A stretch of DNA of 59,229 nucleotides from an uncultured Opitutales bacterium (GTDB lineage Bacteria > Verrucomicrobiota > Verrucomicrobiia > Opitutales > Seribacteraceae), in contig CAJQKB010000133.1 of assembly GCA_905478775.1 (NCBI GenBank), forward strand, positions 1 to 59,229, read 5' to 3'. The notes under the pieces were generated by a model. It saw only the letters and a program-made list of their open reading frames with translations. It was not told the origin of the DNA and made no database searches. Every line of letters starts with the position of its first letter. Position 1 is the stretch's first letter. Both the position numbers and the translations under genes were made by a program. This document shows positions 1-59,229 of this stretch, in pieces.

Positions 1-2106
1 ACCGGAATGGATTTCTTGATTTTGGGATTAGTCTATGTGGGAATTCATTTGGTTCGGGCGATCAATATGGGGACATTTTATCCCCTCATGAAAAAGACTG
101 GCTATGGATTGCCCGGGAAAGATGCAATTGTGGTATGGTGGGGAGCATTGCGTGGTGCCATTGGCCTCGCCCTTGCACTAGTGGTATACACGGAAAATTT
201 TCGTTATGAATTTAAAGTGGAAGAGGGAGGTACTGGATATAAGGATTCCACCACTTCCGTTTTTGTTCTCGATAAGGAAAAGGCTACCGAATTTCGATTA
301 AACAGTGATAAATTGAATTTACATCAGGGCTATGCAATCGGGCATGCTGTGGCGAGTATTCAGGATGGTAAGGTAGTTGGGATTGTTCAGGATGAGAGTC
401 GAGCTTACAAGGAATTGGGGAAAGAAAGCTCCCAAGTGGCGGCTGAAATTCGGGAGGGATTGGCCAGCGGTGAGAAGGTTGTTTTAGTTTTGGGGGAAGG
501 AAAAGGAGCGATTGCAAAGGCTTCTTTGGTCGGAATTTCCGCACGGGTTCGGGATCAATTCCTCTTTTTGATTTCTGGTATTGTACTACTCACATTGTTG
601 GTGAATGCGACCACGGTTGGTCCGCTTGTTAACTATCTGGGCTTAACAAAGCTGCCCGCAGTGAAAAAACTAATGTTCTCCAATGCCTCCGGCAATGTGG
701 CACAGGGTTGTGAACAGGAGATGGATTTATTAAAGGATGACCGATTTCTCAGTGGAGCGAATTGGGGTGAGGTGCGCAAGTATTTACCGGATCCGGTGGC
801 TTATCCATTAAGTGCAAGTGAGCTGGCTCAAATGGATACTCTTTCGGAAACAAGGAGGCGTCTATTAGAAAAGGAAAGAAGCAGTTATTGGGCACAATTT
901 AGAGCCGGTCTTCTCAGTGCACAGGCAGTGGCACAACTCGATAATAATTTGAGCGAATTCTTGGATTTGGAGGGCAAGGTACCAATGACAGATCGTCCTT
1001 ATCTTGATAAAGTATGCGGGGTCAGCAAACTAACCGAAGCATTTAAAGATTTGCCCATTTTAAAAAATCATTTTACCGATCGAATCACGGTCAGTTATGA
1101 TGCGTCGAAAGGCTTTGTAGTTGCCCAGCAGGATATGGCCAAAATGGTGGATAGTTTAGCGAAGGAACTCGATGAGAGTGGCGATGCTGAAAAACTACAG
1201 AAAACCACCCGGTTGTTAAAGGACGAGATTCGCCAAAACCGATTAAGGGGACTTAAGTTCATTCGTAATATGCACGAAAACTACCCCGAAGCGACGGTGG
1301 GGATTGAAACGAAGGATGCAATTCGTTCCGTGCTTAACCATGAACGGAATACGATTAAGAAATTGAAGTCGGATGGTATGTTAGAAGCGGATGAGGCCAG
1401 CCGCTTGATTATTGCAGTAGAAGAACGAATGAAGGAGGTGATGGAAAGTTCCCTTGACCTTCGTCTTCCCGAACCGGAGGAGGTTTTGAGAGAAGTGAAC
1501 TGGTTGAAAGGAATGCCTGACACTTTGATCGCGAAAATTGTGAATGCCTCTGAATCCCGTGTTTATAATTCTGGTGATACTATTATGACGCAGGGCGGAG
1601 AGGGAGATGGTATGATTGTAATTACCCGGGGAAGTGTGAAGGTTTCCATCGGAGATATTGTAGTCGATATTATGGGGCGTGGTGCAGTGATTGGAGAAAT
1701 GGCGGTTTTGGCCGGAGTTCCCCGAACTGCCAACGTGGTGGCTGATTCTTCCGTAACTGCATTGTGGTTAACCACTGAGTCGATGCAGTCCATTATGGCC
1801 GAGTCTCCAGAGTTATCCGGTAGCCTTTGGAAAACTGCAGCGATGCGTTTTGCGGAGAACCTTATTGGGGCAAAGTCTCCCTACAATGCATGGGATCAAA
1901 TGCGATTACGCCGCTGGTTAAATGAAGGAGAAGTGAGTGCGCCTGCCGAGGGTGAGTCCGTTAATCTTTACGGTAAGGTTGGAATACTAGTTGCAGGGCA
2001 AGCATCTGCATCTGCTGGTGCGGAAGCGATTACTGCACCTGCACTTTTGGATCTTGCCGATGCCACTTTTTCGGATAACGCAAAAGTATTTATTCGCGAA
2101 TCTTAG
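1..2106 (+). CDS. Na+/H+ antiporter (NHE/CPA1 type) with C-terminal cyclic-nucleotide-binding domain, 5' end missing
   Basis: The reading frame is open from the first base, so the gene begins upstream and only the last ~701 codons are present. The visible part starts in the late transmembrane helices, with the NhaP/NHE-type motif WWGALRGAIGLALAL (about residues 44-58, counting from the first ATG at position 7) and a final helix pair near 183-213. Between these lies a soluble insert of about 115 residues. A long helical, charged region (about 230-480) follows, then a cyclic-nucleotide-binding domain (about 485-615) with the GDTIMTQGGEGDG and GEMAVLAGVPRTA signatures. It should exchange Na+ for H+ at the inner membrane under nucleotide or other ligand control. 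The overall plan resembles sperm-type SLC9C exchangers, but I see no voltage-sensor helices in the part present. Confidence 0.85.
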   Translation, partial: TGMDFLILGLVYVGIHLVRAINMGTFYPLMKKTGYGLPGKDAIVVWWGALRGAIGLALALVVYTENFRYEFKVEEGGTGYKDSTTSVFVLDKEKATEFRLNSDKLNLHQGYAIGHAVASIQDGKVVGIVQDESRAYKELGKESSQVAAEIREGLASGEKVVLVLGEGKGAIAKASLVGISARVRDQFLFLISGIVLLTLLVNATTVGPLVNYLGLTKLPAVKKLMFSNASGNVAQGCEQEMDLLKDDRFLSGANWGEVRKYLPDPVAYPLSASELAQMDTLSETRRRLLEKERSSYWAQFRAGLLSAQAVAQLDNNLSEFLDLEGKVPMTDRPYLDKVCGVSKLTEAFKDLPILKNHFTDRITVSYDASKGFVVAQQDMAKMVDSLAKELDESGDAEKLQKTTRLLKDEIRQNRLRGLKFIRNMHENYPEATVGIETKDAIRSVLNHERNTIKKLKSDGMLEADEASRLIIAVEERMKEVMESSLDLRLPEPEEVLREVNWLKGMPDTLIAKIVNASESRVYNSGDTIMTQGGEGDGMIVITRGSVKVSIGDIVVDIMGRGAVIGEMAVLAGVPRTANVVADSSVTALWLTTESMQSIMAESPELSGSLWKTAAMRFAENLIGAKSPYNAWDQMRLRRWLNEGEVSAPAEGESVNLYGKVGILVAGQASASAGAEAITAPALLDLADATFSDNAKVFIRES

Positions 2107-2156
2107 AGGGATTTAGCGGATTGCACCCGGAATTAAGAGGGCAGAATAAACTAAAA

Positions 2157-2244
<88 letters not shown>

Positions 2245-2395
2245 GTAAATCAGTGTTCTTTAATGCCGATATGTTGTTGATCCGTCAATGATCAAAAAAG
2301 TGTATTTGTAGTATACTAATAATGGAGAGAGCGTTTTTTTTAATCTTTCTTCTTTGGGGTTTGCTTGTTTGAAAAGATTAGTTAGATTTACCTGA

Positions 2396-2923
2396 ATGCA
2401 TATGACAGCAAGCGATGTTGCGTACAATGGTAAGGTGGAAGGCGATGTTATCGTTACCCGGGCGGATGCAGTTATAAACTGGATTCGCCAACACTCCGTT
2501 TGGCCTATGCCGATGGGGCTTGCCTGTTGTGCGATTGAGTTGATGGCATCTGCCGCATCCCGATACGATATTTCACGCTTCGGGATGGAGGTAATGAGAT
2601 TTTCTCCCCGTCAATCTGACTGCATGATTGTGGCGGGTACTGTCACTTACAAAATGGCCGAGGTGGTGAGAAGAATTTATGACCAAATGGGCGATCCCAA
2701 ATGGGTAGTCGCGATGGGAGCCTGTGCTTCCACCGGTGGGATGTACCGTTCTTATGCAGTAATGCAGGGAGTGGATAATATTGTCCCGGTTGATGTTTAT
2801 GTAAGTGGTTGTCCACCTCGTCCGGAAGCATTATTAGACGCGATGATGAAGTTGCAGGACAAGATCGGAAGAGATTCTTCCGTTCGTAATCTTCGAAAGA
2901 CCAAGGCGGTTGCCGCCCAATAA
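2396..2923 (+). CDS. nuoB: NADH-quinone oxidoreductase subunit B
   Basis: This is the complex I subunit that carries cluster N2, the last iron-sulfur centre before quinone, at the junction of the peripheral and membrane arms. The four expected ligands are visible: the tandem Cys44-Cys45 in GLACCAIE, Cys110 in GACAS and Cys139 in SGCPPRPE. At 175 residues it has the usual length. An alternative ATG lies two codons downstream. It is the first gene of the nuo operon here. The gene that normally precedes it, nuoA, is not present; upstream there are only about 150 bases and a tRNA-Ser on the other strand. Confidence 0.97.
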
Positions 2924-2927
2924 TTCG

Positions 2928-3545
2928 ATGATAGACGAGGACTTTACAAAAAGTTTGCTTGAAAAGCATTCTTATCTCACTCAACGAGACTCAGTAGATT
3001 GGTTAACTGTAGAATGTGCACCCGAAAAGCTTGTTTCCTTTGTTCAATCTTTACGAGATTTAGAAGGTTTTGAAATTTTGATTGATTTAACCGCAATTGA
3101 TCATGGGGAAGGTGACGAATTTCGGTATTCCACTGTAATCCATTTATATTCGTTAGTACATCGTGGGTATGTACGAATCCATTCAATTTGTGCCGATAAT
3201 GATAAACCTGCAATGCCATCAGTTTCGGGTATTTATCCGGCAGCAAATTGGCATGAGCGTGAAACCTTCGATATGTTTGGTATTCATTTTTCAGACCACC
3301 CCAACTTGAAACGAATTTTGATGTGGGACGAGTATCCCTACTTTCCATTGCGTAAAGATTTTCCCTTGGCTGGAATTGACACTCCGCTACCCGCAGATGA
3401 TGTGGTTGAAGTGACGCAAGCCTCCGTTGAACCGGCACCCATGATGGGTGGGCCCTTTGTTTCTCCCAATTCGGGTTCGATGAGTGATTCCGAACCGAGG
3501 GCAAAAGATGAGAGTTGGACCGAAAAGAAGGGAAAACCTGTATGA
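2928..3545 (+). CDS. nuoC: NADH-quinone oxidoreductase subunit C (30 kDa)
   Basis: Peripheral-arm scaffold subunit of complex I. The family signature is clear around residues 105-140 (ERETFDMFGIHFSDHPNLKR and then RKDFP). I chose the ATG at 2928, four bases after the nuoB stop, over an upstream TTG at 2910 that lies inside nuoB; either gives an intact domain. The protein is 205 residues long, with a low-complexity acidic and basic tail of about 50 residues after the conserved core. nuoC and nuoD are separate genes here, not fused as in enterobacteria. Confidence 0.94.
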   Translation: MIDEDFTKSLLEKHSYLTQRDSVDWLTVECAPEKLVSFVQSLRDLEGFEILIDLTAIDHGEGDEFRYSTVIHLYSLVHRGYVRIHSICADNDKPAMPSVSGIYPAANWHERETFDMFGIHFSDHPNLKRILMWDEYPYFPLRKDFPLAGIDTPLPADDVVEVTQASVEPAPMMGGPFVSPNSGSMSDSEPRAKDESWTEKKGKPV

Positions 3546-4780
3546 GTACTACTAAAGAAATTTCAATCGGTGATATCGGTTCGCGCGGAGCCGAGGCAAG
3601 TACTAAGCTGGATGGGGATAAGATGGCCTTAAATGTCGGTCCTTCTCATCCCACCACTCACGGAGTTCTTCGTTTGATCATGGAACTGGATGGTGATTTA
3701 ATCCAGAAATGTGAGCCTGTTCTTGGTTATCTTCATCGGGGAGATGAAAAGATTGCCGAGAATATGACTTACAATCAATTTGTTCCCTACACTGACCGGT
3801 TAGATTATTTAGCACCTTTGGCAAATAATGTCGCTTATGCCTTGACGGTTGAGAAATTGACTAATATCGAGATTCCTCCCCGTTGTCAGGCGATTCGGGT
3901 CTTGGTGTGTGAGATGGCAAGAATTTCAAGCCATCTATTAGGAATGGGAGTATTTGGTATGGATGCGGGCGCTTGGACTCCCTTTATGTACACTTTTACT
4001 GAGCGTGAAAAACTGTACACTTTATTTGAGGAATTAACGGGTGCCCGTTTTACTACCAGCTATACCCGAATTGGGGGAGTTGCCCGTGATGTTCCAGATG
4101 GTTGGTTGGGGCGCGTGGAAAGCTTTGTGGATCAATTACCCAAGGCAATTGGGGAGGTTGAAAAATTGCTTACCCGCAACCGAATTTTCTTAGATCGAAC
4201 CGAAGGGATTGGAGAAATTTCCAAAGAAGATGCACTTGCTTATGGTTTAACCGGACCTAATTTGCGAGCCTGCGGTATTGATTTGGATTTGCGCAAAGAT
4301 AAGCCTTACTCGGGTTATGAACAATATGACTTCGATGTTCCAATTGGTACGCGTGGAGATTGTTATGATCGATATTTAGTTCGGATCGAAGAGGTGTTAC
4401 AGAGCATTCGGATTATCAAACAAGTGATTAAGGATTTTCCAACCGGTGCTTGGTATGCTGAAGATGCCAAGAAAATTTTTGCACCACCAAAAGAGAAAAT
4501 ATTATCGAGTATGGAGGAGTTAATCCAAAACTTCATGATCGTAACCGAGGGGCCACAAATTCCTGCGGGAGAAGTTTATTTTGAAGCCGAGAATCCGAAG
4601 GGTGCACTCGGGTTTTATGTCGTGTCTAAGGGTGGGGGAGTGCCCTACAGGATGAAAATACGAGCCCCCAGCTTTTGTAATCTTAGTATTTTAGAAAAAC
4701 TGGCTCCCGGGCATTTCCTCTCCGATATCACTGTTATTTTAGGCAGTCTTGATTTTGTGATGGGCGAGTGTGATCGTTAG
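3542..4780 (+). CDS. nuoD: NADH-quinone oxidoreductase subunit D (49 kDa)
   Basis: Complex I subunit that forms the quinone pocket with NuoB and descends from the hydrogenase large subunit. The N-terminal family motif is NVGPSHPTTHGVLRL, and the C terminus ends in the expected LGSLDFVMGECDR. The start is the ATG at 3542, overlapping the nuoC stop as ATGA and preceded by a purine-rich GAAGGG. A TTG start 27 bases earlier is less likely. The resulting 412 residues match the usual length. ATGA overlap implies translational coupling to nuoC. Confidence 0.97.
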   Translation: MSTTKEISIGDIGSRGAEASTKLDGDKMALNVGPSHPTTHGVLRLIMELDGDLIQKCEPVLGYLHRGDEKIAENMTYNQFVPYTDRLDYLAPLANNVAYALTVEKLTNIEIPPRCQAIRVLVCEMARISSHLLGMGVFGMDAGAWTPFMYTFTEREKLYTLFEELTGARFTTSYTRIGGVARDVPDGWLGRVESFVDQLPKAIGEVEKLLTRNRIFLDRTEGIGEISKEDALAYGLTGPNLRACGIDLDLRKDKPYSGYEQYDFDVPIGTRGDCYDRYLVRIEEVLQSIRIIKQVIKDFPTGAWYAEDAKKIFAPPKEKILSSMEELIQNFMIVTEGPQIPAGEVYFEAENPKGALGFYVVSKGGGVPYRMKIRAPSFCNLSILEKLAPGHFLSDITVILGSLDFVMGECDR

Positions 4781-4788
4781 TAAATTTT

Positions 4789-5346
4789 ATGGAACTTTCT
4801 AAAGAAACGCTTACTAAAATTGAGGAGGTCATTCCTCGGTACCCGGAAAAAAGAAGTGCCGCTTTAATGGTGATTCACTTGGTTCAGGATGAATTGGGCT
4901 TTATTTCCGATGAAACCTGTTCGTGGATTGCGGAAAAACTTGAAATTGAACCGATCAATATCAAGGAGTTGATTACCTTTTATCCGATGTTACGCGAAAC
5001 GCCCTGGGCGAAAAAACATATTCGGGTTTGCCGGACTTTGCCCTGTGCTCTGCGTGGATCTTATGGAACTTGTAAAATCCTGGAAGATAAATTGGGGGTG
5101 AAGGAGGGACATGTTCGTGAAGATGGCGAGTTCTCGATTGAATTTATGGAATGTCTCGCAGATTGTGGCGAAGGTCCCGTGGTAATGGTGGGGGAAGATA
5201 CCTACGAAAATATCGAAGGTAAAAATGCCGAGAGTTTTGCCGATCTTTTAGTGCAGGAAAAATTAGATACATCCAAGGACTTTACGAGTTATGAAAATGG
5301 CTTGGTTTCTAAGTCTCCAGTTTCAAAACCGACTAAGAAAAAATGA
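4789..5346 (+). CDS. nuoE: NADH-quinone oxidoreductase subunit E (24 kDa, 2Fe-2S)
   Basis: Thioredoxin-fold subunit of the NADH-oxidising module, holding 2Fe-2S cluster N1a. All four ligands are present: Cys81 and Cys86 (CRTLPC) and Cys122 and Cys126 (CLADC). The N-terminal helical domain (RYPEKRSAALMVIHLVQDE) is typical. At 185 residues it has a polar tail of about 40 residues beyond the conserved core. It lies eight bases after nuoD, and its stop overlaps the nuoF start by four bases (ATGA). Confidence 0.96.
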   Translation: MELSKETLTKIEEVIPRYPEKRSAALMVIHLVQDELGFISDETCSWIAEKLEIEPINIKELITFYPMLRETPWAKKHIRVCRTLPCALRGSYGTCKILEDKLGVKEGHVREDGEFSIEFMECLADCGEGPVVMVGEDTYENIEGKNAESFADLLVQEKLDTSKDFTSYENGLVSKSPVSKPTKKK

Positions 5347-6695
5347 TCAAAAAAAATACACCACAAGAAAGACGGATCATTTTAAAGCATGCGGATGATC
5401 CCAAATACTCAAATAAAATTGGCTGTTATTTAAAGAATAATGGTTATTCGATGTTGAAAAAGGCTTTTAAAATGAAGCCTGAAGAGATCGGAGAAGAGGT
5501 ATTGAAGTCTGGTGTGCGGGGGCGTGGGGGTGCTGGTTTTCCTGCGGGAATGAAGTGGAAATTTCTGGACCGCAAATCGGGCAAGCCCATTTATCTTATT
5601 TGTAACGCCGATGAGTCTGAACCGGGTACTTTTAAGGATAGGCAAATCATGCACAAGGACCCACATCAATTAATTGAGGGTATGATGATTGCCGCCTATG
5701 CCATAGGAGCGAAACAGGCATTTATATATATCCGTGCAGAATTCTTTAAGGGAGCTCATATTTTGGAAGAAGCAATTGCGGAGGCCAAGGAAAAGAATTT
5801 CTGTGGCGATAAGATTTTAGGGTCTTCTTATTCCTGCGATTTGGTAGTTCATCGGGGAGCCGGTGCATACATTTGTGGAGAGGAGACTGGTTTGATTGAA
5901 TCGTTAGAGGGAAAAAGACCAAACCCGCGAATTAAACCCCCTTATTTTCCTGCAGTGTTAGGGCTTTATCAATGTCCTACGATAGTCAATAATGTTGAAA
6001 CACTTTGCAACGTGAAGCATGTCCTGGAAATAGGAGGAGAAGAATTTGCCAAGATTGGTAAGCCTAATAATACTGGCACTCGAATTTGGTGCGTTTCTGG
6101 CCAAGTGCAAAAGCCGGGTTATTACGAATTTGAGTGCGGTGCATTAACCCTTGGTGAAATGATTTATGATGTCTGTGGTGGTTTGTTGCCAGGACGTACT
6201 TTGAAGGCAGTTATTCCGGGCGGTTCTTCTTCCAAAATTTTACGGGCGGATGAACGATTTAGCGGGAAATTAAAAGATGGAAGCGATTTTGATTGGGGAA
6301 TTGAAGACATTCCTCTCGATTTTGACGGTCCTGCTTCGGTGGGGAGTATGTCCGGATCTGGTGGAATAATTATCATGGACGATACCGTTGATATGGTCGA
6401 AGCCATGGCCAATATAAATGCTTTTTATGCTCATGAGTCTTGTGGCCAATGTACGCCGTGCCGTGAGGGTTCACTTTGGATGAAAAAAATAACCAAGAGG
6501 ATGTGCGAGGGGGATGCTCGTCACGAGGATGCCGATTTGCTCCTTTCAGTAGCCAACCAAATTGAAGGTCGTACTATTTGTGCATTTGGGGAAGCAGCCG
6601 CTTGGCCAACCCAGAGTTTTATCGCAAAATTTCGAAATGAATTTGAAGAGAAGGCGAAAAATGGAAAAAATAAACCTTCTCTTCAATTAATTTAA
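5343..6695 (+). CDS. nuoF: NADH-quinone oxidoreductase subunit F (51 kDa, NADH/FMN)
   Basis: This subunit binds NADH, FMN and 4Fe-4S cluster N3, and is the entry point of electrons into complex I. Visible signatures are the nucleotide-binding GVRGRGGAGFPAGMKW (about residues 57-72), the FMN-loop region GAGAYICGEETGLIESLEG, and the cluster motif ESCGQCTPCREG (about 366-377) with a fourth Cys in TICAFGEA. Length (450 residues) is normal. It overlaps nuoE by four bases and is followed by nuoG after five. Confidence 0.97.
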   Translation: MIKKNTPQERRIILKHADDPKYSNKIGCYLKNNGYSMLKKAFKMKPEEIGEEVLKSGVRGRGGAGFPAGMKWKFLDRKSGKPIYLICNADESEPGTFKDRQIMHKDPHQLIEGMMIAAYAIGAKQAFIYIRAEFFKGAHILEEAIAEAKEKNFCGDKILGSSYSCDLVVHRGAGAYICGEETGLIESLEGKRPNPRIKPPYFPAVLGLYQCPTIVNNVETLCNVKHVLEIGGEEFAKIGKPNNTGTRIWCVSGQVQKPGYYEFECGALTLGEMIYDVCGGLLPGRTLKAVIPGGSSSKILRADERFSGKLKDGSDFDWGIEDIPLDFDGPASVGSMSGSGGIIIMDDTVDMVEAMANINAFYAHESCGQCTPCREGSLWMKKITKRMCEGDARHEDADLLLSVANQIEGRTICAFGEAAAWPTQSFIAKFRNEFEEKAKNGKNKPSLQLI

Positions 6696-6700
6696 TTTCT

Positions 6701-8401
6701 ATGAGCAGTAACGGAAATTCATCTATGGTCACCATCAATCTTGATGGAAAAGAAGTCGATGTACCAGCAGGTATCAATATTATTGAAGCTGCTGCAATAC
6801 ACGGAACTGAGGTTCCCCACTACTGTTACCATCCACAACTGAGTGTGGCCGGTAATTGCCGGATGTGCTTGGTTGAGATGGGAACTCCGATGAGAGACCG
6901 TGGAACGGGGGAGGCTATTTTGGACAAGGACGGTGTACAAAAGATAGGTTGGATACCCAAGCCGGTAATCGGATGTGGTACCAATGTTTCACCTGGTATG
7001 CATGTAAAGACAAATTCCTCGATGGTAACGGGTTCGCAAGAGGGTATTATGGAGTTCCTCCTTGTGAACCACCCTCTAGACTGTCCGATTTGTGACCAGG
7101 CAGGAGAGTGTCGATTGCAGGAATTTGCCACTGATTATGGGCGTGGATACAGCCGATATGTTGAGCGTAAAAATGTGAAGCCTAAACGAACCAAATTAGG
7201 TCCAAGGGTTACCCTCGATGATGAGCGTTGTATCTTGTGTTCAAGGTGTATCCGTTTCTGTCAAGAGGTGGTAGATGATGATGTTCTTGGTTTTGTGGAT
7301 CGTGGTAGTTTTTCTACTTTAACCTGTTTTCCGGGTAAGGAACTTTCCAATAATTATTCCTTAAATACTGTGGATCTTTGTCCTGTCGGTGCATTGACCA
7401 GTTCTGACTTTAGATTCAAGATGAGGGTGTGGTTTTTAAAAGAATCTCCGAGTATTTGCACAGAGAGTAGTGCGGGATCTAATATTTTAGTTTCAAGTAG
7501 GGAAGGGGAAATTTATCGAATTACTCCCCGCAGGAATGACTCGGTTAATGATAGTTGGATGACGGATAGCGGTCGTGAATTGTATAAACAGGTAAAGTCA
7601 GATGATCGAATTATTACTCCCAGTATTGACGGCGAATCATCTACTCTAGCGGATGCGATTTCTTCTGCCTCAGAATTATTGAAGGACAAAAAATTGGCTA
7701 TTGTCGGTTCTTGTCGTTCAACAGTAGAGGAACAGTATTTACTGACCAAACTGGCGCGGAATTTCAAAGGGAAGAAATTTTTGCGTGGACATTTTGGTGA
7801 TGATGACGGAATCCTTCTTGCCAGTGATCGCACTCCTAATCTCCGTGGTGCTCTCGCTACGGGATTCTCCGCGAAATACCCCTCCGATCAATTATCCGAT
7901 CTTTCGCGGGCATTGTCCAAGGGGCAGTTTGATACCTTACTTGTGATGGGGGAAGACATTTTGGATTCTGGTGTCACTCGGGATGATCTTAAGGGAATTA
8001 AGGTAGTGTACCTTGGAACTCACAGGAATGAAACATCTGCGTTGGCAAATGTGTTGATCCCCACACTTACCTCTTTTGAAAAAACAGGATCTTTCATCAA
8101 TCGAACTTTTCGTTTACAATCCTTCAAGCAGGCAGTTCCTGGACCAGCCGGTTTACTTCCGGATCTTCATATCCTTGCCTCGCTGATTAATTCTTTGTCG
8201 GAAGAAGTCAAACAATCTGCTGATCTTGCCCAGATTTGGAAACAATTGAGTAAGTCCGCGACCAGTATTTTTCATAAGCTAAGCTTTTCTTCAATTCCAA
8301 GTGAAGGTTTTCAATTGGATGGAAAAAAGTGGTCTGAATTGGATTTTGTGGAAAAAAAAGCTCTTCATTTTTTACCCGCTAATCAATTACAGGAAGCCTA
8401 A
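6701..8401 (+). CDS. nuoG: NADH-quinone oxidoreductase subunit G (75 kDa), short form
   Basis: Electron-wire subunit of complex I. The N-terminal half carries a 2Fe-2S site (Cys42, Cys53, Cys56, Cys92), the His-Cys3 4Fe-4S site (His124, Cys128, Cys131, Cys137) and a further 4Fe-4S site (Cys177, Cys180, Cys183 and a later CP). Where an extra N7 cluster occurs in some bacteria, the region reads SICTESSAGSN, so N7 is probably absent. The molybdopterin-oxidoreductase-like C-terminal part is short and divergent; at 566 residues the protein is well below the roughly 680-900 seen in many relatives. It is intact, with no frameshift seen. Confidence 0.94.
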   Translation: MSSNGNSSMVTINLDGKEVDVPAGINIIEAAAIHGTEVPHYCYHPQLSVAGNCRMCLVEMGTPMRDRGTGEAILDKDGVQKIGWIPKPVIGCGTNVSPGMHVKTNSSMVTGSQEGIMEFLLVNHPLDCPICDQAGECRLQEFATDYGRGYSRYVERKNVKPKRTKLGPRVTLDDERCILCSRCIRFCQEVVDDDVLGFVDRGSFSTLTCFPGKELSNNYSLNTVDLCPVGALTSSDFRFKMRVWFLKESPSICTESSAGSNILVSSREGEIYRITPRRNDSVNDSWMTDSGRELYKQVKSDDRIITPSIDGESSTLADAISSASELLKDKKLAIVGSCRSTVEEQYLLTKLARNFKGKKFLRGHFGDDDGILLASDRTPNLRGALATGFSAKYPSDQLSDLSRALSKGQFDTLLVMGEDILDSGVTRDDLKGIKVVYLGTHRNETSALANVLIPTLTSFEKTGSFINRTFRLQSFKQAVPGPAGLLPDLHILASLINSLSEEVKQSADLAQIWKQLSKSATSIFHKLSFSSIPSEGFQLDGKKWSELDFVEKKALHFLPANQLQEA

Positions 8402-8406
8402 GCACC

Positions 8407-9525
8407 ATGTTTGATTTTGATATGCTGTTAATGGTTGGGTTAAAGTTCTTATTTGCTTTGCTTATGATCGGTGCAGTAATGACGATGGCAGGATATTCGG
8501 TTCTTGCGGAAAGAAAAGTGAGTGCATGGATGCAAGGCAGGGTGGGTCCTAACCGAACTGTTTTGCCTTTTATTGTGCATATTCCATTTGTCGGAAAATT
8601 TTTAAAGGGATTGGGTATGTTCCAACCACTCGCTGATGGATTGAAATTTTTATTTAAAGAAGAAATGATTCCAGGGCATGTTAATAAGTTATATTACAAT
8701 TTGGCCCCAATTGTCGCTCTGGTTCCTGCATTGACTACTATGACTGTTTTGCCATTTGGTGAGTTCTTCGCCGAGGATGGCCGAACGATTCCCTTAATGT
8801 TAGCGAATTTGGAAGTGGGTATTTTATTTGTATTAGCGGTTTCTTCCTTGGGAGTATACGGAATTGTACTAGCGGGTTGGTCGTCTAATAGTAAGTATCC
8901 ATTTCTTGGTGGAATTCGTTCTTCTGCTCAAATGATATCCTATGAATTAGCAATGGGTTTATCCTTACTTCCAATATTTTTATGGGTCAGCGAACCGGGG
9001 ACTGGTGCGATGGGGCTTAGTCTGGTCGATATTGTAAATTCACAAAATGATCGAGCCTGGCTTTTGTTGGTGCAACCATTATCCGCCCTGATATTCCTGA
9101 TTGCATTGTTTGCAGAAACCAATCGTTTACCTTTTGACATGCCAGAATCTGAAACTGATCTTGTGGGTGGATTTCACACAGAATACGGAGGTTTTAAGTT
9201 TGGTATTTTCTTTGTTGCTGAGTACGCACACATCGTAGTGGGTTCCGCAATCTTTACGGTTATCTTTTTGGGTGGTTGGCATTTCTTGCCCTGGATCGCC
9301 GATCCTTGGCCCGCCACATGGGTTGGAACTTTGCTTGGAATTGGCTGGTTTCTCGCCAAGACTATATTTTTAATCTTTTTCTTTATTTGGGTTCGTTGGA
9401 CCATCCCCCGTTTTCGGTATGATCAAGTGATGAATCTCGGGTGGACAAAACTTCTTCCACTTGCTCTGCTTAATTTGATTTTTTATGTATTGCTGGTGAC
9501 TTGGCTTGATCAACCAACCGCTTAA
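8407..9525 (+). CDS. nuoH: NADH-quinone oxidoreductase subunit H
   Basis: Membrane subunit at the heel of complex I that forms the quinone access channel with NuoB and NuoD. The signatures AERKVSAWMQGRVGPNR (about residues 34-50) and FAETNRLPFDMPESETDLVG (about 237-256) are both present, with about eight hydrophobic helices. Length is 372 residues. It starts five bases after nuoG. Confidence 0.97.
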   Translation: MFDFDMLLMVGLKFLFALLMIGAVMTMAGYSVLAERKVSAWMQGRVGPNRTVLPFIVHIPFVGKFLKGLGMFQPLADGLKFLFKEEMIPGHVNKLYYNLAPIVALVPALTTMTVLPFGEFFAEDGRTIPLMLANLEVGILFVLAVSSLGVYGIVLAGWSSNSKYPFLGGIRSSAQMISYELAMGLSLLPIFLWVSEPGTGAMGLSLVDIVNSQNDRAWLLLVQPLSALIFLIALFAETNRLPFDMPESETDLVGGFHTEYGGFKFGIFFVAEYAHIVVGSAIFTVIFLGGWHFLPWIADPWPATWVGTLLGIGWFLAKTIFLIFFFIWVRWTIPRFRYDQVMNLGWTKLLPLALLNLIFYVLLVTWLDQPTA

Positions 9526-9535
9526 TTATTTTATC

Positions 9536-10081
9536 ATGGCAAAAACCGTAGTCCTTCAACGCAAACCTCTTTCCCTTTCGGAAAGAACCTATCTTCCTCA
9601 AATTGTTACCGGTCTTAAGACTACTTTTTCAAACATGTTTAAAGAAAAAGTTACTCTTCAGTACCCGGAGGAAAAACCGATCATACCGAAGAACTACCGT
9701 GGTGTCCCCACGCTTGTTAAGGATCCAAACGGTCGAGAAAAGTGTGTCTCCTGTCAGTTGTGTGAGTTTGTCTGTCCACCTAAAGCGATACGAATTACAC
9801 CCGGTTCAGTACCGGAGGGTGAAGAGGATCGTGAACATGTGGAAAAAGCCCCTCAAGAATTTGAAATAAACATGCTGCGGTGCATTTATTGTGGGTATTG
9901 TCAGGAAGTTTGTCCAGAAGAAGCAATTTACCTTCAGGATGAATATTCATCCTCCGGATATACTCGTGAGGAAATGATTAATAATAAAGAAAAACTGTAT
10001 GAGCTTGGAGGTACATTACCGGACTCTCACTACAAGTGGGATCAAAAGAAAACAGCCGAGGAACAGGGGAATGATCACTAG
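9536..10081 (+). CDS. nuoI: NADH-quinone oxidoreductase subunit I (two 4Fe-4S)
   Basis: Ferredoxin-like subunit carrying clusters N6a and N6b. The two motifs are complete: Cys70, Cys73, Cys76 and Cys80 (CVSCQLCEFVCP), and Cys116, Cys119, Cys122 and Cys126 (CIYCGYCQEVCP). I use the ATG at 9536, ten bases after nuoH; an upstream in-frame start at 9506 would lie inside nuoH. Length is 181 residues. A gap of 62 bases, the largest in the operon, separates it from nuoJ. Confidence 0.95.
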   Translation: MAKTVVLQRKPLSLSERTYLPQIVTGLKTTFSNMFKEKVTLQYPEEKPIIPKNYRGVPTLVKDPNGREKCVSCQLCEFVCPPKAIRITPGSVPEGEEDREHVEKAPQEFEINMLRCIYCGYCQEVCPEEAIYLQDEYSSSGYTREEMINNKEKLYELGGTLPDSHYKWDQKKTAEEQGNDH

Positions 10082-10143
10082 TCTCATGCAACTTCGTACC
10101 GTTACAAACTTCATTTTAATTCGCTAAATTACTGATTACTTTT

Positions 10144-10701
10144 GTGAATGCTGTAGACATATTATTTTATTTTTTTGCCACTCTTTCAGTGGGCGGTGGC
10201 TTGCTTATGATCATGTCCAGGCATCCGGTGCCCGCTGCTTTGTTTATGATTATCTCATTGGTCAGCGTGGCGGCACTATTTGTATTATTGGAGGCGTTCT
10301 TTTTAGCGATTTTGCAAGTTCTTGTATACGCGGGAGCAGTAATGGTCCTTTTTCTTTTTATCATCATGCTCCTTGATGTCGGGCCTGACGGTGGAAAAGT
10401 TTCGCGGATTAAAGTAATTTCTGGTCTTGCGGGTTGTTTATCATTTGGGATTTTAGTAGTTTTACTTCTGCAATTTTCCGGAATTGGTAGTGCTGAATCA
10501 GGGAGTTGGCAAGAGATTCAGACCACGGAGCAGGTCAATGGAGATTCTCTTTTATTTTCCACTTCATTGAAAAACTTTGGCTATGGTTTATTTACAAAGT
10601 ATATGCTCCCAATCCAAGTAGCAGGCTTTCTTCTCTTAGCTGCCATGGTTGGGGTGATTGTATTGAGTAAAAAATCGTTAACATCTGGAGGAACTGAATA
10701 A
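10144..10701 (+). CDS. nuoJ: NADH-quinone oxidoreductase subunit J
   Basis: Small membrane-arm subunit with five predicted hydrophobic helices. The conserved stretch QVLVYAGAVMVLFLFIIMLL (about residues 58-77) is the NuoJ hallmark, including the pi-bulge helix. It starts at a GTG at 10144; I see no better in-frame ATG before the first helix. Length is 185 residues. nuoK follows with no intergenic base. Confidence 0.94.
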   Translation: MNAVDILFYFFATLSVGGGLLMIMSRHPVPAALFMIISLVSVAALFVLLEAFFLAILQVLVYAGAVMVLFLFIIMLLDVGPDGGKVSRIKVISGLAGCLSFGILVVLLLQFSGIGSAESGSWQEIQTTEQVNGDSLLFSTSLKNFGYGLFTKYMLPIQVAGFLLLAAMVGVIVLSKKSLTSGGTE

Positions 10702-11010
10702 ATGGAAACTGTAACTCCTCAACATTTTTTAGTTCTTTCCTTTCTTTTATTCGCAGTGGGGTTTTTGGGAGTGGTTATTCGTCGAAATCTGCTCTTAGTT
10801 TTAATGTCTCTTGAATTGATGTTAAATGGAGTCAATGTGGCTTTGGTTTCATTTTCCCGTACCAGTCTAAATTTGGACGGCAGCCTGTTTGTATTTTTTA
10901 TAATGACTGTTGCCGCTACTGAAGTCGCGGTTGGATTAGCTCTGCTTGTTGCCCTTTACAAGAAAAGACAAAGCGTTTTTTCTGAAGATATTTCTCTTTT
11001 GAAAAACTAA
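10702..11010 (+). CDS. nuoK: NADH-quinone oxidoreductase subunit K
   Basis: Three-helix membrane subunit, homologous to MrpC, that takes part in proton transfer next to the antiporter-like subunits. The conserved helix with its buried glutamates is seen (LVLMSLELMLNGVNVALVSF and AATEVAVGLALLVALYK). Its 102 residues are the normal size. It directly abuts the nuoJ stop and is followed by nuoL after four bases. Confidence 0.95.
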   Translation: METVTPQHFLVLSFLLFAVGFLGVVIRRNLLLVLMSLELMLNGVNVALVSFSRTSLNLDGSLFVFFIMTVAATEVAVGLALLVALYKKRQSVFSEDISLLKN

Positions 11011-11014
11011 TACT

Positions 11015-12853
11015 ATGGAAACCGTTGCTTTCAGTATTCTTCTTCTCCCGCTTCTTTCCGCGCTGATCACTCTATTGTTTCTTCGTAAGTCAGGAAATAT
11101 AGCCTCGTTGCTATCTGTCGCCACATCAGGTGGAATTCTTGTATTTGCTCTGTATTTAATTTTTAACGGGGAAAACGAGGTTTTTACATGGCAGACAACT
11201 TGGATGAAAATGGCGGGGTGGGAATTGAGCTTTGGCTTCCTGATTGATGCGCCAGCCCGACTTCTTTTATTCGTAGTTTCTTTTGTCGGATTTCTTATTC
11301 ATGTTTTTAGCTTGGGCTACATGGCGGATGATGAGGCGAAGTCTCGCTACTTTGGAGGGTTATCAATTTTCATGTTTTCAATGATTGGAATTACAGTCGC
11401 TGATAATTTGATTATGATTTTTGTGTTTTGGGAATTGGTGGGATTTAGTTCCTATCTTTTAATTGCCCATTACTTAACCACTGATGAAGCTGCTCAGGCA
11501 TCCAAGAAGGCGTTCATTGTAAACCGAGTGGGTGATTTTGGATTTTTAATCGGAATCGTTCTCACTTATTGGGCCTTTGGTACTGTAAATCTCCTCGAAC
11601 TTGCCGATTTAGTTGATTTCGACCCGAGCTTGATCTCTACTTTCCTTGGACTTGCACTTGCTTGTGGCTTTATCGGGAAATCCGCACAGTTTCCATTACA
11701 TGTCTGGCTTCCAGATGCCATGGCTGGTCCCACACCAGTATCTGCACTTATTCATGCGGCCACAATGGTTGCCGCCGGAATTTACCTCTTATTACGGATT
11801 GACTTCATGTTTACCGAACATGCCCTTTCACTCTTGGCAATTCTGGGTGCGGGGATGGGACTGTATGCCGGTTTCTGTGCCCTTGTTCAAAGGGATATTA
11901 AGAAGATATTAGCCTATTCCACCCTTTCGCAACTGGGGTACATGGCAGCCGCTTTTGGCTTGGGAATGCCTGGGATCGCGCTTTTTCATTTAATGACTCA
12001 TGCTTTTTTCAAAGCATTGATGTTTTTGGGTTCGGGATCAGTCATTCATGCCTGTCATCACGAACAGGACATTTTTAAATACGGTGGATTACGGAAGAAA
12101 ATGCCGATTACTGCAATCACCTTCCTGATCGGTGTACTAGCGATTTGCGGAGTTAATTTTCTATCAGGATATTTTAGTAAGGATGCAATCCTTCTTACTG
12201 CTTATAATGTGAATATGCCTGTATTTATATTATTATATGCAGGAGCAATTTTGACCGCGCTTTATATGTTCCGCCTTTACTTCATCACATTTGAGGGATT
12301 GGCTCGTTCAGATAAGGCAGCACATGCCCATGAGAATGGAGCATTGATGACGGGACCTCTCCTATTACTTTCAATCTTAGCTGTGGTTGGAGGCTATCAC
12401 TCACTTTACCCGTTTGCCATTGTGGAGTCGATCTTACCAGATATTGAATTGGTTGCGGCGATGCCCAACCATTTATGGATGATTGTACTGGGCACTTTTG
12501 CTTGGATTGTAGGAGCAATCACTGCACGAAATTTTTATGGTCGGGTTGGAGATGTGGACCCATTATCCGAAAAGTTCCCCACATTCTTCTCACTCTGCAA
12601 GAGCAAGCTCTTTTTTGATCAGATGTATGGTTTTTATATCAAGAAAATTCAGGACCCAATGGCTCGTTTCCTTGAGGTTATGGAATTACTCTTTATTTCC
12701 GGGTTAATGGTTCGAGGTTCAGCGGGAGTGGCCGCTCTTCTAGGGATGCTGGGAAAAGTTTGTTATATCGGAAAGATCCATGCCTACACTTTTTGGTTCG
12801 TTGCCGGGACGATTGGATTTCTTGCCTACGCATCGGGAATATTTGGAAATTAA
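11015..12853 (+). CDS. nuoL: NADH-quinone oxidoreductase subunit L
   Basis: Distal antiporter-like proton-pumping subunit of complex I. It has the family core FVFWELVGFSSYLLI and, further on, GKSAQFPLHVWLPDAMAGPT (ending near residue 242), then SALIHAATMVAAGIYLL and LMTHAFFKALMFLGSG. The C terminus is long enough for the lateral helix and last transmembrane anchor (612 residues in total). It sits between nuoK and nuoM. Confidence 0.96.
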   Translation: METVAFSILLLPLLSALITLLFLRKSGNIASLLSVATSGGILVFALYLIFNGENEVFTWQTTWMKMAGWELSFGFLIDAPARLLLFVVSFVGFLIHVFSLGYMADDEAKSRYFGGLSIFMFSMIGITVADNLIMIFVFWELVGFSSYLLIAHYLTTDEAAQASKKAFIVNRVGDFGFLIGIVLTYWAFGTVNLLELADLVDFDPSLISTFLGLALACGFIGKSAQFPLHVWLPDAMAGPTPVSALIHAATMVAAGIYLLLRIDFMFTEHALSLLAILGAGMGLYAGFCALVQRDIKKILAYSTLSQLGYMAAAFGLGMPGIALFHLMTHAFFKALMFLGSGSVIHACHHEQDIFKYGGLRKKMPITAITFLIGVLAICGVNFLSGYFSKDAILLTAYNVNMPVFILLYAGAILTALYMFRLYFITFEGLARSDKAAHAHENGALMTGPLLLLSILAVVGGYHSLYPFAIVESILPDIELVAAMPNHLWMIVLGTFAWIVGAITARNFYGRVGDVDPLSEKFPTFFSLCKSKLFFDQMYGFYIKKIQDPMARFLEVMELLFISGLMVRGSAGVAALLGMLGKVCYIGKIHAYTFWFVAGTIGFLAYASGIFGN

Positions 12854-12866
12854 GCAATAGATTACA

Positions 12867-14507
12867 ATGACTCTTGATCAAATTTTACTTCTCGGTTCCA
12901 TAATTGTTCCCGCCCTTACATCCGCATTGTTATTTGCGGGTATTGGAGGAGGAGATGACTGGGCCAAAAAATTAGCATACATTGGCTTTGGATTTCCTTT
13001 TATTGCAGGCATCGTACTCTTCTTCAATTTTGACGGTTCAAATGGTGGGTATTGCTTTGAAATTTTCCACCCACGGATGGGATTGCAGGAACTAAAGATT
13101 ACTTTTCATCTAGGACTAAACGGAGTCTCTTCCCCCTTATTTGCGATGGCCGGTGTGGTTGGACTTGCTGCAGGCTTGACTGCCATTCGCTCCGGGGCTG
13201 AAAGACTGCGTTTATACTTGGCATTATTATTGGTCATGCAGTCCGGGCTGATGGGCCTGTTTGCCAGTATTGATTTATTTTTTTACTACCTCTTTCATGA
13301 ATTTGCATTAATCCCCACCTTTATAATGATCGGATTATGGGGGGGACGAGATCGCAGAAGTATTGCTTTGGAAATTACGATTTATTTAACCTTGGGGGCA
13401 CTGCTTTCCCTTGGTGGATTGGTCGCCTTAAATGTAATGGTCGACGCGGAAAAATTTGATTTTCCATCACTCTCACATGCTCTTGCCAATACCGAGATGC
13501 TCGAGTCTACACAAATTAAGATCTTTGGTCTTCTATTAATTGGGTTTGGTATTTTAGTTGCCTTGTTTCCATTTCACACATGGGCAGCAAAAGGGTATGA
13601 AGCTGCCCCGACTTCGGTGTCTATGTTGCATGCCGGGGTTCTGAAGAAGTTTGGACTTTATGGATTGATTCAAATTGCCGCCCCTTTGTTACCGGAAGGT
13701 GCCCTTGCTTGGAGTCCCTATTTATTATGGCTAGCCTTAGGAAATGTATTACTGGTTGGATTTGTAACGATTGCTCAGACTAATTTAAAAAGCATGGTAG
13801 GGTATGGTTCAGTCATGCATATGGGGTATTGCTTTCTTGGCTTAGCAGTATGTTCATCCCTGGGAGCAGGATCTGCCGTGATGCTTATGGTTGCACATGG
13901 ATTATCGGTGGCCTTGATGTTTTTACTTTCAACATACATACAAAAGAGAAGTGGAACTTTTGAAATGGATGAAATGGGTGGTCTTGCCACCAAGACTCCA
14001 GTCCTGGCCTGTTTTTTTGTAGCAGCTTCTTTGGCCACGATCGGTCTACCCGGGTTTGGCAATTTTTGGGGCGAATTTGGAGTATTTTTATCCCTCGGCG
14101 AAAATCCAGATCATCGATTGTTTTTAGTTTTAGCAGCCCTGGGTATCATTATTTCTGCCATATTTGGATTGCGAGCAGTAGCTAAAATATTTTTTGGTAC
14201 CGGTTCAGATGAATTAATTAAGCATGAAAAAGAAAATCCAATCTCAGATTTAAAACCGGCCGAAATTATCCCTGCGGGAATTATTTTATCTGCACTTTTA
14301 TTTTTGGGATTATGGCCGAGAGGGGTTTCGGACCGAATTGACCAAGAGATTGGAACCCGATACGAAAAAATTGATTTTGCCGCATTGTCTCAATTTACAC
14401 CCGCATGTTGTTTACCAAATGCGGAAGGTGTTGGTTTAGACAATAACCAGACTTCCTACGATTCATTACAAAAGAGTCTTCCAGTTAAACCGATTTCTGA
14501 TCATTGA
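12867..14507 (+). CDS. nuoM: NADH-quinone oxidoreductase subunit M
   Basis: Second antiporter-like subunit. The functional glutamate and lysine motifs are seen in FFYYLFHEFALIPTFIMIGL and in FPFHTWAAKGYEAAPTSVSM, where the usual P..H.WLP..H motif has diverged slightly (HTWAAKGYEAAP). About 14 hydrophobic helices are predicted and the length is 546 residues. A hydrophilic tail of about 50 residues follows the last helix. nuoN follows after a single base. Confidence 0.95.
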   Translation: MTLDQILLLGSIIVPALTSALLFAGIGGGDDWAKKLAYIGFGFPFIAGIVLFFNFDGSNGGYCFEIFHPRMGLQELKITFHLGLNGVSSPLFAMAGVVGLAAGLTAIRSGAERLRLYLALLLVMQSGLMGLFASIDLFFYYLFHEFALIPTFIMIGLWGGRDRRSIALEITIYLTLGALLSLGGLVALNVMVDAEKFDFPSLSHALANTEMLESTQIKIFGLLLIGFGILVALFPFHTWAAKGYEAAPTSVSMLHAGVLKKFGLYGLIQIAAPLLPEGALAWSPYLLWLALGNVLLVGFVTIAQTNLKSMVGYGSVMHMGYCFLGLAVCSSLGAGSAVMLMVAHGLSVALMFLLSTYIQKRSGTFEMDEMGGLATKTPVLACFFVAASLATIGLPGFGNFWGEFGVFLSLGENPDHRLFLVLAALGIIISAIFGLRAVAKIFFGTGSDELIKHEKENPISDLKPAEIIPAGIILSALLFLGLWPRGVSDRIDQEIGTRYEKIDFAALSQFTPACCLPNAEGVGLDNNQTSYDSLQKSLPVKPISDH

Positions 14508-14508
14508 G

Positions 14509-16056
14509 ATGGAACATTATTTAAATTTCTCAAACACAAACATTTGGTCTGAAATTTGGCCTGAACTAGCACTTGCACTTGCTGCAATTGTATTACTGGG
14601 AATCGATCTTTTTCGAAAATCAGATAAACCCATTGTTTCGATTGGTAGTTTGGCAATCGTTTTTCAAGCAGGCCTTCTAATTTTTCACCTTTTTGATTAC
14701 CTCGCTTGGCACCATACTTTTGACCGGGAAACTTTTTCTGGCATGCTTCATCAGGGAATTCAGGGTGATGTGATGAGAACTTTTTTCTTGTTATCCTCTC
14801 TTCTTGTCTCCGTTCTTGGGCATCAATATTTAAAAAACAAAAAATTACGGGCAGGTGAATTTCATCACCTTACCATGCTTGCTACTGCTGGTTTGATGTT
14901 ATTGGTTCAGAGTAATCATTTCATAATGCTTTTTGTAGCATTAGAAACGGTTGCGGTTTGTTTTTACACCCTGGTTGCGTATAATCGGGAATCAGCGAAG
15001 TCATTAGAAGCGGGTATTAAGTATTTAATCTTTGGCGCGTTGAGTTCCTCCCTACTTCTTTTTGGGATCGTTCTTCTTTATGGTGTCGCAGGAAACCCGG
15101 AGGCATGGGGTGCAAACTACATCGGTTATGAAGGGCAGGACCCATTAGGATTTCAATACCTTGGGAATTTATTGGAAGCAAATCCTGACCATTTATTACT
15201 TCGTGCGGGAGTGGTTCTTATTATTGCAGGAATTGCGTTTAAGATTGGTGCAGCTCCTTTTCAAATTTGGGTGCCTGATGTTTATCACGGTTCTCCAATG
15301 CCCATTACTGCATTTCTTGCCGTGTCATCAAAAGCCGCTGGTTTCTTTGTTCTTCTCAATTTAGTCAATGGGCCATTTTTAGGAATGTCGGAATTTCTAA
15401 TGCCACTGCTTGGATTTGTGGCAACTTTTACTATTTTCTTTGGGAACTTAGCTGCCTGTACGCAAAGAAATATTAAAAGGATGCTCGGTTTGTCTGGTGT
15501 CGCCCATGCGGGTTACCTTTTGGTCGCGATTATGGCTTCCATGCAATTTGCGGGGGATAGCGATCGAGCAGTTTGGGTACTCTTCTTTTACCTCTTCATA
15601 TACCTACTTGCTTCTTTCGCGGTGTTTGGGGTGATGACTATTGCCCGATTGAATGATGAAACCGAGCATGAATTTTCCCATTATGAGGATTTAGCGAAAA
15701 AGCACCCTTGGCTTGGCTTTGTTTTAGTATCTGGGATTGGTTCCCTTGCAGGAATACCTCCCTTTGCGGGATTTGTGGCCAAACTTCTTTTAATCTCAAT
15801 TGCGTACGAAGCCCAACTGTACTTTTCACTTGCTGCAATGGTAATCGGGGTTGTGATTTCTATTTTCTATTATTTTGGTTGGATGCGAGAAATTACCTTT
15901 CATCCCAAACCCTCCTTTTCTGATGAGGAGGAAGAGAAGGAAGACCCATGGTTAAATGTTCCGCGTATGGGCCTGTTTAAATTCTGCATGCTTGCACTTG
16001 CTGTATCTTCAATTGTGCTAGGCATTTGGCAGGGCCCCTTTGGGGATGCGTTTTAA
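14509..16056 (+). CDS. nuoN: NADH-quinone oxidoreductase subunit N
   Basis: Third antiporter-like subunit and last gene of the operon. The core motifs are FVALETVAVCFYTLVAY (about residues 143-159), FKIGAAPFQIWVPDVYHGSP (about 244-263) and a later RNIKRMLGLSGVAHAGYLL. Length is 515 residues. The end of the gene contains CCCCTTTGGGG, but no convincing T-run terminator follows before the convergent tRNA-Leu. Confidence 0.95.
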   Translation: MEHYLNFSNTNIWSEIWPELALALAAIVLLGIDLFRKSDKPIVSIGSLAIVFQAGLLIFHLFDYLAWHHTFDRETFSGMLHQGIQGDVMRTFFLLSSLLVSVLGHQYLKNKKLRAGEFHHLTMLATAGLMLLVQSNHFIMLFVALETVAVCFYTLVAYNRESAKSLEAGIKYLIFGALSSSLLLFGIVLLYGVAGNPEAWGANYIGYEGQDPLGFQYLGNLLEANPDHLLLRAGVVLIIAGIAFKIGAAPFQIWVPDVYHGSPMPITAFLAVSSKAAGFFVLLNLVNGPFLGMSEFLMPLLGFVATFTIFFGNLAACTQRNIKRMLGLSGVAHAGYLLVAIMASMQFAGDSDRAVWVLFFYLFIYLLASFAVFGVMTIARLNDETEHEFSHYEDLAKKHPWLGFVLVSGIGSLAGIPPFAGFVAKLLLISIAYEAQLYFSLAAMVIGVVISIFYYFGWMREITFHPKPSFSDEEEEKEDPWLNVPRMGLFKFCMLALAVSSIVLGIWQGPFGDAF

Positions 16057-16070
16057 ACTGTTTTTTTAAA

Positions 16071-16155
16071 TGGTGCCCGAGGAGAGACTCGAACTCTCAC
16101 GCCCTAAGACAATAGATCCTAAATCTATCGCGTCTACCAATTCCGCCACCCGGGC
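16071..16155 (-). tRNA. tRNA-Leu (TAG anticodon)
   Basis: The minus strand gives a class II tRNA: acceptor GCCCGGG pairing with CTCGGGC (one G-U), D arm TGGCGGAATTGGTAGACGC, anticodon loop TTTAGGA (anticodon TAG), a variable arm and a T arm with GAGTTCGAGTCTC. CCA is encoded at 16071-16073. It lies tail to tail with nuoN. Confidence 0.95.
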
Positions 16156-16303
16156 TAAATATTTGAAAGTAAATGATTATTTCAAGGAACTCAATTCTAT
16201 ATTTATGTTTAACGATTTTTATTATAAATGATTCTGATCATGCTCATAATTTTAAATCAAATCCGGTCTTGCTTCCTGTTTATTGCATCGCATAATTAAA
16301 TTT

Positions 16304-19300
16304 ATGATATCCACCTGTTTATCCGTATGCAGGCAAGGTTGGTTTGGTGTCCCATTGTTTCTTTTGGGTATTGCCAGTCTTGCTTTCAGTCAACTTGTTC
16401 AAGAAGCTGAAACTGAATCACTCCCACCTGATCAACAAGCTCAATACATAGAATCCAAACTGGGTCTCTTAGATGAGCGCCTTAAGGAGGTGAAGAAAGA
16501 ACAGGGAAGTAATCAATTTAGTGCAAATAGAAGTTCTGCAAATGGAGATTTAAAACAGCTTGTCTCTGCCTATGGTGCTAATGATTCTAAGTCCATTTCG
16601 ATTCGCAATCAATTAGATGTCGCAGATCGGAATTGGAAGGTCCGTTCTGAAGAGATTGCTCAAGGTATTTCATCGGTAGATAGTCGTTTGAACGAAGCAA
16701 CTCTTATCTTTGATGATTTGAAGGAAAACTTCGCCGGGCGACTTGAAGAAGCAGCTCCGGCCTTGCGAGTACTTCAAGAAAATTTGATGCGAACTGAAAC
16801 GGAAGTGGATGCGCTCACCAATTTATCCCGAAATGCGGTATCTGAGGCCATTCAATCTTATTCCAATATTCAGGCTGAGAGTAACTTACTCGCTATTCGA
16901 GCAGTTCCTACAGCACCTAAAACTAGCAACGGTGGAAGTGCTTACTCACCCAAAGCCCAACAGGTGGCAAATGTAATTAAAGCAAAAGAAGCAGTTGCCT
17001 TAGGTTCCTCAGGTCGTTTTTCACCTTCGATTAATACAGATGCAGGGTTCGTACAGGTGAGGAGTGAACAAAATAATGGATATGAGTCATCTGAGATCAT
17101 TGATCGTTTAAAAACTGAACTTGCGACTTCAAAATCTGTTCAGAGTGAACTTTCTGCCGATACTGCTGATATGCAAGGAGACTTAAGGAAAGCCTATCGC
17201 GAAATTGTCTCATTGCAGAATAATTTAAAAGAGACTCAAATGTTAGCGAGAAGTTTAGAGGAGTCTAAAAATTCTCTTTGGGCCACGGAAAATGGCCAAG
17301 TACCTACTGCCCGGAGTGTGAGCGGTAAAATTAATAAACTGGAACAAGATTTGCAACTTGCCCGTGAAGATCTTCGGTCTTCCAGGCAAACTTTGCTAGT
17401 GGAGCAAGAGCGTTCCAATGCGATGATTCGCTCGGTAACAAATGAGCTCGAAAGAACGCGATCCGACCTTGATGCTGCCAGAACAGCCACTATGTCATCA
17501 GGGAGTGATTCGATACGGCTTGCCTCTCTTGAGCGTGAGCTCAATGAGGCGAGAAGAGCACTACAGATGGCACAAATGGCACCAATGGACTCCACCCAAG
17601 AATCTTACTTAACCCTGCAAAACGAATTAAGGAAATCATTGGGGGAAATTACCCGAATGCAAATTGAGCTCAATGAAAAAGACGAGCTTGAAGCTCAACT
17701 AGTAAAGCTGAAAAGTTCTATGGAAGGATTTGGTGATTCACCGAACCGAAATAACAGTTCGGAATATGTAAACAAACTTTTGATCGATCTTAATGCAGCA
17801 AAACGTGAAGTAGAAAAGGCAAAATCTCTGAATAGGGCAGGTCGGCAGGATCTTGTTGAACGCGTTGCATCGTTAGAAGATGAATTGAAAATTTCTAATC
17901 TAAAATTAAAGAAGACACAGACTGAGTTTGAAGCGTCACAGGAAAAGATTGCTCGTCGGGAATTCGAATACGCAACGACAATTCAACGACTGGAAGAAGA
18001 TGCGCAAGTCGCCCAGGATTCATTGCGAGATGCATCACTCGGTAAATTACCTGCCATTCCATTTGTGGATGAAATGGAAAGAAATCTCGCAGACTCAGAA
18101 GCTCGGATTAAAACTTTATCCAACCGTTTCGAATCTGAACAGAGTAAAGCCACAGAATTAATTGATGGATTACAGGTTGAACTCGATTCTGCTGTGGTTC
18201 GGCAAAAACGTGCGTTAGATCAATTAGCAAGGAGAGAGCTCGATTTAGAGGGCAAGGATTTGGAGTTAAAACAAGCCCAGGCTGATGCAAAAAAACTCAA
18301 GGAAGAACTGGAGGTGGTAAAAGTAATTGCAGGTCAACTCGAAGATTTGAATACTGTGCTAGAGGAGACTAAAAGAACACAAAATTCACAATCTGGTAGT
18401 TTAGATCAGGTAGTGGAATCACTACGCGAAGAATTAAATCAAGCGAAAGTCGAGCTTGTCTTTACCAATGAAGACAAGGAAAGATTTATGCAGGATTCAG
18501 CAAAAATAATTAGTTCCTTGGAATTACAGCTCGAAAATACCCGTAATCAATTACTTGCTGAGCAAGAAAACCAAGCGGATCAGTCCAATGAATCAAAAGA
18601 ACTTGTTCTTGATTTAAAAAGTGAACTCGATGTTGCTCGAACCGAAATTTCTCGGATGAAATCGGCTGGATTAGGAGAATCTGTGGAAACTAAGCAAGCA
18701 GTTTCCCAACTCCAAGAGGCACTTGGTACGATCAGGATTTTGCAGGAGAGTTTAGAAGAAGCTGAACAGGTAAACTTAGAAGTTGATAATTTACGCACCG
18801 AGTTGGCTAATTCGATGGAATCTCAATTATTGTCACTGCAAAGAGCAGATGATGAAAAAAGAATTCTTCGACAACAGGCAGAAGATCTAGAGTCGGAGAT
18901 TGTTATTTTGCGCAACCAAGGATTAGGTGCAGGGGTTCAATTTCAGAAATCGAATGCTTCCTTAATGGAAGAATTGGAAGTTTCGAACGCTCAAATTGTT
19001 GAATTAGAAAAACGATCCGCAATGGTGGAGGATAATGAGGTCTTATCATTGATTGATTTGGAGGAGGAATTAGCCAGTGAGAAACTTCGCAATCAAGAAT
19101 TACAACAAGAATTGTCCCAAAAATCAATCGGACGGAGTAAGACTATCGAAATTTTAGAAAACGAGTTAGCGAGTGCCTTACAAAAACTCGATAACTTGGA
19201 AAACAACGATGTCATTCGAAATAGAAAAATCGCCAGCCTTGAACAAGAAATTATAGAAACTAAATCAATACTGGATACAGAATCTGAAAAAGGTTCAACC

Positions 19301-22123
19301 GATGATGAACAGGTTGCCATTGTGACACAACTAGAGGAACAACTAGTCAATGCCCAAAATAGATTAGACCAGATTGAAAAGAGCCCACAACCGCTTGCTT
19401 CAGGATCGCAAGATTCCCAAGTATTTGAAAAACTTGAAATGGAACTTTCCCGAGCCGAGCAAACAATTGATGCGTTGCAAGTTTCTTTAGATTCACAAGA
19501 TGAAAAGCGAATTAATTTGCAAGAGCAGTTGGATGACGCAGTGCAGAAGTTAAATGAGATTGCTCAAAACGGAGATCAATCCCCTAGGAGTCTTCCACAG
19601 GGTTCTGAAAAAGATGCGGAAGATTTTATTCGTTTGGAAAATGAACTTCTAGCCGCTCAGAATACGATCAATGATTTACTTGAAAAAACAAATTCAGAAG
19701 AAGTTGAAAGAGGAAAGATCGAAGAACAACTAGCTTTGGCAATGGAAAGCATCGAGAAAATTGAGAGCGACTCTATACCAGGTAAAAGTACAGATTCTGC
19801 ACCGGATGACACCGCCCTTGTAAAGGACCTGAATGCTTTATTGGAATCCAAAGATAAAAGACTCAAGGAATTAGAAGAAGAGTTAAGTAATGCCATTGTG
19901 GAGATGACTGACAAAGAAGCAGAACTTGAGATCGCATCATCACTTCGAGAGGAGATGGAACTTTTGGCGAGTAAGTTAGAAAGTGCTGAAAAAAAGTTAA
20001 ATGAAATGAATCTAGAAAATACAAACCTTGATTCAACTCCAGTGATCCCAACCCTGAGCGACTCGGAGAAAAATGATTTATTGAATGAAATCAGTCAGTT
20101 AAAAGCAGATCTGGATAAAGCCAAGTCAGAGACTTCCTCAGCACCACAGGATGATCAATTGTTAGCACTCCAGAGCCAGTTGCAGGATGCAGTTTCTGAA
20201 ACTATAGAAATGCAGACCGAATTAGAGGAAACACAGGCCAGGTTGACTCAAATGGAATCCAGTGTTGGTAATTCTTCTTCCCCCGAAATTAATCAAGTGA
20301 TTGAAAATGCCAAGCAGGCCGAAAACCAAGCTCTCCAAAGGATAGGCAATCTAACTGCTGCGCTACGTAATTCCGAGCAATTGAGGAAGGAGATGGAGTC
20401 GTTACTTTTGGAGTCAGACCAATCAAATGAAGTGGCACCAGTTCCTAACTTTGCCAGCGATCCACGATTTATCGAGTTACAGAAAGAACTCCTTCTTCTT
20501 CAACAAGATTTACTTGCTGCTCGAGGTATTGAAGAACCTCGTTTTCAAGAGTTGCAGTCCGAATTAGAGGCAAGTCAAAATGACAGTTTAAGATTAAATG
20601 ATGAATTTAAATCTGTTTTTTCGGAATTTGGAAGAATTAAGGAACAGGTGGCGATTTTGGAAGAAGAAAATCGACGCTTGCAGGGCTCAATTTCATCTTC
20701 TGGTTCCAATCAGAATCGTGAATTAAAAGCAAACTACCAGACTCGTGTGAATGATTTGTCAAAAGAGAATGCCAATCTTAGAATGCAAATCGGAGAAAGA
20801 GATAACCGAGTCACTGGATTAAGAGAGGATTTAGCGAGAGCACAAATGACTGTTCCTGGAATAAAGCCAGATAATGCCGCCCTGAGAGCACAGATTGTCC
20901 GTTTGGAAGGAGCAGAGCAAAGTGCTCGAGATTCGGAGGCAAGGGCGAAAATGGAGGCTCAACGATCGATGGCAGATATTGCATCCCTCAATCAAAAAAT
21001 AAATATATTGGAAGAAAATTTAAGACAGTCCCAATCCCAATCCCGTGGAACGCCTTCAACATTTACCACTTATAACCCACCGCCTGTTGTAGTTACTAAT
21101 CTATCCAATGCAGCAGATGGTGCAGAAATTCAAAGATTGCGGGAACAAAATCAACGATTACAAACACAACTTCTTTCCAACAATACAATTCCACAAAGGG
21201 ATCAGTTGGACAGAAAGGTTCGGGACTTAAATCAGAAAAACCTTACCGCCCAAATTCAACTCGATCAAGAGAGGGCACGGGTTGAAGATTTGAGACGACA
21301 ATTATCAGATGCACGAGATATAAAGCAGGAAGTGGTGGAGAGAGGACAATCAGCCAACATGAAAGTTAATCTATTAAATGGCGAGTTATCAGATGCTCAA
21401 AATCGAATTTCTTCTTTAGAAAACGCATTAGTTGCTGCCAGGGAAGCAATTCGTGTCTTGAAAAAGGGAGGCAGTGGTGGAAGTACAATGCAAGTTTCTG
21501 TACCCCGAACTTCTAGAAGTTCGAGTAATTATGTAAGTTCTCCGATTCGCTCAACTCCTGCTCCCCGGACCTTAACAAGTACTTACACTCCAAGACCGTT
21601 GCCTTCCTCGACATACCGTCCTTCTCCTTCTTCGAGCAACATGTTACCTAATTCTTCACTTACATCTCCCGGTATCCAAAAGATTCCCGACGGTGATTCA
21701 AGTATTCAACTCCGCGCTCAAGTCCAGTTTCTTAACAATAAAAACCGACCTGCTGGATTCACTGAGTTCTTCTTGGTAAAAAATGACCTTGAAAGTATTT
21801 TAAACTCTTCGAGAGTACGAATCCCGCCTGGCCAGGGGATTGATACTGGAGCAGAGCTTTGGGCAAGATCAGTGCAAAGGGGATACCGTTTTCCAGGTAT
21901 TGCTTCCGCGATTAGAAATGCATTAGCAACTAACAGTCTTGCCCGGATCAAGACCAATTCAATGGGAGAGGCTAACCTCGAAAATATTGAGGCAGGGAAT
22001 TACTTTATTGTTGGTTCTTCACCACTTGGACAGGTTGGAGTTGTTTGGTCCAAACCAGTGGAATTAAAGCCCGGAACAAATGGTATTGTTTTAGATTTGA
22101 GAGACGCGGCTTGGGCAGAATAA
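16304..22123 (+). CDS. Giant exported coiled-coil protein with proline/serine-rich linker and C-terminal globular domain
   Basis: I do not recognise this family. From the ATG at 16304 the product has 1939 residues; a TTG 21 bases upstream is less likely. A signal peptide is visible in the first ~33 residues, with the hydrophobic core VPLFLLGIASLAFS. Almost everything from about residue 40 to 1720 is Glu-, Gln-, Leu- and Ser-rich heptad sequence, interrupted near 1579-1605 by a short proline-rich break (PPPVVV). Residues 1729-1789 are rich in Ser, Pro, Thr and Arg, like a flexible or wall-spanning linker. The last ~140 residues form a compact domain whose end resembles beta-sandwich carboxypeptidase-regulatory modules. 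It probably acts in the periplasm or at the surface as a long fibre or tether. There are no ATPase motifs, so it is not an SMC protein. Confidence 0.85.
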   Translation: MISTCLSVCRQGWFGVPLFLLGIASLAFSQLVQEAETESLPPDQQAQYIESKLGLLDERLKEVKKEQGSNQFSANRSSANGDLKQLVSAYGANDSKSISIRNQLDVADRNWKVRSEEIAQGISSVDSRLNEATLIFDDLKENFAGRLEEAAPALRVLQENLMRTETEVDALTNLSRNAVSEAIQSYSNIQAESNLLAIRAVPTAPKTSNGGSAYSPKAQQVANVIKAKEAVALGSSGRFSPSINTDAGFVQVRSEQNNGYESSEIIDRLKTELATSKSVQSELSADTADMQGDLRKAYREIVSLQNNLKETQMLARSLEESKNSLWATENGQVPTARSVSGKINKLEQDLQLAREDLRSSRQTLLVEQERSNAMIRSVTNELERTRSDLDAARTATMSSGSDSIRLASLERELNEARRALQMAQMAPMDSTQESYLTLQNELRKSLGEITRMQIELNEKDELEAQLVKLKSSMEGFGDSPNRNNSSEYVNKLLIDLNAAKREVEKAKSLNRAGRQDLVERVASLEDELKISNLKLKKTQTEFEASQEKIARREFEYATTIQRLEEDAQVAQDSLRDASLGKLPAIPFVDEMERNLADSEARIKTLSNRFESEQSKATELIDGLQVELDSAVVRQKRALDQLARRELDLEGKDLELKQAQADAKKLKEELEVVKVIAGQLEDLNTVLEETKRTQNSQSGSLDQVVESLREELNQAKVELVFTNEDKERFMQDSAKIISSLELQLENTRNQLLAEQENQADQSNESKELVLDLKSELDVARTEISRMKSAGLGESVETKQAVSQLQEALGTIRILQESLEEAEQVNLEVDNLRTELANSMESQLLSLQRADDEKRILRQQAEDLESEIVILRNQGLGAGVQFQKSNASLMEELEVSNAQIVELEKRSAMVEDNEVLSLIDLEEELASEKLRNQELQQELSQKSIGRSKTIEILENELASALQKLDNLENNDVIRNRKIASLEQEIIETKSILDTESEKGSTDDEQVAIVTQLEEQLVNAQNRLDQIEKSPQPLASGSQDSQVFEKLEMELSRAEQTIDALQVSLDSQDEKRINLQEQLDDAVQKLNEIAQNGDQSPRSLPQGSEKDAEDFIRLENELLAAQNTINDLLEKTNSEEVERGKIEEQLALAMESIEKIESDSIPGKSTDSAPDDTALVKDLNALLESKDKRLKELEEELSNAIVEMTDKEAELEIASSLREEMELLASKLESAEKKLNEMNLENTNLDSTPVIPTLSDSEKNDLLNEISQLKADLDKAKSETSSAPQDDQLLALQSQLQDAVSETIEMQTELEETQARLTQMESSVGNSSSPEINQVIENAKQAENQALQRIGNLTAALRNSEQLRKEMESLLLESDQSNEVAPVPNFASDPRFIELQKELLLLQQDLLAARGIEEPRFQELQSELEASQNDSLRLNDEFKSVFSEFGRIKEQVAILEEENRRLQGSISSSGSNQNRELKANYQTRVNDLSKENANLRMQIGERDNRVTGLREDLARAQMTVPGIKPDNAALRAQIVRLEGAEQSARDSEARAKMEAQRSMADIASLNQKINILEENLRQSQSQSRGTPSTFTTYNPPPVVVTNLSNAADGAEIQRLREQNQRLQTQLLSNNTIPQRDQLDRKVRDLNQKNLTAQIQLDQERARVEDLRRQLSDARDIKQEVVERGQSANMKVNLLNGELSDAQNRISSLENALVAAREAIRVLKKGGSGGSTMQVSVPRTSRSSSNYVSSPIRSTPAPRTLTSTYTPRPLPSSTYRPSPSSSNMLPNSSLTSPGIQKIPDGDSSIQLRAQVQFLNNKNRPAGFTEFFLVKNDLESILNSSRVRIPPGQGIDTGAELWARSVQRGYRFPGIASAIRNALATNSLARIKTNSMGEANLENIEAGNYFIVGSSPLGQVGVVWSKPVELKPGTNGIVLDLRDAAWAE

Positions 22124-22497
22124 TTAATCCATCGATTCATTTTTCGTGTTGTCCAATTTACACTCGTGTAAACTGATTTTGTCTGCTGGTTTTTGATTAT
22201 TTAATCCAAAATTATACCCCTAGTCCGAGTATTCAACAGCTAGGCTAATTTATACTTTTCCTTACTTCTCTATTACCTAGAAGAGAAGTTCGACTTTTTT
22301 GTATTTCTTATGTGATTCTTATTACCACTCTCAGAAAAAATAGTGTCGCAATCCTAACCTCAAACTAAGGATTGTGGAGTTGAGCTTTTTATATTCCGAG
22401 AAGATCTTAATTCGATTGCGACTAAAGAAAGCGAACGAAATTTATATATATAAAATAGTGTGATCCTAAAATAATGACCAGATTATCTAGGTGTGGT
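22124..22497. other. Intergenic region between convergent genes
   Basis: This 374-base A+T-rich stretch separates the coiled-coil gene from the Sel1-repeat gene, which converge on it. No open reading frame of note is present. It holds a terminator-like hairpin (22264-22300) and a second set of inverted repeats at 22345-22422 that could form either of two hairpins (see findings). Confidence 0.7.
22264..22300 (+). terminator. Candidate rho-independent terminator of the coiled-coil gene
   Basis: An 8-bp perfect stem, ACTTCTCT (22264-22271) with AGAGAAGT (22282-22289), has a 10-base loop and is followed five bases later by six T (22295-22300). It lies about 140 bases after the stop codon. The stem is A/T-biased and the T-run is slightly displaced, so this is tentative. 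Confidence 0.45.
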
Positions 22498-23880
22498 CTA
22501 AAGAAACTGCTTCACTATTCTCAGATACCTGGAGGCTTCAAGATCACCGGATTGAGCGGCTTTTGTGAGCCATGAATCTGCTGTGGGATAATCTTGTTCA
22601 ACTCCTTGGCCAAGAAAAAATAAAATTCCTAAATACCGAAGTGATTCAGGATCCATTTTAAGGGCAGCTTTATCAAACCATTTCTTCGCCGATTTGAAAT
22701 TATTTTCTTTATAATAAAGGCAACCTAAATGCCTGCATGCAATTGGGTTTCCTTTCGACGCAGGAATTTCAAGTAGTGTCTTTGCTTTTTCGCGGTCTTT
22801 ATCAATGGTAAGAACTGACATTGCCGCCTCAACGGCATCAAAACCTATTTCATCCTCCTCTGAAATATCGGTCCTGGGGATAGAAATGACAGGACGTGGA
22901 TTCATCGGAATATTTTTGGAATTCTTATTAATATTAGCCTCCGCTAAATTCGAGACTGATTTTGTTTGATTTTCAGGAATGTAAACTGCAGGAGGATTCC
23001 TCAGCCTTTCAAGGTGGTTTTCATATTTTCGTAGTTGAAGTTTTGCTTCCGAAGACCCGCTTATTGATGCCCGGTGAAGCCAGCTTACTGCAGATTCTAA
23101 ATCTTTTTCCACTCCATCTCCAGTCGCGTATTTCATCCCTAGTGTTAATTGAGCCATAACTAATTCTCGGTCTGCTGCAGTACGAATCCAGCGAAGAGCA
23201 TAATCTTCATTTTTCTCAAGACTGTCTCCAATCGAGTAAGCCATGCCAAGGTAAAACATACCTAATGGAAGCTTTTCGCGGGCTGCCCGAGAACACCATT
23301 TTATTGCGAGGTTTGAGTCTTTTTTAACTCCAATACCAGTAAAGTAAATCATTCCCAATGTTGCTTGTGCAGTGGCATAACCTTTCTCAGCAGCTGATTC
23401 TATGTGACGAATTGCTTTAGAGAAATTCCTTGGGGGGTTATCCATTTCAATCATTCCCAAACAATACATTGCAAGTGGATCCTTTGCTTTAGCAAGGGCC
23501 AGGAGGTTGGAATGGAGGTATGCTTCGTCATACAAAAAGTGACCACGATTCACTTTTCCATTTTCAAGAGATAGCGAGGCAAGGGTGCATAGTCCTACTG
23601 CACCTTCTTTCTCCGCGGCTAATTTTGCCCATCTTTCTGCTTCTTTCAGATCGATGGCTAAACCCCGTTCACCGAATTTGTGAAATAGTGCCAGTACTCC
23701 CTGATAATGGGGGTCTCCATTTAATGCTCTAGATTGAATTGTTCCTAGAGATTCTTGTAATGGCGATCTTGCATCGAGGGAAAAAGAACTGAATACACCA
23801 AAAATAAAAACGAAGAGAAGTGTTAAATTTTTTGGGCAAAAAAATTTATAATGTATCTTTCTTATAAGGAAGAAAATCAT
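22498..23880 (-). CDS. Secreted Sel1-like repeat protein
   Basis: Alpha-helical solenoid of Sel1/TPR-like repeats. Typical units such as LGMIYFTGIGVKKDSNLAIK and GMKYATGDGVEKDLESAVSW recur roughly every 36 residues, giving about eight or nine repeats in two blocks separated by a polar linker (about residues 285-345). The N terminus has a basic segment and a hydrophobic core (LTLLFVFIFGVFSSFS), consistent with a signal peptide and a periplasmic or envelope location. Such proteins usually scaffold protein complexes; the partner is unknown. It converges on the giant coiled-coil gene but is not co-transcribed with it. Confidence 0.85.
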   Translation of the reverse strand: MIFFLIRKIHYKFFCPKNLTLLFVFIFGVFSSFSLDARSPLQESLGTIQSRALNGDPHYQGVLALFHKFGERGLAIDLKEAERWAKLAAEKEGAVGLCTLASLSLENGKVNRGHFLYDEAYLHSNLLALAKAKDPLAMYCLGMIEMDNPPRNFSKAIRHIESAAEKGYATAQATLGMIYFTGIGVKKDSNLAIKWCSRAAREKLPLGMFYLGMAYSIGDSLEKNEDYALRWIRTAADRELVMAQLTLGMKYATGDGVEKDLESAVSWLHRASISGSSEAKLQLRKYENHLERLRNPPAVYIPENQTKSVSNLAEANINKNSKNIPMNPRPVISIPRTDISEEDEIGFDAVEAAMSVLTIDKDREKAKTLLEIPASKGNPIACRHLGCLYYKENNFKSAKKWFDKAALKMDPESLRYLGILFFLGQGVEQDYPTADSWLTKAAQSGDLEASRYLRIVKQFL

Positions 23881-23975
23881 AAGGCGGGCGGTATACTAAT
23901 TTCTTGCCACGTAATAGACTTTGGGCAAGGAAATTATTGTGGTAAAAAAGAGGGGAGGGGAGTAAATCTTTGAAA

Positions 23976-24200
23976 ATGTTTAAAATTTGTCCAGATTGTG
24001 ATTTCGAATGGCACTCCAAAGATGGTACTCAATGTCCTGCTTGTCGCGATCGGGAGAGCAACAGCGAGAAGGAGGAATTTACTCAGTACAAAGGGGGGGC
24101 ATTTGGGACTGGCAAGAACCATTCCCATTTCAAAAATTGGTATAAAGCGATTGGAATAATCGCCTTAGTTTTAATTCTTTACGCTTTTATAATCGGTTGA
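23976..24200 (+). CDS. Small zinc-ribbon protein with C-terminal membrane anchor
   Basis: A 74-residue protein with a treble-clef or rubredoxin-like zinc ribbon (Cys5, Cys8, Cys20, Cys23: CPDC...CPAC) and a single hydrophobic helix near the C terminus (GIIALVLILYAFIIG). This suggests a cytosolic metal-binding head tethered to the inner membrane. A TTG two codons upstream (23970) is an alternative start and sits at a better distance from the purine-rich GGGGAGGGGAG. The function is unknown. Codon-level conservation of the paired CxxC motifs and the helix make it a credible gene. Confidence 0.7.
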   Translation: MFKICPDCDFEWHSKDGTQCPACRDRESNSEKEEFTQYKGGAFGTGKNHSHFKNWYKAIGIIALVLILYAFIIG

Positions 24201-24211
24201 AATTGGTGCAA

Positions 24212-24619
24212 TCAGTTCAACTCAGATTTATTTTGATCTTGGGGTAAAAAGGGTAATTCAAATGCATCTTTAAAATTATACCCGCCTTCAAAATCATCCA
24301 GTGAGTCATTTTCTGTTCTTCCCAAGATTCCATGGTCCACTAAATTGAAGACAATATCTCCAAAATCTCGACATTTTGAAATATTCCAATGTTCCATCAA
24401 GGTCATTGTCATAGGACCGAAACGATCTAATGCATAGTCACGAATTCCATTGAGTAATTCAATTCCAGATACATGGCCCTTGTTTTTCTTGTTCGATTTT
24501 TCTAAATTTTTGAGGGTGTGGTCTAGTGCTTCTCGAATAAAGTAGTAGGCACCTTTTCCAAAGCGGTCGTCTTTATGATGAATTTCTTTTATAACTTCAG
24601 GGAAATTTTTTTCACTCAT
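24212..24619 (-). CDS. Conserved protein of unknown function, Minf_1886/TIGR04138-like
   Basis: A 135-residue soluble protein with the conserved patch RFGKGAYYFIREALDHTLK (about residues 19-37), then GIELLNGIRDYALDRFGPM and FGDIVFNLVDHGILGRTEND. From memory this is the family called Minf_1886 or TIGR04138, described as restricted to Verrucomicrobia and Planctomycetes; I could not verify that by search. No enzymatic motif is evident. If the match holds, it is one of the better taxonomic markers in the window. It is convergent with the zinc-ribbon gene, 11 bases apart. Confidence 0.8.
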   Translation of the reverse strand: MSEKNFPEVIKEIHHKDDRFGKGAYYFIREALDHTLKNLEKSNKKNKGHVSGIELLNGIRDYALDRFGPMTMTLMEHWNISKCRDFGDIVFNLVDHGILGRTENDSLDDFEGGYNFKDAFELPFLPQDQNKSELN

Positions 24620-24702
24620 GGTAATTGAATTCTTAAGGGTTGAGTAAGAGGCAGTGATAGAGTTTTATAGGAACTTTTCCTGAATTCAATGCTCAAATTA
24701 AA

Positions 24703-25191
24703 ATGAAAGTATCCTATTCACTCTCGACTGGGCGAGCATCGCCTCATTGTATAACTTGGACCTATCGTAAAAAAAGATATCGAAAGTATTTTCGTAGTCG
24801 GATTGATGCAGTTCGTTTTCGCAATGAAAAGGAACAGGAATTAGGAATACGTAGTCCCCATGAGATTGAGAATGAAATTATTTTTTTAGCATTAAGTGAA
24901 ATTAAAGATCGTTTAGACTCAATGGATCAAAAAATCGAGGCAATTGAAAGTTCCGTCCGAACACAGGAGGGACATTTAAAAGATCTAAGAAAACCACCCG
25001 TGCCCAAGATTCTCCGAATTTCAGAAGCGGCCAAAGTATTACGGATTTCTTCCAGGAAACTTTATTATTTATTAGATAAAGGAGTTTTTAAACGATATAA
25101 ACTCCCTCATACTAGAACTACTTTTATTAAACTTGATGAAGTGGAAGAAGCTTTAGGATCGGGAGATTTAAGCGAATTACTTACTAAATAA
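24703..25191 (+). CDS. DNA-binding protein: integrase-arm-like N terminus, coiled coil, excisionase-like HTH
   Basis: A 162-residue basic protein with three visible parts. Residues about 15-48 (TWTYRKKRYRKYFRSRIDAV) look like the AP2-like arm-binding domain at the N terminus of tyrosine recombinases. Residues about 55-95 are helical and charged, probably a coiled coil (KDRLDSMDQKIEAIESSV). Residues about 104-155 (ILRISEAAKVLRISSRKLYY) resemble the MerR-like winged helix of excisionases (HTH_17), which is usually a DNA-binding domain. No recombinase catalytic domain is present and no mobile-element genes are adjacent. It may be a chromosomal regulator built from recombination-type DNA-binding modules. 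Confidence 0.7.
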   Translation: MKVSYSLSTGRASPHCITWTYRKKRYRKYFRSRIDAVRFRNEKEQELGIRSPHEIENEIIFLALSEIKDRLDSMDQKIEAIESSVRTQEGHLKDLRKPPVPKILRISEAAKVLRISSRKLYYLLDKGVFKRYKLPHTRTTFIKLDEVEEALGSGDLSELLTK

Positions 25192-25295
25192 TTCAAAATT
25201 TAGATAAAAATAATTCAATCCATTATTTTTTTAGTTTTGCCTGTCGAGTCCAGATGTGGGAAAAAAGATAAAATTTTAATTTAATCTAAAATATT

Positions 25296-26369
25296 ATGAG
25301 TAAAAAATTCAAGGGTGGAGTAGTTACCGGAGACGATGTGCAGGCAATTTTCGATGATGCTCTAGAAAATCAATATGCACTTCCAGCAGTCAATGTAGTG
25401 GGAACCAATTCGGTTAATGCAGTTCTTGAAACAGCAGCGGGTTTGAACTCTCCGGTAATGATTCAATTTTCCAACGGTGGTGGAATATTTTATGCAGGGA
25501 AGAGTCTTTCCAATGAAAACCAGAAATCTGCAATTGCTGGATCGGTATCAGGTGCAATGCATGTACACGCAATGGCAGAAGCGTACGATGTACCGGTTAT
25601 TCTTCACACTGATCATGCCGCGAGAAAGTTACTTCCATGGATCGATGGTTTATTGGATGCAGGAGAGCAGTTTTATGAATCAAGGGGTAAGTCCTTATAT
25701 AGTTCGCACATGCTCGATCTTTCGGAGGAACCAATTGAAGACAATCTGAGCACATGCCGGGATTATTTCGAAAGGATGAATAAAATTGGAATGACCATTG
25801 AAATCGAATTAGGGGTAACCGGAGGGGAGGAAGATGGAGTGGATAATACTGATATTGATACTTCCCGACTTTACACGCAGCCCGAAGAGGTAAATCAGGC
25901 GTATGAAATTTTATCATCAGTGAGCAATCGATTTACAGTAGCGGCTGCTTTTGGTAATGTTCATGGAGTTTACAAACCAGGCAATGTTGAATTGACTCCC
26001 AAAATTCTTTTTAACTCGCAGGAGTATGTGCAAGAGAAACATGGTTTAAAAGACCGTCCCATTCATTTCGTATTTCACGGAGGTTCTGGATCTTCCCGTG
26101 AGCAAATTCGTGAGGCGATAGGGTATGGCGTGGTGAAGATGAACCTTGATACTGATATGCAATGGGCATTTTGGGATGGAGTTCATGGATACTATAATAC
26201 GAACAAAGATTATCTACAGGCACAACTCGGTAACCCGGATGGTGACGACAAACCCAATAAGAAATATTATGACCCACGTGCATGGTTAAGGGGGGGAGAA
26301 ACTACCTTTGTCGAGCGCCTTACCCGATCTTTTGAGGATTTAAATTGCCTGAACCGGAATTCACTGTAG
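25296..26369 (+). CDS. fbaA: Fructose-bisphosphate aldolase, class II
   Basis: Zinc-dependent cleavage of fructose-1,6-bisphosphate to dihydroxyacetone phosphate and glyceraldehyde-3-phosphate, in glycolysis and gluconeogenesis. The motif ILHTDHAARK (His104, Asp106, His107) gives the catalytic Asp and a zinc ligand. IEIELGVTGGEEDGVDN and FHGGSGSS supply further metal- and phosphate-binding residues, and NLDTDMQWAFW is the usual C-terminal signature. At 357 residues it is the longer E. coli FbaA-like subtype. The transaldolase gene follows 29 bases later on the same strand, a sensible pairing of sugar-phosphate enzymes. Confidence 0.95.
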   Translation: MSKKFKGGVVTGDDVQAIFDDALENQYALPAVNVVGTNSVNAVLETAAGLNSPVMIQFSNGGGIFYAGKSLSNENQKSAIAGSVSGAMHVHAMAEAYDVPVILHTDHAARKLLPWIDGLLDAGEQFYESRGKSLYSSHMLDLSEEPIEDNLSTCRDYFERMNKIGMTIEIELGVTGGEEDGVDNTDIDTSRLYTQPEEVNQAYEILSSVSNRFTVAAAFGNVHGVYKPGNVELTPKILFNSQEYVQEKHGLKDRPIHFVFHGGSGSSREQIREAIGYGVVKMNLDTDMQWAFWDGVHGYYNTNKDYLQAQLGNPDGDDKPNKKYYDPRAWLRGGETTFVERLTRSFEDLNCLNRNSL

Positions 26370-26398
26370 TCGGGTAGTTTTCTCTTTCCTTTAGACTA

Positions 26399-27355
26399 AT
26401 GAGTCAGTCGGTTTTAGAGCAGTTAAAGGAACATACAGTTGTAGTTGCTGACACTGGAGATTTCTCATCCATTGAACAGTATGCTCCCCGAGATGCGACT
26501 ACGAATCCGAGTTTAATCTTAAAAGCTTCCAGGCAGGCAGATTATTCAAGCTTAGTGGATCAAGTGGTCCGGACTTCAGTCCAGAATGGAAAAAGGGATG
26601 TGGATGAAGTAATGGATCAACTTCTTGTTCAGTTTGGCTTGTCTATTCTGAAGGTTGTACCCGGTCGGGTATCCACCGAAGTTGATGCCCGTTTATCATT
26701 CGATTTTGATGCCAGTCTGGAAAAAGCCCGAACAATCATATCACTTTATGAAAAGAATGGTATTTCTCGAGACAGAATCTTAATTAAATTAGCAACCACA
26801 TGGGAAGGAGTTGCTGTTTCAAAGGTATTAGAACAAGAGGGTATTCACACTAATATGACCTTGTTGTTTTCCTTGGTACAAGCAGTCGCCTGTGCGGAAG
26901 CTGGTTCTCAATTGATTTCTCCCTTTGTTGGTCGGATTTTAGATTGGCACCGAAAGCAGCACGATAGGGACTATGAGGGAATTGAAGACCCAGGTGTACA
27001 ATCGGTTATTCAAATTTTTAATTATTATAAAAAATTTGGCTATCCTACCGAAGTCATGGGGGCAAGCTTTCGTAATACAGGAGAGATTAAGGAATTAGTG
27101 GGTTGTGATTTACTTACTATCGGACCGAAATTATTGGAACAGATGCAACAGGATTTTTCACCGATTGAAGTGAAGCTAAACGAGCGAAAGGCAAAGGAGT
27201 CAAATCTAGAAAAAATTGAAATTAATGAACCGACCTTTCGATTTTTACTCAACGAGGACCCGATGGCGACTGAGAAGCTAGCTGAAGGTATCAGGAAATT
27301 CTCTGCTGATGTTCGAAGTCTAGAGGAATTGTTAAAGAATTTAATCTCTGCTTAA
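26399..27355 (+). CDS. tal: Transaldolase
   Basis: Transfers a dihydroxyacetone unit between sugar phosphates in the non-oxidative pentose phosphate pathway. The Schiff-base lysine is Lys130 in [12 protein letters not shown], and the N-terminal DATTNPSLI and the later [10 protein letters not shown] motifs are typical of the E. coli TalB-like subfamily. The length of 318 residues is normal. It probably shares a transcript with the aldolase gene upstream. Confidence 0.95.
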
Positions 27356-27437
27356 TCAGAAAAATTTAATTAGGTTAATTAGTGATTTAGAGTATTTATG
27401 TTTTACATGGGTTTTATCTTCGGGTAACTCTTAGATC

Positions 27438-27707
27438 ATGGATGCTAAATCAGAAACAAATTTACCAAAAAGAGTTGTGAGAACCATTACTCTAACTCAG
27501 GAGGATCTATCTTTGCTCGATGGAATCGAACGCGTGATGTCGCGGACGGGTTTACGAATTAAGACCGATTCAAAGCTTATCCGGGCGGCCATTCAAGTAG
27601 CTCATGCTTCGTTGCATGATGAAAAGTACAATATTATGGATATTGCCGAAAAGGTAGTGAAGGAAGACGGTCGCTCATTGAGTCGCTTACTTGCAAAAGA
27701 TAAATAA
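27438..27707 (+). CDS. Small ribbon-helix-helix-like protein
   Basis: An 89-residue protein. Residues about 12-52 (RVVRTITLTQEDLSLLDGIE and onward to DSKLIRAAIQVA) have the strand-helix-helix pattern of ribbon-helix-helix DNA-binding proteins: a short beta strand of alternating residues followed by two amphipathic helices. The tail is charged. No toxin gene is next to it, so I would not call it an antitoxin. It follows tal by 82 bases and ends ten bases from the convergent YyaL-like gene. The fold assignment is an inference from pattern only. Confidence 0.55.
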   Translation: MDAKSETNLPKRVVRTITLTQEDLSLLDGIERVMSRTGLRIKTDSKLIRAAIQVAHASLHDEKYNIMDIAEKVVKEDGRSLSRLLAKDK

Positions 27708-27716
27708 TTTCAGGAA

Positions 27717-29723
27717 TTAAGAATATAGCTTTTCGATCAATTGATCGGAATTTTTAATTTCTTCTTTAAAGTCTTGGCCAATTCGAAGAGTTGAATTTTT
27801 CCGAGTGTTGTCTTTATGATTTGAAATATGAATTGGTCGGTATGGATTCTGTGATAATTTTTTCACAATTTCCTGCATTTGATTTGTCGGACAGGAAAGA
27901 GAACTAATTCCAACCGCTTCTTCTGTGATTGAACTCAGAGCATGACCGATTCCCTGTGGTGCCTGTTTGCATAGATTGGGGTAGCCGGTTTGAGCCTCTT
28001 TAAATTCTTTCAACCAAAGTTCTTTCTTGGTTAAATGGTATAAAGTTGAAAACACACGCAGAAGAGATGAATTCGCGGACGGTGTTGCATTATCATACCA
28101 AAACTTCTTCCTTACTTGTGCTGGATTATCATTACTTTTTTCGCTAAAATATAATCCACAGTTTTGTTTATCTTTAAATCTTTCAATTGTGGAGAGGGTT
28201 ATCTTTTCAGCCTGTTCAATGTAGGTAACAGAACTGCCTGGTTTTACCCAATCACTGAGCGAACTGAGGCAAAGTAAACTTTCTGCCCATAGTGCATAAT
28301 CATCTAGAAAGGAAAGTTCTGACAGTTGATTGTTTTCAAATGAAATCGAAGAAATTTTATTATTTTTAGACAGAAGGTTCTGGGTCATCCAGTCATTTAA
28401 TTCAATGGCAATTTGTAACCAATCTTTGCGGTTGAAAGCACGAGAGGCGTCGACCAGTCCACGAATTAAAAGCGCGTTCCAAACGGTAATTTTTTTCTTA
28501 TCACGAGTGGGGGGAATTCTATTTTTTCGATAAGAAAGGAGTTTGTTTTTATATTCTTTGCAGACATCTGTCTCTCCTTTTTCCGTCGAAATTTTGATTG
28601 GAAGTAATTTTCCTTCTTCAAAATTCTCTGCTTTGTTCATCTTATAGTGAGAAATGAATTCCTTTATCTCATCGGGCTTTAAGACCTCTGCAAGTTCTGA
28701 AAATTCTAATAAATAAAATTGTCCTTCTCCTTCTTCAGTATCTGCATTCACCGAAGAATAAAACCCACCCTTTTTATTTTTCATGTCCGAAAGGAGCCAG
28801 TCGATAGTCTGATCAACGATTTCTTTAAATAATGGTGAAGCAAATCGTTGATGCGCCTTGGAATAAGTTGAAAGAAGTAATGCATTATCATAAAGCATTT
28901 TTTCAAAGTGTGGAATAAGCCATTGTGTATCCACACTGTAGCGAAAAAATCCACCTCCAATCTGATCGTACATCCCACCACTACCCATTTTTGTCAAAGT
29001 TGTTTGAACTGAAAAATCAATTTTTTGTGCAAGTGTTTTATTAAATCGAACCGCTTGTGATTCGCGAATGGCGAGTAAGAAATCAATCTTCATTGGCGAA
29101 GGAAATTTAGGAGCGGGAGTAAATCCACCATCTTGGTCGTCATGGCTATCACAAATTGCTTTCGCTGAGTGCAAGAGGAGTTCATTGTTCCATTCATTCT
29201 CACCGGAGGAAAGTCCATTATTTGCATGTAGTAAATTACTGACCACATTCGAAGCATTTTCTTCCAATTCTTCTCTTTCTCTTTTGAAATGATCGGCAAT
29301 TCGCATAAGAACTTGAGGCCAGGGAACGATTCCTTGTCCCTGATCTTCTTTTGGAAAAAAAGTACCTCCCCAGAATGGGCGTCCATCGGGTAAGCAAAAT
29401 ACATTGAGAGGCCAGCCCGCTGACTGATTGAACATGTGAATAGCCTCCAGGTAAGTTTGATCCACATCAGGCCTTTCTTCACGATCTACTTTAATGCAAA
29501 CAAAGTGGCGATTCATTATTGAAGCAACGTACGAGTCTTCAAAAGACTCTTCTGACATAACATGACACCAATGACAGGCGGAGTATCCGATTGAAATGAG
29601 AACGGGTTTATCTAGTTCACGGGCAAGAGAAAACGCTTCTTCTGACCATGGTACCCAATTGACAGGTTGGTCGGCATGTTGTTGCAAATAAAGGCTGGGT
29701 TGATCAGATAATTGATTAGGCAT
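27717..29723 (-). CDS. YyaL/SPATA20-family protein (DUF255 thioredoxin fold plus six-hairpin domain)
   Basis: N-terminal thioredoxin-like DUF255 domain with the family signature [16 protein letters not shown] (Cys50, Cys53 in CHWC) and [18 protein letters not shown] long alpha/alpha-barrel-like domain follows, with [20 protein letters not shown] and [16 protein letters not shown] motifs. Length (668 residues) fits the family. It has no signal peptide, so it is probably cytosolic. The biochemical role of the family is not well established; thiol-redox and glycoside-related roles have both been suggested. It is divergent from mutL with 96 bases between. Confidence 0.9.
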
Positions 29724-29819
29724 TACTTTATTCCATGTCAGAGAAGGAGGTTTTTCCCAAGCATGAATATAATTTTTTTGTATTTTCCAATTGGCAGAAA
29801 TGTGGGTTAGCCTTACGAA

Positions 29820-31673
29820 ATGGTAATGTCAAAAATCCGAATACTTCCCGATCGTGTAGCAAATCAAATTGCTGCAGGGGAGGTGGTGGAGAGACCAGCG
29901 GCAGTAGCCAAGGAATTAATTGAAAATAGTATAGACGCTGGAGCGAATAAGATTGAAATAGAATTTAGAAATGGAGGGAAGTCTTATTTGAGGGTCGAAG
30001 ATGACGGGGTAGGTATGGATCCTGACCAGGCACTGCTTTGCTTGGAGAGACACGCAACCAGCAAAATTCGTAAGGCAAGCGATCTCGATGAAATTCAAAC
30101 GTTTGGCTTTAGGGGAGAAGCATTGCCTTCTATTTCCAGTGTGAGCCGGTTTACTTTAAGGAGTCGTGCAAAAAATAGTTCTGAAGGGAATGAAATTCTC
30201 ATCAATGGAGGTAAAATGATTCACGTCAAAGAATGTGGAATGCCTCAGGGGACACGGATTGAAGTGGCTCATCTGTTTAACTCCGTTCCGGGTCGGCGAA
30301 AATTCCTCAAGACGGAGGTTACCGAATCTTCCCACATTATTCATTTGGCTAAATTATATGCATTAGCACACCCCCAAATTACGTTTTCTCTTATTGAGGG
30401 TGCACGCACTTTATTTCGCTCACCTGCCTGTGAGAATTTGATTGATCGAGTGCGAGAGATCTTTGGTAAGTCGTTATCGGAGTGCCTTGCCCCCATCGAA
30501 GTGCAGGCAGAGGGTATGAATCTGGGCGGTTTGTTGGGAAAGCCAGGGTACAGTCGCCCCACAAGGAAGGAGATGCTCTTCTATGTGAACCGTCGACCTG
30601 TGGAAAGCAAGACGATGTCGTACGCTTTACTGGAAGCTTATCATACCTATGCCCCTAAGGGACGGTTTCCTCCCGCAGTTTTATTTCTTACTATTGATTC
30701 AAGTTTAGTGGATGTGAACATACATCCTGCAAAGCGTGAACTTCGCTTTCGAGAAGACATGAAAGTCCGGGGATTTCTGATTGAGTCCATACTCCAATCG
30801 ATTCAGGAACTCTCGGGGAAAAGATCGAGAGAGATCAAGAAGATCGAACTTGAAAAAGATTCTCTCTCCGGACGGATGGTTCCTAAAATAGACGATCGAA
30901 TATTCGAGAAGTTTAAACCTTCTTCATTTCCTCAATCTTCCCATATTGTCGAATTAAAACCAGAGTTTGAATTTTTGCCTGGCGCTTTAGCCAGTAATCC
31001 ATCAATCAAGAAAACTTCAGGTATTGAAGATCGATCAGATACCAATTCGAAAGAACCTGTCAAACCAGTGGTTGGATTACGAGGAGATCCCAATGTAACT
31101 TGGCGATTGGTGGATCATAGTCATGGGAGTATGGCTTTATTCATTACCACTCATGGGGTTGTCGTTTTTCATTGTCGATCTGCTTATGAACGAATTCGCT
31201 TTGAAGCACTGGAAGATTCATTTGAAAAAAATCAAAAGGTCGGAAGCCAATCCCTTCTCCTGTCCGAGTCGATTGAATTGGATGGAGTAGAAAGTGCTTT
31301 TTTACAAAAATCTCTTCCTCAATTGGTTGAAATTGGATTTGTAATTGAAGAGTTTGGTCGTAATTTCTTCCGATTAGAAGCATGTCCCACTTGGCTTGAT
31401 CCTGAGAAAGCAGTGTCTTATCTACGAGATTTTTTAGAAATTGCCAGTGAGTCAGGAGGAGAAAGTAAAATTGTGATGTATGCAAAGGAGGCAATGATTA
31501 AGCAGGCAACTAAGAACCCTGGAGCGAAAGAAACTTTTTCTGAGAACGAAATTGTACGAATGGCAAATCAACTGCTCTCCTGTCGTAACCCTTACACCTG
31601 TCCGCAGGGACGGCCGATCTATTACGAACTTCCGGTTCGTGATTTTGAAACCCGATTTCGAAGAAAAATCTAA
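29820..31673 (+). CDS. mutL: DNA mismatch repair protein MutL, endonuclease motif not seen
   Basis: GHKL ATPase that couples MutS mismatch recognition to downstream repair. The N-terminal half is canonical: [34 protein letters not shown] and [12 protein letters not shown] disordered linker (about residues 340-415) leads to the dimerisation domain. There the metal-binding DQHA-x2-E motif of nicking MutL proteins reads HCRSAYE (about 451-457), and the C-terminal CPHGRP-type motif reads CPQGRP (about 593-598), so endonuclease activity is doubtful. Two ATG codons (29820, 29826) are possible starts. Length is 617 residues. Confidence 0.95.
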
Positions 31674-31716
31674 TTTTTTTCTTTCAAATATACTATTTTG
31701 AATACAGAAATAGAGT

Positions 31717-32988
31717 ATGAAAATTATATTCAACCAATCTATATTCATTTCCATAGTAATTTTTCTATCTTTCGGGTGCACAGTATCTGAAATTACTCAG
31801 AAAACCAAAGATGGATTCGTAAAAAGTAAATCTTACCTTACGGAAAAAAGTAAATTTGCTTACGAGAAGGGTCGGGAACAATTGGGATTAAGCGAAAATA
31901 CAAAATCACAAAACAAAGCAATGACAGTCGCAAAGAAAACATTTGGGGAAATGCCGAACGGAGAAAAAGTTAGTTTATTTGTTCTGACCAATGCCAATAA
32001 GATGCAGGTTAGCTTACTAGATTACGGTGCAACAGTGAAGGAAATCGTAGTCCCTAATCGAGACGGAAAATTGGAAAATGTTTCTCTCGGTTTTTCGAAC
32101 CTCAAAGATTATCGTGAAAAAAGCCCCTATTTTGGTTCTACTGCGGGTCGATATGCAAACCGGATCGCAAAGGGGAAGTTTTCTTTAAATGGAAAAGAAT
32201 ACCAATTAGCTGTTAATAATGGAGTGAATCACCTTCATGGAGGTGAGCGTGGATTTGATAAGATCGTTTGGAATGCAAAAATAAAAGATGTAGGTACAGG
32301 TGTTGTTTTTACCATGAGAAGTCCGGACGGGGATGAGGGTTATCCCGGAAACTTAGTCTCGAAAGTTACTTATACTTTAACCAATGAGAATGAATTGAAG
32401 ATTGAATATTCCGCCACTTGCGACAAAGAAACTGTCTTAAATCTTACCAATCATACCTATTTCAATCTGGCAGGGGAGGGTGATTCCACAATTCTTGATC
32501 ATCAACTCACCTTATTTGCAGATAAATTTGTGGCGACAGATGAGACCAACATACCCACTTCTATCTCGAAGGTTTCTGGAACTCCACTAGATTTCACCAA
32601 ACCTTTTGTTATTGGTGAACGAATTGAGCAGGAGCACGAACAATTACGATTTGGGAAGGGGTATGATCATACATGGGTAATTCGGAATGAGGGTGGAACA
32701 GAAGACAATTTGAGGCATGCCGCGACATTGCGAGACCCTGGTTCGGGCCGAAAAATGGAAATCTATACGGATCAACCTGGCATTCAGTTTTACTCCGGTA
32801 ATTACCTGGATGGTAGTTATCTCGGACATTCAGGGAAGCCCTATCCTTTTCGTTCCGGTTTATGCCTCGAGACGCAGGTTTTCCCGGACAGTCCCAACCA
32901 TCAGGGGGAGAAAGGCTGGAAGAGTTGCGTACTAAAGCCAGGTGATACCTACAGGCATACTACCTTACATAAATTTAGCGTTGAGTAA
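31717..32988 (+). CDS. galM: Aldose 1-epimerase (mutarotase), predicted lipoprotein
   Basis: Interconverts alpha and beta anomers of aldoses such as galactose and glucose. The catalytic histidines lie in NGVNHLHGGERGFDK (near residue 172) and LTNHTYFNLAG (near 244), and the catalytic base is the Glu in LCLETQVFPDSPNH (near 384). Unlike most GalM proteins, it has a lipoprotein signal with a lipobox-like LSFGC (Cys21) and then a charged linker of about 50 residues, so it should be anchored in the envelope facing the periplasm. Length is 423 residues including the extension. Confidence 0.92.
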   Translation: MKIIFNQSIFISIVIFLSFGCTVSEITQKTKDGFVKSKSYLTEKSKFAYEKGREQLGLSENTKSQNKAMTVAKKTFGEMPNGEKVSLFVLTNANKMQVSLLDYGATVKEIVVPNRDGKLENVSLGFSNLKDYREKSPYFGSTAGRYANRIAKGKFSLNGKEYQLAVNNGVNHLHGGERGFDKIVWNAKIKDVGTGVVFTMRSPDGDEGYPGNLVSKVTYTLTNENELKIEYSATCDKETVLNLTNHTYFNLAGEGDSTILDHQLTLFADKFVATDETNIPTSISKVSGTPLDFTKPFVIGERIEQEHEQLRFGKGYDHTWVIRNEGGTEDNLRHAATLRDPGSGRKMEIYTDQPGIQFYSGNYLDGSYLGHSGKPYPFRSGLCLETQVFPDSPNHQGEKGWKSCVLKPGDTYRHTTLHKFSVE

Positions 32989-33041
32989 GAGTAGAATTTG
33001 AAAAACCCGTAAAATTACCCAACTTTTCTTTGATTCGAAGA

Positions 33042-33070
33042 TTGGCATGGAGACTGCGTTATTGTAATAT
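33042..33070 (+). promoter_or_regulatory. Candidate promoter(s) of the glycogen phosphorylase gene
   Basis: TTGGCA (33042-33047) and TAATAT (33065-33070) are separated by 17 bases, a good sigma-70-type match. The same DNA also reads TGGCATGGAGACTGC, which keeps the GG-N10-GC core of sigma-54 promoters. In both cases transcription would start only about 6-15 bases before the ATG at 33083. Confidence 0.45.
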
Positions 33071-33082
33071 GAACTATTACAA

Positions 33083-35575
33083 ATGACTCAAAAAACTCTT
33101 TCTCGTCCCTTTACAATTCACGCAGATAAAACTGAAGAATCTCTAGTTGCAGAAGTAAAAGATGCGATCAAGCATCAATTACGACTGATTCTTGCTCGTG
33201 ATTTGGGTAGTGCCACCAAGTCTGAGCTTTGGATGGCCACCTCCCTTGCGGTTAAAGAAATGATGATCGATCGTTTTATCGAGACTCAAAAAGAGCACAG
33301 TAAGCAGGATACCCGTCGAGTATACTACCTGAGCTTAGAGTATTTGATGGGCCGCTTGCTGAATGTTAATTTGTCTAATTTGGGACTGAAGCATGCCGTG
33401 GAAGAAGCTCTTTCAGAACTAGGCTTCCAATTGGATGTTCTTTCCGAGGAAGAGCATGACATGGGACTGGGGAATGGTGGATTAGGCCGATTAGCCGCAT
33501 GTTTCCTTGATTCAATGGCGACTATGGACCTGCCTGCGATTGGCTATGGCATTCACTATCAATTTGGTTTGTTTAAACAAGAATTTGATAATGGTAGACA
33601 AATTGAAAAACCGGATGATTGGTTAAAAAACGGTAATCCTTGGGAAATTATTCGTCCGCAATATTCGCAAAAGATTCAGCTTTACGGTCAGGTTGAACAT
33701 TCTTACGACGACCTGGGGAATTATTCTCCCCAGTGGGTGGGTACAAAAGAGGTGGAAGGTATACCCTATGATTTACCAATTGTCGGATACGGTGCAAAGA
33801 CGGTAAATTTTCTTCGTTTATGGGAATCAAAAGCATCAGAACAACTTGATTTCCAAATTTTCAACCAAGGTGGCTATGTGGAAGCAGTTCGTGAAAAGGC
33901 GATGGGTGAAACAATCTCAAAAGTTCTTTACCCGAACGACGAGACAGAAAGCGGTAAAGAATTACGACTTGTTCAGCAGTATTTTTTCGTATCCTGTTCT
34001 CTCCAAGATATAATTAGAAGATTTCACAAGAAAGAACGAAATTGGGAAGATTTTCCGAAGCAGGCGGTGATTCAATTAAATGATACCCATCCTGCGGTTG
34101 CGATTCTTGAACTGATGAGAATCTTTTTGGATGTGGAACATTTAAGCTGGGATATGTCCTGGGCTCTGGTACAACGAACTTTTGCTTACACCAACCATAC
34201 GCTTTTACCGGAAGCTTTAGAAACATGGAGTGAGGGACTTTTTGCAAAGGTTCTTCCTCGTCACTTGGATATTGTTCGAGAAATTAATCGAAGGTTTGTG
34301 GAAAAGGAATTAGTTCAGAAATGGCCCAATGAACATGACAGACATCACCGGATGGCAATTATTGCAGACGGGCAAATTAGAATGGCTTTCCTTTCCGTTG
34401 TGGGCAGTCATTCTGTAAATGGTGTCGCAGCATTACATACAAAATTACTCCAAGAAAGACTTCTTAAGGATTTTGCCGAACTTTACCCCAATCGCTTTAA
34501 CAATAAAACCAATGGCATCACTCCACGCCGTTGGTTGCTCAGTTGTAATCAGGAGTTATCAGATTTAGTAACATCAGTTGTGGGGGACGAGTGGGTTACT
34601 GATTTGAGCAAATTGAGGGGACTAGAAAAAGTGGCAGATGACCCTTTATTTCAGCAACAATTTCTTGCGATTAAAAAGGCGAGTAAAGATCGTTTGGCAA
34701 AAGTGATTAAGGACGAAATAGGATTATCGATCCAATCGGATGCAATTTTTGATACGCAAATTAAACGCCTGCATGAATACAAGCGTCAACATTTGAACCT
34801 TTTGCATATTTTAACTTTGTACCGCAGACTTTTGAAAAATCCGGATTTGGATATTCCCTCGAGAGTATTTATTTTCGGTGCAAAAGCGGCGCCAGGCTAT
34901 CATTTAGCAAAAGTAATTATTCATGCCATTAACCTAGTGGGGGACCGGATCAATCAGGATGAGCGAATTAAGAACAAGCTCAAAATTGCATATCTTCCTA
35001 ACTATGGCGTTTCGATCGCAGAAAAAATAATTCCAGCGACCGATTTATCAGAACAAATTTCTACGGCAGGAAAAGAAGCATCCGGTACAGGAAATATGAA
35101 ATTTGCCCTTAATGGGGCGGTAACAATGGGAACACTAGATGGTGCCAATGTTGAGATTCATGAAGAGGTAGGAGATGATAATATTTTCATTTTTGGAAAA
35201 ACGGTGGAAGGAATTGAAGAGTTAAAACAGCAGGGATATGATCCCAAGAAATTTTATGAAGAGGATGAAGAATTAAAAGCAGTTCTCGATTGGCTGGCCT
35301 CTGATTTCTTTTCTCCCCAAGAGGGGTGCGTACTTTCTGACCTGCCCAATAGCTTGCTGCAGTGGGGTGATCCGTTTTTTGTATTAGCAGACTATCGAGC
35401 CTATGTTGATGCACAGGATCTTGCTGGTAAAGCATTTCAGGACGAAAAAAGATGGGCAGCAATGGCGATTCGAAATATTGCCGGTTCAGGGAAGTTTTCT
35501 TCGGATCGAACAATTGGAGAATATGCCGATGAGGTTTGGCAACTAAGCCCCGTCGAAGTGCCGCTCTCTTCATGA
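33083..35575 (+). CDS. glgP: Glycogen/starch/alpha-glucan phosphorylase
   Basis: Releases glucose-1-phosphate from alpha-1,4-glucans by phosphorolysis with pyridoxal phosphate. The GT35 signatures are plain: [20 protein letters not shown], and the cofactor region [16 protein letters not shown] with the PLP-binding lysine near residue 672. Length (830 residues) is standard. There is no recognisable Shine-Dalgarno sequence before the ATG, and the likely promoter is very close to it. The next gene overlaps its stop codon as ATGA, suggesting co-translation with a DUF3108 protein. Confidence 0.96.
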
Positions 35576-36333
35576 TGGTAAAGTTCTTTTTTTTATTATT
35601 CTCCTTTATTTCTTTTGTCCAGTATTCACTTGCAGATAAAAACTCTACTCTTCCATTTCAAGTAGGCGAGCGACTCGAATATGATCTAAGCTGGGGTTTT
35701 TTCCCCGTTGGTTCAGCTATTATGCAAGTTGAATCTCTGACAGAAGTGGAAGGAGAATTATGCTATCTCGTGAAATTCTCCGTCCGAACTAATTCTTTTG
35801 CCGATCGATTTTATAAAGTAAGGACCAGTATCGAGAGCACAGTTTCATCCGATTTCTCTCGTTCCATTATTTATCGGAAATCACAAGAGGAGGGGAGTAC
35901 GAAACGAAAGATTGTTGTCCGTTATGACTATGGGCAAAAAAAAGCGGTCTACTCGGAAGGAGGAAAGGTACAGTCTACTGTAGCAATCCCGAATAAAGTA
36001 CTGGATCCTTTATCAATTGCCTACTTTTTCAGGACTGATGACATTCAATCTGGTCAACAAAAGACATTGCCCACTTGTGATGGAAAAAGATTTCGGGAAA
36101 TTATAGTAAGAGCTGGAAAAAAGGAAAAGATTTCTGTACCTGCAGGGAAATTTTATGCAATTGAGACCAGACCAGAAATGCAAAACCTACGGGGTGTATT
36201 TAAGAAAAGTCCGGATGGAATATTACGGGTTTGGTACTCTGCAGACAGCCGAAGAATCCCTGTAAAAATCAGCAGTAAAGTAATCGTGGGAAGTTTTAAT
36301 GCTAACCTTCGAAAAACGAGTGGTTTAAAATAG
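35572..36333 (+). CDS. Secreted DUF3108 protein
   Basis: A 253-residue protein with a signal peptide ([15 protein letters not shown] with an alanine before the mature DKNST) and the DUF3108 pattern: [20 protein letters not shown] near the mature N terminus, the [10 protein letters not shown] motif (about residues 140-149) and [18 protein letters not shown]3108 proteins are periplasmic beta-rich proteins of unknown role. The start is the ATG at 35572 overlapping the glgP stop; an ATG at 35575 is equally possible. Its link to glycogen phosphorylase is only positional. Confidence 0.85.
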
Positions 36334-36340
36334 TTTTAAA

Positions 36341-37237
36341 CTATTCCTCCTTTTGAGAAGGAGGGTGTAGCATTGTTTCGATAAAGGATCGAAGGGCGGG
36401 AGTTAGCATACGTGTCTTTTTGTGAATGAGAGAGAGTGGTCGGATATGCTTACCTTCATCCAACTGGCAAGTAACCAATTGCTTTCGATCGGTTTCATTA
36501 GCAACGGTATTTTTGGGAATGATCGCGACTCCGGCATTGATTTCCAATGCCCGCTTTACAGTTTCTACATTATCAAATTCCATTACGATGGAGACTTCTA
36601 CCTCCGCGTTTCTGAGAATTTGATCAGTCGCTTTTCGAGTGGGAATATCTTTTTCAAATGCAATGAATTCAACCTCTTTCAGTTCCTCAATGGATAGACT
36701 GTCCTTCGCCGCTAATGGATGACTTGGATTCATTGCCACAATTAATTCATCGGTGGCAAATGGAATAATCGTGAGTTCTTTATGCTTCACGGGGAAGGCG
36801 ACCAAGCCAATATCTGCAGTCCCATGTAATACATCTTCATAAACTAAGTTTGCCCGCCTGTATTCAACCCTTGCGTTTACCGACGGAAATTCCTTCATGA
36901 ATGACTTTAAGTAAGGCGGTAATTCATGGAGTCCGATACTGTTAACAGTCGAGATTTGGATCGAGCCACTCACCACATTTCTCATTTCCTGAATTTCACA
37001 ACTTAAGCGTTCATAGAGGGTGAGGATTTCCTTAAAGGTTTTATAAAGTGTGGTTCCCTGCTGAGTGAGGCGAAATTTCTTCTGGTTTCGATCGATGATC
37101 AGCATGTCATAATAATTCTCCATCGCTTTTAATTGCTGACTTACTGCAGATTGTGTGACTTCGTTGAGTCGTGCTGCCTTTGAAAAACTTTGTGTTTCAA
37201 CCAAATCGCAAAATGTTTTGAAGTTTTGTATATGCAT
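36341..37237 (-). CDS. LysR-family transcriptional regulator
   Basis: An N-terminal winged helix-turn-helix (residues about 1-60, AARLNEVTQSAVSQQLKAME) followed by a periplasmic-binding-protein-like effector domain (about 90-290). The effector is not identifiable. It is divergent from yggS across 64 bases, a common layout for LysR regulators and their targets. A dyad in that gap is a plausible operator. The last codons overlap a CCTCCTT-N5-AAGGAGG hairpin (36346-36364) that could help end transcription. Length is 298 residues. Confidence 0.93.
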   Translation of the reverse strand: MHIQNFKTFCDLVETQSFSKAARLNEVTQSAVSQQLKAMENYYDMLIIDRNQKKFRLTQQGTTLYKTFKEILTLYERLSCEIQEMRNVVSGSIQISTVNSIGLHELPPYLKSFMKEFPSVNARVEYRRANLVYEDVLHGTADIGLVAFPVKHKELTIIPFATDELIVAMNPSHPLAAKDSLSIEELKEVEFIAFEKDIPTRKATDQILRNAEVEVSIVMEFDNVETVKRALEINAGVAIIPKNTVANETDRKQLVTCQLDEGKHIRPLSLIHKKTRMLTPALRSFIETMLHPPSQKEE

Positions 37238-37253
37238 GTATAATAGATATTAA

Positions 37254-37272
37254 TTGATCTTATGATTATCAA
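37254..37272. promoter_or_regulatory. Candidate LysR-type operator between the divergent regulator and yggS
   Basis: A perfect interrupted dyad TTGAT-N9-ATCAA lies in the 64-base gap between the divergent starts. A T-N11-A element, the loose LysR consensus, falls within it (37260-37272). The position fits autoregulation and control of yggS, but this is inferred from symmetry alone. Confidence 0.4.
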
Positions 37273-37301
37273 ACCTAATATTCAAAAAACTAATAATTAA
37301 G

Positions 37302-37994
37302 ATGATATCGGAAGCAGAATTCAGGCAAAACTTGGAACTTTTACAAGAGCAGCTTGCTAATGCATGTGGCTCTGCCAATCGATCCATTGAAGAGGTTCAA
37401 ATTCTTCCAGTCACTAAAAATTGGCCAATTGAAGCGGTTCACTACGCACAGAGAGCCGGTTTTTCGCGGGTTGGTGAAAATCGAGTCCAGGAAGCAATTG
37501 AAAAGCAAGTTGGAATTGAAGGAATCAATTGGGATTTAATTGGGCATTTGCAGAGTAATAAAGCCAAGCTGGTTGCCGGTCGATTTTCTCGGGTTCAAAC
37601 GGTGGATTCGAGCAAAGTTTTGAACAAGTTGAATCAAGCGTTAGAAAAATCGAATGATCAATTGGGTATTTTTATTCAGGTCAATACCGGCAAAGACCCT
37701 GCTAAGGCTGGACTTGCAGAGGAGGAATGTAAGAGCCTACTGGAAGAAGCCATGGGTTTTTCTACGATTAGAATTGAGGGTTTAATGACAATTGCTCCTT
37801 TTGCACCCAATGAACCTACTATTGCGAGGGATGCGTTTTCAAAATTACGAATTTTAAGAGATCGATTGTCTTCTCAATTCAACCTTCCTTTAACCGAACT
37901 TTCAATGGGAATGAGCGGAGATTTACAGGAAGCAGTAATGGAAGGTAGTACCATGATTCGTGTGGGTTCGGGGCTTTTTGGGCATAGGTCTTGA
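37302..37994 (+). CDS. YggS-family pyridoxal-phosphate homeostasis protein
   Basis: Single-domain PLP-binding TIM barrel related to alanine racemase. It is involved in vitamin B6 and amino-acid homeostasis rather than a defined reaction. The PLP lysine is Lys39 in PVTKNWP; other family motifs are VGENRVQEA, HLQSNKAKLV and ELSMGMSGDLQEAV, ending in VGSGLFG. Length is 230 residues. It is divergent from a LysR regulator and precedes the SirB1-aroE-prepilin peptidase cluster by 62 bases. Confidence 0.93.
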   Translation: MISEAEFRQNLELLQEQLANACGSANRSIEEVQILPVTKNWPIEAVHYAQRAGFSRVGENRVQEAIEKQVGIEGINWDLIGHLQSNKAKLVAGRFSRVQTVDSSKVLNKLNQALEKSNDQLGIFIQVNTGKDPAKAGLAEEECKSLLEEAMGFSTIRIEGLMTIAPFAPNEPTIARDAFSKLRILRDRLSSQFNLPLTELSMGMSGDLQEAVMEGSTMIRVGSGLFGHRS

Positions 37995-38056
37995 ATCTTT
38001 TGGATATAGAACTAGGCTTGCCCCGATTCATGGAAGGCGCAAATATTGGCACTTAA

Positions 38057-38932
38057 ATGAAGAAAGGTTTAAAAGTAAAAAACGATGATAGCTGGAATCA
38101 AGTTCGTCGATTATTGGATGATGAAAGCCCGGTCGTTCGTAAAGGTTTGATCGATTATCTTACCAAATGTCCGAATGAGGGGATTCGTTTCTTAGAACAA
38201 GTAATGCGGGAACCGGACAATCTTTTAGCTAAGCATGCTCATAGTCTACTCGTTCAACTGGGATGGGTTGATGGGGTAGGCGATTTTCTTAGCTTTATAC
38301 GTTCATTACGGTACGAGCTTGAATCTGGTTGGTTCTTATTGGATCGAACTATTTTTCCAGGCTTGGACATTTCTTCTTCCACTCTCTTTTTAGATCGTTT
38401 AGCTGATCGTGCCAGAGAGCTTTTGCTTCCTCCGCATAGTTCGAAGGAAATTTGCTCGGTTTTGAACCGGGTCCTTTTTCATGAGTTTAATTTTCGTGCG
38501 GCAAGTAAGGACTTTTCGGATCCTCAAAACAGTTTTTTGCATTGTGTCTTGGAAAGAAGAAGGGGCTTACCCATTACCCTCTCCATGGTGTACCTTTTGG
38601 TGGCCAGGCGAATTGGGCTGGAACTCGAACCTATTGGCTTACCCGGACGTTTTATGGTGGGTTGTTTTTCAGATAATAAGCCTTTTTATATCGATGCCTG
38701 GTCGGGTGGTAAATTCTTGGAAATCGAACAAATGGAAGACTTCCTTGATGATTCTTCTATCGAAAATTCAGGCTCCTATCTTTTACCGGTAACCGTAGCA
38801 GAAACATTAACGAGAGGGTGCCGAAATCTCGTTCAACAATACGCTAAATTGGGAGATGAGGAAAACTCGATTCTGTTTCAAAATTTTGTAAATGAATTTG
38901 AGCGGGTTCATCAAAGAGAGACTAATGCCTGA
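38057..38932 (+). CDS. SirB1-family transglutaminase-like protein
   Basis: A 291-residue cytosolic protein. The core signature of the SirB1/transglutaminase-like family is present: LNRVLFHEFNFRA, then QNSFLHCVLERRRGLPITLS (about residues 156-175) and YLLVARRIGLELEPIGLPGR. A HEAT-like helical segment precedes it. The family's biochemical role is unsettled. The stop codon overlaps the aroE start, so the two are probably translated from one message. Confidence 0.87.
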   Translation: MKKGLKVKNDDSWNQVRRLLDDESPVVRKGLIDYLTKCPNEGIRFLEQVMREPDNLLAKHAHSLLVQLGWVDGVGDFLSFIRSLRYELESGWFLLDRTIFPGLDISSSTLFLDRLADRARELLLPPHSSKEICSVLNRVLFHEFNFRAASKDFSDPQNSFLHCVLERRRGLPITLSMVYLLVARRIGLELEPIGLPGRFMVGCFSDNKPFYIDAWSGGKFLEIEQMEDFLDDSSIENSGSYLLPVTVAETLTRGCRNLVQQYAKLGDEENSILFQNFVNEFERVHQRETNA

Positions 38933-39836
38933 GGCACCTTTATTGATTGAGGATCTCGTTCCCCTCCCTCGCGGACAAGTGGGCTTGGCAGTTTTAGGCT
39001 CGCCAATTGCGCATTCGATCAGTCCTCAACTACATAAAGCGGCTCTCGCCGAACTGTGTACTCGCTTTCCTTCCTTTTCAAATTGGGTCTACCATAAAGT
39101 AGAAGTTGAATCCAAGAATCTAGGTCCCGCGTTAGAATGTCTAAGGGAGTGCGGGTATCGGGGATTAAACCTTACCATTCCACATAAGGTAGAGGTCTTT
39201 TCATTGCTTGATACAATCAACGAGGAGGCTCGAAGTATCGGAGCCGTCAATACCTTGATGCTCAATGGGCAGGAATGGCAGGGCTTTAATTCGGATGGAT
39301 ATGGTATCGAGAATGCGTTGGCTGGAGAATTGGCAGTTTCTTTAGAATCAACTCCTGTTCTAATTCTTGGTGCCGGTGGAGCAGCACGAGCGGCCGCCGC
39401 TCAGGCCTTATCTCGGGGATGTCCTACAATATGGATTGGAAACCGTTCCTCTAATCGGCTTGGTGAACTGGTAGAGAATTTGAGTAAGTCATTTGATGTA
39501 AAAAATGTGATTCCCTTTGAAATCAGTCAAATAGCCCCCGAAATTTATAATCATGAAAAAATCGTCATCATCAATGCAACTTCACTTGGTTTAAATGAAG
39601 GTGACCCTTCTCCCCTGTCCCTTGCCCATTTTTCAGAATCCACACGGGTATATGATATGATATATAATCCTGCCGAAACCCCTCTGCTTAGAGATGCAAA
39701 AGCACGGGGAATGGCACACGAGAATGGATTGTCAATGCTGGTACATCAGGCGGTTCGGTCGTTGGAAATATGGACCGGGAAGGAGATTTCTGTAACTGCG
39801 ATGTATTCAGGGGCTCATGCCGCAATTACTCATTAA
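38925..39836 (+). CDS. aroE: Shikimate 5-dehydrogenase
   Basis: Reduces 3-dehydroshikimate to shikimate with NADPH in aromatic amino-acid synthesis. Substrate-binding Ser31 and Ser33 (HSISPQLHKAAL), catalytic Lys88 (NLTIPHKVE) and Asp124 (FNSDGYG) are all present. The NADP-binding loop GAGGAARAA starts near residue 148. I chose the ATG at 38925, eight bases before the end of the upstream gene; a start at 38892 would lie deep inside that gene. Length is 303 residues. Confidence 0.94.
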   Translation: MPEAPLLIEDLVPLPRGQVGLAVLGSPIAHSISPQLHKAALAELCTRFPSFSNWVYHKVEVESKNLGPALECLRECGYRGLNLTIPHKVEVFSLLDTINEEARSIGAVNTLMLNGQEWQGFNSDGYGIENALAGELAVSLESTPVLILGAGGAARAAAAQALSRGCPTIWIGNRSSNRLGELVENLSKSFDVKNVIPFEISQIAPEIYNHEKIVIINATSLGLNEGDPSPLSLAHFSESTRVYDMIYNPAETPLLRDAKARGMAHENGLSMLVHQAVRSLEIWTGKEISVTAMYSGAHAAITH

Positions 39837-39841
39837 ATCTG

Positions 39842-40759
39842 GTGCCTGAAATTTTTCTAACCCCCTTGGTTTTACCTTACTTCGGTTTTGTACTGGGTAC
39901 CGTTTTGGGTAGTTTCCTCAATGTGTGCGCCCATCGAATACCGATGGGGAAGTCCATTATCTTACCTTCTTCCCACTGCCCGGGCTGCGGGACAAGTATA
40001 CCGTGGTTTAGAAATATACCGATAATTACATGGCTTTACCAAAAGGGGCAGGCTGGTTGTTGTGCTTTTTCGATCCCTTTACGTTATTGGTTAATCGAAG
40101 TTTCAGTGGGACTTGTCTTTGCCTATTTTGCCTACCTATACTCGCTCGACTTAGATCTGGTCTCTTTACTCGCCCGGCTCCTTTTTTCTTGGATTATGAT
40201 CGTGGTGATTGTGATTGATTATGAAACCATGCTTATACCCGATCGGTTTAGCGTGGGGGGGGCGGTTTTGGGCGTTTTATTCTGTTTCACATTCCCAGAA
40301 CTTAATGAAATGGGATTTGATCAAACCTGGCTTTCCCATTTTGCGAGTGGTTTCAATTCGTTACTAGGCCTTCTGATTGGCTCCTCTTTACTTTATTGGA
40401 TTGGTACCCTTGCCCATATTGGATTTGGGAGAGAAGCACTGGGCGAAGGAGATGTTAAATTGTTGGGATGTATTGGTGCGTTTTGTGGTTGGAAAGGTGC
40501 AATATTTGCAATTTTTGGCGGTGCATTATTGGGAACTCTTTTATTACTTCCATTAATGATTTTTCAAAAATGTTTTAGTAAAAGTACCGAAAATGAAAAT
40601 TCAGACAAGAATTTACAATGGGGAGCCGAGGTTCCGTTTGGCCCTTATTTAGCGATAGGTGGAATTATTTATCTTGGGGGGGCATCCGAAGTAATTGATT
40701 CTTGGTTTGATCCTATTTTGTGGTTTTTTGATAATACTTCCTTACTCAAAGCTTTTTAA
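39842..40759 (+). CDS. Prepilin peptidase / leader peptidase (type IV)
   Basis: Inner-membrane aspartic protease that cleaves and usually N-methylates type IV pilin-like precursors. The N-terminal GTVLGSFLNVCAHRIP motif and the two catalytic aspartates (Asp126 in VIDYETMLIPD, Asp204 in GEGDVKLLG) are present, with about eight hydrophobic helices. In the cytoplasmic loop the usual paired CxxC zinc site is partly altered: C46PGC49 is intact, but the second pair reads Cys73-Cys74. The start is a GTG at 39842, just after aroE. No pilin or secretion genes are nearby. Confidence 0.9.
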   Translation: MPEIFLTPLVLPYFGFVLGTVLGSFLNVCAHRIPMGKSIILPSSHCPGCGTSIPWFRNIPIITWLYQKGQAGCCAFSIPLRYWLIEVSVGLVFAYFAYLYSLDLDLVSLLARLLFSWIMIVVIVIDYETMLIPDRFSVGGAVLGVLFCFTFPELNEMGFDQTWLSHFASGFNSLLGLLIGSSLLYWIGTLAHIGFGREALGEGDVKLLGCIGAFCGWKGAIFAIFGGALLGTLLLLPLMIFQKCFSKSTENENSDKNLQWGAEVPFGPYLAIGGIIYLGGASEVIDSWFDPILWFFDNTSLLKAF

Positions 40760-40825
40760 TATTGAAAAAACCTTTAGTTTTATGCATTGGATAAGGTTTG
40801 GATTACTAACCCCATCCTTTATTTT

Positions 40826-43800
40826 ATGAAGAAACTCCTAGTCGCCAATCGTAGCGAAATTGCAGTGCGTATTTTTCGTTCAGCAACCGAATTAAACCTG
40901 CGCACTGTTGCAATTTACGCGGAGGAAGATCGTTTTGGAGTTCATCGCTTCAAGGCAGACGAAGCTTATCTAGTGGGGAAGGGAAAAGGTCCGGTCGCCG
41001 CTTATCTTGACATCGATTCGATCATTACCCTCGCGAAGGATAAAGGTGTCGATATGATTCACCCTGGCTACGGTTTCTTATCCGAAAATGCTCATTTTGC
41101 CCGTGCATGTGAGGATGCGGGAATTACCTTTATTGGACCGCGTCCGGAATTACTTGAAAATATGGGAGATAAAGTGGCCGCCAAGAAAGCTGCCGATGCG
41201 GCGGGGGTTCCTACTCTACCAGCTACTCCGAGTGCGGTTTCAAAACCTGCAGATGCTCTCAAGTGGGGTCGTAAAATTGGCTTTCCATTAATTATCAAAG
41301 CCGCCTTTGGAGGCGGTGGTCGTGGAATGCGAGTGGTAAATAAAGAAGAGGATTTAAAAGCAATGCTCGAAGAAGCCCAGGGAGAGGCGGAACGTGCTTT
41401 TGGGAATTCATCCGTTTTTCTCGAGAGGTATGTTGGACGTGCGAAGCATTTAGAAGTTCAAATATTAGGAGATCGAAAGGGAAATATTGTTCATTTGCAT
41501 GAGCGAGATTGTTCCGTGCAAAGAAGGTACCAAAAGGTGGTCGAAGTTGCTCCGTCTATTGGTTTGCCCAAGGAGGTCGTGGATAATCTTTGTGATGCGG
41601 GAGTTGAACTTGCGCGAAAAATCGGCTATGACAATGCAGGAACGGTAGAATTCCTTCTGGATCAAGACACCAACGAATGGTTCTTCATCGAGATGAATCC
41701 ACGGATTCAGGTTGAACATACTGTAACTGAACAGATTACAGGAATCGATATTGTCCGCTCCCAAATCCTTGTGGCAATGAACAAGTCTTTACATGGGAAA
41801 GACATAGGAATTCCTTCCCAGGAAAATATTCCACGTAATGGATGTGCCATTCAGTGTCGAGTTACCACTGAGGATCCAGAGAAAGACTTTGCTCCCGATT
41901 ATGGTAAGATTTTGAGTTACCGTTCAGCCGCTGGTTTTGGTGTGCGCTTGGATGGAGCAATGGGGGATACGGGTGCCATAATTACTCCCTTTTACGATTC
42001 TCTGTTAGTTAAGCTTACGACCTCGGGATCCAACTTATCTCAAGCACTGGCCCGAATGCATCGGGCCCTCAGGGAAATGCGTATTCGTGGAGTAAAAACC
42101 AATATTCCATTTCTTGAAAATGTAATCAATCATAAGGATTTCGTAGAGGGAAATGCGACCACTCGAATGATCGATGTTACCCCCGATCTCTTTCGCTTTA
42201 AAGCACGCAGGGACCGGGCTTCCAAATTACTCAGTTACCTTGGGGAAATTATTGTGAACGGGAACCCTCAAGTGAAGGGGAGGGAACGCATAGAGGCACC
42301 GCTTCCATTGATCGAACCTGAATATGATGCCAAGGTTTCTCCTCCCCGGGGAACTCGTGACTTACTACTTGAAAAAGGTCCTCAGAAGTTTTCAAAATGG
42401 ATGAGGGATCAAAAGTCTCTTTTGGTGACCGACACCACTTTAAGGGATGCTCATCAGTCTCTTTTTGCGGCGAGAATGAGAACCTATGATATGACCGCAG
42501 TATCTGACTTTATCGCACGCCGGGCCTCCGGACTCTTTAGTTTGGAGATGTGGGGGGGAGCTACTTTCGATACCTGTATGCGTTTTCTTGGGGAATCTCC
42601 GTATGAACGCCTCAGGCATCTGCGTGAAAAAATTCCCAATGTTCTCTTTCAGATGCTACTTCGTGGCTCGAATGCAGTTGGTTATGCCAATTATCCAGAT
42701 AATGTGGTGCGTGAATTTATCATCCATTCATCCGAAGCGGGAATGGATATTTTTAGAATTTTTGATTCCTTAAATTATTTGCCCAATTTAAAAGTGGCAA
42801 TGGAGACGGTGAGCGAAAAGACAAATTCACTATGTGAGGCATCTCTTTGTTTTACAGGAGATTTCACTGACTCAACTGAAGAAAAGTATGCGCTCAAATA
42901 TTATGTCGATCTCGCGAAAGAATTAGAAAAAATGGGTGCCCATATTCTTGCCATTAAGGATATGGCCGGACTTTGTCACCCCATTGCAGCTTACCGGTTA
43001 GTAAAAGCGCTGAAGAACGAAGTTTCATTACCGATCCATTTTCACACGCATGATTCAAGTGGTATTGCTGCTGCTTCTGTCTTAAAAGCCAGTGAAGCGG
43101 GAGTGGATGTGGTGGACTTGGCTATTTCCTCACTTTCTGGCTGCACCAGTCAGCCGAATCTAAATTCGATTGTTCACTCGTTACGTAATTCACCTCGTTC
43201 TACTGGGTTGGATGTGGATGCATTGAACCAGTTATCAATTTATTGGGAAGCGGTCAGGCAATATTACTCTCCTTTTGACAGCTCGCCCCCCTTTGGAAGT
43301 GCAGAAGTTTTCCAACATCAGATGCCAGGTGGTCAATACACCAACTTACGTGAACAAGCGAGTGCGCTTGGACTGGGTAAAAGATGGCCTGATGTGGTTA
43401 AAACTTATCAAGAGGTAAACAAAATGCTGGGAGATATCGTGAAAGTGACACCAAGCAGTAAGAGTGTTGGTGACTTAGCTATTTTCCTAATTACTAAAGG
43501 AGTAAAGCCGGAAGATTTACTAAACTTACCGCCTGAGACTGGTTTCCCTGAGTCTGTAATTGATCTATTGTCAGGAAACCTTGGTCAACCTAAGGGAGGT
43601 TGGCCCAAAGCCATTCAAAAAGTTATCTTGGGAAAGAGAAAAGCACTCCGGGGTCGTCCCGGTGCATCTGCACCTAAGATTGACCTCAAAAAAGAGGCAA
43701 CAGCGTTGACCAAGAAGCTGGGAAGAAAAGCTTCTCAAGATGACTTGTTTTCAAGTGTGATGTACCCAAAAGTTTTTGAAGATTTTCAAAATTTCAGGTC

Positions 43801-44263
43801 CTTGTACGGAGATGTTTCAGTCCTTCCCACCACCGCTTATTTTCATGGACTTGAGCCAGGGGAAGAGATTGCAATTAAGATTGAGGAAGGAAAAACCTTA
43901 TTTATTAAATTGCTTCATATTGGAGATCCCGATGAAAAGGGAGAAAGAACATTGTCGTTCGAATTAAATGGAAAAGCACGAAGCACAATAGTGCAGGATA
44001 AATCTGTTAAAGCTGAAACGAGAGCTCGGGAAAAGGCAGACCCCGCTAATCCTAAGCATGTGGCGGCACCAATCCCTGCAATGGTCAGCAGTATTTCCAC
44101 AAGCGTGGGGAAGACGATTGCAAAAGGAGAAAAAATCGCGGTGTTAGAGGCCATGAAAATGCAAACTACACTCTACGCCTCGGCAACCGGTACGGTAGAC
44201 GAACTTTTAGTCAAGGTAGGGGATTCGGTTGAATCAAAAGATTTGATTGCTCGATTGCGTTAA
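40826..44263 (+). CDS. pyc: Pyruvate carboxylase
   Basis: Biotin-dependent carboxylation of pyruvate to oxaloacetate for anaplerosis and gluconeogenesis. Domains in order are biotin carboxylase (about residues 1-450; ATP-grasp loop FGGGGRGMRVV near 160 and NPRIQVEHTVTEQ near 290), carboxyltransferase (about 530-810; VTDTTLRDAHQSLFAARM), the central allosteric region, and a biotin carboxyl carrier domain (about 1070-1145) with the biotinyl-lysine in VLEAMKMQTT. The ATG at 40826 gives MKKLLVANRSEIAVRIF, the usual N terminus. Length is 1145 residues, that of the single-chain enzyme. Confidence 0.97.
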   Translation: MKKLLVANRSEIAVRIFRSATELNLRTVAIYAEEDRFGVHRFKADEAYLVGKGKGPVAAYLDIDSIITLAKDKGVDMIHPGYGFLSENAHFARACEDAGITFIGPRPELLENMGDKVAAKKAADAAGVPTLPATPSAVSKPADALKWGRKIGFPLIIKAAFGGGGRGMRVVNKEEDLKAMLEEAQGEAERAFGNSSVFLERYVGRAKHLEVQILGDRKGNIVHLHERDCSVQRRYQKVVEVAPSIGLPKEVVDNLCDAGVELARKIGYDNAGTVEFLLDQDTNEWFFIEMNPRIQVEHTVTEQITGIDIVRSQILVAMNKSLHGKDIGIPSQENIPRNGCAIQCRVTTEDPEKDFAPDYGKILSYRSAAGFGVRLDGAMGDTGAIITPFYDSLLVKLTTSGSNLSQALARMHRALREMRIRGVKTNIPFLENVINHKDFVEGNATTRMIDVTPDLFRFKARRDRASKLLSYLGEIIVNGNPQVKGRERIEAPLPLIEPEYDAKVSPPRGTRDLLLEKGPQKFSKWMRDQKSLLVTDTTLRDAHQSLFAARMRTYDMTAVSDFIARRASGLFSLEMWGGATFDTCMRFLGESPYERLRHLREKIPNVLFQMLLRGSNAVGYANYPDNVVREFIIHSSEAGMDIFRIFDSLNYLPNLKVAMETVSEKTNSLCEASLCFTGDFTDSTEEKYALKYYVDLAKELEKMGAHILAIKDMAGLCHPIAAYRLVKALKNEVSLPIHFHTHDSSGIAAASVLKASEAGVDVVDLAISSLSGCTSQPNLNSIVHSLRNSPRSTGLDVDALNQLSIYWEAVRQYYSPFDSSPPFGSAEVFQHQMPGGQYTNLREQASALGLGKRWPDVVKTYQEVNKMLGDIVKVTPSSKSVGDLAIFLITKGVKPEDLLNLPPETGFPESVIDLLSGNLGQPKGGWPKAIQKVILGKRKALRGRPGASAPKIDLKKEATALTKKLGRKASQDDLFSSVMYPKVFEDFQNFRSLYGDVSVLPTTAYFHGLEPGEEIAIKIEEGKTLFIKLLHIGDPDEKGERTLSFELNGKARSTIVQDKSVKAETRAREKADPANPKHVAAPIPAMVSSISTSVGKTIAKGEKIAVLEAMKMQTTLYASATGTVDELLVKVGDSVESKDLIARLR

Positions 44264-44325
44264 AGAATTCAATTGACCGGTCGATTATTAAACAGGTGCA
44301 AATAACTTGTTTTTTTAACACAGCC

Positions 44326-45843
44326 ATGTCTTTCCTTTTCAAGGTAGGGATTTCCCTTCTTTTATTCCCTCTTGCTATACTTGCAGAGCCACTTTTTGTG
44401 CCAGAACCTCTACTTGAAAAGGCTCTGGCAAAAGCCTTGCGAGTGGACCGGGATTCGCTGACATCCGAATTAGTCGCCGAAAAGTTAGAATATTTTGAAC
44501 TCAGTAATGCCCAAATTAGGGATTTAACTGGACTGCAGGCAGCTAAGAATTTGAAGGTTTTAGTTCTTCGCGATAATTTAATCCAAGATCTTTCCCCGAT
44601 AACGGATTTACCTCATTTGCGAAAGCTTGATCTTTCTGGAAATAAAATAGCAGACTTATCTCCATTTGTGGGCTTATCAATCCGCAAAATGCAGGATGAA
44701 ATTAGCCAAATTAAACTCAAGTTATCCGATTATAAAACTCCCAAGAGCGAGGTTGCTTCGTTAATTCTGACTTTATCAGAGTTGATGGAACGTTTAAAAA
44801 GGGGACCCTGGCAACTTCAGGAGTTATCACTTGCTAATAATCGATTGCTGGGTCTCTCGGGAATCTCACACCTTAGTCAATTACGTCACTTAGATGTGTC
44901 AGGGAATTCATTAATTGATTTGGAGGGAGTAAGCACACTTGCGAATCTGACTAGTTTCTATGCGCAAGGAAATCAATTGGGAAGAATTGAGGGATATGTG
45001 GATGAAAATAAGAACAAAATTTATGATATTGGTGAACCCATTTCGGATGAAAGTGGAAATGGAAAAAGGGATACTGATCCATTAACTGAATTACAATCAA
45101 TCCCAACATTAGTAAATTTGTATCTTTATGATAATCTTTTGAAATCAATTAATTCTCTGAATGATTTACCACGACTACAGATCCTTCTTTTATCAGGAAA
45201 CCAATTAGAAAGTGTTGGGAATCTGAGAAATTTCGAAAATATTAGTAGGCTTTCTCTCTCTGACAATCGCATCAACAGTCTCCACGGTCTCGAGGTTTTA
45301 CCAAGAATTGAACATTTGTACCTCGCGGAAAACCGAATCTGTGATTTGAGAGCAATTCAGGGACTCACTTCATTGAAAGAACTTCGTTTACAAAGAAACC
45401 AAATTGTTACTCTTCAAGCACTCGCAGAATTCGATAAATTACAAGTTTTATCCCTATCCAATAACTTTATACATTCTGCAAAACCTTTGCTCGCACTTAA
45501 CAATTTAAAACGCCTTTCACTTTCTGGAAATTGTCTGGACCTAGAAAGTCAGGTTGTTCAGGATCGACTCAACCAAATTCGTTCGTCTGGCGTATTCTTA
45601 GTCGCTGGTAATCAAAAGAAAAGAGTTATTGAAGCCGAACAATTGGTTTTTTCAATGATAGGCCATCCCCGTTCGAATAGTACTCTTGGGCACTACCTCC
45701 AAGAAAATGGTTATTTAAGATTGATTGATTTTGCGGAAGATTCTTCTTTAGATGAATCGGAGAAGGCAAAAGCGTATCAAACTTGGCAGAAATCTTTGAT
45801 GAATGGTTCTTTTCGAAACGACTTACCTTTTCTCAAAAAATAA
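44326..45843 (+). CDS. Secreted leucine-rich-repeat protein with EF-hand-like insert
   Basis: A signal peptide (FKVGISLLLFPLAILAEP) is followed by internalin-like leucine-rich repeats of about 22 residues, for example LKVLVLRDNLIQDLSPITDL and LHGLEVLPRIEHLYLAENRI. There are roughly ten repeats in two blocks. A helical charged stretch (about residues 120-160) interrupts the first block. Residues about 224-250 insert two DxNxNxxxDxGE-like loops (DENKNKIYDIGE and DESGNGKRDTD) that resemble calcium-binding EF-hand or dockerin loops. A C-terminal non-repeat region of about 80 residues follows. It is probably an envelope or surface interaction protein. The ATG at 44326 was preferred to a GTG 30 bases upstream. 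Confidence 0.85.
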   Translation: MSFLFKVGISLLLFPLAILAEPLFVPEPLLEKALAKALRVDRDSLTSELVAEKLEYFELSNAQIRDLTGLQAAKNLKVLVLRDNLIQDLSPITDLPHLRKLDLSGNKIADLSPFVGLSIRKMQDEISQIKLKLSDYKTPKSEVASLILTLSELMERLKRGPWQLQELSLANNRLLGLSGISHLSQLRHLDVSGNSLIDLEGVSTLANLTSFYAQGNQLGRIEGYVDENKNKIYDIGEPISDESGNGKRDTDPLTELQSIPTLVNLYLYDNLLKSINSLNDLPRLQILLLSGNQLESVGNLRNFENISRLSLSDNRINSLHGLEVLPRIEHLYLAENRICDLRAIQGLTSLKELRLQRNQIVTLQALAEFDKLQVLSLSNNFIHSAKPLLALNNLKRLSLSGNCLDLESQVVQDRLNQIRSSGVFLVAGNQKKRVIEAEQLVFSMIGHPRSNSTLGHYLQENGYLRLIDFAEDSSLDESEKAKAYQTWQKSLMNGSFRNDLPFLKK

Positions 45844-45870
45844 AATTTTGATTACGAGTTAAGATATAAT

Positions 45871-45934
45871 AGTGAGGCAAGAATCACAGTCGTAATAAAA
45901 CAGATTAAATATACTAGCCTCATTAAATTTTTTT
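45871..45934 (+). terminator. Candidate terminator after the leucine-rich-repeat gene
   Basis: AGTGAGGC (45871-45878) pairs with GCCTCATT (45917-45924) over eight positions with one G-U. Three A and then seven T follow (45928-45934). The loop is long (38 bases), which weakens the call. Confidence 0.35.
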
Positions 45935-45994
45935 GTATCGCATGAGATCGAACAATACCGTCCACCATTCGGTAATATTCTTTCTTCCATCGCT

Positions 45995-46026
45995 TTGACA
46001 AAGTCTGTTTTTTCATAGGATAGAAT
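45995..46026 (+). promoter_or_regulatory. Possible promoter upstream of lpxC-fabZ
   Basis: A perfect TTGACA (45995-46000) is followed by TAGAAT (46021-46026), about 95 bases before the start codon. The 20-base spacing is longer than the usual 16-18, so the pairing is uncertain. Confidence 0.3.
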
Positions 46027-46119
46027 GTCGTTTATCTACATTTTTTAGATTTTCGCAAGCATCGAAAATATGTTCCTTCTTTACAGAAAGTCAGGCTTGT
46101 TTTAGAAATTCCACTCTAT

Positions 46120-47457
46120 ATGCCTGCAAAACAAAGAACTATCCGAAATGAGCGTTCAATAAAGGGAAAATCTCTTCACACTGGAGAAGAAGTTAATCTT
46201 ACCATTAAACCGGCGGAAGAAAACCAAGGTTTTGTCTTTCGACGAGTTGATCTATTTGGAAAGCCTGAAATTATTCCATTGTCCTGTAATGTTACTGAAC
46301 TGGTTAGAAGTACGACAATTTCAAATGGAAATGCAAAGGTCCATACAATAGAGCATGTTTTGAGTGCCCTTGCAGGTTGTGGAGTAGATAATGCAATCAT
46401 TGAACTAGATGCAAGTGAACCCCCTATATTGGACGGTTCATGCCGTCCCTTTGTCAATCTTGTCTTAGAAGCAGAACCAGTAGAGCAAAATGCGGAAAGG
46501 GAGTATTATACCTTACCTGAACCGCTTTCTGTGACCTCAGGGAATCGTTCAATGATTGCTCTTCCTTATGACGGTTTTCGTATTACATGTACCTCTGCGG
46601 ATGATCGTGGCAGTCACGTACAGCATCTATCGATTGATTTGGATCCTGAGACCTTTGTTGCTCAGATTGCACCTGCCCGAACATTTACCGTCTACGAAGA
46701 TATAGAAGAATTACTTAAATTGGGAAAAATTCGTGGGGGAAGTCTTGACAGTGCAATTGTAATCAAGGGAGATAAGATTCTTTCGAAGGAACCGCTTCGA
46801 TTTGAGGATGAATTTGTCCGTCATAAAATTTTAGATATTGTTGGTGATCTCGCTTTATTAGGAAAACCTATAAAAGCTCATATAATTGCGGTACGACCGG
46901 GCCATTCTCTGAATTCAGATTTAACAAAAAAGATCGGGGAAAGGATGGAGCGAGAAGGGAAAGTTGTTTCTGAAAAGAAAAATAATAAATCCGTGGTTCT
47001 TCCAGAAGAGACCGAATTAGATATTCGACGTATCCTCGATGTTTTGCCCCATCGTTTTCCTTTTGTAATGATTGACCGGGTAATTTCAATTGAGGGTAAT
47101 GAAGTTTTGGTTGGAATCAAAAATGTGAGTATCAATGAGCCCTTTTTTACCGGACATTTCCCTGGGCATCCTGTGATGCCTGGAGTACTTCAATTAGAAG
47201 CAATGGCACAAGCTGCCGGCATTTTACTATTACGTCGAAGTTCTTCGGAAGGTAAAGTGGCGTTTTTCATGAGTGCAGATAAGGTTAAATTTAGAAAACC
47301 GGTTGTCCCGGGAGATCAACTTGTCATAACCGCTACTTTAGAAAAGGTAAGGGGAAACAAATTGGCAACTGCAAGCGTTGAATGTAAAGTGAATGAGAAG
47401 GCAGTTTCATCCGCAAAGCTTATGTTTTCAATTGTAGATGCGGGGGAAGGAAGTTAA
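46120..47457 (+). CDS. lpxC-fabZ: Bifunctional UDP-3-O-acyl-GlcNAc deacetylase / 3-hydroxyacyl-ACP dehydratase (LpxC-FabZ fusion)
   Basis: Two enzymes in one chain of 445 residues. The N-terminal ~295 residues are LpxC, the committed zinc deacetylase of lipid A synthesis, with zinc ligands in [11 protein letters not shown] (about residues 73-83) and [12 protein letters not shown] (about 231-242). From about 300 the sequence is FabZ, with the hot-dog-fold active site [20 protein letters not shown] (about 343-362). A lysine/asparagine-rich linker joins them. The fusion couples use of hydroxyacyl chains for lipid A and for fatty acids. It is known from Bacteroidetes and, as I recall, from several Verrucomicrobia. 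lpxA starts immediately after the stop. Confidence 0.96.
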
Positions 47458-48237
47458 ATGGCCACATTGGTTCATCCACTTGCTATCGTTGAAGAAGGAG
47501 CTCAGCTCGGTCAGGATGTGATCGTGGAAGCATTTGCATTAATTGGTAAATCCGCAGTTGTGGGAGATGGTACGATTATTCGGCATCATGCAACAGTTGA
47601 GGGTAAAGCGACATTGGGTAAGAATAATGAAGTTTATCCTTATGCATTAATTGGAGGATTAACTCATGATTTAAAGTACACCGGTGGGGAACCTGAGTTA
47701 GTGGTTGGAGATAATAATATCTTCCGTGAATATGTAACAGCCCATGTTGCTACAGGTAGTCAAGATTGTACTGTGATTGGTTCTGAAAATGTGTTTCTTG
47801 CTTACAGTCATATTGCCCACGATTGTAAAGTCGGTAACCACCTAGTAATGAGTAGTCAATCTGCCCTTGGTGGGCATGTTGAGGTAGACGATCATGTTAC
47901 TATTGGTTGGGGCGTGGGCGTACATCAATTCTGTCGATTGGGGAGGCATTGTATGATTTCCGCTTGCTCGAAACTGGTGCAGGATGTTCCTCCTTTCATG
48001 CTCGCCGATGGATCTCCGGCAGAAGTTCGCTCAATAAATAAAGTAGGGATGGAACGCTCTGGCTTTGCAAAGACTGACTTGGATGTTGCGAAGGGAGTAT
48101 TCAAAGTTCTCTACCGCGGTGATTTGAACCGAAGGCAGGCAGTTAAGCATTTGCAGAATGGATCTAATTTAGCCGAAGAAAAAATCACCCAAGAAATTAT
48201 ACAATTTACCGAGAAAAGTAATAGGGGACTTGCTTAA
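47458..48237 (+). CDS. lpxA: Acyl-ACP:UDP-N-acetylglucosamine O-acyltransferase
   Basis: First enzyme of lipid A synthesis, transferring a 3-hydroxyacyl chain to UDP-GlcNAc. Hexapeptide repeats build a left-handed beta helix through about residue 185. The catalytic base is His121 in YSHIAHDCKVG. GGLTHDLKYTGGEPELVVGD is typical, and the C-terminal helical domain completes the 259 residues. It directly follows lpxC-fabZ, so the operon covers the first two lipid A steps plus the fatty-acid dehydratase. Confidence 0.95.
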   Translation: MATLVHPLAIVEEGAQLGQDVIVEAFALIGKSAVVGDGTIIRHHATVEGKATLGKNNEVYPYALIGGLTHDLKYTGGEPELVVGDNNIFREYVTAHVATGSQDCTVIGSENVFLAYSHIAHDCKVGNHLVMSSQSALGGHVEVDDHVTIGWGVGVHQFCRLGRHCMISACSKLVQDVPPFMLADGSPAEVRSINKVGMERSGFAKTDLDVAKGVFKVLYRGDLNRRQAVKHLQNGSNLAEEKITQEIIQFTEKSNRGLA

Positions 48238-48280
48238 TATTCTCTGTTCGCCCTGCTAATTTTTTTATGGGCTAATATAA

Positions 48281-48595
48281 TCAGGAATTGTGACTAAGAC
48301 TTGCTAATTTTTGGAGGTATTCCCAGGAATAGATTCCGGTAGAATGACCATCAGAAAATAGTATTCGAATGGCGTAATTTCCGATGGTTGAGACTTTTAT
48401 AATCTTAATGTTCGGGTATTCAGTTTTTACTTGGCCACCACTAACCTGTCCAAAAATATCAGTCTCTCCTTTGTTTTCTGCACTGGGTGATTGAGTGCGC
48501 AGGAGAGGTGCCTCAATGAAGCTTTCTTCTCCGTTAGGCCATTGGAGAGCAAGAGTATTTCCAATTACATCAATCCGACTAGGGGATGAATGCAT
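48281..48595 (-). CDS. DUF971 (GBBH-like N-terminal domain) protein
   Basis: A 104-residue protein with the DUF971 pattern: NTLALQWPNGEESFIEAPLL near the N terminus and VGNYAIRI-like/FSDGHSTGIYSWEYLQKL at the C terminus. The domain occurs alone, in gamma-butyrobetaine hydroxylases and at the end of some Mrp ATPases, and has been linked to iron-sulfur biology. An Mrp gene lies 0.9 kb away on the same strand, though a ribosomal protein gene on the other strand intervenes. The acidic protein gene upstream ends one base before this start, so these two form an operon. Confidence 0.85.
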   Translation of the reverse strand: MHSSPSRIDVIGNTLALQWPNGEESFIEAPLLRTQSPSAENKGETDIFGQVSGGQVKTEYPNIKIIKVSTIGNYAIRILFSDGHSTGIYSWEYLQKLASLSHNS

Positions 48596-48596
48596 T

Positions 48597-49151
48597 TTAA
48601 ATAAAGGAGTCTAGGCTATTTCCAGCAGAAGGGGGTTCTGAGGAGTCGGAACCGCTTTGGTAGTAAGGATCGAGTACTTCATTCGAATTGGGTCTGCTAA
48701 AATCTTCGCCTCTCTCGGCTGCCTTATTAAAGTCTTCCATTTCCTGATCAATCAATTCCTGCTGTAGGTCTTTATCTTGAAGTTCACGATCCAGGCTTCT
48801 TTCATCCCAGTATCGATCATTGTGAAATTGGCTTGGTTTTGGTTCGTTGGGTAAATCAGTTGGTTTAACCACTTCCCAATCGGGATTCCTTGTGCTGTCA
48901 AGACCGGCATCGTCCACATTATCTACACTTTCAAGAGGGATGCCTGGGTGAGAGGTTTGTGTTTGTTGTTCAAGAGTTTCATCCTGTGCCAACGACCCCG
49001 AGAGATGAATTGGGTCAGGTGCTTTTGTGACTTTCTCAGAGCTTTCATTTCCAACTTCGGGGACTTCAAGAGAAGATTCATTTTCACGCCGAAGTTGCAT
49101 TTCTCGGTGTAAATTTTCAGAATTCACATGATCGCTTGATGAAGTTTCCAT
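48597..49151 (-). CDS. Acidic, probably disordered protein of unknown function
   Basis: A 184-residue protein rich in Glu, Asp, Ser, Pro and Asn with no hydrophobic core or membrane helix. The only region that looks structured is about residues 110-150 (HNDRYWDERSLDRELQDKDL), a charged helix. I do not recognise it. The start is taken at the ATG (49149-49151); a TTG two codons upstream is possible. It is followed after one base by the DUF971 gene, so it probably shares a transcript with it. Confidence 0.65.
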   Translation of the reverse strand: METSSSDHVNSENLHREMQLRRENESSLEVPEVGNESSEKVTKAPDPIHLSGSLAQDETLEQQTQTSHPGIPLESVDNVDDAGLDSTRNPDWEVVKPTDLPNEPKPSQFHNDRYWDERSLDRELQDKDLQQELIDQEMEDFNKAAERGEDFSRPNSNEVLDPYYQSGSDSSEPPSAGNSLDSFI

Positions 49152-49276
49152 TAGCAAAGGATGGTTATTCTAGGCTGAATTTGCAAATCCTAAAAATTTT
49201 TTTCAGCAATTTGTAATTCATAAACCTTAAATTTTTCATTGCCACCCTCGGTTATTTAGACATGATCTTCAACACT

Positions 49277-49447
49277 ATGGCAAGAGATACTATCATACTT
49301 GAATGCACAGTTGCACGTAAAGAGGGTAAACAACCTTCCCGATACATGGCTTCCCGTAATAAGAAGCTACAAAGCGATCCGGTTGAGAAAATGAAATACA
49401 ACCGTTTTATGCGGAAGCATACTTTGCACAAAGAAATTAAGAGCTAA
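49277..49447 (+). CDS. rpmG: 50S ribosomal protein L33 (bL33), cysteine-poor form
   Basis: A 56-residue basic protein with the bL33 pattern: MARDTIILECTVARKEG at the start and KYNRFMRKHTLHKEIK at the end. It binds 23S rRNA near the E site. The two CxxC zinc-binding pairs of C+ L33 proteins are absent (only one Cys), so this is the zinc-independent type. I chose the ATG at 49277 over an upstream one at 49262 because it gives the standard N terminus. A weak AGCTA/TAGCT hairpin and six T (49442-49470) follow the gene. Confidence 0.92.
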   Translation: MARDTIILECTVARKEGKQPSRYMASRNKKLQSDPVEKMKYNRFMRKHTLHKEIKS

Positions 49448-49473
49448 TCCTCCTCTTCTAGCTGTTTTTTCGC

Positions 49474-50538
49474 TCAGTTTAAAATCGAGAGTATTTCTTT
49501 CGCCACAATCGTAATTGCTTTGCTTGCAAAGTGATCGGGGTTAGAAACGACAATAGGAAGCCCGTGATCCCCCCCCATTCTTATTTCTTCGTGTAGGGGA
49601 ACTTCTCCAAGAAATGCAGTTGAAAGTGCTTGTGCTGTCATAGGGCCCCCTCCCTTACCAAATAGATAGGACTTCTCTTTGCTTTCTTCGTTGAGAAGAA
49701 AACTCATATTTTCAATCACTCCGAGAATGGGAACATTTACTTTTTCAAACATTCTTGCACCTCTTCGGGCAACATCTACCGCCGCTTTTTGTGGGGTAGT
49801 AATGATGACCACTCCATCGAGTGGCATCACCTGAGCGATGGAAAGTTGTGCATCTCCCGTGCCGGGAGGTAAATCGATTAAGAGTAAGTCGAGTTCTCCC
49901 CAATCTACATTAGCGGCAAATTGTTGAATTGTCTTCATTACCATGGGTCCGCGCCAGACAACGGGTGTTTCTTCATCCACGAGTAATCCCATCGACATTA
50001 CCTTAATTCCATAACTTTCGATGGGAGCAATTAAGTTATCTCCCAAAGCCTTTGGTTGTCCTGAGGCTCCAATCAGGAGTGGAATTGACGGTCCATAAAC
50101 ATCACAATCCATTAAGCCTATTTTAATTGGTGCAGAGGAGTCTTTGGATAAAATTTGTTCAATAGAGCAGGCCAAGTTGACTGCCATAGTTGATTTTCCA
50201 ACGCCGCCTTTACCGCTCGCTATTGCAACAATTTTTTTAACCCCTGGGAGTACTGCACTTTCCTTATTCTCTGCATTTGTTGATCGATCAACAGCAGGTT
50301 TCTTAACTATAATCTGAATATCTACTCCCTGTATTGACTCTTCCTGGATGAGCTTGTTTTCAATCTCGCCTTTAAGGACTTTTGGCAGGGTTGGATCCGC
50401 GGTACTGATTTCAACCTTCACAAAGGCTTGTCCATCTTCGAAACGCGTTTCCTGGATGAGACCAAAAGAGACGATATCCCTGCTAAATCCAGGATAATTA
50501 ACTTGCTTGAGAAGGTCGGTAATAAGTTGTTCGGACAT
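49474..50538 (-). CDS. Mrp/ApbC-type P-loop ATPase, iron-sulfur carrier family, lacking CxxC
   Basis: An N-terminal MIP18/DUF59 domain (about residues 1-80) is followed by a deviant-Walker ATPase domain: IASGKGGVGKSTMAVNLACS (about 105-124), DCDVYGPSIPLL and LIDLPPGTGDAQLS. These proteins act as iron-sulfur cluster carriers or assembly factors in the cytosol. After GVIENMSFLL the usual CxxC cluster ligands are missing; the segment reads NEESKEKSYLFG. I recall similar Cys-less forms in Bacteroidetes. Length is 354 residues. The DUF971 gene nearby fits the known association of the two domains. Confidence 0.92.
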   Translation of the reverse strand: MSEQLITDLLKQVNYPGFSRDIVSFGLIQETRFEDGQAFVKVEISTADPTLPKVLKGEIENKLIQEESIQGVDIQIIVKKPAVDRSTNAENKESAVLPGVKKIVAIASGKGGVGKSTMAVNLACSIEQILSKDSSAPIKIGLMDCDVYGPSIPLLIGASGQPKALGDNLIAPIESYGIKVMSMGLLVDEETPVVWRGPMVMKTIQQFAANVDWGELDLLLIDLPPGTGDAQLSIAQVMPLDGVVIITTPQKAAVDVARRGARMFEKVNVPILGVIENMSFLLNEESKEKSYLFGKGGGPMTAQALSTAFLGEVPLHEEIRMGGDHGLPIVVSNPDHFASKAITIVAKEILSILN

Positions 50539-50690
50539 AATTCAAAAGAACCTATAATGGAGTAAGTGTTTGTTCGAGTAAATGAAAAGTTATTTAAAAG
50601 TGAGCATTTATTCTTTCTCACAATCAAAATTATAGTCAAAATACTCTTTTGAACTTGCTGAGAGTAAGAATTTTATTGAATCATAGAATC

Positions 50691-51953
50691 ATGAATGTGG
50701 ATATGGATGATTGGATAAATAATTTGCGAAGAACTTCTTTTTCTTCTTTGGTAATTTTAATGTTGAGTGCGATGGTTTGCACATCTTCTTCTTTGTCTGC
50801 ACAGAGTGGAAACAAGATACTCCTTCCCGGTATCGAATCAGATCTCGCTCGGAAGCAAATAGCAGTCGATCTCGGATCGACCTCTTCCACCTTGGTTCCG
50901 CTCATCCAAAAAGCCTTTTCTTTGCATGGTGGGTTTCGGTTAAGTCATCCAAAAGAAAGTCAATACAGTATTACATTTTCGGCAAAAGGAGGGAATCAAG
51001 TTGGCATTACCATTCAGTCCGGCAGTCCTCCGAGAATAATGAAAACTTTAGCTTCAGGGGGAGATTCAATCGATGATGCTTTACTTAGAGGATGTGATAA
51101 GGTGGTAAACCTTTTATTAAAAACCCCAGGCTTTTTTGCCGGAAAAATTTCTTATTTATCCAACTTATCTGGATATAAGGAAATATTTGTTTCCAATGCG
51201 CTGATGTCTACGAGTCGACCTAATACTAATTTTAAAAAAATTACTTTTAACGCGAGTTGGGGTAATAAAGGGCAAGGCATTTTTTTTACCAGTAATCGTC
51301 AGTTGTTTAACAATATTTTTTATCTTGATTTGGAATCTCGAAAAATTCGTACAATTGCGAATTATCGTGGCAGTAATTTAAGTGCGGTACAAAACCCTAA
51401 AAACTCGCAAGTTGCATTGATTCTCTCGAGCACCGGTAACCCGGAGGTTTGGATTGCACCTAATCCTGGATCAAAGCCAAAAAGATTGACCAAGAATAAG
51501 AGTAATGAATCCGGACCTTGTTGGTCTTCGGACGGGCGCCGTATGATTGTGACATCAGATAGCCGAGGAAAACCTCAACTATATGAACTCTCTCTTTCCA
51601 CAGGTTCCCTCACTCGGATCTCAACTAATGTGAGTTCTCATTGTACCGAAGCTTCTTGGAATCCCATCGATTCCTCCAAAATTAGTTTTACAGCAGCAGT
51701 GGGGGGTGGGTTTCAAATATTTGAATACAGTTTTAATTCTAGAAAAAGTAGACAACTGACCAAAGGAGTGAGCCATGGACTACAATCGGTTTGGTTAAAT
51801 GATGGAAGGCATATTATTTATACGGAACGATCTTCTAAAGGGAAAATGCGTTTGATGATTCTTGATACCGAATTAGAGGGCGCAAAACCAAAGGCGTTAC
51901 ACGGGGCAAACTTTGGAAATTGTTCACAGGCCAGTTTTCATTATCCTAATTAA
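50691..51953 (+). CDS. TolB-like beta-propeller protein, exported
   Basis: A signal peptide (SSLVILMLSAMVCTSSSLSA) starts after a short basic N terminus. An alpha/beta N-terminal domain (about residues 35-140) and a C-terminal WD40-like/PD40 beta-propeller follow (about 150-420, with repeats such as SNESGPCWSSDGRRMIVTSD and HGLQSVWLNDGRHIIYTE). This is the TolB layout, periplasmic in Gram-negatives, where it supports outer-membrane integrity with Pal. No pal or other tol gene is adjacent, so TolB function is not proven. The ATG at 50691 was chosen over an upstream TTG. Length is 420 residues. Confidence 0.85.
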   Translation: MNVDMDDWINNLRRTSFSSLVILMLSAMVCTSSSLSAQSGNKILLPGIESDLARKQIAVDLGSTSSTLVPLIQKAFSLHGGFRLSHPKESQYSITFSAKGGNQVGITIQSGSPPRIMKTLASGGDSIDDALLRGCDKVVNLLLKTPGFFAGKISYLSNLSGYKEIFVSNALMSTSRPNTNFKKITFNASWGNKGQGIFFTSNRQLFNNIFYLDLESRKIRTIANYRGSNLSAVQNPKNSQVALILSSTGNPEVWIAPNPGSKPKRLTKNKSNESGPCWSSDGRRMIVTSDSRGKPQLYELSLSTGSLTRISTNVSSHCTEASWNPIDSSKISFTAAVGGGFQIFEYSFNSRKSRQLTKGVSHGLQSVWLNDGRHIIYTERSSKGKMRLMILDTELEGAKPKALHGANFGNCSQASFHYPN

Positions 51954-51993
51954 TTGATTGTGCCATTCTGCAGTATTGATGCTTATCTTGGAG

Positions 51994-52051
51994 AAGAGAA
52001 AGAGTGGCGAATTCTTGAAGTATTATCTATCCGCCCTGGTTTTTCTCTTTT
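51994..52051 (+). terminator. Possible terminator after the TolB-like gene
   Basis: AAGAGAAA (51994-52001) can pair with TTTCTCTT (52042-52049) and, inside it, GGCG (52006-52009) with CGCC (52032-52035). The 3' arm runs into a short T tract ending at 52051. The large interior loop makes this a weak call. Confidence 0.28.
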
Positions 52052-52154
52052 AATTGCAGCGATTGCTTGATGGAAAAGGTCACAGTATTTAAAATTATGT
52101 TTGGTAGACTAATCTCAAGCTTTATAATTGAGCACTCAATATTGCATATCTAGT

Positions 52155-53078
52155 ATGAGAAAATATATATTCTTTCTGACCCATCTGTTCATTTTTACGT
52201 TTTTCTGTACCGCTGAGAAAATCAAGGTTGAATTACAAAATGGAAGTTCAATTTCTGGGGAATTAATTAAGGAAAATGCTGATTACTGGATTGTAGACTT
52301 GGGCTTTGACTTGATTAAAATTCCAGCAAGGGAATGTTTACAAGTTACCCGCAATCTTTCTGAAGAGAGCCAGCAGGTTTCAGGAGCAGGAAATCATCTG
52401 TATAGGCAAAATCCCCGAGCTTCAGTTCAACCGTTGGGTGCGTTAGTTGAAAGACTGGGGGAAGCGGTGGTAATGATTCGAACTCCGGTCGGGTTGGGCT
52501 CTGGTTTCATTGTTCATCCGGATGGGTATGTGGTAACTAATGATCATGTGGTTGCAGGGGAGCGAATAATTTCGATCACTCGGTTTCGAAAAGGAAAAAA
52601 TGAATTAATCAAAGAAAATTATGATAATGTAAGGATCGTGGCGACTGGTGGTAACATTGATCTCGCTCTGTTGAAAATTGAGGGCCAATCCGGTCGAAAA
52701 ACTTTTCCGACCGTACCACTGGGGAATTCGAATGATCTCAAGCAGGGAGAGAGAGTATTTGCAATCGGAAGTCCACTCGGATTGGAACGCAGTGTCTCGG
52801 AGGGAATTGTAAGTTTAAGGAATCGTATTATCCAGTCTCGTCTGCATGTGCAAACAACTGCTGAAATTAGCCCGGGGAATTCAGGTGGTCCCTTATTTAA
52901 TTATCGTGGACAGGTTGTCGGGGTGAACAATATGAAAGTGGTAAGCAGTGGGGCGGAAGGACTTGGATTTTCAATTCCGGTCCGACAATTAAAGACTTTT
53001 CTGGAAAACCGTGACGCCTTTGCATTTGACCCCCGGAATCCCAATGCCGGATTCCGTTATGTTTCCCCACCTCAATGA
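52155..53078 (+). CDS. Exported trypsin-like serine protease (S1C, no PDZ)
   Basis: A DegP/HtrA-type protease domain with an intact triad: His near residue 130 (VTNDHVVAG), Asp near 170 (NIDLALLKI) and Ser near 242 (ISPGNSGGPLFN). A signal sequence (YIFFLTHLFIFTFFCTA) precedes a small beta-strand-rich N-terminal module of about 45 residues (QNGSSISGELIKENADYWIV). There is no PDZ domain, and the chain ends soon after the protease fold (307 residues). It probably processes or degrades periplasmic proteins. It is the first gene of a four-gene tandem set; the next starts seven bases after its stop. The ATG at 52155 was preferred to a TTG at 52128. Confidence 0.88.
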   Translation: MRKYIFFLTHLFIFTFFCTAEKIKVELQNGSSISGELIKENADYWIVDLGFDLIKIPARECLQVTRNLSEESQQVSGAGNHLYRQNPRASVQPLGALVERLGEAVVMIRTPVGLGSGFIVHPDGYVVTNDHVVAGERIISITRFRKGKNELIKENYDNVRIVATGGNIDLALLKIEGQSGRKTFPTVPLGNSNDLKQGERVFAIGSPLGLERSVSEGIVSLRNRIIQSRLHVQTTAEISPGNSGGPLFNYRGQVVGVNNMKVVSSGAEGLGFSIPVRQLKTFLENRDAFAFDPRNPNAGFRYVSPPQ

Positions 53079-53085
53079 TTTTATT

Positions 53086-54822
53086 ATGAATACCTCGATT
53101 CGCTCCCTTCTAATTTCTATTCACTGCGTACTTTTTTGTCTGCATTCAAAAGCGGAATCCGGACTGTTGCACATGCTTCCCGAAAATACCGTTTTTCTTT
53201 TGGAGGTGGATGACTGGAATGGATTGGGAAAATCGATTGAATCTGGTCCACTCGGAGAGTTTTCAGAATCCAAGGCATGGAAGAAAATGTGGGAATGGAC
53301 CGAGAATAAAATGCAAAGTGATTCCGCAAATAGTTCGGAAAAAGTCGGGTTTATGTTTGAGCGAATGGAGGAGTGGGTTGATTCAATGTCAGGCGGTGCA
53401 ATTCTGGCAGTGGGTAACCTCGAGAAATTATTATCCAAGGAAATCCCGGAGATGACACTGCTCGTTGAAACTGATTTCACTCAAAAAAAGTGGGAAGGCA
53501 CCTTGAAATGGATGAAAAAAGAAGTGACATCTTCGGACGGAAGTTTTTCTTGGGAAAGAGAAACAATCGCGGGTGAAGAGGTTTATTGGATTGGGCCCGA
53601 TAATGGGAAAGAAAAAAAGCAAAGCTTTGCAGTAGTTCTGATTGATCAAACTCTTGGAGTTTTCCTTGGTGGAGAAGATCATGTCAGGGATTCTCTCCTC
53701 AGAGTCACCGGGAAATCGCCGTCTGCATCTATGGAGAAAAATGATAATTACTTGGATTTATTTGATGAGATCGACCGCGGGGCAGCCCGAATGTTTATTG
53801 ATTTTGAACAACTCCAGGGATTAATTGAAGAAGCGGAATCTGTTCCGGACATGCAAATTCCGGAAAACCCCTTTGGAGTGACCACATCCAAGTTGATTTC
53901 TGCCATGGGGCTCGATTCAATGGAATGCCTTGGTATGCAAATAGAGCCGACTGACAAAAATTTAGTTCTGTCGACTGCTGCTTTTTTTAGTAAATACGAA
54001 GGAATTTTTTCTTTCGTTCAAAACGAGGAAAAAAAGGAAGCGGTTCAGTACGAGTTTTTTCCCACGCAGGCATTTACTGCCACCTCGGTTAGATACGACT
54101 TCGCACGGATTTGGCCAACAATAGAAGAAATAATTACCGGACTCAGTCCTCAACTCTTGCTCCTCGTCAATTCACAGATACAGGCATTTGAGGAAAAAGC
54201 GGGAGTGGCTTTTCGGCGTGATGTTCTGGGAACACTCGGAGACGAAGCGTTTAGCTTTTCTCTTCTGCCCGCCAAGATTGAATCGATTGAGGACTTTGGA
54301 AAGAGTAGTGATTTTTTTGGAATTTCTCTTACTGATCCAAAATTGTTTGACCGATCTTTGCGGACGATGATTGATTCAGTCGCTCCGGGTAATGATCTTT
54401 TTTCGGAGCGTGTGCATAAGGGAGTCACCATAAGGAAACTTCGTGGATTGGAAGAGAGCGGAAGTTCGCTGAGCTATGCAGTTACTGAAAAATGGTTATT
54501 GCTGGCGTTTGGACAGAACAATCAACTCAATCAAGTTATTAACCGATTGCAAGGTAAGGGAAATTCTTTATGGAAGAAAAAAGAAATCAAACAAGCAATA
54601 GTGGATTTGCCTGATGATTTGAATCAGTTAGACTTCGTCGACCTTGAAAAATTGGTAAGTTTTTTATCTTCGGTGGCTACAACTACCCTTGAATCTGAAG
54701 AAGAAATCGAACTCAAATCAAGTGATTTCCCCAGTTTTCCTTACTTCCTGCTCGCTTGGTCGAAGAATATTCAGCGGGGAATAGTAGGGAAAGGAAAATT
54801 ATATCCCAAAACTGGCCAATGA
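53086..54822 (+). CDS. Exported protein of unknown function, DUF3352-like
   Basis: A 578-residue protein with a signal peptide (IRSLLISIHCVLFCLHSKAE). The layout resembles DUF3352-type secreted proteins of Planctomycetes and Verrucomicrobia: an opening LLHMLPENTVFLLEVDDWNG segment, paired alpha/beta modules with helices and edge strands (VVLIDQTLGVFLGGEDHV), and a second copy in the C-terminal half (YAVTEKWLLLAFGQNNQLNQ). The match is by memory and pattern only. No catalytic motif is seen. It lies seven bases after the protease gene, and its stop overlaps the next start as ATGA. An upstream ATG inside the protease gene was rejected. Confidence 0.75.
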   Translation: MNTSIRSLLISIHCVLFCLHSKAESGLLHMLPENTVFLLEVDDWNGLGKSIESGPLGEFSESKAWKKMWEWTENKMQSDSANSSEKVGFMFERMEEWVDSMSGGAILAVGNLEKLLSKEIPEMTLLVETDFTQKKWEGTLKWMKKEVTSSDGSFSWERETIAGEEVYWIGPDNGKEKKQSFAVVLIDQTLGVFLGGEDHVRDSLLRVTGKSPSASMEKNDNYLDLFDEIDRGAARMFIDFEQLQGLIEEAESVPDMQIPENPFGVTTSKLISAMGLDSMECLGMQIEPTDKNLVLSTAAFFSKYEGIFSFVQNEEKKEAVQYEFFPTQAFTATSVRYDFARIWPTIEEIITGLSPQLLLLVNSQIQAFEEKAGVAFRRDVLGTLGDEAFSFSLLPAKIESIEDFGKSSDFFGISLTDPKLFDRSLRTMIDSVAPGNDLFSERVHKGVTIRKLRGLEESGSSLSYAVTEKWLLLAFGQNNQLNQVINRLQGKGNSLWKKKEIKQAIVDLPDDLNQLDFVDLEKLVSFLSSVATTTLESEEEIELKSSDFPSFPYFLLAWSKNIQRGIVGKGKLYPKTGQ

Positions 54823-57128
54823 ATTTCTTATCCGTTTCAATGAGGGGATGTACCTGTGCATTTCTTTTCTTTTTTGCATTCACTAATGTCGGGGCGGTTT
54901 CTTTTCGCCTCTCTTCTCCGGAGGTAATTAAGGCCAGCTGGAATGCACGGACTTTTCTTTGTGAGGATTTGAATGCGGACGGTCTTAACGACCTCCTCTT
55001 TTTTAATCTAGACCGTTCGCGAATTGAAATTCTCTACCGTACTGCGAACGGAAAAACTCCTCCCCGAGTTAGCCCAGTTCAGGCGGATCGTTGGAATCCC
55101 GACTTGGAGGATGCTCCTTATAAAAAGGAATATATTTTTGTACCTGAAAAAATAACTGTATTGGCAGTAGGTGATCTCAATGGGGATGGTCTACTAGATG
55201 TGATCCAGGGTAGTCCTGAAAACGGTGTGCAAGTTTATTTCCGTACCGAAAATTTAAAGTGGGAAGATCCCTATGAGGTAGAATCTGGAAAGCTCCGTTC
55301 TGGTATGTTTTCGATCAAGATTAAAAACGGAAAAGAGCCAGGTCGTTCTACACTTTATCTTTTCACTGAACCGGGACTTGAAGTCATTAATTTTAAAAAA
55401 GGCGAACCAAAATACCCTTCAAAACTTTTTCGGGAAGGAAGTAAAAGTGCACGCGGACTGCATTTGGCCGACTTCGACCACGATGGAGTGGATGACTGGC
55501 TTTACTTAGACCCCACAAAGGAAAGGTCCATTCGTGTGCGCTACGGAGTAAAGGACGGCTATGGCCCCGAGCATTCTTTTGATCTTTCTCTTCTTTCCTT
55601 TAATCCAGTCGACCATTTCCAAGGGAATAAAGAATCTAAATTCGTGGGTATCGACCGGACATCCAGTGAAGTCACCGTCTTTTCGATTAGCCCACAAGAG
55701 GGCGAGGCTGACTTCTCTGATTATGGTGCGGTGAGTCATGACCTTTTTCCCGGGGATGAAAAAAAAGCCGCCTGGGTAATGGAAGATTTTAATTCTGATG
55801 GGAATGTCGACCTGATTGCAGCTTCTCCCAAACTCGGTGAATTCCTTTTTTTACCTGGTGGCACAAACGAGCAGTTTGGTTTACCTCAAAAAAATCCTTC
55901 CCTAAAGGGAATAAGCTCACTTTCGGCCTGCCGGTTTTCTTCCACCAAAAATCCAGGGCTTCTTATTTTGAGTCCGGAAGAGAAAATTGTCGGACTCTCA
56001 GAATTCACAGATAACAAAAGATTTTCTTTTCCCGTTCCTCTTTCCGTGGACGGCGATGCAATTCTCTCCCACTGTTCTGACCTAGATGGAAATGATCGTG
56101 ATGAGATTTTGATCGTGGTCGAGAAAAGATCAGATTTTGTTCTACAAATATGGTCAAAGGAAAATGGAAAGGATTATCAAGTCTCGTCGGAGATTGAACT
56201 GGATGAATGGAAACGCGAACCATCCGCTATCTTTCCCTGTTATTTAAACGAAGATGATCACATCGACCTGGTATTATTGTCCGATCGAGAAGCGGGTCAA
56301 CTTCTGCTCAATAACGGGAAGGGTAAGCTTGAATTAGTGGGAATGGATTCAGCCATTCGTAAGAGTGTGCTTTTTGGAAAAAATCGTTCTCATATAGGCA
56401 GTGGGGAGGTCAATGGCGATCAATCTCCTGAATTGCTTATTGCCGGCGAGGGGATGGTACGTGCACTCAAGTGGAGGGACGGAAATCTGCAAGTGATCGA
56501 ACAATTCAACTCAGTTGATCCAAAGGCTGAACTTGCGTGCCCAATTTTACATGATATCGACGGGGACGGGGAAAAGGAATTGGCTTATTATTCTGGTGAA
56601 AATTGGGTAATTTTAAAGAGACTATCAGATGGAGTTTTTGAAAAGTCTGAAGAAATTGAGGAGGAAACACGTTCCCCTTTGGTTGTCTATTCATTCCCAT
56701 CAAAAAATAAAAAAGGTTTTTACTCATTAAGTACAAGTGGGATTGATGTAATTGGGCAATCACTATCGAATCAGGAATGTCACTTGGAGGTTCATTCGCG
56801 TTATCTGACCGATCTTCCTAAAATTATTCATGGCGGAGTAGATTGGGGAGATTTTAATAATGATGGGAACCTCGACTTGTTATGTATGGACGGTCGGAAG
56901 AATGTGCTCGAGTTTTTGTCTTTTTCCGAGAAAGAAAAAGATTGGGAGAGCGTGCTTCACTTTCAGGTTTTCGAAAAAGACCTTCACTATCGCGGTAAAA
57001 AGGGGGGTGTGAACGAGCCCCGTGATGGATTGATTGCGGACTTGGATGGAGACGGGCGAGATGATCTGGTTCTCTTAGTTCACGATCGTTTTCTGTGTTA
57101 TTATCAAAGCAAGGAAGCTGGAAATTGA
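54819..57128 (+). CDS. Exported FG-GAP/VCBS-repeat beta-propeller protein
   Basis: A 769-residue protein with a signal peptide (CTCAFLFFFAFTNVGA). At least eight FG-GAP/VCBS calcium-loop motifs are visible, near residues 49 (DLNADGLND), 118 (DLNGDGLLD), 219 (DFDHDGVDD), 322 (DFNSDGNVD), 421 (DLDGNDRDE), 577 (DIDGDGEKE), 677 (DFNNDGNLD) and 741 (DLDGDGRDD). These predict one or two integrin-like beta-propellers stabilised by Ca2+. It is probably an envelope or extracellular binding protein. It is translationally coupled at both ends (ATGA upstream, TTGA downstream). Confidence 0.87.
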   Translation: MNFLSVSMRGCTCAFLFFFAFTNVGAVSFRLSSPEVIKASWNARTFLCEDLNADGLNDLLFFNLDRSRIEILYRTANGKTPPRVSPVQADRWNPDLEDAPYKKEYIFVPEKITVLAVGDLNGDGLLDVIQGSPENGVQVYFRTENLKWEDPYEVESGKLRSGMFSIKIKNGKEPGRSTLYLFTEPGLEVINFKKGEPKYPSKLFREGSKSARGLHLADFDHDGVDDWLYLDPTKERSIRVRYGVKDGYGPEHSFDLSLLSFNPVDHFQGNKESKFVGIDRTSSEVTVFSISPQEGEADFSDYGAVSHDLFPGDEKKAAWVMEDFNSDGNVDLIAASPKLGEFLFLPGGTNEQFGLPQKNPSLKGISSLSACRFSSTKNPGLLILSPEEKIVGLSEFTDNKRFSFPVPLSVDGDAILSHCSDLDGNDRDEILIVVEKRSDFVLQIWSKENGKDYQVSSEIELDEWKREPSAIFPCYLNEDDHIDLVLLSDREAGQLLLNNGKGKLELVGMDSAIRKSVLFGKNRSHIGSGEVNGDQSPELLIAGEGMVRALKWRDGNLQVIEQFNSVDPKAELACPILHDIDGDGEKELAYYSGENWVILKRLSDGVFEKSEEIEEETRSPLVVYSFPSKNKKGFYSLSTSGIDVIGQSLSNQECHLEVHSRYLTDLPKIIHGGVDWGDFNNDGNLDLLCMDGRKNVLEFLSFSEKEKDWESVLHFQVFEKDLHYRGKKGGVNEPRDGLIADLDGDGRDDLVLLVHDRFLCYYQSKEAGN

Positions 57129-57910
57129 AAATTCTTATTTTAGGAGATATTGTTGGAAGGCCGGGGAGGAAATTTTTGAATGATCAGTTGGCCGGATATA
57201 AAAAAGACAATCAAATTGATCTTATCATTGCCAACGGTGAAAATGCGGCGGGTGGTGCAGGCATCACAGCAAAGACCGCAACGGAAATTCTTGGATCGGG
57301 GGTAAATGCAATCACACTTGGAGATCATGTTTGGGATCAAATGAATTTTAATCGCGAGATCGATCAATTGGATAGAGTTTGTCGTCCGGCAAATTTGCCT
57401 TCTTCTAATCCTGGTCGGGATCGACTCGTTATTTCTGTTAATAATCAACGGATTGGTTTGTTCACCGTACTGGGTAGAACCTTTATGGGACCAAAAGTCA
57501 GTTGTCCTTTCCAAACGGCAGGTCGCTTGGTTGAAGAAATGAAGGCCGATACAGATGCAATCATTGTTGAAATTCATGCCGAAACGACTTCCGAAAAAGA
57601 AGCAATGGGATGGCACCTCGATGGAAAAGTAAGTCTAGTCTTTGGTACCCATACTCATGTTCCGACCGCGGATGGAAGAATTTTAAAAGGGGGTACTGCT
57701 TATCAATCTGATATAGGAATGACTGGGCCAAGAGAATCGGTCTTGGGCCGGGATATTGAGGCGTGCCTCGGAAGGTTTATAGATGGAATGCCCAGGAAGT
57801 GTCCAGTCGCAGATGGCGATGTTGGGATGCAGGGTTGCTTGGTAGAACTGGATATGGACCGCGGATTTCCCCGTTCAATTGAAATCGTTAATTACCGGGT
57901 TGTAATTTAA
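57125..57910 (+). CDS. YmdB-family metallophosphoesterase
   Basis: Cytosolic two-metal phosphoesterase; characterised members hydrolyse 2',3'-cyclic AMP and affect biofilm or RNA turnover. The metal ligands are visible: Asp8 (ILGDIVGRPGR), Glu39-Asn40 (ANGENAAGGAGIT), His68 (LGDHVWD), a His in EIHAETTSEKEAMGWHLDG and the paired His in GTHTHVPTAD. I set the start at a TTG at 57125 overlapping the previous stop as TTGA, preceded by AAGGAAG; it yields the standard N terminus. The 261-residue length is normal. It is the only non-secreted product of this four-gene set. Confidence 0.9.
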   Translation: MKILILGDIVGRPGRKFLNDQLAGYKKDNQIDLIIANGENAAGGAGITAKTATEILGSGVNAITLGDHVWDQMNFNREIDQLDRVCRPANLPSSNPGRDRLVISVNNQRIGLFTVLGRTFMGPKVSCPFQTAGRLVEEMKADTDAIIVEIHAETTSEKEAMGWHLDGKVSLVFGTHTHVPTADGRILKGGTAYQSDIGMTGPRESVLGRDIEACLGRFIDGMPRKCPVADGDVGMQGCLVELDMDRGFPRSIEIVNYRVVI

Positions 57911-57936
57911 GTACCGAGCTTTTTGCGGTCTGGAAA

Positions 57937-58524
57937 TTATTCATCCTGCGGCGCAGCAAAAGGATCTGGTTCACTAATTAAGTTACTTTTTTCTTCCTTT
58001 TCCGATTCGCTCGGTTTCACGCTGTCCTGTTGAATCTTTTCTACATCTGTTGGTGGAATAAATCGGTCCAAGTTTTTGTAAACCAGAAACCCGACCACAC
58101 TTAGGGTCGATAGAAATACAAGAATAGCAACTAAAACCATCAGCTTTCCCACTATTCCCATTCCTGCCTTTCCGCCCTTTTTTTCTTCAAAAGACTGAGA
58201 CGAGGAAATTACGCTTTTAGCTGGGCTACTCCTTGGATTGATCTTTTTCGAGTTAGCCGGACTTGCATGGTTGGTGATATTTTTAAGTGCAGAACCATCC
58301 TCAATATTATCCTTCTCAGGAGCCAACGAGGGTAGGGGAGTTTTATTTATTTGTGACCACTCGGGAAGTTGTTTTAACGGTACCCATCCGGATACTCCCT
58401 GATGCCAAGAAAGGTCGTCGGGTTTGAATTCTCCACTACCTACTCTTTTTGCAGCCTCTTCTAAAGACAAGGGACCATGGTCCACCCCATTGGAGGTGAC
58501 ATATAAAGTAAGGGAGGGATTCAT
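57937..58524 (-). CDS. GYF_2-domain membrane protein
   Basis: The N-terminal 55 residues fit the GYF_2/DUF4339 domain (LYVTSNGVDHGPLSLEEAAK followed by WHQGVSGWVPLKQLPEW), a small peptide-binding module common in Planctomycetes and Verrucomicrobia. A Ser/Pro-rich linker leads to one transmembrane helix (VLVAILVFLSTLSVVGFLVY, about residues 129-149) and a short acidic tail. The GYF domain probably faces the cytosol. The gene lies 11 bases after sodN on the same strand, so the two are probably co-transcribed. Length is 195 residues. Confidence 0.85.
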   Translation of the reverse strand: MNPSLTLYVTSNGVDHGPLSLEEAAKRVGSGEFKPDDLSWHQGVSGWVPLKQLPEWSQINKTPLPSLAPEKDNIEDGSALKNITNHASPANSKKINPRSSPAKSVISSSQSFEEKKGGKAGMGIVGKLMVLVAILVFLSTLSVVGFLVYKNLDRFIPPTDVEKIQQDSVKPSESEKEEKSNLISEPDPFAAPQDE

Positions 58525-58535
58525 TGTATTTTACT

Positions 58536-58982
58536 CTACTTCTTTTTTCCTTCGTAGGCTTTATGAAAAGATAAGATAGATGCTTTAAGTGAAGCTGAAG
58601 ACTGCGGATCAATTGTTTGTTTACATTTCATTGCCGCTACTATTACCGAATGTGCCTTGCTTAACTTTTCTTGATATTTCGGATCGGAAGCCTTAATCCG
58701 CTGAGCCATAAAATAATCCGCAATTGTATTCTGTATGGCAGTTGCGTGTGCCTCCTTAGTCGTAATCCAACGGGTTAACTGATTCTGAGATTGAGGATCT
58801 TTTTTTCCGGAAAGCTCATTGATTACCTTTGATGCCTTCTCAATAGTCGATTGATCCTCGAGCATTTGTTCAAAACGATTTTGATCACCATAAATTCCAC
58901 AAGGTACTTGGCAATGCCCTCGCACATAATGAGAAGTAATTGCGGAGAAAAATAGTAAAAGAGAGAAATTTAGTTTCTTCAT
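58536..58982 (-). CDS. sodN: Nickel superoxide dismutase, exported
   Basis: Converts superoxide to oxygen and hydrogen peroxide using a nickel bound by an N-terminal hook. The hook HCQVPCGIY is intact: His23, Cys24 and Cys28 supply the nickel ligands after maturation and Tyr31 is the conserved active-site tyrosine. It is preceded by a Sec-type signal peptide (LNFSLLLFFSAIT) and a possible signal-peptidase site VRG before His23, which would expose the required N-terminal histidine. The remaining helices fit the four-helix bundle. Length is 148 residues, about 126 after cleavage. Location is probably periplasmic. Confidence 0.93.
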   Translation of the reverse strand: MKKLNFSLLLFFSAITSHYVRGHCQVPCGIYGDQNRFEQMLEDQSTIEKASKVINELSGKKDPQSQNQLTRWITTKEAHATAIQNTIADYFMAQRIKASDPKYQEKLSKAHSVIVAAMKCKQTIDPQSSASLKASILSFHKAYEGKKK

Positions 58983-58994
58983 AGTTTATTGTGG

Positions 58995-59023
58995 GTTTTA
59001 GTATTATTAAAATTAAACATCAA
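58995..59023 (-). promoter_or_regulatory. Possible sodN promoter
   Basis: On the minus strand, TTGATG (59018-59023) and TAAAAC (58995-59000) are 17 bases apart, about 12 bases before the sodN start codon. Each hexamer matches the consensus at four of six positions, so this is tentative. Confidence 0.28.
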
Positions 59024-59189
59024 AATACCAGGCTTGGGTTCTGCCAAGCAAAACTAACTACTATTATTCAATTTATTTCAGTATTTAAGTCGATCGAAGA
59101 AAAAATGAAGTCTTTGAACTTGCGAATTTATCGAATTTTGAAGTATAAGCTAATTCATATTTAAGCATCTTTGTGTGCTTAATTAGTGT

Positions 59190-59229
59190 GCGGGAGTAGC
59201 TCAGCTGGATAGAGCATCGGTCTTCTAAA
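59190..59229 (+). tRNA. tRNA-Arg (TCT anticodon), cut by the window end
   Basis: The 5' half of a tRNA: acceptor GCGGGAG, T8, D arm GCTCAGCTGGATAGAGC, then the anticodon stem TCGGT and loop CTTCTAA (anticodon TCT). The sequence stops just after the loop, so the 3' half lies outside. A 7-bp inverted repeat (TTAAGCA/TGCTTAA, 59161-59182) precedes it. Confidence 0.88.

Follow-up and report, generated by a model that had tools for sequence, protein, structure and literature searches.

A nickel superoxide dismutase with a Sec-type signal peptide in an uncultured Opitutales bacterium, and a probable SodX-independent route to its nickel hook

The nickel superoxide dismutases (Ni-SODs), among them Streptomyces SodN, require a free N-terminal histidine. 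According to excerpts of PMC3919588, SodX is one route by which this histidine is liberated, and ubiquitin–Ni-SOD fusions, described from marine algae in the available part of PMC6332867, are perhaps another. In the accessible portion of a 2025 study (PMC12537917), the signal peptide of a Ni-SOD together with the His was used as search bait, by which many Ni-SODs were retrieved, and one such signal peptide appears in its Table 1 with the His marked; in that portion we found no discussion of SodX, maturation or the nickel-loading compartment of signal-peptide Ni-SODs. The absence of sodX has elsewhere been raised as a possible sign of a non-functional Ni-SOD in ten cyanobacteria (excerpts of PMC8346466). 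We found no published statement that signal-peptide Ni-SODs lack SodX in the partial texts covered by our search; an earlier description of these enzymes may exist, and we claim no priority. The arrangement itself is widespread and already in print, and its novelty is modest.

Here, we analysed a 59,229-nt stretch of DNA (the window) from an uncultured Opitutales bacterium, the final 1.3 kb of which is occupied by sodN and a gene for a GYF_2-domain membrane protein, both on the minus strand (Table 1). The sodN gene starts with ATG and encodes a 148-aa product, MKKLNFSLLLFFSAITSHYVRG↓HCQVPCGIYGDQ..., in which the His is residue 23. A first-pass annotation, made from the sequence alone, had recognized a Ni-SOD at this place, and its identity, coordinates, strand, leader and 11-base distance from the GYF gene are all borne out by the sequence and by the Sod_Ni family (PF09055), which scores 119.6 bits on the window protein against a gathering score of 25. 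Our preferred reading, which we regard as quite probable, is that this is an exported Ni-SOD, freed at His23 by signal peptidase I, which binds its nickel in the periplasm and matures independently of SodX. At the outer edge of the window (59190–59229), the apparent first half of a tRNA gene can be made out by eye; it is absent from the ARAGORN list because the window edge cuts the gene off.

Table 1. Features at the sodN end of the window
Feature	Position	Strand	Evidence
YmdB-like phosphoesterase gene, convergent to the GYF gene	57095..57910	+	PF13277, E 3.9e-93
GYF_2-domain protein, one membrane segment, 195 aa	57937..58524	-	PF14237, E 1.3e-11
sodN, nickel superoxide dismutase precursor	58536..58982	-	PF09055, E 1.6e-34; predicted fold nearest solved Ni-SODs
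Nickel hook HCQVPCGIY, mature N terminus (precursor residues 23-31)	58890..58916	-	Alignment
Sec-type signal peptide (predicted), residues 1-22, ends V-R-G	58917..58982	-	Hydrophobic core; -1 G, -3 V

The NCBI equivalog model for sodN (TIGR02753) gives the window protein only 39.6 bits, below its cut-off of 90, and three other signal-peptide Ni-SODs likewise remain under it (31.9, 43.8 and 51.8 bits). Since the SodX-type Ni-SOD of Nonomuraea reaches 163.2 bits, the model apparently describes the SodX-type branch. The corresponding SodX model (TIGR02754, cut-off 63.25) is too strict when used alone, because two SodX proteins encoded beside sodN, those of Nonomuraea and Novosphingobium, fall below it at 54.0 and 43.7 bits. 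The NCBI cut-offs thus pass over all four tested signal-peptide Ni-SODs as well as both of these SodX proteins, and annotation that relies on them may under-call both Ni-SOD and SodX.

The leader of the window protein has the properties of a Sec and signal peptidase I substrate: it starts with MKK, contains a hydrophobic core, carries small residues at positions -3 and -1, and has neither a lipobox nor twin arginines. The first-pass annotation had described a Sec-type leader ending in VRG immediately before His-Cys, and this description stands; the same junction recurs in relatives. Sod_Ni is present in 28 of 57 close relatives (own genome counted) and in 62 of 387 genomes sampled across the phylum. 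Among 84 sodN precursors of the phylum, position -1 holds A 59 times, G 23 times, and S and P once each, while -3 is always A, V, L, I or S. No Cys stands in the final four positions of any of these leaders, and RR, KR or RK, which bears on Tat export, occurs in eight leaders; that of the window has none of the three. Start codons were set by rule (an ATG 17–32 residues before the His, with K or R near); a truncated sodN (L028), a hook variant (L087) and two fragments (G197 and G207) were left out of the 84, and two of the phylum loci, L012 and L029, come from one genome. The hook variant (L087:2884-3474) is a Ni-SOD reading IYS↓HCQMPCAIY in place of HCxxPCG, and it also carries a His-rich tail.

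A scan of named genomes yielded at least 571 relatives, of which the best 80 were retained. These were found with an alignment made solely of signal-peptide Ni-SODs, with the hook among the search patterns, and are therefore uninformative on how frequent SodX-type enzymes are. The titles of the best 80 name Verrucomicrobiota, Planctomycetota, Desulfobacterota or Deltaproteobacteria, Nitrospirota, Calditrichota, Gemmatimonadota, Bacteroidota, Hydrogenedentota, Zixibacteria, Latescibacterota and Aminicenantes, in some cases by lower-rank names. In all 80 of these best matches a hydrophobic stretch runs into His-Cys, with A (69), S (9), L (1) or G (1) at -1. We pooled and de-duplicated the two sets into 157 distinct precursors, excluding three of the named loci, in which no ATG lies within the permitted distance (L123, L144 and L146). 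The leader core exceeds 1.7 on the Kyte-Doolittle scale in every one of them, and a relaxed -3/-1 rule is satisfied at the His in 156, although it also passes at +2 (156/157) and +6 (157/157) because Cys is scored as small; under a strict rule these two offsets score 0. The V-R-G site of the window passes the relaxed rule and fails the strict one. At the level of sequence, the recurrence in relatives indicates that the junction between leader and His exceeds chance.

These counts also bear on an unlikely alternative, namely that signal peptidase cuts slightly upstream and a second enzyme, an aminopeptidase or another protease, trims the chain to the His and so finishes the hook. Upstream sites that pass the relaxed rule do exist in some precursors (at -5 in 60 of the 157 and at -4 in 63), and sodN is followed by a zinc peptidase gene (Zn_peptidase_2, PF04298) in 11 of the 21 genomes of the genus that carry sodN. 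However, the fit to the strict rule peaks at the His itself, with 102 of 157 precursors compared to at most 24 at every other offset from -8 to +6. Moreover, no cross-lineage protease neighbour appears among the 40 largest neighbour clusters of 166 sodN loci, and in the window, the interval from sodN to ymdB contains no zinc peptidase gene.

Turning to SodX, the first-pass annotation had pointed out that no sodX is adjacent, which holds: none was found adjoining sodN in the window, and a search of the whole genome with TIGR02754 gave no match at E 0.001. As this genome is rated 95.17% complete, a SodX could have been missed in it. In 80 genomes with a signal-peptide sodN (of 86 besides the own genome), none carried a SodX over the curated cut-off, the best match reaching 31.9 bits. 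Sub-cut-off matches at E 0.001 occurred in 23 of the 80, and also in 4 of 14 control genomes, E. coli included; the 23 are probably other S24/S26-type proteins. Similarly, phmmer found no ORF resembling either of the two SodX proteins in 165 sodN loci, and no relatives of the two SodX-type Ni-SODs were found in phages or viral contigs. Their two loci serve as the contrast for the leader. The SodX-type leaders are 14 or 19 residues long and not hydrophobic, with a maximum nine-residue Kyte-Doolittle hydropathy of 0.07 and 0.69 compared to 2.42 in the window leader, and they too end in A-x-A before the His, so that in this comparison with two contrast loci it is the leader core, not the final residues, that divides both types. 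This is an indication from the sequences that the hydrophobic core marks the protease route, which the -3/-1 rule alone would not do. The Novosphingobium locus (L180) lies outside the 166-locus set because its hook reads PCKIY.

In the reading we prefer, the precursor would be synthesized metal-free in the cytosol and threaded through Sec, after which ordinary signal peptidase I would cut between Gly22 and His23. This single cut would liberate His1 at both its amino terminus and its side chain, and these, together with Cys2 and Cys6, would form the nickel hook; because the signal peptidase cut would itself free His1, no SodX would be needed. Sec substrates cross the membrane unfolded, and the His1 amino terminus is a nickel ligand in Ni-SOD; metal binding must consequently come after cleavage if the protein takes this route. 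Nickel would thus be bound in the periplasm, where the enzyme would remove superoxide alongside a cytosolic Fe/Mn-SOD. That export cleavage might expose the hook, with nickel loaded outside the cytosol, had been suggested in the first-pass annotation, and the leader, the cleavage rule and the undetected SodX across many genomes support it. The gene, its predicted fold, the hook, the leader and the conserved junction come from the analysis itself, as do the negative searches for SodX and Cu/Zn-SOD; we infer the cleavage site, the compartment, nickel as the bound metal and the activity. Counting against this explanation, an oxidizing periplasm could join Cys2 to Cys6 ahead of the arrival of nickel.

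An AlphaFold model of the mature window protein, built on 31 aligned sequences, has a mean pLDDT of 91.1, with hook residues 1–5 disordered (below 50), and its four predicted helices (residues 10–35, 41–70, 81–100 and 104–122) qualify as a four-helix bundle. In Foldseek the top 16 chains are all Ni-SODs, with a best E of only 1.4e-3, and in VIA-align the Ni-SODs reach Z 14.3–14.5 compared to 12.0 for the next, unrelated entry, on a scale where unrelated helical bundles can score about 13–14. Hook residues H1, C2, P5, C6 and G7 do not vary across the 31 aligned mature proteins, which for C2 and C6 has to be read knowing that the 31 were picked with a search pattern containing both. Against this background, it seems improbable, and slightly more so than trimming by a second enzyme, that the exported protein is chiefly something other than a nickel enzyme, with the hook serving as a metal scavenger or being loaded in the periplasm with copper or a different metal. 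Such a role would be in keeping with the weak sequence similarity of the mature protein to solved Ni-SODs (best E 0.057), from which it is remote, and with Ang-1 and Ang-2, exported N-terminal-His domains that were stabilized more by copper than by nickel according to the available part of PMC12537917; however, the hook ligands and the predicted four-helix fold are retained.

The complement of other superoxide dismutases is suggestive in fitting a Ni-SOD that works outside the cytosol. The own genome encodes one Fe/Mn-SOD, without a leader, and gave no match to Cu/Zn-SOD. In the phylum sample, Cu/Zn-SOD is found in none of the 62 sodN genomes and in 16 of the 325 others, which is not significant (Fisher p 0.086), so we do not conclude that sodN excludes it; in one genus (g62), some genomes carry sodN and some Cu/Zn-SOD. 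Replacement of Fe/Mn-SOD by Ni-SOD was likewise rejected, given that Fe/Mn-SOD is present in 39 of the 62 sodN genomes and 182 of the 325 others (p 0.33).

As regards nickel supply, an enzyme loaded outside the cytosol would make an inner-membrane nickel importer unneeded. The own genome has one HupE_UreJ_2 permease (L089:6962-8125, contig C57); close to its gene are a ZnuA-type uptake operon and the genes of a DtxR-like regulator and a TonB receptor. Judged by eye, the leader of the permease apparently ends ALLNG↓HPIPD, a junction of leader and His that resembles those of the exported-His permeases named anglerases in the accessible portion of PMC12537917. Near the permease gene, a second apparent signal peptide runs into a His (PFSFA↓HDEPW) in an ORF with no Pfam match (L089:8739-9746). 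HupE_UreJ_2 occurs in 15 of the 62 sodN genomes compared to 32 of the 325 others, two of the latter being sub-cut-off matches (Fisher p 0.005, uncorrected for kinship). It is enriched, yet it was not found in 47 of the 62 sodN genomes, and we rejected it as a required permease.

The first-pass annotation had also suggested that the GYF_2 membrane protein might take part in delivery and that conservation of the pair should be checked. The domain is clear (PF14237, 44.5 bits over a gathering score of 25.8), and the gene lies downstream of sodN across a gap of 11 bases (58525–58535). Orthologues with 42–100% identity over most of their length were found in 9 of 31 genomes searched; eight of these directly follow sodN, while a contig end interrupts the ninth, so that wherever the neighbour is readable the two genes adjoin, with a spacing of 8–15 bases (8 of 8 genomes). 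Within the genus, the arrangement covers 8 of 21 sodN genomes; in the remaining 13, several of them incomplete, no orthologue was found, and among the sampled loci outside the genus none has a GYF gene beside sodN. Over all, GYF adjoins sodN in 9 of 166 loci, one of which (L171) is the same as the G017 locus in leader and gap. On a poorly resolved tree the adjacency requires three changes, and it may have arisen once. Hydropathy places the membrane segment at residues 130–148; because lysines precede it and an acidic tail follows, the GYF domain is predicted to be cytosolic and to face away from the enzyme. The protein has no Cys at all, and its predicted outer tail has neither His nor Cys. 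Further GYF proteins occur commonly in these genomes, the own genome having six matches with the sodN neighbour included.

Constant though the position of the readable orthologues beside sodN is, a dedicated role in nickel delivery or in anchoring the enzyme is very hard to reconcile with this confinement to part of one genus, the predicted topology, the missing ligands and the abundance of other GYF proteins, and we rejected the GYF protein as a conserved partner; the suggested part in nickel delivery is not supported. The GYF gene is probably a lineage-specific operon neighbour that is not needed for maturation; it may have a role specific to this species group.

The YmdB-like gene, which recurs near sodN in the genus and has a tblastn match in 19 of 29 loci (counting that of the window itself and a genome that contributes two loci), is outside the mechanism. 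One locus (L007) has both the GYF gene and the zinc peptidase, in the order sodN, GYF, peptidase (L007:2508-3218), while 3 of the 21 sodN genomes of the genus have neither after sodN. The 40 largest ORF clusters of the 166 loci hold no conserved neighbour of signal-peptide sodN that crosses lineages: one cluster spanning 105 loci is mostly an antisense frame of sodN itself, and the remaining clusters are lineage-bound or small. In two Phycisphaerae-type loci (L121:374-985 and L148), an ORF that by eye looks rubrerythrin-like lies 22–23 bases upstream of sodN.

The window sodN is one ordinary example of the signal-peptide Ni-SODs. With somewhat better than even confidence, we propose that these form a large exported branch spanning many phyla, which dispenses with SodX, relies on signal peptidase I to expose the hook, takes up its nickel in the envelope with no dedicated factor and fills the periplasmic role that Cu/Zn-SOD has elsewhere. 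If so, some genomes that are positive for sodN and negative for sodX would be fully able to use Ni-SOD. If cleavage and loading proceed as proposed, a two-cysteine nickel hook would assemble, unaided by any known helper, in a usually oxidizing compartment with competing copper, and nickel loading in the envelope would be open to direct test. On the same condition, a missing sodX alone would be no proof of a non-functional Ni-SOD, the possibility raised in the available part of PMC8346466.

Compared with known systems, the window protein shares with Streptomyces SodN (PDB 1t6u and relatives) the four-helix fold, with Z 14.5 and an rmsd of 2.2 over 112–113 residues, as well as the hook HCxxPCGxY, whereas identity in the structural alignments is merely 14–22%. 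It differs from the Streptomyces SodN/SodX pair in having a hydrophobic signal peptide instead of a SodX-type leader, and SodX was not found. Closer in sequence is a plasmid-encoded Ni-SOD of Ilyobacter polytropus (NC_014633.1), with 44.3% identity to the window protein and a leader that reads ...NYLFA↓HCEVPCGIY, although this organism belongs to Fusobacteriota and the neighbours of its gene include pentose-phosphate genes and clpB. The Ni-SOD of Roseiconus lacunae (WP_230780104.1), as given in the accessible portion of PMC12537917, likewise has a signal peptide that runs straight into the His. The algal ubiquitin–Ni-SODs, to judge from the available part of PMC6332867, resemble the window protein in that the N-terminal extension ahead of the Ni-SOD is not a SodX-type leader, but they are eukaryotic and have ubiquitin in place of the Sec signal; by analogy, we infer that their release by a general protease would follow the same idea as the signal peptidase route.
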